Source of the DNA: a virus
DNA: 24,130 nt
Virus record (IMG/VR): IMGVR_UViG_3300020395_000102
Span: 1 to 24,130 of that record
Reading direction: 5' to 3' (one strand)
The notes beneath the pieces were generated by a model that was not told where the DNA came from, ran no database searches, and saw only the letters and a list, made by a program, of their open reading frames with translations. A program made the translations under genes and the position numbers. The first letter of the stretch is position 1, and the number at the start of each line of letters is the position of its first letter. This document shows positions 1-24,130 of this stretch, one piece after another.

Positions 1-149
1 ATCATCGCTAGGCGACCATTGAGTTGCTCTGCATTCTTCCAGTAATCATGATCGGTATCAACCTGAATCTGAGGTTCATGAGCAAACATGTTCTGCTTAC
101 CATACTCAGTAGTTGTGTACCTCTTCATGGTATTGGTAGAAGAAGTCAT
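1..149 (-). CDS. hli: High-light-inducible protein, 3' end cut by window edge
   Basis: Translating the minus strand from the ATG at 149 gives 49 codons still open at base 1. The last visible residues contain AEQLNGRLAMI, the chlorophyll-binding ExxNxR signature of the single-helix Hli/CAB-like family, followed by the start of the membrane helix. The polar N-terminus (about 35 residues, rich in Thr, then FAHEPQIQVD) is typical of cyanophage Hli proteins. In the family, Hlips sit in the thylakoid membrane and bind chlorophyll and carotenoid, protecting photosystem II under light stress; phage copies are thought to keep photosynthesis running during infection. A TATAAT box lies about 30 bases upstream, but no Shine-Dalgarno sequence is visible. 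The transmembrane helix itself lies outside the window. Confidence 0.9.
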   Translation of the reverse strand, partial: MTSSTNTMKRYTTTEYGKQNMFAHEPQIQVDTDHDYWKNAEQLNGRLAM

Positions 150-176
150 AAAACTTTTGTAAAGTTGTGTAACGTA

Positions 177-205
177 ATTATATAGGAAACATAAAGACTA
201 TACAA
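177..205 (-). promoter_or_regulatory. Sigma70-type promoter for hli
   Basis: On the minus strand a perfect TATAAT (177-182) lies 17 bases from TTGTAT (200-205), a weak -35. Transcription would start near base 170, leaving a leader of about 20 nt. That leader holds a small perfect hairpin, AACTTT/AAAGTT with a 3-nt loop (152-166), just before the hli start. The -10 is convincing; the -35 matches only three consensus bases. Confidence 0.5.
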
Positions 206-258
206 GTAGGTATTTGTACGGGTTACCCATCAGAATAAAGTAATGCTAATAGGGTGTA

Positions 259-453
259 TTAGTAATCATTATCATTTGTCTGTGACTCCACCCACTCAGC
301 ATTGTTTCTACAGTATGCATCAGCATCTATTTCCATACGCCAGTGGGTGAGAGTATGAAGAGTTTGTATCATGACCATCATACCCAGTATCAGCATAGGT
401 CCTATCCAGAGTGGATGCATTACTATATCTTCTGTTTCTTTCATTGACCTCAT
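259..453 (-). CDS. Small single-pass membrane protein, unknown function
   Basis: A 64-codon ORF whose product has one hydrophobic segment at about residues 13-32 (LWIGPMLILGMMVMI core) and an acidic, polar C-terminus of about 27 residues ending NDNDY, so a single-pass inner or thylakoid membrane protein is likely. The start is uncertain: ATG at 453 is the first, but the ATG at 444 has GAGG just upstream and the ATG at 420 begins right before the hydrophobic segment. It is preceded by its own TATAAT box and by a strongly structured leader (460-525), and it is followed by hli 110 bases further on with no clear terminator between, so the two may be co-transcribed. I do not recognise the family. 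Confidence 0.65.
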   Translation of the reverse strand: MRSMKETEDIVMHPLWIGPMLILGMMVMIQTLHTLTHWRMEIDADAYCRNNAEWVESQTNDNDY

Positions 454-459
454 TAGTGT

Positions 460-525
460 GGTAGGTTCCTATCGCCGCTATTCCTGAACCTACCGAAGGG
501 GAATACCGCAGTCAAAGGTAGCGAT
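460..525 (-). promoter_or_regulatory. Structured 5' leader RNA with H-type pseudoknot
   Basis: Read as minus-strand RNA, the roughly 80-nt leader between the TATAAT box and the ATG at 453 holds three pairings. Stem X pairs CGGUAUUCC (508-500) with GGAAUAGCG (484-476), 8 of 9 pairs. Stem Y pairs GGUAGGUUC (494-486) with GAACCUACC (468-460), 9 perfect pairs. The order X5'-Y5'-X3'-Y3' is an H-type pseudoknot with loops of 5, 1 and 7 nt. An outer stem AUCGC (525-521) with GCGAU (475-471) stacks directly on X. Stem Y ends 6 nt before the first ATG, so folding could gate ribosome access. This looks like a riboswitch-class cis-regulator; the wcaG RNA motif reported from cyanophages upstream of light-related genes is one possible identity, from memory and unchecked. 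Confidence 0.6.
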
Positions 526-541
526 GCCTTGTGACTCAAAT

Positions 542-569
542 ATTATAACATAAAAAAAGACCCCTGCAA
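542..569 (-). promoter_or_regulatory. Promoter fused to the preceding terminator
   Basis: A perfect TATAAT (542-547, minus strand) follows the seven-T tail of the upstream terminator by four bases. The best -35, TTGCAG, lies inside the terminator stem 16 bases upstream and is poor. Predicted transcription starts near 535, so the transcript begins with the structured leader of the small membrane protein. Confidence 0.5.
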
Positions 570-580
570 AGCAGAGGTCT
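552..580 (-). terminator. Rho-independent terminator after the beta-barrel-like gene
   Basis: On the minus strand AGACCTCTGC, loop TTT, GCAGGGGTCT form a 10-bp stem with one U-G pair, followed by seven T (558-552, the first of which also closes the stem). It lies 25 bases beyond the stop of the 605-988 gene. Confidence 0.9.
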
Positions 581-604
581 CGATCCATCTCGAACTAGAG
601 ATAT

Positions 605-988
605 TTAGAAGGTGTACTTAACTCCAGCTTTAGCACCCCAGTTAACTACTTCTTCGTTAGAAGCTTCAGCAGTGATTCCAGAAAGCTCACCATAGATACC
701 GAATTGCTCAGTAGCAGCAACGTTGATACCAGCCTTACCAGAGAACTCAGTCTCAGAACCGTCAGTTCCGTCTACAGCAACGAATGAAGGACCACCTTGT
801 ACGTATCCAGAAACTTTCTCTGAAAGTTGACCTTCAATACCTACGTGTAGGTCTGTAGTAGCACCTGAATAGTCTCCATCAGGATAAGAAAGATTGCTTT
901 CTACATTCACATATGGACCAGCAAAAGCTGCACCAGCGAAGAGGAATGGAGATGCTGCTAAAGCAGCGATTGTTGATTTGATTGACAT
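605..988 (-). CDS. Secreted small beta-barrel-like protein
   Basis: A 127-residue protein with a clear Sec signal peptide: MSIK, a hydrophobic Ala/Leu/Phe stretch, then AFA at residues 21-23 as the likely signal peptidase site. The mature part (about 104 residues) starts GPYVNVESN and alternates polar and hydrophobic residues in short strands separated by Gly/Asp/Ser turns. It ends GAKAGVKYTF, with a terminal Phe as in outer-membrane beta-barrels. This resembles a small porin or OmpA-type barrel, but with at most about 8 strands. No enzymatic motif is visible. The gene has its own promoter (1109-1138), an unusual leader (1005-1094) and its own terminator (552-580), so it is an independent unit. 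A host-acquired envelope protein or a surface-altering factor is possible; function is inferred only from topology. Confidence 0.8.
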   Translation of the reverse strand: MSIKSTIAALAASPFLFAGAAFAGPYVNVESNLSYPDGDYSGATTDLHVGIEGQLSEKVSGYVQGGPSFVAVDGTDGSETEFSGKAGINVAATEQFGIYGELSGITAEASNEEVVNWGAKAGVKYTF

Positions 989-1004
989 GATTGTTTAAGT
1001 ATCT

Positions 1005-1094
1005 CGCAAGAAAAAATCCCTTGCGGATGATAGCATCCCCGACATGGGATACTGTATTACATTCGCAAAGGGTTACGATTCTTTCGAGTCCTTT
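1005..1094 (-). promoter_or_regulatory. Attenuator-like leader with alternative hairpins
   Basis: The minus-strand leader holds four pairable segments. These are 1 = AAAGG (1094-1090), 2 = CCCUUUGCG (1072-1064), 3 = CGCAAGGG (1025-1018) and 4 = CUUGCG (1010-1005). Segments 2 and 3 form an 8-bp stem with one bulged U, capped by an inner 8-bp hairpin (1053-1046 with 1039-1032) and followed by AUUUUUU, which is terminator-like. Segments 3 and 4 pair perfectly over 6 bp and put the U-tract in the loop; 1 and 2 pair over 5 bp. So 2:3 excludes 1:2 plus 3:4, the layout of a transcription attenuator. A 16-codon reading frame (1045-995) also crosses the region. It could instead be a plain terminator of the gp46 operon. 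Confidence 0.5.
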
Positions 1095-1108
1095 GTATGA
1101 TAGTATTT

Positions 1109-1138
1109 AGTATAACATAAACTTATGTAAACTGTCAA
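1109..1138 (-). promoter_or_regulatory. Near-consensus sigma70-type promoter with internal dyad
   Basis: On the minus strand a perfect TTGACA (1138-1133) and TATACT (1114-1109) are 18 bases apart; shifting the -10 to TTATAC gives 17. The spacer holds the dyad ACATAA-gt-TTATGT (1115-1128), a possible operator. The -35 overlaps the stop codon of gp46. It would drive the beta-barrel-like gene through the structured leader. Confidence 0.75.
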
Positions 1139-2850
1139 GCTTTCAAACGAGAAAATCCTTTGACTTTTTCAAACTCCAAACATGTGTTGAACTTATCATA
1201 GAGTTCATTCTTATGAGAGATAATAAAGACGTTAGCATCCTTTATAACAAACCGTACAATCTTCAAGAACTCATCAGTACCAAATCCATCTAGTGATGAA
1301 TCAAACACTTCATCCATTATTAGTAGATTGGTACTAATACTATTCTTATAGTCTTTAGCAATTTCTCTCCATGTAAAAAGAAGTGCTAGATCAATCCTCA
1401 TCTTCTCTCCTTCAGAGAATGAAGAATAACTAAACTTATCATGGACAGGTGAGACTATCTTCTCATTGAACTCTTCGTCCAATGTAAAGTTGATATAGAA
1501 GTCCATCTTCTGCAAGTAATAATTTACTCGCTTGTTTATTATTGGAAGATACTTCTTTATTATACTACTCTTGACACCATCATCTTTCAATAATGAGTTA
1601 GTCTGTAGTTGGTAATCGTTATCCTCTTTAGTCTTTTCTAGATCGTTTAGGATCTGTTTTAGGTTGTTCTTAAATTCAGTTAGTTTGTCATCTTCAGCAG
1701 TTCGATTCTCAAGTTTATAGGTAATGTCCTGAATTTCTGATTCAATACTCTTTCTGAGTTTATTTGATTCAGAGACTTGGATATTAAGTTGAGAAGTTTC
1801 ATTCTGGAGGGTAGTTATCTCCTTCTGCAGTTCAAGGAACTTACGTTCTCTTTCCTCCTCATCAGAGATTGCCTTTTCAATTTCTAAAAGACCTTCTTGA
1901 TGCTTAGAAAGAACTTGCTGGAGCTGGCCAATCTTATCTATACGAAAAGATTCTTCTATATCTTGAGTACATGTAGGACAAACCGTATTGTTATCAAAGA
2001 ACTCCTTCTCCTCACTAGAGTTCTGTTTTTTATTTTGTATCTTACCTTTAAAACTTTGTAACTTCTTTAGGTTATCACCTGAAGTAGTATATTGTTGAAG
2101 GTCAGTTTCCCTTTCCTTGACCGCAGCAATGAGGTCTTCAATACGTTTTTCATTGCCGTCTGACCTTTCCTCAATCTCAATAATTTTCTTTTGTTTCCTT
2201 TCAATTTCATCTTGACCTGTTTTCTCAATGGATTTTATAAACTGCTGCTGCATCAGAATTTTATCTGCAGCAGATTCCTTCTTTAGTTGAAGTACCTTCA
2301 GGCTCTCCTTAGAGGTCTTTATCTTTTGCTTCATGATGTCAGACATAGAAGAGAAGACTTTGATATCTAAGAGGTCTTCTATGACCTCTCTCCTATGTGC
2401 TGTACTCAATTGCATAAAGGGTACAAAAGATGCACTACCTAATATGACAACCTGTGTAAATGATTTATAATTTAGTCTCAGTATACTACTCTCTAACATC
2501 TTCTGCTGATCATTAGCAGAAGCATCTTCATTCATCTTTTTCCCATCTCTATAGACTTCAAACACATTAGGTTTGATTCCCCTAATCACCTTATAGGGAC
2601 TACCTTTAGCATTGAATTCAATCTCAACTTTAGTATCTCTTTCGTTTATAGAATTTACTAATTGTCCTTTATTAACTTTTCTAAAGGGTTTACCAAACAA
2701 ACTGAAAGTAAGAGCATCAAGAACTGTACTTTTACCAGCACCATTAGCACCAACGATTAGTGCAGTATTAGATTCTTGAAAGTTTATTTCTGTAAATTGG
2801 TTTCCAGAAGATAGGAAGTTTTTATAACGAATAGTTTTGAATTCAATCAT
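1135..2850 (-). CDS. gp46: Recombination endonuclease subunit gp46 (SbcC/Rad50-like)
   Basis: A 571-residue SMC-type ATPase. The Walker A is GANGAGKST at residues 34-42, the ABC signature FSEGEK begins at about 478, and the Walker B LLIMDE lies at 509-514 followed by a D-loop-like SLD. Between them lie long charged coiled-coil arms with a zinc-hook CPTC at 291-294. In the family, gp46 works with gp47 as a Rad50-Mre11-type complex that resects double-strand ends for recombination-dependent replication and host DNA breakdown. Its length is close to T4 gp46. The start overlaps the upstream small gene by 8 nt (ATGATTGA), consistent with coupled translation at the end of the gp55 operon. Confidence 0.97.
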   Translation of the reverse strand: MIEFKTIRYKNFLSSGNQFTEINFQESNTALIVGANGAGKSTVLDALTFSLFGKPFRKVNKGQLVNSINERDTKVEIEFNAKGSPYKVIRGIKPNVFEVYRDGKKMNEDASANDQQKMLESSILRLNYKSFTQVVILGSASFVPFMQLSTAHRREVIEDLLDIKVFSSMSDIMKQKIKTSKESLKVLQLKKESAADKILMQQQFIKSIEKTGQDEIERKQKKIIEIEERSDGNEKRIEDLIAAVKERETDLQQYTTSGDNLKKLQSFKGKIQNKKQNSSEEKEFFDNNTVCPTCTQDIEESFRIDKIGQLQQVLSKHQEGLLEIEKAISDEEERERKFLELQKEITTLQNETSQLNIQVSESNKLRKSIESEIQDITYKLENRTAEDDKLTEFKNNLKQILNDLEKTKEDNDYQLQTNSLLKDDGVKSSIIKKYLPIINKRVNYYLQKMDFYINFTLDEEFNEKIVSPVHDKFSYSSFSEGEKMRIDLALLFTWREIAKDYKNSISTNLLIMDEVFDSSLDGFGTDEFLKIVRFVIKDANVFIISHKNELYDKFNTCLEFEKVKGFSRLKA

Positions 2851-3109
2851 CCTTTGGTCTAGGTGGAATCACAATGTCTTCCTTACTAATGATAGTATAG
2901 CGAGTACCTGTTCTTTCGCAAGCACCTATAGCAACTTTATCTGCTACTGATATTACTTCCATCTCAGGATCACCCTGAGTTTCAAGCATCATAGCATATC
3001 TACTAGCGTCATCCTTCTCTTGAAAGAGAAAGACAACCTTCTCACCATACTCATTCAGGACAGCATAAGCACCATCATCTTTCATATTTTTGACAGTGAT
3101 AATATGCAT
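2843..3109 (-). CDS. DUF3110-like small protein between gp47 and gp46
   Basis: An 88-residue protein with a pattern I associate with the cyanobacterial DUF3110 family: a strand-rich start (AYAVLNEYGEKVVFLF), then EKDDASRYAMMLETQ, then a stretch leading to CERTGTRYTI and a C-terminal IVIPPRPKDD. It resembles a small alpha/beta fold in which the DDASRYA helix aligns with the family's 'DAxRYA' element. The start shares one base with the gp47 stop (TAATG) and the end overlaps the gp46 start, so it is translated together with both nuclease subunits. Its role is unknown; a structural or regulatory partner of the gp46/47 complex is one inference from position alone. Confidence 0.75.
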   Translation of the reverse strand: MHIITVKNMKDDGAYAVLNEYGEKVVFLFQEKDDASRYAMMLETQGDPEMEVISVADKVAIGACERTGTRYTIISKEDIVIPPRPKDD

Positions 3110-4152
3110 TATAGCATAACCTCACAAGCTTCTCGATAAACGTCTTGTATAAGTCCTTTTATTCTAGATTTATTTAGATCTGTCTCGATGGTATCAACGT
3201 ACCCATTGAGAAGAGTCATAGTATCTTCAGTATCCTTTATCTCACTACCATCAAGAACCATATCATCTATAAGTTCTATGATCTTTACGTCATGTGGATT
3301 GACCTTTTGTAATGCATCCATAAACCTATCAAATTCTTTCTTACTACTTTTCTTCTGTACCACCACCTTTACAATCTTACCACCATACTCACTAAACTTG
3401 AATAGTTGTCTAGGTGTATCATTATAATATATCTTCTTGTATAACTGATTTGTATTATTGATAGTTTCTAATTTCAATGTCTCTGTATCGTAGATATGAA
3501 ATCCTCTTTTATCATTTACATCATTCCAAAACATTTCATATGGATTACCTAGGTAGTAGATCTTACCATTGTTAGATCTAGTATGATAGTGTCCAGAGAA
3601 TACTTGTTTGAACTTATCATAGCAAGATATATCTGCACCATTCTCCATGGTATGACCATGTGTAGCAACAAAACCATTCAACTCTAAGTGACCCATAGCC
3701 ACTTTACACTTAGTATTTTTTATCTTCTCATAAGTATCTTTTGTATTATCACTAGTAATCCAAGGAACAAATAGGATAGGTAAACCTCCTATCTCTAACT
3801 CCGTGCATTTAGCAACCACGGTGACATTATCGTACTCTCGTAATAGTATGTCATTGCTATTGAGGTCATTAGTGTTTTTGTAATACGCAGCATGATTTCC
3901 CACAAGAGTAATGAGACTGGTCCCTTCAGATGCCAAGCGAGAGAAATAGTTTGCCTTGGCCCACTCCAAGCTATAGAGATCAATATTTTTGCGATTATCA
4001 AAAGTGTCCCCAAGATCAAGTACGGTAGTAATACCACGTTCTTTAATTGTTGGAAAAAAGATTTCATCATAAAATTTTAAAAAGTAATCGTGATATAACT
4101 TTGAACCTTTTTTGAATCCAAAGTGTTGATCTGTTATGATTGCAACTTTCAT
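3109..4152 (-). CDS. gp47: Recombination endonuclease subunit gp47 (Mre11/SbcD-like)
   Basis: A 347-residue calcineurin-type phosphoesterase. The metal-binding motifs appear in order: D8 and H10 (TDQH), GDTFD with D49, GNH with N86 and H87, H155 in MGHLE, and GHYH at 187-190. It is the nuclease partner of gp46 and makes 3' single-strand tails for UvsX-mediated recombination. The length is near T4 gp47 (339). The start overlaps the purS stop by ATGA and the stop shares a base with the next gene, so the whole set is probably one polycistronic message from the 4960-4988 promoter. Confidence 0.97.
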   Translation of the reverse strand: MKVAIITDQHFGFKKGSKLYHDYFLKFYDEIFFPTIKERGITTVLDLGDTFDNRKNIDLYSLEWAKANYFSRLASEGTSLITLVGNHAAYYKNTNDLNSNDILLREYDNVTVVAKCTELEIGGLPILFVPWITSDNTKDTYEKIKNTKCKVAMGHLELNGFVATHGHTMENGADISCYDKFKQVFSGHYHTRSNNGKIYYLGNPYEMFWNDVNDKRGFHIYDTETLKLETINNTNQLYKKIYYNDTPRQLFKFSEYGGKIVKVVVQKKSSKKEFDRFMDALQKVNPHDVKIIELIDDMVLDGSEIKDTEDTMTLLNGYVDTIETDLNKSRIKGLIQDVYREACEVML

Positions 4153-4472
4153 GATCCAAACAAATGATGCTTTGAGGTTCCTGCATTATCATTTGATATA
4201 TTTCCTATTCCAGTCTCTTCAGTCTCCTCCAGTTTATATTCCCAATCTTCTATAACAGTATTAGCAAGCATCCTATCAGACAAAAGATCCATTTGTTCTC
4301 TTGCAATCTCTTCTGTCTCTGCATCAAACCAAAAGTCTATTGCCTTACCTATCCTCAACAAATGAGGTTCTAGTTGTGGGGCAATTCTTTTGACATTATT
4401 CATCACTGCATTACCAGCAGCATCAGATACAGACCCTCTTAGTCTGACATGAACAAGTGCTTTGAATCTCAT
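4149..4472 (-). CDS. purS: PurS subunit of phosphoribosylformylglycinamidine synthase
   Basis: A 107-residue protein whose first 83 residues match the PurS pattern: MRFKALVHVRLRG, then D-x-x-G-x-A, a helix, IGKAIDFWFDAE, and the hallmark end MLANTVIEDWEYKLE. PurS is the small dimeric subunit that links PurL and PurQ in step four of purine synthesis and helps channel ammonia. Cyanophages are known to carry purine-synthesis genes. About 20 extra residues follow the domain (TGIGNISNDNAG... ending FGS), which bacterial PurS lacks. The gene overlaps gp55 upstream and gp47 downstream by 4 nt each (ATGA), so it is wired into the replication operon and not into a nucleotide-metabolism cluster. No purL or purQ is in the window. 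Confidence 0.88.
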   Translation of the reverse strand: MRFKALVHVRLRGSVSDAAGNAVMNNVKRIAPQLEPHLLRIGKAIDFWFDAETEEIAREQMDLLSDRMLANTVIEDWEYKLEETEETGIGNISNDNAGTSKHHLFGS

Positions 4473-4936
4473 CTGTTGAACCTATACTGGATAGCATCTT
4501 TGATTGAGTTATACTCAGAAGACTTATCACTTTCGTCTGCGACGAAAACTTCGTCATACCCAGATCGTTCTATAATCTTTTGTCTTATCTCTAACTGCTT
4601 CTTCTCTTTTTGTATCCTACGTAAGAAAGCATAATGTATAATCTGAGTGAAATATGCAAATGGATTGTTTGATTTCTCAGGATTGAAGTTGTTTATATAC
4701 TGAACACAATTCTCTATACCGTCACATATCATATCATCTTTGAACATATAGTTAACAAAGTTTGGTTTATATGACAGGTGTGTTGCGATCTTTAGAAAGC
4801 ATTCACCAAGGTAATTAGTAATTCTAGGTTTAGGTTGTCCTGCTTCTTCTGCATCAACAATCGCTTTCTTATATGCAACAATAGCGTGTAAAAACTCTTT
4901 GTTATTAACGTAATGTTCAGATCGTTTTCTTGTCAT
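4469..4936 (-). CDS. gp55: Late-transcription sigma factor gp55
   Basis: A 155-residue protein from the ATG at 4936. An in-frame TTG at 4957 would add seven residues; I prefer the ATG because it is the first standard start downstream of the promoter's expected start point. The middle holds a sigma70 region-2-like core: DDMICDGIENCVQYINNF, then NPFAYFTQIIHYAFLRRI, then a basic KEKKQ. T4 gp55 (185 residues) recognises late promoters with gp33 and the gp45 clamp; the TATAAATA motifs elsewhere in this window are its expected targets. It is the first gene of the operon and follows a strong host-type promoter, with no clear Shine-Dalgarno sequence. The C-terminus (EYNSIKDAIQYRFNR) may carry the clamp-binding tail. 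Confidence 0.93.
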   Translation of the reverse strand: MTRKRSEHYVNNKEFLHAIVAYKKAIVDAEEAGQPKPRITNYLGECFLKIATHLSYKPNFVNYMFKDDMICDGIENCVQYINNFNPEKSNNPFAYFTQIIHYAFLRRIQKEKKQLEIRQKIIERSGYDEVFVADESDKSSEYNSIKDAIQYRFNR

Positions 4937-4959
4937 TATATGTTGACTTGTTATCAATC

Positions 4960-4988
4960 ATTATAGCACCACTTGACAACCTTGGCAA
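4960..4988 (-). promoter_or_regulatory. Near-consensus sigma70-type promoter of the gp55 operon
   Basis: On the minus strand TTGCCA (4988-4983) and a perfect TATAAT (4965-4960) are exactly 17 bases apart. The expected start is near 4953, about 17 bases before the gp55 ATG. This is the best host-type promoter in the right-hand 20 kb and sits in one of the few real intergenic gaps (4958-5029). Confidence 0.8.
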
Positions 4989-5029
4989 ATCTATGTAGAA
5001 TCACTGTGTTGCCGTTCAACGGGACTAGC

Positions 5030-5485
5030 TTAGCTTTCTTTAGGATCTTTAGAAGCATCTTTACCATCATATAGTTTCTTTAGAAGATCTCTCGCTTGAT
5101 CTACTTTACTTATATAACCCATTTCCCTATTAAGTTCAGGATGCATTCTCTTGAATCCATTCTCAACTATCTGATTATATGTTTCTATTATAGCAATATC
5201 TCTTATCTCTGAAAGAGTTATAACTTTATCTAAACCTAAGACAAAACAATCTTCATCTGTCATTTTCATCCAAGGCTCAAATTTATATCCCATAGGGATA
5301 TTCGCTCCATGGGAGCGAACCTCATGACATATTACTGGATTGTCTATAACAACTTGTTCTTCACCAGTACTATAATCTACAATCACTTTTGACAGAATCT
5401 CTTCGCCACTAACTAGTTTGATTGACGCAAGGAACTCATCAAGTGAATCCTCAGAGTCTTTAGATTTTGATCTGAATAATTTCAT
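5030..5485 (-). CDS. LSm-like small protein next to uvsW
   Basis: A 151-residue protein starting at the ATG at 5485, chosen because AGGAG lies about 10 bases upstream; longer in-frame extensions lack this. It overlaps the end of uvsW by 26 bases. Residues 22-50 read IKLVSGEEILSKVIVDY...VVIDNP, which resembles the first strands of LSm/Hfq-like domains seen in many marine phage small proteins ('KLxxGEExxxKV' followed by 'xxNP'). A charged N-terminal segment (KSKDSEDSLDEF) and a lysine-rich C-terminus flank it. If truly LSm-like it could bind RNA, but the fold is inferred from a short pattern only. It is the last gene before the gp55 promoter. Confidence 0.6.
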   Translation of the reverse strand: MKLFRSKSKDSEDSLDEFLASIKLVSGEEILSKVIVDYSTGEEQVVIDNPVICHEVRSHGANIPMGYKFEPWMKMTDEDCFVLGLDKVITLSEIRDIAIIETYNQIVENGFKRMHPELNREMGYISKVDQARDLLKKLYDGKDASKDPKES

Positions 5486-6908
5486 AACTAAATTTCTCCT
5501 CATTGTAGTATTTGATGCGTTCAATAAGATGATTCAAAGTGTAGTTTTGCTTTGAACCTTTCTTACAATCATCAGCTACATCGTATAGAGTCGCCTCTAC
5601 CTTACCAGAACCTTTTCTGAGAACTCGGCCAATTGATTGGAGAGTTCTAATTCTGGACTTGGAGGGACTGGCGAAGACGATGTTGTGCAACCGCTTAATG
5701 TTGATCCCAGTGCTAAAAGTGCCATAGGAAGCAACAATAATTGCATCATTTTCTTGTTCAGTAATTGCACGGACTTCTTCTCGATCTTCAGTGTCAACAC
5801 CACCATGTACAAAGAACACAGGGCGTTCATTAGTATTTATGAGGTCATATAGTATCTGTCCATGGGTAGCAACCCTACTAAACAGTATCAAAGTATTACC
5901 CTTCAAGTCTAATGCTAGGTTTCTAATGAATCTATTTCTCTTTTCGTGTCCTATAAGATACTCTATCTCATCTTGATAAGTATCAAACACCTGTCCTTCA
6001 TGCCTTAGAAGCAATACTTTTATTTTTAGTTTGGCAAGATATCCTGCTTCCTGAAGTTCTGCAGTATTGATAATCTTATATGATGGTCCGAAAAGACCTT
6101 CTAGAACCCACTTATGAGTTTGAGTACCATCTAAAGTACCAGTAAATCCATACCGATATTTGGTATCATACATCTTAGTCATGATACTGACTAGAGATTT
6201 TGATTTGAATTGGTGTGCTTCATCCCCTATGACCACATCAAATCTATGAAACCATTTCTTAGGGAGCTTGTAAATTGATTGCCAAGTTGATATAATAACC
6301 TTCTTAGGACTTATCAAATCCTTACCTGCATAAATCTTATGGCAAAATTTTTCGACATCCCAACCATACTCTACAAAGTCCTTATACATCTGTTCTACAA
6401 GAGAGGTAGTAGGAACAATAATAAGAGTATCCCTACCAGTCTCGGCATGGTATCTCGTTATAGAATAAATCATCAGGGATTTCCCAGAACCCGTAGGAGA
6501 TATAATAAGCCTCCGATTTCTTTTTAGTGCATCACATACTCCATCTATCTGATAGTCTCTCGGTTTATATTTCGAGATAGCAGTCATATAATCTTTTACA
6601 CCCTCACGAGATATCTTATCCGTCTCATCGTAAGGTAGTCCATAATACTTACTATCCTCAAACTCAAATTTATAGTCATACCTTTTACAGAATGACGCTA
6701 CCTTATCTAATAGTCCTACGTATATCTCACCTTTGTTTATATTATATAATCTTATCTTACCATCCCAATACTTACTACGGTACTGTGGCATGAACTTAGC
6801 ACCAGGTACATCAAATGTAAATTCATCTGACAGTTCATGTGCCACATGGGGATCACATTCTATCTGAAGAAAGACTTCGTTCTTCTTCTTGATAACAAGA
6901 TTAGCCAT
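5460..6908 (-). CDS. uvsW: UvsW-type DNA/RNA helicase
   Basis: A 482-residue superfamily 2 helicase. I place the start at the ATG at 6908 (MANLVIKKK), which overlaps the uvsY stop by 8 bases; upstream codons lie inside uvsY. Motifs in order: Q-like YKPRDYQ at 114-120, Walker A SPTGSGKS at 137-144, DEAH at 229-232, motif III FTGT at 255-258, and motif VI QSIGRVLRKG at 424-433. The first about 100 residues match the small DNA-binding N-domain of T4 UvsW. In T4, UvsW unwinds R-loops and branched DNA, shuts down origin-dependent initiation and promotes recombination-dependent replication. Its neighbour uvsY and the nearby gp46/47 form the same pathway. Confidence 0.96.
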   Translation of the reverse strand: MANLVIKKKNEVFLQIECDPHVAHELSDEFTFDVPGAKFMPQYRSKYWDGKIRLYNINKGEIYVGLLDKVASFCKRYDYKFEFEDSKYYGLPYDETDKISREGVKDYMTAISKYKPRDYQIDGVCDALKRNRRLIISPTGSGKSLMIYSITRYHAETGRDTLIIVPTTSLVEQMYKDFVEYGWDVEKFCHKIYAGKDLISPKKVIISTWQSIYKLPKKWFHRFDVVIGDEAHQFKSKSLVSIMTKMYDTKYRYGFTGTLDGTQTHKWVLEGLFGPSYKIINTAELQEAGYLAKLKIKVLLLRHEGQVFDTYQDEIEYLIGHEKRNRFIRNLALDLKGNTLILFSRVATHGQILYDLINTNERPVFFVHGGVDTEDREEVRAITEQENDAIIVASYGTFSTGINIKRLHNIVFASPSKSRIRTLQSIGRVLRKGSGKVEATLYDVADDCKKGSKQNYTLNHLIERIKYYNEEKFSYEIIQIKI

Positions 6909-7359
6909 AACCTGCAGAGAACCTACGCCATTCAATAGCATTTTTTATTTGGTAGGTTCTATTAGAAACTTGCTTTAGTATCTCTTCGAGATACCTTAAC
7001 ATTGTGTCGTAGTATTCGATCTTCAATTTAGTCTTAGACAGTTTTTGATCTGCCTCAAGATATAATTTGAGATCTTCTTTATCTCTGACTTTATATGGGA
7101 ATGGTTCCTCAGCATAAATGTCTGCGGTTGCTTTCCCAGTGTAATAGTTTCTACGTTCTAATAGAGTATTGTTATACTGCTGTTCGTCACGCTTTCGCAT
7201 GAGCAGTATCGTATTATATAGGTCGTAATACTTGGCGTGGAGTTGTGGTATTTTTAGCGACTCACTATCAAGTTCATCTTGATTCATATTGGAGTCTTTA
7301 TCCCACATTGACTGTATTGCTTCTACAGTGCAGGGGTTAGACTTTTTTTCCATTGACAT
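6901..7359 (-). CDS. uvsY: UvsY recombination mediator
   Basis: A 152-residue, mostly helical, charged protein. Its C-terminal half (EYYDTMLRYLEEILKQVSNRTYQIKNAIEWRRFSAG) fits the UvsY pattern, and it sits directly upstream of uvsW as in other T4-like cyanophages. UvsY hexamers load the UvsX recombinase on gp32-coated single-stranded DNA. The start is unclear: an upstream TTG at 7362, ATG at 7359 and ATG at 7353 are all in frame and all lie within the last codons of gp3, with no clear Shine-Dalgarno sequence. T4 UvsY is 137 residues, so all choices are of plausible length. The end overlaps uvsW by 8 bases. Confidence 0.88.
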   Translation of the reverse strand: MSMEKKSNPCTVEAIQSMWDKDSNMNQDELDSESLKIPQLHAKYYDLYNTILLMRKRDEQQYNNTLLERRNYYTGKATADIYAEEPFPYKVRDKEDLKLYLEADQKLSKTKLKIEYYDTMLRYLEEILKQVSNRTYQIKNAIEWRRFSAGYG

Positions 7360-7915
7360 CAATCACATCAAAAATCGTATAACGGAAGGAGGCTTGTGCC
7401 GTATAATATTGTTGTTGCTCACTAGTAGCATTGAATGGAATACCACTCAAACTAATAGGGAACAGGTCTTTAAATTTTATTCTTACACTTGGATTGTAAT
7501 CACTATTGATAATCATCAGAGTTGCATCTGATCTTTCATTGAATCTATCATCCTCATCTATAGTAGGATAAAATCTATCCTCTTTAGTGAGTTCACTATA
7601 CTGTGATATAGATTCAGGAAAACCTAGTGAAGTAATCCATTGGTATAACTGGAGATAGTTTTCCATATCTTCATCTACCATGAAACTAAGAGTCAAGTCA
7701 CCGTACTGCAACTTATCACCTGGTACTGGTATGTTCTTTAGATATGTTCTTTGTTCAGCAACACCCAATTGGACATCTGGTATGTTGGCTTGATTGCACA
7801 AGAAATCTACCTTGGGACAACGTTCTAATAAGAATTTAAAACCAACTATTGATAAAAAATTTCTATTAGAAGTCTCTTGCCACTCCTTTGGGTGTACTGA
7901 TTTTCTTGTTGGCAT
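7337..7915 (-). CDS. gp3: Tail completion / tail tube terminator protein gp3
   Basis: A 192-residue structural protein. Residues 19-58 (FLSIVGFKFLLER, CPKVDFLCNQANIPDVQLG) and the following PGDKL...LTLSFMVDEDMENYLQLYQWI are typical of tail-tube-like folds: strands, a loop, then an acidic helix. In T4-like cyanophages the gene between gp23 and uvsY is normally annotated gp3, which caps the tail tube and helps stabilise the sheath; position supports the same call here. I could not align it residue by residue to T4 gp3, so another tube or baseplate protein of the same fold remains possible. Its ATG shares one base with the stop of the preceding small gene (TGATG). Confidence 0.68.
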   Translation of the reverse strand: MPTRKSVHPKEWQETSNRNFLSIVGFKFLLERCPKVDFLCNQANIPDVQLGVAEQRTYLKNIPVPGDKLQYGDLTLSFMVDEDMENYLQLYQWITSLGFPESISQYSELTKEDRFYPTIDEDDRFNERSDATLMIINSDYNPSVRIKFKDLFPISLSGIPFNATSEQQQYYTAQASFRYTIFDVIDVNGKKV

Positions 7916-8118
7916 CAGTAGTCGTACTCGTCTAATATCTCCAATGCATTATTTAGGGCTTGTTGGGCAGCCCATCTTTCTTTACTGTTCCATTGTGGAT
8001 ACCAATGTTTATCATCTATCCCCTTTTTTATATTGAGAAGACGTGATTCCATATCCACTTTCTTAAGTCTTCCGTTCATATATTCTGGGTACTGAGGAAA
8101 TTTTGGTTGAGGTTTCAA
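7915..8118 (-). CDS. Small protein upstream of gp3, unknown
   Basis: A 67-residue ORF whose first possible start is a TTG at 8118; an ATG at 8079 would remove 13 residues. Neither has a clear Shine-Dalgarno sequence. The product starts with a Pro/Lys-rich segment (KPQPKFPQYPEY) and ends in a helix with aromatic and acidic residues (WAAQQALNNALEILDEYDY). It shares a stop/start base with gp3 (TGATG), which supports real translation. I do not recognise it. It belongs to a run of small proteins between gp23 and gp3. Confidence 0.6.
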   Translation of the reverse strand: MKPQPKFPQYPEYMNGRLKKVDMESRLLNIKKGIDDKHWYPQWNSKERWAAQQALNNALEILDEYDY

Positions 8119-8129
8119 GGTGATTATTG

Positions 8130-8297
8130 TTACCGTCGTATAGTACTTAGGTAATCTAACACTTGATTTCGGACTTCCATCAGCTCATGATAACATTTCT
8201 GGTTGTGAGCACAGTTCCTAAGTTTAGGGTCAGGTTTATGAACACTCTCTGTAAAGATAGTGAGAGCATCATTCCACTTTTCATTTTTTTCATTCAT
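8130..8297 (-). CDS. 55-residue protein with a Cys/His cluster
   Basis: A short ORF from the ATG at 8297, overlapping the stop of the preceding gene by ATGA, and ending in TAA at 8130. The product is 55 residues and polar, starting MNEKNEKWNDAL and ending YLSTIRR. It has two Cys and two His closely spaced: C29, H31, C35 and H37 (a CxHx3CxH arrangement), which could bind a metal, though it is short for a zinc finger. The ATGA overlap and the fact that it fills the gap between two small genes argue that it is real. Function unknown. Confidence 0.55.
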   Translation of the reverse strand: MNEKNEKWNDALTIFTESVHKPDPKLRNCAHNQKCYHELMEVRNQVLDYLSTIRR

Positions 8298-8566
8298 GAT
8301 ACTTTACCGCCCCAATCGGAATTGGGATCCATATAACGAAATCCAGATCCCTCTGGATATATGTATTTACCATTCTCATCAAAGTTTGGACCTACCTTTT
8401 TTGCAGGGTATGTGGGGTATGGTCTCTTACCTTCCCTCATTTCATTACCCCTTCTTCTTCTCATTTGATTGCCAGTCTCATGATCTTCTGGCATAGTTGG
8501 CCAAGAAGTACCTAGTATCTCCTTGATCATTTCTCTGGTGTAACCATTTGGATGTTTGTCAGTCAT
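8294..8566 (-). CDS. 90-residue polar protein, unknown
   Basis: A 90-residue ORF starting at ATG 8566. The product is hydrophilic, with an N-terminal PNGYTREMIKEILG segment, a run of four Arg (MRRRRGNEM) near residue 37 and a Gly/Pro/Tyr-rich second half (YPTYPAKKVGPNF, YPEGSGFRYMDP, WGGKVS). It has no membrane segment. A TATAAT box lies 5 bases before the start codon, straight after the terminator at 8581-8608, so its message may be nearly leaderless if that box is used. The stop overlaps the next ORF by ATGA. I do not recognise the family. Confidence 0.65.
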   Translation of the reverse strand: MTDKHPNGYTREMIKEILGTSWPTMPEDHETGNQMRRRRGNEMREGKRPYPTYPAKKVGPNFDENGKYIYPEGSGFRYMDPNSDWGGKVS

Positions 8567-8570
8567 TAGT

Positions 8571-8576
8571 ATTATA
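8571..8576 (-). promoter_or_regulatory. TATAAT box directly after a terminator
   Basis: The minus strand reads seven T, ATGC, TATAAT, almost the same as the arrangement at 542-558 (seven T, ATGT, TATAAT). No good -35 is present 16 to 18 bases upstream, where the terminator lies. Transcription would begin near the start codon of the 90-residue gene. Confidence 0.35.
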
Positions 8577-8580
8577 GCAT

Positions 8581-8608
8581 AAAAAAAGAGACCCTATTGG
8601 GGTCTCTT
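8581..8608 (-). terminator. Rho-independent terminator in the small-gene cluster
   Basis: Minus strand: AAGAGACCC, loop CAATA, GGGTCTCTT with the T run extended to seven (8587-8581). The stem is at least 7 bp and GC-rich. It lies after the 70-residue gene and the doubtful 41-codon ORF. Confidence 0.88.
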
Positions 8609-8719
8609 ATAGATTTGTGGGTGGGTTATATGTGCCACCAATATCAATAATAATTCAGCATTTCTTTTGCTGCTACTACATATGGTCTCAATTTCTTTAA
8701 GAGGTAGTACCGATTCCAT
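8594..8719 (-). CDS. Doubtful 41-residue ORF or remains of a broken gene
   Basis: The ATG at 8719 lies 2 bases after the stop of the 70-residue gene and has a strong GGAGG and AAAGG upstream. It gives 41 codons that stop inside the next terminator stem. However, the two other minus frames also contain protein-like pieces. One, in frame with the preceding gene, reads KKLRPYVVAAKEMLNYY then stops; the other reads DIGGTYNPPTNL and stops exactly at the terminator edge (8607). Joined, they look like the end of a small protein split by one or two indels. Either a short gene starts here or this is a decayed gene; I cannot decide from sequence alone. Confidence 0.3.
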   Translation of the reverse strand: MESVLPLKEIETICSSSKRNAELLLILVAHITHPQIYKRPQ

Positions 8720-8721
8720 GA

Positions 8722-8934
8722 TTACCTTTCCCCCTCCATCGTTTTGACGATCCTATCAGCAAGTGATTCTATCTGATCATCTGTTGGATATAAGGGATAG
8801 TCGTTTGGATCTTGGTTGACACCTTTCTCATCTAGGTATTCGTACCTTTGTCTAGTTTCATAATAACGACTTTGTAGTCTGTTTTCTGCTAATTGCAGAC
8901 ACTCAAAACGGAGTTCGTATGGGTTTCTGGCCAT
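8722..8934 (-). CDS. 70-residue protein following gp23, unknown
   Basis: A 70-residue ORF with a helical, aromatic and charged product: ARNPYELRFECLQLAENRL, then RQRYEYLDEKG, a Pro/Tyr-rich linker (DYPLYPT) and a C-terminal helix DDQIESLADRIVKTMEGER. It has no membrane segment. It is the first gene after the gp23 terminator and is preceded by a perfect T4-type late promoter motif at 8986-8993, giving a leader of about 45 nt. I believe similar small proteins follow the capsid gene in other cyanophages, but I cannot name a function. Confidence 0.7.
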   Translation of the reverse strand: MARNPYELRFECLQLAENRLQSRYYETRQRYEYLDEKGVNQDPNDYPLYPTDDQIESLADRIVKTMEGER

Positions 8935-8985
8935 AATCGTATGTGATGTGACTGAGTATGCTCTTACTGTAGTAAGATGCGAATA

Positions 8986-8993
8986 TATTTATA
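8986..8993 (-). promoter_or_regulatory. T4-type late promoter TATAAATA
   Basis: A perfect TATAAATA on the minus strand starts one base after the seven-T tail of the gp23 terminator, so late transcription restarts at once for the small-gene cluster. gp55, encoded in this window, is the expected recognition factor. Confidence 0.7.
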
Positions 8994-8994
8994 C

Positions 8995-9021
8995 AAAAAA
9001 AGAGACCCCCGAAGGAGTCTC
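8995..9021 (-). terminator. UUCG-tetraloop terminator after gp23
   Basis: Minus strand: GAGACTCC, loop TTCG, GGGGTCTC, then seven T (9001-8995). The stem is 8 bp with one U-G pair and the C(UUCG)G tetraloop is exceptionally stable. It lies 19 bases after the gp23 stop codon. Confidence 0.93.
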
Positions 9022-9040
9022 TTGAATCTTGTAATATAAA

Positions 9041-10450
9041 TTACATGAGGTTAGTAACTTTAACACGTCTGTAGTAACGGTTAGAGTCTTTCTTGATAGC
9101 ACCAAGACCTTGAGTTGTTCCCTCAGCGAATGGGTTTGCAACCATTCCGTATCTTGTCTTGAAGCCAATTTTTGGTTGGAATGTGTCCTGACCAACAGCA
9201 CGAACCATCTGTAGTGGAACGTATGGGCAGTAGAACAGTCCTGCGTCATAAGGTGAAGAACCTTTATAACCCATGACGTAATACTGGTTAGCGTCAAGGT
9301 TAGCAGCGAATGGATCGATGTATACCTTGTAGCGTCCGTTAAGTGTACCAGCGAATGTGTTACCTGTGTCGTCAACCTGTAGGTTAGCGTTCAATGCAGG
9401 TGTGTAATCTAACTGGCCAGCAGCTGTAAGTGCAGAAGCAACGTCAGCAGAGCAAAGGATGATGTTACCCTTTCCACGACGAGTTCTTTGTGCGATAGCG
9501 TTAGCATCACGCTCTAGCTGGAAGATCATACCTTTGAACTTCTCAACCATCCATCTTCCGTTTGAGTCAGTGTCTAGGTCGAATACACCAGTAGATGCTG
9601 TGTTTGTCTGAGCACCTGCTTCTGCAGTCTTGTAGATTGTACGGATGATTTCTCTGTTGATCTCAGCGAGGATCTCAGTAGAGAGGATGTTTGCAAGTTC
9701 AGCTTCTGCATCTAGACCATGAATTGCTTTAAGGTCTTGAGCAAGTTCTAAACTGTACTCTGCTTTCAACGCACGAGACTTAGCAGTAACGCTAACTTTC
9801 TCGATGGAGAATGCCATCTCCCTGAAGTCATTAGAAGTTGTATTGTCTCCTAATTTTTCAGAGTCTTGAGTCTTGAAGCCTTGACCAGTTGCATAGTTAC
9901 CAGAAACACCACCATTAAGAATAGCAGGGTTTGTTCCTAGTTGAGCAGTAGTACCGAAACCAACTGCAACTCCTTCGTCAGAACCACCAGTGTAATCACC
10001 CTGTGTGAGTGAAGCAGCTGAGTTCTGTGCAGAGAATGCAGAATCTGGTTCGTTGAATAATGCCTCTGTTCCTTGCTGATTGTCGTAACGACTTCTCATT
10101 GCAAAGATAAGTCCAGTAGGACCATTCATTGGCTGAACACCAGCAAGATCGTATGCCACCAAGTTAGGCATTGAACGACGAATCAAGCTGATAAGTACTG
10201 GGTCGAAACCAGCAACAGGTCCAGCAGCAGTAGCACCACCACTAAAACCTGCTGTACCAGCAGATGCAGGGTCTGTGTTTACTGTTGGAGGAGCTTCTGA
10301 TAAGAATGCTCTCTCTTCTCTTAAAAATCTTTCTTGGTTTTCTAGAAGTTGTGCGGTAACTGCTTTCCTATGGTTGTCCTTGATATTATCAAGTCCTTCT
10401 GCCTCTAGGAGAGGAGCCCACTTCTTCTGCAATTGTGCAGAGTTAAACAT
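9041..10450 (-). CDS. gp23: Major capsid protein gp23
   Basis: A 469-residue HK97-fold capsid protein of the T4 type; cyanophage gp23 is typically about this long. The first 52 residues are a helical, charged propeptide ending RAFLSE, then APPTVNTDPAS. LSE fits the (L/I)xE specificity of the gp21 protease, so maturation after E52 is expected. Further on, MPNLVAYDLAGVQPMNGPTGLIFAMRS is a strongly conserved gp23 segment, as are the end-region AFAEGT-like loops (NPFAEGTTQGL). It forms the hexamers of the prolate head. AAAGGA lies 8 bases before the ATG. A late promoter motif precedes gp22, with which it is probably co-transcribed, and a strong terminator follows. Codon usage looks more GC-rich than the neighbours, as expected for a very highly expressed gene. 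Confidence 0.98.
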   Translation of the reverse strand: MFNSAQLQKKWAPLLEAEGLDNIKDNHRKAVTAQLLENQERFLREERAFLSEAPPTVNTDPASAGTAGFSGGATAAGPVAGFDPVLISLIRRSMPNLVAYDLAGVQPMNGPTGLIFAMRSRYDNQQGTEALFNEPDSAFSAQNSAASLTQGDYTGGSDEGVAVGFGTTAQLGTNPAILNGGVSGNYATGQGFKTQDSEKLGDNTTSNDFREMAFSIEKVSVTAKSRALKAEYSLELAQDLKAIHGLDAEAELANILSTEILAEINREIIRTIYKTAEAGAQTNTASTGVFDLDTDSNGRWMVEKFKGMIFQLERDANAIAQRTRRGKGNIILCSADVASALTAAGQLDYTPALNANLQVDDTGNTFAGTLNGRYKVYIDPFAANLDANQYYVMGYKGSSPYDAGLFYCPYVPLQMVRAVGQDTFQPKIGFKTRYGMVANPFAEGTTQGLGAIKKDSNRYYRRVKVTNLM

Positions 10451-10488
10451 TTGGCTTTTCCTTTAAAAGTGATAAGGTTGAAGTTAAT

Positions 10489-11592
10489 CTATTGGAACTT
10501 ATGAAGTGCCTGAAGATACTGACCCATTGCTGGGCTTACGTCTTCGTTTATAGAAGTCTCTTCAGTGACTTCCTGGGACTCTTCAATTTTCTTAGGAGCA
10601 AAATATGACTCCTTTAGAGTATTGAGTTTTTCCCTGTATTGTTCTTCACTCTCAAACTCAACACCTTTAGCTAGTTCAGAAAGCTTCTCCTTTTGGGATA
10701 ATGCTAGACCTGCACTTGCTTCGTCAAGGATGTTATCGGAGACAGATACTGATAGACGCTTGGTCAAAGCGACATTACTATCAATCTGTTCGTTGAGTTT
10801 CGTCTCCATTTCATCTAGTTTAGTGACCATTGCCTCTAATACATCATATTTATCCTCAGGGATGTTAACATAATGTTCTTCAAAAAGACCTTTGAGGCCA
10901 GTCATAAAGGATTCAGAGAGTTCCCCTCTGATTCCAGACTCTACCTGAAGAGCATTCTCTTCGATCCACTCTGTAGAAACATAATGGAGGTAGTTGTCTA
11001 CTCGTTCTTGAAGAGAGGACTTCCACTCAGCCATCTGTTCTTCGATGCTGGTTTCGTACTTCTTCTCAAGCGATTCTTTTAATGAAGCAATCTTCGACTT
11101 AATAGTCGCTTCAAAGATTGTCTTCGCTTTCTCTTGGAAAGAGTCAGAGAGTTCTTCACCTTCAAACAATGCTTTTACATCGTCAGTAAGGTCGATACTA
11201 TCTTCCTGAACTGTCTCTTTCTCTTCTACGGGCTGTTCTGCAACGACTTCTTGCTTCTCGTCTGCCTCGACTTCAGCTTCTTCGTTAGCACCTCTACCAT
11301 ATCCAGATGACTTAAGTCCAACTGCCCCTAAAGGACCATCTTGTTGAACCGTACCTGCAGAACCTTTAGTCTGAACATCACCAGTCTGAGCAAATGCAGC
11401 ACCAGGTGTTTTTAACTTGTTGCTGTTGTCAGTTGGTTTACTGTTCGTAGGTGTAGGTCCACCTAGATCTTCGATTGCTGCGTTGTCAGGTACATAGTTA
11501 GGAGTGGCCTGTTTTGGTTCCGCTGGCTTAGCACCTTTGGTTACCTGGTTCTCCATCTCATGTAGTACCTCTGTGTTCTTAGAAGCTGCCAT
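10489..11592 (-). CDS. gp22: Prohead scaffold core protein gp22
   Basis: A 367-residue protein directly upstream of gp23. Residues 1-110 are low-complexity, rich in Pro, Gly, Lys and Asn. From about 110 to 160 it is very acidic (EVEADEKQEVVAEQPVEEKE), and from 140 onward it is almost wholly helical and charged, as expected of a coiled-coil scaffold. The short conserved end (SPAMGQYLQALHKF) is typical of cyanophage gp22. It forms the inner core of the prohead and is cut to peptides by gp21 before packaging. It is longer than T4 gp22 (269) because of the N-terminal extension. A perfect late promoter motif lies 38 bases upstream. Confidence 0.93.
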   Translation of the reverse strand: MAASKNTEVLHEMENQVTKGAKPAEPKQATPNYVPDNAAIEDLGGPTPTNSKPTDNSNKLKTPGAAFAQTGDVQTKGSAGTVQQDGPLGAVGLKSSGYGRGANEEAEVEADEKQEVVAEQPVEEKETVQEDSIDLTDDVKALFEGEELSDSFQEKAKTIFEATIKSKIASLKESLEKKYETSIEEQMAEWKSSLQERVDNYLHYVSTEWIEENALQVESGIRGELSESFMTGLKGLFEEHYVNIPEDKYDVLEAMVTKLDEMETKLNEQIDSNVALTKRLSVSVSDNILDEASAGLALSQKEKLSELAKGVEFESEEQYREKLNTLKESYFAPKKIEESQEVTEETSINEDVSPAMGQYLQALHKFQ

Positions 11593-11629
11593 TTTTACCA
11601 GTCCGTAGTTCCGTAGAAATTACTGTTAT

Positions 11630-11637
11630 TATTTATA
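11630..11637 (-). promoter_or_regulatory. T4-type late promoter TATAAATA upstream of gp22
   Basis: A perfect TATAAATA on the minus strand in the 47-base gap between gp21 and gp22, 37 bases before the gp22 ATG. A second identical octamer lies inside the 3' end of gp21 at 11711-11718. They would drive scaffold and capsid. Confidence 0.75.
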
Positions 11638-11639
11638 GA

Positions 11640-12287
11640 TTATAGATCCTGTAAGAACTTTTGGAAAAGCGCAAGTTTGTGCTCATCCAATTTCTTCTGA
11701 TCTACGAGGGTATTTATACTCTTTTTAACTGAAGTAAGATTCCTCTCCCGAAGAACGCTTCCTTCCCATACCCATTCTTTGCCTTCCATTACACCGTCTA
11801 CAAATGCATCGGGTGCAGAAGGATCTGCTACTATGTCAGCAGCAGTTGCCAACATGAAGTCTTCTCCAACATAAGAGATGCCTTCTTGTTGTGTGATTGA
11901 TCCCATTCCTCTAGATGAAACACCTAGTTTCACACCATCAGCAAGAAGCGATTCTGCTATCTTACCCATAGGTGTTGAAAGGATCTGTGCTTTACCTATA
12001 AAATTATTACCCTCTTGAGTAAGAGTAACGATCTTATGTGATACACGATCAAGGTTTATTTGTGGTCCATCAGGATGTCCTAGTTCTCCTAGTGCTCTTC
12101 CTTTAGAAACAAACTCCTCATTATACCTCTTTACTTCATTCACCATTGTACCGATTGGATAGCAACGCTTATTGCGATTGACTACCTCAGCCTGTAAAAA
12201 TGGTCCTTGAATATAGAGAGTTTTCTTGCCGTCTTTTTCTTCGGTAAGAATATCTACTGATTCAATTTCTTCTGAAATTAACTTCAT
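11640..12287 (-). CDS. gp21: Prohead core protease gp21
   Basis: A 215-residue serine protease of the T4 gp21 (U9/S80) type. I choose the ATG at 12287 because it overlaps the preceding stop as ATGA and has GAGG about 10 bases upstream; a longer frame with 11 extra residues exists but lies inside the upstream gene. Catalytic candidates are H71 in GELGHP and S124 or S125 in LGVSSRG, both in the conserved spacing. It sits in the prohead core, activates during assembly and cleaves gp22, gp67 and gp23 at (L/I)xE sites; a matching LSE is present in gp23 here. Confidence 0.95.
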   Translation of the reverse strand: MKLISEEIESVDILTEEKDGKKTLYIQGPFLQAEVVNRNKRCYPIGTMVNEVKRYNEEFVSKGRALGELGHPDGPQINLDRVSHKIVTLTQEGNNFIGKAQILSTPMGKIAESLLADGVKLGVSSRGMGSITQQEGISYVGEDFMLATAADIVADPSAPDAFVDGVMEGKEWVWEGSVLRERNLTSVKKSINTLVDQKKLDEHKLALFQKFLQDL

Positions 12288-12850
12288 CCTATGCCTACCT
12301 CGGAAATGTGCAATGTACATCCATCGGATGTCTCTGGTGCTAATCTAAAGATCACTGATTTCTCAATTGAAGCAGTACCAGTAAAGTCTGCTAAAGCAGA
12401 ACTGTTTGCATCGACAGTAATTGTCTGTTGATAATCATTCCACTGTTGTGGAGATGAAACAGCAGTTACTTCTTTATGAGCAATAAGAGTATTCCAAGCA
12501 CCGACTGCTGCACCACTCATAGTGATGTAGTCACCTACTCGAATCTTACTATCTGGATGGTTCAATGTTAGAACACAAGGGTTTGCTTTAGAAGCAGCCG
12601 TAACTGTTCCCCTTGCAGGATGTCCATACCTATAAAGGAATGTATCTCCTTTCGCTACATGAAAAGATCCAACACCTGCTTGAGTAGCGGTGTTACAGGC
12701 AACTATGTTACCTGCTTTCTTTTCATCTGAGCATGTCACATACAGTACACCAGATTTGATGGTCTTCGCAGCAGTGACAGCAGTAGTTGCATTAGCACTA
12801 GTGAGAGTACCGTGATCAGTAACTAGTGACAGTGGTTGTGATGCACTCAT
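12284..12850 (-). CDS. Probable virion protein between gp67 and gp21
   Basis: A 188-residue protein rich in Thr, Ala, Ser, Val and Gly, with short alternating strands (TIKSGVLYVTCSDEKKAG, TFLYRYGHPARGTVTAA, KSVIFRLAPETSDGCTLHI). There is no signal peptide, membrane segment or enzyme motif. The strand-rich make-up resembles small capsid decoration or structural domains. In T4 this slot holds gp68, a prohead core protein, which is short and acidic and does not look like this. Overlaps of ATGA on both sides (with gp67 and gp21) place it in the head-assembly operon. The role as a head protein is inferred from position and composition. Confidence 0.7.
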   Translation of the reverse strand: MSASQPLSLVTDHGTLTSANATTAVTAAKTIKSGVLYVTCSDEKKAGNIVACNTATQAGVGSFHVAKGDTFLYRYGHPARGTVTAASKANPCVLTLNHPDSKIRVGDYITMSGAAVGAWNTLIAHKEVTAVSSPQQWNDYQQTITVDANSSALADFTGTASIEKSVIFRLAPETSDGCTLHISEVGIG

Positions 12851-13077
12851 TCTTCTTCCTGTTGTTCTTGATCTTGGGTTTCAACTTCAGCGTTTGCCTC
12901 AGGTTGTTCTACTTCTTGTTCCTCTGGGTTATCCCCAAACAAACCAGCAGCAATATGTGGAGTCATTTTATCCACAGTATCGGCAGATTTTGCATAAAGC
13001 ATATCTTTCAGAGCATCAGAAATCTCCGAAGATTTGGCATCTCCAGCTATCATATCTAATAATTCAGCAGAATCCAT
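12847..13077 (-). CDS. gp67: Prohead core protein gp67
   Basis: A 76-residue acidic protein. Residues 1-45 are helical (MDSAELLDMIAGDAKSSEI, DALKDMLYAKSADTV) and the last 27 are almost all Glu, Gln and Asp (EEQEVEQPEANAE... QEQQEEE). Size and acidity match T4 gp67 (80 residues), a core component that helps set head shape and is processed by gp21. It lies between portal and protease as in T4. A perfect late promoter octamer is 20 bases upstream, inside the end of the SGNH gene. Confidence 0.87.
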   Translation of the reverse strand: MDSAELLDMIAGDAKSSEISDALKDMLYAKSADTVDKMTPHIAAGLFGDNPEEQEVEQPEANAEVETQDQEQQEEE

Positions 13078-13080
13078 AAT

Positions 13081-13665
13081 TTATAAAACGCTAGTTGTAT
13101 TTATAAAGTTGTATATATCATCAGCAATTTTAGACTGTGCATCTAAACCTGGATGTTTGTCAGTAGGACTTGTTCGCCCATATATGTCACAATGAACCAT
13201 CATATCAAAAGATAATTTTGTTTCTTCCCAATTACTCATCAATACTAGAGGAACTTTATTCACTTCACATATTGCTTTGATCGATTTTTGAATTACTTCT
13301 TCGTATACCGAACCATATTGCTTATCATATATTTTTTTATAATAAAAGTTCCAAAACTTTTCACCATCTTCATGGAAGTCATAAGTTTTTTTTGGAAAGA
13401 CATGCCTAAATTTACCATCATAATAATACTCAGTTCTTGCTGGACGGGTCATTAAAATAACAGCAAGATCATAGTCTGATATATCATGTGTTGTAGTAAT
13501 ATTTCTCAGAATGCGTGGATTAGATCCCCCACTCTGAGCAACATTACGTTCCTCTGCACCTAATTTATTGGATAATAACTTAGACCATCTTCTTTCTTTC
13601 CAATCATCAACTCCCCACCTAGGTGATCCTCTAGTATAAGAGCATCCATCAAAGTAGATCTTCAA
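13081..13665 (-). CDS. SGNH/GDSL-hydrolase-like protein inserted after portal
   Basis: A 194-residue protein starting at a TTG (13665) that overlaps the gp20 stop as TTGA, with AAGAAGG upstream. Block I reads FDGCSYTRG (candidate nucleophile S9), block II has SGGSN at 45-49, and a C-terminal TDKHPG carries D169 and H171 as likely catalytic residues. The Asp-His spacing is DxH, not the usual DxxH. This fits the SGNH fold of esterases, lipases and deacetylases; acting on host surface glycans or lipids is an inference. It interrupts the usual portal to gp67 order and is more AT-rich than gp20 (15 of 60 G+C at 13321-13380, against 24 of 60 at 14221-14280), which suggests acquisition. Confidence 0.72.
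   Translation of the reverse strand: MKIYFDGCSYTRGSPRWGVDDWKERRWSKLLSNKLGAEERNVAQSGGSNPRILRNITTTHDISDYDLAVILMTRPARTEYYYDGKFRHVFPKKTYDFHEDGEKFWNFYYKKIYDKQYGSVYEEVIQKSIKAICEVNKVPLVLMSNWEETKLSFDMMVHCDIYGRTSPTDKHPGLDAQSKIADDIYNFINTTSVL
13098..13105 (-). promoter_or_regulatory. T4-type late promoter TATAAATA upstream of gp67
   Basis: A perfect octamer on the minus strand, 20 bases before the gp67 ATG and inside the last codons of the SGNH-like gene. It allows the head-core genes to be transcribed separately from the inserted gene. Confidence 0.65.
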
Positions 13666-15362
13666 ATTTTAGCCTTCTTTATATCAAGTTGTGGTGCGGA
13701 AGTTTTCTGTCCGTTCTTAGAACCACTAGTATCAGGTTTCTTAGTAGATGATCCGTTAGCACCATTACCAGCACCTGATTGTGCTCCAACCTCAGCATCA
13801 ATAGCACCTTGCATCAGTGCGTTTTGAGTTTCAATAGGTACACCATATCCTACTTCGTTCTCCTCTTCCATCTCCTGTGCCATTTCTTCTATCTCCTCAT
13901 CAGTCTGACGTAATACCTTACGCTTCACATAATCTCTTGAGTAGTATGTACCGATGTATGGTTCGATAGCAACCATGATATTAAGACGTTCAGTCATCAG
14001 TTCATGGTCTTTCAACTCAGCAAAATGATTATCATAGAGATAATCAAACTGAATATGCTCAGACATCTTATCCCAATCTTCTGGGGTAACGATGTTCTTA
14101 AGTACCAACTGAGTCTTCAGCATGTCTAAGAACAAGTAACTGAATCTCTTTCTTAGACGACCAACGAACTTACTGAACATTAGTTCGTCACGTAAAATCT
14201 CAGATGATCTACCTAAGTTGAACCCACTGTCAGTACCAGAAATTCTAGACTCAGGTACATTCAATGCTCGATATAACTTCCTCTGGAAGTACTCGATATC
14301 TGCAAGTTCACCTAAGTTCTGTCCACCTGGTAGTGTGGAGATTTCAGTTCCTCTACCACCTTCACGTCTTGGAAGCCAGAAGTCCTCTAGCATAGACATG
14401 AACTTCTTGTCATCCTTGATCTCACCAGTGTTAGCATCGTAAACTAACTTGTTACGATACCTCATCATGACATCACGGAGGTATTGTTCTGCCTTTACCT
14501 TTGGTAGATTACCAACATCAATATAGAATATTCTTCTTTCAGGTGCTCTTGACAGTCTGTATATAACGAGAGAGTCCTCGATCATACGTAACTGGTTCAG
14601 ACCTTTGATTGCTTTATGTAAGTAAGATAACGTAATCTTCTTGTTACGATCTACTAGTCCAGAGTGTACATGTGTAATTGAATCCTTAGCAATCTTTACA
14701 CCTTTACCTGCTACAGAACCAAACTTCTGTGCCATACCTTGTGGGTAATAGGTATAGAACTCAGTTATCTTAGCATCCTTATTGATAGTAGTTTCACCAG
14801 CATAAGGCATAACAGGTATACCTTCTGCTCCTTTAGCACCCCTTTCATTCTTAGGTTGTATCCTCATCAACTTCAGTTTCAGAGAATCAATATATCTAAT
14901 CTCCTTTATACCTTCGTCAGGTTTCTGTACGTCAATTACTTTATGGTAATATAATCGACCATCAACATACCAGTTTCTAAAAATCTCGTGAGACTTCTTA
15001 TCGAAGTCCATGATGTCTTTGATATATTTGAACTCGTTTCTAACAACCTTCTTCAGATTATCACTTACATTCAAATTGTCTAGATCTATTTCTACTGGAC
15101 TGTCATTTGAATCGGATACAATTGCTTCATTCACAACATGCTCAATTGCGGTATCACACTCAGGGTGTAATGCCATGTCACGGTATCTCTTAACAACGTC
15201 GAACTCGGTACGAAAGACACCTTCGATGTCAATGTACTGTCCGTAGAATCCCGAAGATAAAAAGTAATCGGCCCCGTCCTCATTATTCTGAGGAACAGGG
15301 CTAATTATACCTTTCGACTTCTTAGATTCATCTTCAATTGAGAAACCAAAAAGCTTGGCCAT
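13662..15362 (-). CDS. gp20: Portal vertex protein gp20
   Basis: A 566-residue T4-type portal protein; T4 gp20 has 524. Recognisable segments include FRTEFDVVKRYRDMALHPECDTAIEHVVNEAI near residues 50-80, RNWYVDGRLYYHKVID, and IYRLSRAPERRIFYIDVGNLP followed by FWLPRREGGRGTEI near the middle, the last two being the region widely used as a cyanophage marker. It forms the dodecameric ring at the head vertex, nucleates prohead assembly and docks the terminase. The C-terminal 50 residues are a Gly/Ser/Lys low-complexity tail. A GATAAATA late-type motif lies about 22 bases upstream, at the gp19 stop. Confidence 0.98.
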   Translation of the reverse strand: MAKLFGFSIEDESKKSKGIISPVPQNNEDGADYFLSSGFYGQYIDIEGVFRTEFDVVKRYRDMALHPECDTAIEHVVNEAIVSDSNDSPVEIDLDNLNVSDNLKKVVRNEFKYIKDIMDFDKKSHEIFRNWYVDGRLYYHKVIDVQKPDEGIKEIRYIDSLKLKLMRIQPKNERGAKGAEGIPVMPYAGETTINKDAKITEFYTYYPQGMAQKFGSVAGKGVKIAKDSITHVHSGLVDRNKKITLSYLHKAIKGLNQLRMIEDSLVIYRLSRAPERRIFYIDVGNLPKVKAEQYLRDVMMRYRNKLVYDANTGEIKDDKKFMSMLEDFWLPRREGGRGTEISTLPGGQNLGELADIEYFQRKLYRALNVPESRISGTDSGFNLGRSSEILRDELMFSKFVGRLRKRFSYLFLDMLKTQLVLKNIVTPEDWDKMSEHIQFDYLYDNHFAELKDHELMTERLNIMVAIEPYIGTYYSRDYVKRKVLRQTDEEIEEMAQEMEEENEVGYGVPIETQNALMQGAIDAEVGAQSGAGNGANGSSTKKPDTSGSKNGQKTSAPQLDIKKAKI

Positions 15363-15383
15363 AATTTATTTTTCTTTACGACC

Positions 15384-15391
15384 TATTTATC
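15384..15391 (-). promoter_or_regulatory. Late promoter variant GATAAATA upstream of gp20
   Basis: One base off TATAAATA, 21 bases before the gp20 ATG and touching the gp19 stop codon. It is in the right place but is a weaker match. Confidence 0.45.
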
Positions 15392-16025
15392 AGACTACAG
15401 AACCAGCATTTGAGGCATCATATGCTTCCCACCACTGAACTTGGAGGGTAACTTGGAACTCTTCGATGGTGTCTTGTGTATCGTAAGACAGTTCTATACC
15501 ACTTACTGCACTTGGCCAACAACCCTTCATAGAGTATCTTCTTAGTACAGGAAGAGTAGCAGCACTCTGAGCACCACTAGTATCTAAGTCTGTGTTTGCA
15601 CGACCTAACTGGTTGACTCTCCAATCAGCGAAGTAGTCTGTAGGATTGATTGAACCAGATCCATCAGATACTTTGATGATATAGTTAGCCCAACGTTCAA
15701 ATGCTTGACGCAGTTTGAAGTCGCCATCGTTTAGTACTGTGATTGTCCAAGGATCAAATCTTCTGTCACCAGCAACCTTCAGTTGTCTTCCTCTAAAAGG
15801 AACGATAACCTCAGCGATGTTGGAAGCAGGTAATTGTGCTCCTTTGATCATCATACGATGACTGGTGTTTTCGATCTCATCATCGAAAATACCTACACCT
15901 GAAGGGAAGTCCATCTCAACCTCAAAGAGGTTAGGACGAGCACCACCACTTACAAGTCTTGATTTGAAAGAATCAATAGACCTTTCGTTGTTTGGAACCG
16001 AAAAAATGTTTCTATCTAAAGCCAT
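15390..16025 (-). CDS. gp19: Tail tube protein gp19
   Basis: A 211-residue tail tube protein; T4 gp19 has 163. The segment RPNLFEVEMDFPSGV at about residues 30-45, the ISHRMMIKGAQLPASNIAEVIVPFRGRQLKVAGDRRF-like strand-loop-strand region, and FDPWTITVLNDGDFKLRQAFERW are the conserved tube core. C-terminal ISGIELSYDTQDTIEEFQVTLQVQWW closes the fold. The subunits stack as hexamers to form the DNA conduit inside the sheath. It follows gp18 by 18 bases with AGGAG 12 bases before its ATG, and is immediately followed by portal. Confidence 0.97.
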   Translation of the reverse strand: MALDRNIFSVPNNERSIDSFKSRLVSGGARPNLFEVEMDFPSGVGIFDDEIENTSHRMMIKGAQLPASNIAEVIVPFRGRQLKVAGDRRFDPWTITVLNDGDFKLRQAFERWANYIIKVSDGSGSINPTDYFADWRVNQLGRANTDLDTSGAQSAATLPVLRRYSMKGCWPSAVSGIELSYDTQDTIEEFQVTLQVQWWEAYDASNAGSVV

Positions 16026-16043
16026 AATTGTGGGGGTCTCCTA

Positions 16044-18224
16044 TTACACAGTGCCTACAACTTCACTGAAGGATACTCCAGTGCGTGTGGCGACGAAGGT
16101 TAGACCGATGAAGTTGATCGATCTTGCAGGTTTGACATAGATGTCAGCGAGGAATTCATTACGATCAATGACATCAGGTGTGTTGTTTGTTTCATCACAC
16201 ACGAGTAGGAAGTCTTGAATTCCTCTCTTCGCTTGAACATCCCTTAGGAATGGTTCAACGACGTTGATGAAGTTTGATCTTGTTCCTGCATCGTTGAGTT
16301 CAAATAGAACTGACTTAGCAGCGTTCTCGATTGCTTGCTCGATAACGATGAACAATCTTCTTACATTGATGCGATCAAAAGCACTCTCATAAGAAAGACC
16401 TGTCTTATCACCGAATAGGATAATACCGTCTCCAGGCTTATTGGTTATTGGGTTAACTCTATTTGAGTAGAGTTGATCCCTAGCGTCTTGTCCAGGGTTG
16501 AATGCAAGTTTGATAGCAAAGTTTAGTCCACCTCTTTGTGTACCAGCAGGTGAGAACCAAGGGAAGTGATCTCTATCAGTTCTTACCATAGTTCCTGCTA
16601 CGTCTGCAGAAGCTGGCATCCAGATAAACTTCTTATTGAACCTATCGTATACGTACTGGTAACCAGCATCGAATACAACGTAAGATGAAGAAGTTAGTGG
16701 TGCAAAGAATGATAGAACATTTGTTAGTTGGTCAGCACTGTTAGTTACGTTGACCAATGAAGTTCTATTTGGTGATATAACTGCGACGGTATCTTTTCTA
16801 CCCTCTGCCAGTTGAATTAGTTTGTTTGCCTTTGCCTGTTCCTCTTCCTTAGTAAGTGAAGCACCGCCTTGTAGGAGGAATCTAATGTCGCTATCGACAG
16901 GATCGGCAAATTTATCATAGGAATTAAGGATATCTCCTAGTGGAGCGTCATAAAGACCTACACCAGTGTAATCTAAACCACCTGTTAGATCGTACTTGAC
17001 ATTACCAATAGAACTAAACTTGATATTCTTCGCATCTTGACCCCATGCAGCAGCATTATTTGATACTCCAGTGAAACCTGAAGTGAATCCAGATTTTATT
17101 GGAGATGTACCCCAATGAGTATCAGTTCCTTGAGTTAATTGATGACCTGCAAAGATATACTCTGAGTTATCAGCAAGATAATCCTTCCAGTAAATCTTCT
17201 CATTACCAGATGTTGTTGCATCCTTTGCCTTAGAAAGGTTAGGGAACTTCTCTAGAACAGAACCAACATCACCTGTTACTCCACCACCTGCATCTATAAC
17301 AACAATGTGAAGAGCATCATTTGAACCATCTCTTCTAGTTACGTAATTATTTGTTTTCGGCTTATTCAGTACTGATCTCCATGACAGTGTGGTAAAGTCT
17401 GTACCACCATCTGCAACACTAGTAAGAATGTTTTGTTGGTTATACCAATCAACTGAACTTATAGTAGAACCAAATGCAGTAACTGATCCACCGTTAGAAA
17501 TAACCTTCAGTGGTGCTCCTGTTTTGAATTCATACTGTGAATTTTGTTGATAATCTACTAAGGTTTCTGTACCATCAGCAGCAACTGTACTTACAACTCT
17601 TACATCAATGGTAGTTGTACCTTTTGCTGTAACGATACCCTTGAGGTATCCACTAGCAGCAGCAGTTGTACCAACACCAACAGAGACTCCAGTTAGTATT
17701 TGAGTAACACCATATCCAACAGTAACGTTGGATGCAATAGATCCTGTCTCGAAAGTAGGTGTAATTGTTTGGTCTGATGCGTTGTCGATAACAGCGACCT
17801 TTACATTCTCTGCCCAATGCCCAGGGTTTTTAGCAGAAAAATACCAAGTCGTGTCGTCTGCTTGGTTGTTGACGTAATCATCATACCCTTCCAAAAGAAG
17901 AGTGATGTTTGATGTACCAACACCAGCGTTTGCTGTGTTTAGATCTCCACCAACACAACGTACAACATCTAACTTACCACCATAGGATAAGAAGTTTGAT
18001 GCTGCGTACCATGTTTCATAATGGAAATCTGTTGTTCCTACACCAGGTTCACCGAAGGTATCTACTAAATCTTTCTCATTATTGATTCTGGTTATCTCAT
18101 TACATGGTCCTTTCTTAAAAGGAGCTGCAATACCACCAACAACGTTGAGAGTAAAATCTACGCCACCTCGTGTAAGATCGACCTCTCTTACCGATATTCC
18201 TGGGGATGCTAATCGAAGTGCCAT
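16044..18224 (-). CDS. gp18: Contractile tail sheath protein gp18
   Basis: A 726-residue sheath protein; T4 gp18 has 659. The N-terminus (LASPGISVREVDLT, then GGIAAPFKKGPCNEI and YGGKLDVVRCVGG) and the C-terminal domain (GQDARDQLYSNRVNPI, GDGIILFGDKTGL, INVRRLFIVIEQAIENAAKSVLFE) are the conserved sheath-handshake regions. The middle, roughly 110-290, is the variable surface-exposed domain, rich in Gly and Thr. The sheath contracts to drive the tube through the host envelope. GGGAG lies about 8 bases before the ATG and two late-promoter variants lie in the 65-base upstream gap. Confidence 0.98.
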   Translation of the reverse strand: MALRLASPGISVREVDLTRGGVDFTLNVVGGIAAPFKKGPCNEITRINNEKDLVDTFGEPGVGTTDFHYETWYAASNFLSYGGKLDVVRCVGGDLNTANAGVGTSNITLLLEGYDDYVNNQADDTTWYFSAKNPGHWAENVKVAVIDNASDQTITPTFETGSIASNVTVGYGVTQILTGVSVGVGTTAAASGYLKGIVTAKGTTTIDVRVVSTVAADGTETLVDYQQNSQYEFKTGAPLKVISNGGSVTAFGSTISSVDWYNQQNILTSVADGGTDFTTLSWRSVLNKPKTNNYVTRRDGSNDALHIVVIDAGGGVTGDVGSVLEKFPNLSKAKDATTSGNEKIYWKDYLADNSEYIFAGHQLTQGTDTHWGTSPIKSGFTSGFTGVSNNAAAWGQDAKNIKFSSIGNVKYDLTGGLDYTGVGLYDAPLGDILNSYDKFADPVDSDIRFLLQGGASLTKEEEQAKANKLIQLAEGRKDTVAVISPNRTSLVNVTNSADQLTNVLSFFAPLTSSSYVVFDAGYQYVYDRFNKKFIWMPASADVAGTMVRTDRDHFPWFSPAGTQRGGLNFAIKLAFNPGQDARDQLYSNRVNPITNKPGDGIILFGDKTGLSYESAFDRINVRRLFIVIEQAIENAAKSVLFELNDAGTRSNFINVVEPFLRDVQAKRGIQDFLLVCDETNNTPDVIDRNEFLADIYVKPARSINFIGLTFVATRTGVSFSEVVGTV

Positions 18225-18261
18225 TCTAACTCCCTACTGGGTCCTACTTTTAGACTGAAAT

Positions 18262-18285
18262 TATTTATGAAAAAGTATATTTATT
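18262..18285 (-). promoter_or_regulatory. Two tandem late promoter variants upstream of gp18
   Basis: On the minus strand CATAAATA (18262-18269) and AATAAATA (18278-18285), each one base off TATAAATA, lie 38 to 61 bases before the gp18 ATG in the AT-rich gap after gp17. At least one probably drives gp18 and gp19. Confidence 0.5.
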
Positions 18286-18289
18286 ACGC

Positions 18290-19948
18290 TTATACGTGAT
18301 ATTCCCACATAAAGGATCTATCTCCATACTCATCTGCCTTTTTCCAATTCTCAGTATTATCTCCAAGTTCTAAATCATCTTCTAAACCATCCATGACAAA
18401 TCCAAATGGAGCCATATCCTGTTCTATAGCATTCTTTTGCTCTTCATATATACGTTTCCGAACGTCCTGATCTGTCATCTCTTTGAAGTAATCCTGTGCT
18501 ACTAACCAAGAGAATATAACCAAACACATAGCAAGGTCATCATTACAACCTTCCTCTGCCTCAAAGGATTGCTTCTTCTGAATGAATGTAGTCAACTCAC
18601 TAATGATGTTGTAATCCATGAAGGTAAGTTTATCTTCCTCAACCAAGGTCTTTAAGTTTGAACACCCTACCTTCTTGGTAGTGGTACTCATCTTTACACC
18701 TAGTTGAGTCTTGACACCAGAGAATCCAGAACCAACAATCTGTCCTGCTCTACCTCTCATAGCAACCATCAATAGATTCTCATACTCAAGATCATAGAAT
18801 AAGATAGATGCTACCTGATCTCCAATATCATTTACCTCACATAAAACATATGCTTTGTTATATGCAGTAGCAACTTCCTCAATGATAGAAGGAAATAGCA
18901 TAGGTTTGACTTCGTTGTCTCTATATGTGGCAACAATCTTATATGGAAACTCAGTTATATCTGCAACTACAAAGGCACTATAATCCTTAGAGATACCTCT
19001 TGCTACGTCCACAGTGATAATATAATCTCTATCCTTATAAGGTTTCTCATATATTGATAACTTACCATTCTGTTCTACAGGGTTCTCATATACCATTGCT
19101 TTCAACTTTGCTGCTGATATCAAAGTATCAACAGATCCTAAGAACTCACATTCAAACTCAATAGCAAACTGTTGTTTACTAGTGTTTCTTATAGTTTGAT
19201 CTTTCCACTTAGCATCCCTACCAGGAACCTCAGACCAATGTACCTCTGTGGGAGTGTACTCATTCTGCCCCCGTTCAGCATCATGCCACATTCTATAGAA
19301 GTGGTTCATACCATGAGGGGTAGATACTATTATAACCTTGGTTGATTTACCAGAAGATATAGTAGGATAAACAGACGCAAAGAAATCATCTGCCAAGTGG
19401 TTCTGCACGAATGCGAACTCATCAAGGAAGATGATATTGAAAGACATACCTCGAACAGCAGATGCAGATGTAGATGCTGCTATGATCTTGGAACCGTTCT
19501 CCAGTTCCATTGATCCTTTGTTCCAAGCAACGATGCCCTGCTGCATCCAACTCGGCAAGTTCTCATATGCCAGTTGTAATCTTCCGAGTAAATCTCTAGC
19601 AGTTGCTGCTTTGTTTGCGAGGATCCCAATATTGACGTTATCGTTGAAAATTGCGTAATGGAGTAAGTAAGATACTACAGTTGTAGACTTACCAGTCTGA
19701 CGAGGCATTTTACAGATATTGAATCTGTGCTTATGGAAGTTTGAAATCAACTTCTCCTGAAAAGGATACATTTCAAAGTTGACCAAACCCTCGTCTACGT
19801 TGACGATTTTTATATGTTCGTGCGTAAAATAAACTGGATCGTCTTTACACTTAAGGAACTCCATAATGTGTTCCTCAGTGAATTCTTGTGTTGTATTAGC
19901 CTTCTTTAGATTAGGATTACCAAGATAGATGTCACTTTTTGTAGGCAT
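18290..19948 (-). CDS. gp17: Terminase large subunit gp17
   Basis: A 552-residue packaging motor, shorter than T4 gp17 (610). The ATPase domain has Walker A PRQTGKST at 82-89 and Walker B IIFLDE at 172-177. A coupling motif VSTPHG follows at 208-213. The RNase H-like nuclease domain starts with D314 in ITVDVARG, has LCEVNDIG at about 369-376, and ends with NDDLAMCLVIFSWL. It translocates DNA into the prohead through gp20 and cuts the concatemer. The start is 3 bases after the stop of the preceding basic gene. Confidence 0.98.
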   Translation of the reverse strand: MPTKSDIYLGNPNLKKANTTQEFTEEHIMEFLKCKDDPVYFTHEHIKIVNVDEGLVNFEMYPFQEKLISNFHKHRFNICKMPRQTGKSTTVVSYLLHYAIFNDNVNIGILANKAATARDLLGRLQLAYENLPSWMQQGIVAWNKGSMELENGSKIIAASTSASAVRGMSFNIIFLDEFAFVQNHLADDFFASVYPTISSGKSTKVIIVSTPHGMNHFYRMWHDAERGQNEYTPTEVHWSEVPGRDAKWKDQTIRNTSKQQFAIEFECEFLGSVDTLISAAKLKAMVYENPVEQNGKLSIYEKPYKDRDYIITVDVARGISKDYSAFVVADITEFPYKIVATYRDNEVKPMLFPSIIEEVATAYNKAYVLCEVNDIGDQVASILFYDLEYENLLMVAMRGRAGQIVGSGFSGVKTQLGVKMSTTTKKVGCSNLKTLVEEDKLTFMDYNIISELTTFIQKKQSFEAEEGCNDDLAMCLVIFSWLVAQDYFKEMTDQDVRKRIYEEQKNAIEQDMAPFGFVMDGLEDDLELGDNTENWKKADEYGDRSFMWEYHV

Positions 19949-19951
19949 ATT

Positions 19952-20740
19952 TTATCCGAAACTCGATTGTCCGTAACCACCTACTGCAGCAGTTGTACCT
20001 TTTTTCGCCATACTACCACCTTTCTTAACTGCTGCTACTGCAACTTTTCCAGTTGCACTAGCAACTTTAGCACCTTTCTCCAATCCTGCTTTTATTTTCC
20101 TTTTTCTTCTATCATTTAATCTATCAATTGCTGCATTTCTTCTTTCACCTCTTTTAGTTCTCTTATCATCAGGACCATCAGGTTTACCTACCCTAGGATT
20201 CTGTTTCTGTGTAATTGCACCGCCAGGATTCCTAGTCATAGCAGATCCCTTATCATCACGTGTAGCAAGTGGTCCAGATACATCATTACCACCAGTAGCA
20301 ACATTTTGTCTATGTCTATTTTGATTTGATGCTTCAGTTTTTAGACCTCTAATTTTACCAGCAATTTTCAATAACTTTACTTCCGTATCCTTAGTAATAT
20401 CAGATCCTTTGATAGCTTTACAACATTGATCAAAGTGTTTAACACCTTCTTTTACTGATGCTCTTGCCTTCTTTAGTTTTTCTAAAGCAGCATCAAGTTT
20501 TGCTTTCTTCTTTAGAGCAGAAGGTTTCTTTCTTCTGGAAACTTCTTCCCGTCTGAGACTATTGATTACATTCTGTCCAGTATCAAGTGCAGTTGTTTTT
20601 AAAGTGGACTTCAATTGATTTCCAGCCTTCTTCCTTCTTTCAGCAGAAGTAAGATCACTTAAATTAATATTCTTATTTTTATTCAGATAACTTTGAACAC
20701 CACCTCTGATGATGTCAGTTACAGTAGTAGGTTTTTCCAT
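19952..20740 (-). CDS. Very basic protein between the terminase genes, unknown
   Basis: A 262-residue protein I do not recognise. Residues 1-130 are helical and rich in Lys/Arg (LRREEVSRRKKPSALKKKAK; ALEKLKKARASVKEGVKHFD), with two adjacent Cys near residue 106. Residues about 135-195 are a flexible Asn/Gly/Pro/Thr linker, followed by an Arg-rich block (RTKRGERRNAAIDRLNDRRKRKIK). A Lys/Ala/Gly tail then repeats ATGKVAVAAVKKGGSMAKKG, histone-like, and ends GGYGQSSFG. It is 4 bases from gp16 and 3 bases from gp17, so it is translated with the packaging motor. Nucleic-acid binding is likely from charge; a packaging accessory or an ejected internal protein is an inference. Confidence 0.75.
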   Translation of the reverse strand: MEKPTTVTDIIRGGVQSYLNKNKNINLSDLTSAERRKKAGNQLKSTLKTTALDTGQNVINSLRREEVSRRKKPSALKKKAKLDAALEKLKKARASVKEGVKHFDQCCKAIKGSDITKDTEVKLLKIAGKIRGLKTEASNQNRHRQNVATGGNDVSGPLATRDDKGSAMTRNPGGAITQKQNPRVGKPDGPDDKRTKRGERRNAAIDRLNDRRKRKIKAGLEKGAKVASATGKVAVAAVKKGGSMAKKGTTAAVGGYGQSSFG

Positions 20741-20744
20741 AAGA

Positions 20745-21152
20745 TTATTTAGCTTTACCCATCTGTTTTAACATCTTCTGAAGATCTGCTGTACTACCAA
20801 CAAACAATGAATTGTTGGTAACTTGTTTTGGACCTTGATCTTCATCTAAGTCCTTCATTTTCTTTTGAAGATCAACTAACTTATCAGTAGTATCTGCTAC
20901 GTGTTTGATAAGTTGACCTGCAACTTCAAATGCTCTGGGGTGCATACTATCGTTTGCTACATCCAAAATACCATTGACCGCTTCCTGACCTTTCTCCACA
21001 AGAGTGTAGAGTTGTGCTCTACTATACTCATAATCCTTTTGAGGATCATCAGAAGTATCTTCTCTAACTTTAGAGATCTTTTTCTTTTCTCTAACGATTT
21101 CAGATTTTACATCAAGTGCATTTTCTATAGCATCATAAGTTGATTCTTTCAT
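20745..21152 (-). CDS. gp16: Terminase small subunit gp16
   Basis: A 135-residue, mainly helical protein. The sequence DYEYSRAQLYTLVEKGQEAVNGILDVANDSMHPRAFEVAGQLIKHVADTTDKLVDLQKKMKDL matches the T4 gp16 core: a helical hairpin that forms rings and recruits concatemer DNA to gp17. Its short polar N-terminus and lysine-rich end are also usual. It starts 3 bases after gp15. The large subunit is not immediately adjacent here because a basic gene intervenes. Confidence 0.93.
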   Translation of the reverse strand: MKESTYDAIENALDVKSEIVREKKKISKVREDTSDDPQKDYEYSRAQLYTLVEKGQEAVNGILDVANDSMHPRAFEVAGQLIKHVADTTDKLVDLQKKMKDLDEDQGPKQVTNNSLFVGSTADLQKMLKQMGKAK

Positions 21153-21154
21153 AA

Positions 21155-22204
21155 TTAGATCTCCACATCAGTTCCTTGGGAAGTACTATAAGTTTGTCCA
21201 TCTCCATCGAAGAAGGATCTAGATTCAGTAAATCCAAACTCATCTCCAACTTCAATCAAACCAGCATCAACAGCGTCTACCTGACTTATCTTATCTCCGC
21301 TGAAATGTTCACCAATCTTACTACCATATTGACCTCTTCTTACAACAACATTAGTACCATCAATCTCCATAATCCTCATGACCTCAGAGTTGATTTGTAT
21401 GTATGTTCCAGTAGATAGTGAAGCAGCAGAGTTGACCTTGACTAGAGTCTTATTACTTGTAACCTTATCAGTCAGTGCAGCTGCCGTATCATCATTGTAA
21501 TCCTTAGTTGCTGCAGGTACAACAGTATATCGTTGTGATCTTGGTGCTCTGATAGCAGTAGAGTAATCGACCTGAACCTTCTTGATGATTCCACCTTCGT
21601 CTGTAGGTACTTCAGTGTAGAAGTAAGTCTTAGCAACAAAATCTAAATCATACTGTATAAATCTTCTATTTGAAAAATCTCCCTCATACTCATCATTAAA
21701 GGAAACGTTTCTTAGAGTAAATGGTATATCTCTTTTCTCTTCAATACCTTCCAACATATTCACCGTTACTTGAAATGAAGGTTGAAAATGAGGAAGTATT
21801 TGTTCAATTATCTGTAGTGCATCGTCCTGTAGTTTTGTAGCAAAACTTAGTCTGAACCCTACATCATAGGGTACAGGTAGATACATCTTTTTGATTTTTG
21901 TTTTTGCATCACCTTTAGATGTAAACTTTGTTATTGGTGATGCTTTCCTAGTTGGATCATATGTATAAGACGCTAATTCAAAACTGAGTCTAGGTAAAGT
22001 AATAGCAACATTGTCGTCAAAGTTTGTTTGCTGTTCAATCCTTGCCAAGAACCTTTGCATTGGTCCATAAGCAATAGGAACCTTAACCTGACTGATTGAT
22101 GTACCGTCGTTTGCGAATTTCTTTATCCGAATATTATTAAACAGTGTACCGAAAGCAATTACTGTTTTGCGAATAGTCTCATTGTAAAAATAAGTGCCGA
22201 GCAT
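21155..22204 (-). CDS. gp15: Tail terminator / sheath stabiliser gp15
   Basis: A 349-residue protein; T4 gp15 has 272. The conserved part is residues 1-215: MLGTYFYNETIRKTVIAFG, then VPIAYGPMQRFLARI, LPRLSFELASYTYD, VPYDVGFRLSFATK and the strand IQYDLDFVAKTYFYTEV. It caps the finished tail so that the head can attach through the gp13/gp14 neck. From about 248 to 313 there is an additional small domain (LVKVNSAASL, TYIQINSEVMRIMEID, VVVRRGQYG), strand-rich and absent from T4 as far as I can recall. The ATG shares one base with the gp14 stop (TAATG). Confidence 0.94.
   Translation of the reverse strand: MLGTYFYNETIRKTVIAFGTLFNNIRIKKFANDGTSISQVKVPIAYGPMQRFLARIEQQTNFDDNVAITLPRLSFELASYTYDPTRKASPITKFTSKGDAKTKIKKMYLPVPYDVGFRLSFATKLQDDALQIIEQILPHFQPSFQVTVNMLEGIEEKRDIPFTLRNVSFNDEYEGDFSNRRFIQYDLDFVAKTYFYTEVPTDEGGIIKKVQVDYSTAIRAPRSQRYTVVPAATKDYNDDTAAALTDKVTSNKTLVKVNSAASLSTGTYIQINSEVMRIMEIDGTNVVVRRGQYGSKIGEHFSGDKISQVDAVDAGLIEVGDEFGFTESRSFFDGDGQTYSTSQGTDVEI
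21266..21463 (-). other. Extra strand-rich domain within gp15
   Basis: Codons for about residues 248-313 of gp15. The stretch reads as short strands with G-T-Y-I-Q-I, E-V-M-R-I and V-V-V-R-R-G-Q-Y-G, a pattern I associate with small beta domains in phage baseplate and tail proteins. It lies between the tail-terminator core and a short C-terminal tail. Confidence 0.45.
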
Positions 22205-23574
22205 TATACCTCACCAAATGGATTTTTTTCTGTAAAGTCTAGAATACTAGAATCAGAAATAGTTTGAATTTCATCACTAGTTTCATAATAATCATCATCG
22301 TTATAGTCTATACTATCTAGGGAGTAGACTGCACTTCCGAATCCAACATTAGTAATCTGTTCACCAACTGCAAAGTTACCAGATAGATTTCTAGCAAGTA
22401 ATGTATTGGTAGTTGTATCCCACTTAGTAACAAATGCAGTAGTAAGAGTAGACTCACCAGTGATCATTTCTCCATAGAGGAATGTTCCAGCACCAGTAGT
22501 AGATGCAGAACCTATTGTAATTGTTGGTGCTACAGTATATCCATAACCTGCACTTAGGACATTAACCTCAGTAACCTTATTAGTTGTAGTGTTGATCTTA
22601 GATGTAAGTATACCTGTCTGCCCTCCTGTTGGTGGAGCACTGACGGTAATCGTTGGTGGTATGGTATATCCAGCACCATTTGAAGTTATAGTAATTGGTC
22701 CCATTACACCAACAGTACCAAGACCTGCAACAGCTGATGCTCCGCTACCCTTACCATCCTCTGTCAAGAATTGTACATTAGGTATAACAGTATATCCAGC
22801 ACCAGGATTTGTGATCCTTATACTTTCAATTCGCAATGAAGCAAAGTTTCTTGTTCCTGTAGTAGAAGTTATTGCAACTGCTGTAGCACTAGTTCCTATA
22901 CCTACTGGAGGATCTATTTTTATGGTAGGAGCATTAGTAAATCCTGTACCACCACTTATAACATCAACCTTATAGATACCACCATTCACTATACTTGCTG
23001 TAGCAGTAGCAGTAGTACCTTCATCACCAAGTATCATTGTTACATTGTAACCAGCAGTCTCAAAATCATCATCGATAGTAGCAACACCAGTATCAATCTT
23101 CTCATCTTCGTACTCGAAGGGTTCACAAGTAAGTTCGTATGTATATCTGTCTTGTAACTGATAAAAGTTTACTAGATCATTGACATATTTTATCTCAAAG
23201 ATAATATCCCTTAATGGGAAATACATCAAGTCACCTTCATAAGGTCTTTCCTGATCTATTAAAGGAGCAATACCTTCACTATATCTGTCTATCGAGATGA
23301 CTATTTTCATCTCTGCTGTAGACCTTACACCAAACTTTGTTAGTAAATTATATCCCGAATCAAATCCTTCGTATGATGCTATGTAACCTTCTATAGGAAA
23401 TGATTTGTCAAACTTTGTACTAGTAATTTCTCGTATAATATCATCTTGTTTGACAATATTACGAGGCATGTATATAAACTCAATTCCATGCATCCTAATA
23501 TGCTCGTTCGTCAAATCCTGAACGAGATTCTGTTCACCTTTACTACCTTGTAAAAAGAAGGGATTTAGTGCCAT
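22204..23574 (-). CDS. gp14: Neck protein gp14 with repeat-rich insertion
   Basis: A 456-residue protein; T4 gp14 has 256. Residues 1-165 are the conserved neck core (NPFFLQGSKGEQNLVQDL, IRMHGIEFIYMPRNIV, FPLRDIIFEIKYV, YTYELTCEPFEYEDE) and the last 35 residues (DSIDYNDDDYYETSDEI to NPFGEV) are also typical. Between them, from about 185 to 415, is an insertion with four repeats of the form SxGxGYTxxPTIxI plus a Thr/Gly-rich stretch. gp14 and gp13 form the neck that joins head to tail. The start shares one base with the gp13 stop. The insertion probably projects from the neck and could bind glycans or other proteins; that is inference. Confidence 0.93.
   Translation of the reverse strand: MALNPFFLQGSKGEQNLVQDLTNEHIRMHGIEFIYMPRNIVKQDDIIREITSTKFDKSFPIEGYIASYEGFDSGYNLLTKFGVRSTAEMKIVISIDRYSEGIAPLIDQERPYEGDLMYFPLRDIIFEIKYVNDLVNFYQLQDRYTYELTCEPFEYEDEKIDTGVATIDDDFETAGYNVTMILGDEGTTATATASIVNGGIYKVDVISGGTGFTNAPTIKIDPPVGIGTSATAVAITSTTGTRNFASLRIESIRITNPGAGYTVIPNVQFLTEDGKGSGASAVAGLGTVGVMGPITITSNGAGYTIPPTITVSAPPTGGQTGILTSKINTTTNKVTEVNVLSAGYGYTVAPTITIGSASTTGAGTFLYGEMITGESTLTTAFVTKWDTTTNTLLARNLSGNFAVGEQITNVGFGSAVYSLDSIDYNDDDYYETSDEIQTISDSSILDFTEKNPFGEV
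22510..22965 (-). repeat. Four tandem GYTxxPTI-type repeats in gp14
   Basis: The repeats fall at about residues 204-222, 253-271, 295-313 and 337-355, 42 to 49 residues apart: ISGGTGFTNAPTIKI, ITNPGAGYTVIPNVQF, ITSNGAGYTIPPTITV and VLSAGYGYTVAPTITI. The second and third share an identical 14-base stretch, GTATATCCAGCACC on the + strand (22664-22677 and 22790-22803), exactly 42 codons apart, which suggests duplication recent enough to be visible in the DNA. Confidence 0.8.
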
Positions 23575-24130
23575 TATCCAATCAGATCAAGTACTGGCAT
23601 TTCATACTCCCACTGCATACGTTCTTCTAACTTCTCTAGTTCCTTTACACCTTCATCATAAATTTCACGTCCATTGAGTTCAACTCCACCAGGAAGTTTA
23701 GTACCCTTGAACTTCATCATGTTTGAACCCCACTGCTTCTTCAATAATCCTACAAAATATCTTTTCAAGAATGGATCATTATAAACCTTAGTATAGTCAT
23801 TAGGATCTAACATCCTCCAGCACTGAATGATAATATAATCATCTTCCTTCATACTAGAATAGTCAGCATCAATATACAACCTACCTTGTCTTCTGTTGAA
23901 TCTTATCTGTTTATCTGGATGTAATATGAAATCGATATCTTCCAACCATCTCTTAGTTTGAGTATAACTCAATAGTTCCATAGAACTAAAGTAATATATT
24001 TCATTCAAGAATATCTGATATGTTACGTTGAACATATTAGAACTTATAGCACGACTGTCAACCTTCCAAACCTTCTCTATACCTATAACAGCATCTGGTA
24101 CTTGAATAAAATTCTGGTTCTCTACAAAAC
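23574..24130 (-). CDS. gp13: Neck protein gp13, 5' end cut by window edge
   Basis: The reading frame is open to the right edge. An internal ATG at 24035 is not the true start, because upstream codons continue in frame with neck-like sequence (VENQNFIQVPDAVIGIEKVWKV lies above it, here in part). The visible 185 residues include TQTKRWLEDIDFILHP, FNRRQGRLYIDADYSS and the strongly conserved QWGSNMMKFKGTKLPGGVELNGREIYDE, typical of cyanophage gp13. It assembles on the portal with gp14 to close the filled head and receive the tail. The stop overlaps the gp14 start by one base. Confidence 0.95.
   Translation of the reverse strand, partial: FVENQNFIQVPDAVIGIEKVWKVDSRAISSNMFNVTYQIFLNEIYYFSSMELLSYTQTKRWLEDIDFILHPDKQIRFNRRQGRLYIDADYSSMKEDDYIIIQCWRMLDPNDYTKVYNDPFLKRYFVGLLKKQWGSNMMKFKGTKLPGGVELNGREIYDEGVKELEKLEERMQWEYEMPVLDLIG

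Follow-up and report, generated by a model that had tools for sequence, protein, structure and literature searches.

Structured leader RNAs are a known feature of cyanophage genomes. The manA and wcaG motifs are cyanophage leader RNAs that have been put forward as riboswitch candidates (PMC2864571), and RNAs of the kind of the glutamine and Downstream-peptide riboswitches (RF01704 and RF01739) occur in both cyanobacteria and cyanophages (PMC2864571). GOLLD and ROOL are phage RNAs of hundreds of nucleotides that lie near tRNA islands and form RNA cages, and GOLLD joins a conserved 3' part to a less conserved 5' part (PMC12286853). Stabilizing stem-loops of the ompA/papA type are generic hairpins, located at the extreme 5' end and independent of the gene behind them. 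Very few of the phage leader RNAs known so far serve both tRNAs and mRNAs.

The window analyzed here is a 24,130-nucleotide stretch of virus DNA (IMG/VR record IMGVR_UViG_3300020395_000102, positions 1 to 24,130). Its protein relatives and BLAST matches are cyanophages, and judged by sequence it is a section of a T4-like cyanophage genome; blastn of the first query also gave matches to Staphylococcus and Streptococcus phages. The window contains a member of a new leader RNA family of the same general kind as manA and wcaG, with the unusual features that it is locked to +1, is common to tRNAs and mRNAs, and has an exchangeable 5' arm.

The family resembles each of the above systems in part. It shares with wcaG (RF01761) the T4-like cyanophages and marine metagenomes, the leader position, and a place near hli or exopolysaccharide genes, but wcaG has a 98-position model with another sequence and fold. 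The original prediction had offered wcaG as a possible identity; we discarded it, as the wcaG model of Rfam has no match in the window at an E value of ≤10, and genuine wcaG copies are separate elements found elsewhere in RB11-B, S-H68, and S-B05 (in RB11-B, 3.5 kb from the element). Like the element, manA (RF01745) is a cyanophage leader found before metabolic genes and inside tRNA clusters, whereas it is a 192-nucleotide multibranch RNA with no sequence or structural match to the element. It is found near the element in all three of these phages: in P-SSM2 it precedes purL, and in RB11-B and ACG-2014f it comes straight after the first cluster tRNA, so that the order there is element, one tRNA, manA (loci L085:290-487, L087:1636-1846, and L088:1630-1840). 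GOLLD and ROOL share the proximity to tRNA islands but are far larger than the 55-nucleotide core of the element, which has no Rfam match to them, although some members carry an additional domain of 115 to 260 nucleotides. The ompA/papA stem-loops share the 5'-terminal, gene-independent stem, to which the element adds a conserved pseudoknot with invariant loops. The resemblance to RF01704 and RF01739 lies in the compact pseudoknot or leader; unlike them, the element has no Rfam match and no consistent gene theme and also stands before tRNAs.

Architecture and setting of the element

Bases 535 to 460 of the window (minus strand, as are all features of the element) encode a P0 hairpin followed by an H-type pseudoknot, and the family as a whole has the order sigma-70 promoter, P0 at +1, UG, H-type pseudoknot, and then a tRNA or a start codon. 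In the P0 hairpin (511 to 535), which is delineated by the minimum free energy fold and covariation, GUCA (535-532) pairs with UGAC (514-511) and AAGG (530-527) with CCUU (518-515). A conserved UG linker (509 to 510), part of the ACUGC signature, connects P0 to the pseudoknot. Stem S1 is formed by CGGUAUUCC (508-500) and GGAAUAGCG (484-476), with 8 of 9 positions paired and one G.G mismatch, and stem S2 by GGUAGGUUC (494-486) and GAACCUACC (468-460), with 9 of 9 paired; all four strands are supported by covariation. Loop L1 (CCUUC, 495 to 499) has an invariant CCUU, a lone A (485) separates S2 from S1, and loop L3 (GCGAUAG, 469 to 475) has the family form GC[G/U]AUAG. Most members are about 80 nucleotides in total.

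The two interleaved helices had been proposed in the original prediction with exactly these pair counts, and they are confirmed. Its extent of 460 to 525 is right at the 3' end and too short at the 5' end, where the element reaches 535. An outer 5-bp stem, AUCGC/GCGAU, which had been placed on top of the first helix, can be formed in the window but is not a family feature: the UCGCUACC loop is absent from about 150 of the 179 homologues listed, GCUAU replaces GCGAU in 6 of the 28 that have the loop, and P0 (535-511) occupies this place.

Upstream of the element lies the gene of a small phrog_417 protein with a signal-peptide-like start (605-988), which is closed by a terminator-like hairpin (557 to 581, minus strand) overlapping the –35 region; it is the 3' arm of this terminator that overlaps the –35 region of the next operon's promoter. 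That promoter is of the sigma-70 type and has 10 of 12 matches (TTTGCA-17-TATAAT, 570-542, minus strand). Its –35 element TTTGCA (565 to 570) is separated by a 17-nucleotide spacer from the –10 element TATAAT (542 to 547, as first reported), whose spacing to P0 is fixed across the family. From the promoter, +1 is predicted to be the G at 535, the first base of P0, 6 nucleotides past the –10 element. A start downstream of base 500 is thus not what the promoter predicts, and the idea that the pseudoknot leader makes up nearly the whole 5' untranslated region is borne out.

The gene behind the element encodes a small membrane protein of unknown function (phrog_2587/phrog_27060; 259 to 453, minus strand) and is followed by hli, encoding a high light inducible protein (phrog_178; 3 to 149, minus strand), which runs off the window. 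The leader had been described as ending 6 nucleotides before the start codon. This distance is correct for an alternative AUG at 453-451, but the likely start codon is the AUG at 442 to 444 (minus strand; MKETED...), 15 nucleotides past S2, a distance close to the median of 19.5 for the family: homologues begin at the same methionine and align to it (MKETED.../MKKTED...).

Comparative evidence for the pseudoknot

The folding energy of the element region was not distinguishable from that of shuffled sequences (z = 0.42). This z-score is uninformative because the nested-fold program is blind to a pseudoknot, and the fold was therefore examined through homologues. Two pattern scans recovered the family from marine virus data with at least 120 matches each; the IMG/VR scan used a pattern from the 3' half alone and gave at least 120. 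The comparison covered 179 distinct homologous elements, from cyanophages and marine virus contigs. CTGC-N8-CCTT, which is not in the 3'-half pattern, was present in 92 of the 93 matches listed that had an extended S2 and the family spacing, and GGC[G/T]ATAGGAA was present in 69 of 75 elements retrieved with a 5'-half pattern lacking that motif.

The homologues fall into a long class and a short class (L1 of 4 nucleotides, S2 of 8 bp). Among the 57 distinct 55-nucleotide cores of the long class, 94.5% of the pair cells held standard pairs (79.8% when shuffled), 143 cells were double changes (38.9 when shuffled), and 11 pairs were altered on both sides. The 31 cores of the short class behaved alike, with 94.1% of the pair cells standard, 45 double changes (10.6 when shuffled), and 10 pairs altered on both sides. 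When the partner strand was slid by one column, pairing fell to 44 to 51% in either class, and none of 500 shuffles reached the covariation score. As many as six standard pair types occur at S1 pairs. Because the search pattern itself fixed the UUC/GAA of S2 and parts of the loops, the invariance of these positions in the long-class alignment is not evidence, and the evidence for S2 comes from the remaining five or six pairs. G-U and U-G cells were numerous, and outside the G.G position only 3 cells in the long class were unpaired, which points to an RNA transcribed from the minus strand.

A covariance model scored the window's element at 80.4 bits (E of about 3e-21), with that sequence itself included in the model. 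A divergent relative, L035, scored only 13.7 bits; by inspection, both of its helices appear to be preserved, though built from other bases. A second match of the model in P-SSM2 (20.6 bits) spans the gp14/gp15 coding junction and was rejected as chance. With two interleaved helices that each show compensatory change in the 57 and 31 distinct homologues, as the original prediction had anticipated, the comparative evidence indicates that the H-type pseudoknot is real and beyond chance.

The 5' arm varies from a small hairpin to a large domain

When the start of P0 was set from the promoter alone (an alignment version was also run), P0 pairs 3 to 6 were kept in 49 to 66 of 70 distinct cases, compared with 35 to 52 in shuffled sequences, and C-G, U-A, A-U, and G-C pairs all occurred at the kept positions. 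As a universal 4-bp stem with its start fixed by the –10 element alone, P0 gave a weak signal (42 of 68, against 24.6 by chance), because its first bases are nearly constant and the members with a long P0 drop out; the promoter-anchored count of pairs 3 to 6 gives the clearer picture.

At its smallest P0 is a GNRA hairpin, and at its largest a structured domain of about 260 nucleotides. P0 is a small hairpin in most members, with either a GAAA or GAGA loop, GAGAAAUA, or the UUCGCUACC loop of the window; in others, 70 to 260 nucleotides separate the two P0 strands. One such large domain folds into a multibranch structure of its own, in which pairs covary and the internal loops are invariant, and it has no Rfam match. 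The conserved core thus forms the 3' module of an RNA whose 5' arm varies.

Two enlarged types were noted. A domain of about 115 to 260 nucleotides nested in P0 contains GGUUCAGGUGUAAGCGAUUCC and GUAAAUUUGG, both invariant; its stems covary, different structured inserts occupy an additional insertion site within it, and it has no Rfam match (L262:4542-4715 region; L100, L147, L156, L158, L197, L278, L292, L318, and L321). A second type contains AAGUCCCCCCGAUGGUACAAUGGGGCUGAGUAUAAGCAGCAUAUGUAC upstream of the core (L189, L193, L172, L255, L264, L272, and L317) and is conserved between phages with differing downstream genes.

Fixed position at the predicted transcription start and variable downstream genes

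A promoter with at least 9 of 12 matches precedes 149 of the 179 elements listed, and in 147 of these 149 the –10 element lies 5 to 7 nucleotides before P0, compared with 3.4% and no preferred spacing for shuffled upstream sequence. An independent count found a spacing of exactly 6 nucleotides in 140 of 162 promoter-linked elements. The spacing is unchanged even where P0 lies inside the end of the upstream coding gene, in which TTGACG-17-TATGAT is embedded. P0 is therefore predicted, from its spacing to the promoter, to begin at the first transcribed nucleotide.

What comes after S2 differs between elements. Among the elements listed, 64 have a tRNA 1 to 5 nucleotides past S2 (43 Arg-UCU, 19 Pro-UGG, 1 Gly, and 1 Thr), 84 have the start of an open reading frame (median, 19.5 nucleotides; usually 14 to 30), and 10, including that of phage S-SKS1, have a second promoter instead of a gene. 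The protein genes belong to at least a dozen unrelated families, including PurM (six times), PurH, a phosphate-binding-type protein, peptide deformylase, tryptophan halogenase, a phosphomannomutase-like HAD protein, DUF6561, a ferredoxin-annotated phrog, and small proteins of unknown function, and no common pathway emerges from the 64 tRNA and 84 open reading frame contexts listed. Across the family contexts, no conserved alternative pairing was noticed behind the element, and inspection by eye revealed no conserved terminator behind it. In six virus contigs (L147, L158, L268, L288, L314, and L318), GAGGAGAUGGAUGUGCCUC...CCCAC...AACUAACAUCC recurs just downstream of the core and looks like another structured RNA.

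Several homologues of the window's membrane protein share its terminator and promoter yet lack the element; in these, the ATG lies 6 nucleotides past the –10 element, at +1 itself. The element thus behaves as a removable cassette between +1 and the AUG. Such apparently leaderless homologues (ATG 6 nucleotides past TATAAT) are L039 to L042, L066, L070, L071, L073, and L076.

Distribution

One strong copy was found in each of 11 carrier genomes searched whole (P-SSM2, ACG-2014f, RB11-B, S-B05, S-SCSM2R, SynMITS9220M01, S-SKS1, S-SM2, Bellamy, and two single-cell phages), and the element is accessory, as only some cyanophages have one. The element was not found when 84,980 genomes of bacteria and archaea were scanned with exact patterns: one pattern had no match in bacterial genomes, and the 4 matches of the other lack the 3' half and are due to chance. 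At this pattern-level sensitivity, the family is restricted to phages. Rfam 15 had nothing above the gathering score at the element (best chance match, E of 7.6), in line with the first suggestion that, if not wcaG, the leader may be new. No prior report of the motif appeared in the literature searched, although a supplement or a non-open paper may hold one, and a literature search on T4 RNA C/D gave nothing. The element is recurrent in marine virus data and isolated phages, yet it is in no RNA catalogue searched.

Possible functions

Members of the family have the transcription start and the immediate 5' position in common rather than the gene, which argues for a role in RNA stability or transcription over gene-specific control of translation. 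Our favored reading, to which we assign a probability of roughly 0.4, is that the element is a cis-acting 5'-terminal leader that may protect early phage transcripts of any gene from 5'-end-dependent decay. The 5' end would be sealed in a blunt P0 stem with the compact pseudoknot behind it, and the transcript would thereby become a poor substrate for the pyrophosphohydrolase step, for 5'-sensing RNase E, and for 5'-3' RNase J, in a host in which the phage increases RNase activity. On mRNAs, about 20 nucleotides of free linker would be left for the ribosome; on tRNAs, the leader would end just before the RNase P site.

This reading is favored because a 5' stem blocks decay in model bacteria, cyanobacteria have RNases E and J, and RNase E rises in the infection by at least one cyanophage. 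Stem-loops at the 5' terminus stabilize bacterial mRNA; in model bacteria, 5'-end-dependent decay is known to be blocked by a blunt 5' stem, and the RppH of Bacillus subtilis requires no fewer than two unpaired nucleotides at the 5' end (PMC3997798). Besides RNase E, cyanobacteria possess a 5'-3' RNase J, which degrades RNA without a 5' triphosphate, but no close RppH homologue is known in them (PMC10989914). Infection by one cyanophage increases RNase E in the host (PMC9692554); that phage is a T7-like podovirus, whereas the phages considered here are myoviruses. Further points stand against protection. tRNAs hardly need more of it, and where a second promoter follows the element, the next gene can do without the leader. 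A specific tertiary fold or partner is suggested by the invariant loops; combined with a swappable P0 holding a conserved domain, they exceed the needs of a simple blocking hairpin and point toward a ligand, a protein partner, or a role in trans.

We also entertain, tentatively, a more far-reaching reading: a new phage RNA device in which the 55-nucleotide pseudoknot ends an RNA locked to +1, the 5' arm can be swapped for domains of up to about 260 nucleotides, and the whole would be a front end shared by tRNA arrays and auxiliary metabolic genes, working through a dedicated partner (host RNase, RNA polymerase, ribosome component, or ligand) and not as passive structure.

The original prediction likened the leader to translational riboswitches and suggested light or metabolite control, on account of the neighboring hli gene. 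A new riboswitch class, in which small-molecule binding by the pseudoknot would govern initiation at the next gene, would account for the compact fold with invariant loops directly upstream of start codons and for the metabolic genes behind it (purM six times, purH, and the phosphate-binding-type protein), and it has precedents in the candidates manA and wcaG (PMC2864571). A translational switch is possible for the protein genes; it fails for the roughly one-third of elements that stand before tRNAs. The same leader precedes tRNA-Arg, tRNA-Pro, and many unrelated genes sharing no pathway, so a light- or metabolite-specific translational riboswitch is unlikely. Moreover, the start codon usually lies 14 to 30 nucleotides past S2, outside the fold, and neither a conserved alternative pairing nor a terminator was seen behind the element (terminators by eye only).

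It is likewise doubtful that the element is a trans-acting phage RNA, as a decoy, an antitoxin-like molecule, or a structural RNA, with the downstream gene or tRNA as a mere neighbor or 3'-end former. The single strong copy in each of the 11 carrier genomes, the frequent location beside tRNA clusters as for GOLLD and ROOL, the conserved 3' and variable 5' parts as in GOLLD (PMC12286853), and the retention of the element in S-SKS1 and its relatives, in which the next gene is driven from a promoter of its own, would all fit such an RNA. The fact that it closely adjoins dozens of different start codons and tRNAs would not, nor would its accessory occurrence and the absence of a conserved terminator or 3' end of its own.

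From its place at the transcript start, the HK022 put RNA acts on the polymerase that is transcribing it. An analogous RNA favoring read-through of untranslated or structured early operons would explain why the element is always promoter-proximal, lies upstream of tRNA arrays and mRNAs alike, and adjoins arrays rich in hairpins; we consider it improbable, given that no conserved terminator follows the element and that each genome has a single copy. A DNA-level signal, such as an operator or a replication origin, would fit the single copy per genome and the fixed relation to the promoter but is hardly tenable in view of the strand-specific G-U pairs and the compensatory changes in three helices, including the pseudoknot.

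The isolates P-SSM2, S-SM2, Bellamy, and S-SKS1 make the element directly testable. If it binds a ligand or a protein, it would represent a new riboswitch or effector class; if it stabilizes early transcripts or acts on the polymerase, it would show how cyanophages sustain their own RNAs amid host RNA decay.

Follow-up and report, generated by a model that had tools for sequence, protein, structure and literature searches.

An RNA leader of attenuator-like architecture before the Phage_OMP gene of T4-like cyanophages

What kind of RNA element lies between the promoter and the start codon of a small outer-membrane protein gene in a lytic T4-like cyanophage, and could it decide how many transcripts reach that gene? 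The question arises from the window, by which we mean the whole stretch of 24,130 nucleotides analysed here, a fragment of a T4-like cyanophage that carries gp46, gp47, PurS and other genes. A first-pass annotation had described four short segments before a beta-barrel gene that can pair either as 1:2 plus 3:4 or as 2:3, the latter resembling a terminator. All four segments were found on the minus strand, within a leader that spans about 1103-989.

Anatomy of the leader and its locus

The features of the locus are as follows.

1109-1138, minus strand: sigma-70-like promoter TTGACA-18-TATACT, 11/12 match, with TG before the -10 element
1104-1112, minus strand: late-promoter-like TACTAAATA, overlapping the -10 element (T4-type late consensus TATAAATA)
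1094-1090, minus strand: segment 1, AAAGG, read from the sequence
1071-1091, minus strand: H0, the 5' element GG-ACU-CGA-AAGAA-UCG-UAA-CC, made up of part of segment 1 together with the C's that open segment 2; CGAAA and AUCGU are invariant in 113 leaders
1064-1072, minus strand: segment 2, CCCUUUGCG, able to pair with segment 3; its complementarity has a z of -3.9 relative to shuffled versions and lies below -2 in 96% of leaders
1032-1053, minus strand: H1, an 8-bp hairpin with loop AUGUCG and two-sided covariation; GUCG is present in 198/203 cores
1026-1031, minus strand: linker AUCAUC joining H1 and H2; CAUC is invariant in 109 core sequences
1018-1025, minus strand: segment 3, CGCAAGGG, at once the 3' arm of the 2:3 stem and the 5' arm of H2
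1011-1016, minus strand: U-tract of six U, 3' of the 2:3 stem and also within the H2 loop
1010-1005, minus strand: segment 4, CUUGCG, read from the sequence
1001-1028, minus strand: H2, which is the 3:4 pairing, with arms 1025-1020 and 1010-1005 and an extra pair C1026-G1003 past the bulged A1004
605-988, minus strand: Phage_OMP gene, PF24653 (Pfam E 3.8e-44), phrog_417 (PHROG E 2.8e-42), T4-GC 241, annotated DUF680; 127 aa
557-581, minus strand: intrinsic terminator 3' of Phage_OMP, near-identical to that after the P-SSM2 homologue

The 114-nt leader folds at -34.1 kcal/mol compared to -20.6 +/- 3.4 kcal/mol for its shuffles (z -4.0), and none of 200 shuffles was as good. The 2:3 stem encloses H1 as its inner 8-bp hairpin (1053-1032) and is followed by six U (1016-1011), just as had been described. 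The gene does begin close behind segment 4, with its ATG at 988, 16 nt further on. The 1:2 pairing is weak, only 3-5 bp; what is conserved at the 5' end more closely resembles a short separate hairpin, H0, for which no covariation test is possible because its pairing is itself invariant. A 1:4 pairing (CUCG/CGAG) in the window's minimum-energy fold was rejected, as it is not kept in GGCCCG variants.

The promoter that had been placed upstream of the leader is present there, at 1138-1109, and similar arrangements recur in the relatives. A sigma-70-like site lies upstream in 132/137 Prochlorococcus-type leaders by a loose pattern scored without control stretches, and a late-like site of the NNTAAATA type in 132/137 compared to 156/1400 control stretches; the loose sigma-70-like site and the NNTAAATA late-like site occur together in 127/137. 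A Shine-Dalgarno sequence was found within 20 nt of the start in none of 131 Prochlorococcus-type leaders, and a match within 25 nt of the start in 61/72 Synechococcus-type leaders. We also observed inverted repeats, AACTGKCACA...TGTGNCAGTT, that recur 0-80 nt upstream of the leader (L012, L047, L061, L083 and others), near the late-like promoter and on either side of it, with no enrichment in the window itself.

The Phage_OMP gene, present in 465 phage records, encodes a small outer-membrane-like protein. Its homologue was called nonstructural in an evolution study of S-TIM4 (PMC6224464), whereas another study detected the protein in virions (PMC9146016). Passage of S-TIM4 on Synechococcus WH8102 yielded 13 different mutations in the homologous gene, many of them expected to disrupt its expression, and mutations in this gene arose only in passages on that host (PMC6224464), so tight control of Phage_OMP would make sense. 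The terminator at 557-581 is about the same as the one in P-SSM2 (L081:3065-3100) while the neighbouring genes are different, and thus promoter, leader, gene and terminator seem to travel as a single cassette. Two more strong intrinsic terminators on the minus strand of the window (8586-8608 and 9000-9023; stems of 9-10 bp plus T runs) mark the ends of other transcription units.

A two-hairpin core present in both phage types

The view of this element as a genuine RNA leader of the beta-barrel gene was borne out by its relatives. Among 217 distinct 100-nt leaders, 215 precede Phage_OMP and 215 contain the two-hairpin core H1 (loop GUCG), CAUC and H2, the remaining two in each case being truncated loci. 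This core is the deepest element and is common to both phage types. DNA similarity of the leader alone leads to P-SSM2, P-SSM7, P-SSM4, P-HM1/2, P-TIM68 and P-RSM6 at about 77-83% identity, and in every fetched Prochlorococcus phage match the leader stands before T4-GC 241. In Synechococcus phages, such as S-T4, S-P4 and S-SSM5, the 5' half is missing and the 3' half is kept as H1 (loop NNGUCGA), CAUC and H2; about 190 cyanophage records contain a short match that spans the region of H2. What lies upstream of the leader differs from locus to locus: gp46 is found there in only 6/55 metagenomic loci with enough upstream sequence, and others have a 2OG-Fe(II) oxygenase, a hypothetical gene, a glycosyltransferase, talC or other genes.

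That H1 and H2 are real hairpins is well supported by covariation. In 109 core sequences 97.9% of 763 H2 cells are paired, with 119 two-sided changes compared to 44 in shuffled and 0-34 in slid controls. In 113 Prochlorococcus-type leaders all 7 pairs of H1 show two-sided covariation, and H1 and H2 together gave 206 two-sided cells against 71. As a tree-based null we used a substitution-preserving simulation on a FastTree tree that replays the observed substitutions in each column. Under this null, pairs of H1 (11-27, 12-26, 14-24, 13-25) and H2 (37-70, 39-68, 40-67) hold seven of the top eight ranks among all column pairs of the more diverse combined core alignment, with a best E of 0.005. 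The Prochlorococcus-type alignment alone is weaker, with one pair only clearly passing (best E 0.025). More than 30 columns are invariant across all 113 aligned Prochlorococcus-type leaders, which is far beyond chance.

The leader is also specific to its place. A core-model search of 14 whole phage genomes found the leader once in each, at the Phage_OMP gene; the only further match, a second one in S-P4 (E 3e-5), lies inside a tail assembly gene and was judged to be due to chance. An origin in the host was considered and rejected: among 151 Prochlorococcus genomes, model R2 gave a single real match, on a contig with the phage gene, and a weak chance match in G109, the leader being absent from the 150 other genomes apart from this chance match. 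The contig with the real match (L329, QCLS01000003.1, 189,106 bases) belongs to a Prochlorococcus single-cell assembly and carries the phage gene together with the leader; as it has the size of a phage genome, it is probably a phage that was sequenced along with the cell and assigned to the host bin. A conserved GAATGCCTCAACTACTCGC-like motif is often seen upstream of H1 in Synechococcus-type leaders (L086, L094, L187, L190, L192, L206, L257), flanked in some leaders by complementary arms that form a hairpin. In P-RSM4 this motif lies inside an annotated ORF, PRSM4_230, which ends at the Phage_OMP start.

Competing folds and what they may do

Prochlorococcus-type leaders consist of the core plus segment 2 and the U-tract. 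When the nascent RNA ends in the U-tract, folding predicts a terminator-shaped stem with at least 5 pairs between segments 2 and 3 in 134/139 of these leaders, so that the terminator-like fold first seen in the window is predicted for almost all of them. In full Prochlorococcus-type leaders the two folds are near-isoenergetic, with mean p(2:3) of 0.51, mean p(3:4) of 0.47 and an energy difference of -0.8 +/- 2.0 kcal/mol. The window's own leader is less balanced than average, 2:3 being predicted to dominate (p about 1.0, computed on the identical leader L001). Segment 2 is nearly invariant, and its complementarity to segment 3 reaches a mean z of -3.9 relative to its own shuffles. With relatedness uncorrected, 7 of 2000 permutations that re-paired the segments were as good as the natural 2:3 duplexes, and none of 2000 was as good as the natural 3:4 duplexes. 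It had been said that the idea would fail if close relatives no longer kept the alternative pairing, and both folds persist in them. Covariation in relatives, proposed as a check on all four segments, gave a mixed answer: it is strong for 3:4, as it is for H1, and in the leader alignment no two-sided column covariation was found for the 2:3 helix, which means that covariation neither proves nor disproves 2:3.

Most Prochlorococcus-type leaders have at least 5 U in 8 (5-7) in the U-rich stretch, and a few have only 4 U in a row. The H2 loops of Synechococcus-type leaders are U-poor (mostly 2-4 U of 8), and these leaders, which have neither segment 2 nor the U-tract, are not bistable, with p(H2) of 0.93 and 0.04 for an upstream competitor. 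Furthermore, a diverged Prochlorococcus-type relative (L069) has lost both 2:3 and the U-tract while H1 and H2 are kept. Segment 2 and the U-tract are thus present or missing together and behave as one module, as a terminator would require. Besides the missing two-sided covariation of 2:3, the leaders with only 4 U in a row and the dominance of 2:3 predicted for the window's own sequence, two more observations speak against an attenuator: the outermost 2:3 pair, beside the U-tract, is impossible in 40/113 leaders in the alignment register, and Synechococcus-type phages manage without segment 2.

The order of synthesis constrains any mechanism. Because the polymerase reaches segment 4 only once it has passed the U-tract, 3:4 cannot serve as an antiterminator; it is instead the fold open to RNAs that have escaped termination, and it is common to the Synechococcus phages. 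Termination could be prevented only by upstream events, be it the folding of H0 or 1:2, H1, the binding of a factor or an alteration of the polymerase. The model we favour, for which we see about as much to say in favour as against, is a cis-acting, bistable, attenuator-like leader that gates Phage_OMP. The ancient part would be H1, CAUC and H2 directly before the start codon, and in Prochlorococcus-type phages this core would have been extended into a switch resembling an attenuator. While RNA polymerase moves away from the overlapping early and late promoters, segment 2 would pair with segment 3 around H1, giving the terminator-shaped stem and U6, and a share of the transcripts would be expected to end around 1011-1016. 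The 2:3 stem may be prevented or resolved by a factor that binds the RNA at H0/segment 2 or at H1, or else by a polymerase that the phage has modified. After read-through, segment 4 would emerge, segment 3 would refold to form H2, whose loop then contains the U-tract, and Phage_OMP would be translated without a Shine-Dalgarno sequence. We infer that termination would really occur, that some trigger would relieve it and that H1 and H2, once formed, may have a role of their own.

The main rival is a purely post-transcriptional leader, in which H1 and H2 make the mRNA more stable or govern its translation, as the two hairpins of E. coli ompA do, and 2:3 is a tuning competitor in the finished mRNA with little or no termination. 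The conservation of H1 and H2 in both phage types just before the start codon, the Synechococcus-type leaders that do without a U-tract, the missing Shine-Dalgarno sequence in Prochlorococcus-type leaders and the thermodynamic balance of full leaders, which fits a folding equilibrium, would all agree with this account, but it leaves unexplained why segment 2 and the U-tract after 2:3 come and go together; we consider it possible, though somewhat unlikely. If transcripts do end at the U-tract, the terminated leader might itself act in trans as a small RNA, and Phage_OMP would then depend on read-through. A 2:3 stem with U6 is a typical small RNA 3' end, and the ten invariant 5' bases (CGAAA, AUCGU) in 113 leaders go beyond structural need. 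Against this, the leader always stands before the same gene, once per genome, its conserved 5' part is missing in Synechococcus-type phages, and a search of both strands of 41 Prochlorococcus genomes for near matches to the conserved 5' segment found none, which makes a small RNA improbable.

Two further readings carry little weight. The stem lies directly 3' of gp46 in the window and has a terminator-like shape, as an ordinary gp46 terminator that happens to precede the next gene would; a promoter-like site sits between the gp46 end and the stem, however, and synteny contradicts the idea, since the leader stays with Phage_OMP and seldom follows gp46, so that we regard it as very improbable. 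Even less credence is due to ribosome-mediated, trp-type attenuation through a 16-codon peptide at 1045-995, which had been suggested as a leader peptide. The ATG frame exists, and a loop AUG is present in 109/140 leaders, but the start is not fixed in relatives, being replaced by UAG in 11 leaders; frames overlapping the gene start are split 24/24/22 over the three phases and vary from 2 to 149 codons, the frame begins inside the H1 loop, and segment 4 again comes too late. Returning to the attenuator-like leader, a more far-reaching version, which we put forward tentatively and think rather unlikely as a whole, is a host-adapted RNA switch. Phages isolated on MED4-, MIT9515- and NATL-type Prochlorococcus would carry a terminator-forming segment and U-tract, with no Shine-Dalgarno sequence, on an older two-hairpin leader; in these hosts the envelope protein would be gated by premature termination, possibly together with a released leader RNA, and it would be constitutively open in Synechococcus phages.

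Relation to known RNAs and to a second kind of control

Like transcription attenuators, whether trp-type, riboswitch or protein-controlled, this leader has exclusive pairings that share one strand and a terminator-shaped stem with a U-tract between promoter and gene. Conserved mutually exclusive pairings are present for 2:3/3:4, though 2:3 is without two-sided covariation, and the terminator stem with U-tract before a structural gene is a prediction. The leader differs from these systems in having neither a conserved translatable leader peptide with control codons nor a known aptamer, and in that segment 4, the alternative partner, follows the U-tract, which leaves only the weak 1:2/H0 among the pairings to prevent termination. 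Invariant unpaired bases in H0, the H1 loop and the linker are compatible with a riboswitch aptamer, with no match in Rfam.

The leader of the E. coli ompA mRNA contains two stabilising hairpins and likewise stands before an outer-membrane protein gene, with its hairpins near the 5' end; the present leader differs in its conserved loop and linker sequence, its U-tract and its alternative pairing. The put RNA of phage HK022 acts on RNA polymerase through two hairpins, and our leader, above all in its Synechococcus-type form, resembles it in having a pair of neighbouring hairpins a short way behind the promoter. Whereas put stands before a long operon, our leader stands before one gene that has a terminator of its own.

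T4-like cyanophages carry other structured 5' UTR elements, namely wcaG (RF01761), manA (RF01745), PhotoRC-II (RF01717) and the glutamine riboswitch glnA (PMC2864571, PMC9964418, PMC9602691). These are alike in kind but precede different genes, and their covariance models gave no match here. With E cutoffs of 5 for the window region and 1 for the relatives, no Rfam family matched; BsrF, mir-3931 and sbrA appeared at permissive thresholds as weak chance matches. The literature searched, outside which most subscription papers lie, contains no description of this leader, and the RNAs named there for cyanophages are others. It is a new RNA family with attenuator-like architecture, absent from Rfam 15, which joins the small set of cis-regulatory RNAs known from cyanophages and is kept in hundreds of related viruses of ocean cyanobacteria. 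If 2:3 does terminate transcription, the leader would act as a conserved checkpoint made of RNA in a lytic T4-like phage, one that takes different forms in Prochlorococcus- and Synechococcus-type phages and controls a gene reported to be costly to express in one Synechococcus host (PMC6224464). Such host-specific control is directly testable in cultured phages, P-SSM2, P-SSM4 and P-HM2 compared to S-TIM4.

Some phages have a second T4-GC 241 gene beside pstS, and these paralogues, PSSM2_247 in P-SSM2 and SSM2_218 in S-SM2, have no such leader. In place of the RNA leader, the stretch before PSSM2_247 (L081:3200-3282) contains CTTAACCTTCTCTTA, which fits the Pho box CTTA-N7-CTTA (PMC3037559). 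The two T4-GC 241 paralogues of P-SSM2 would, judging from these upstream sequences, be under two kinds of control.
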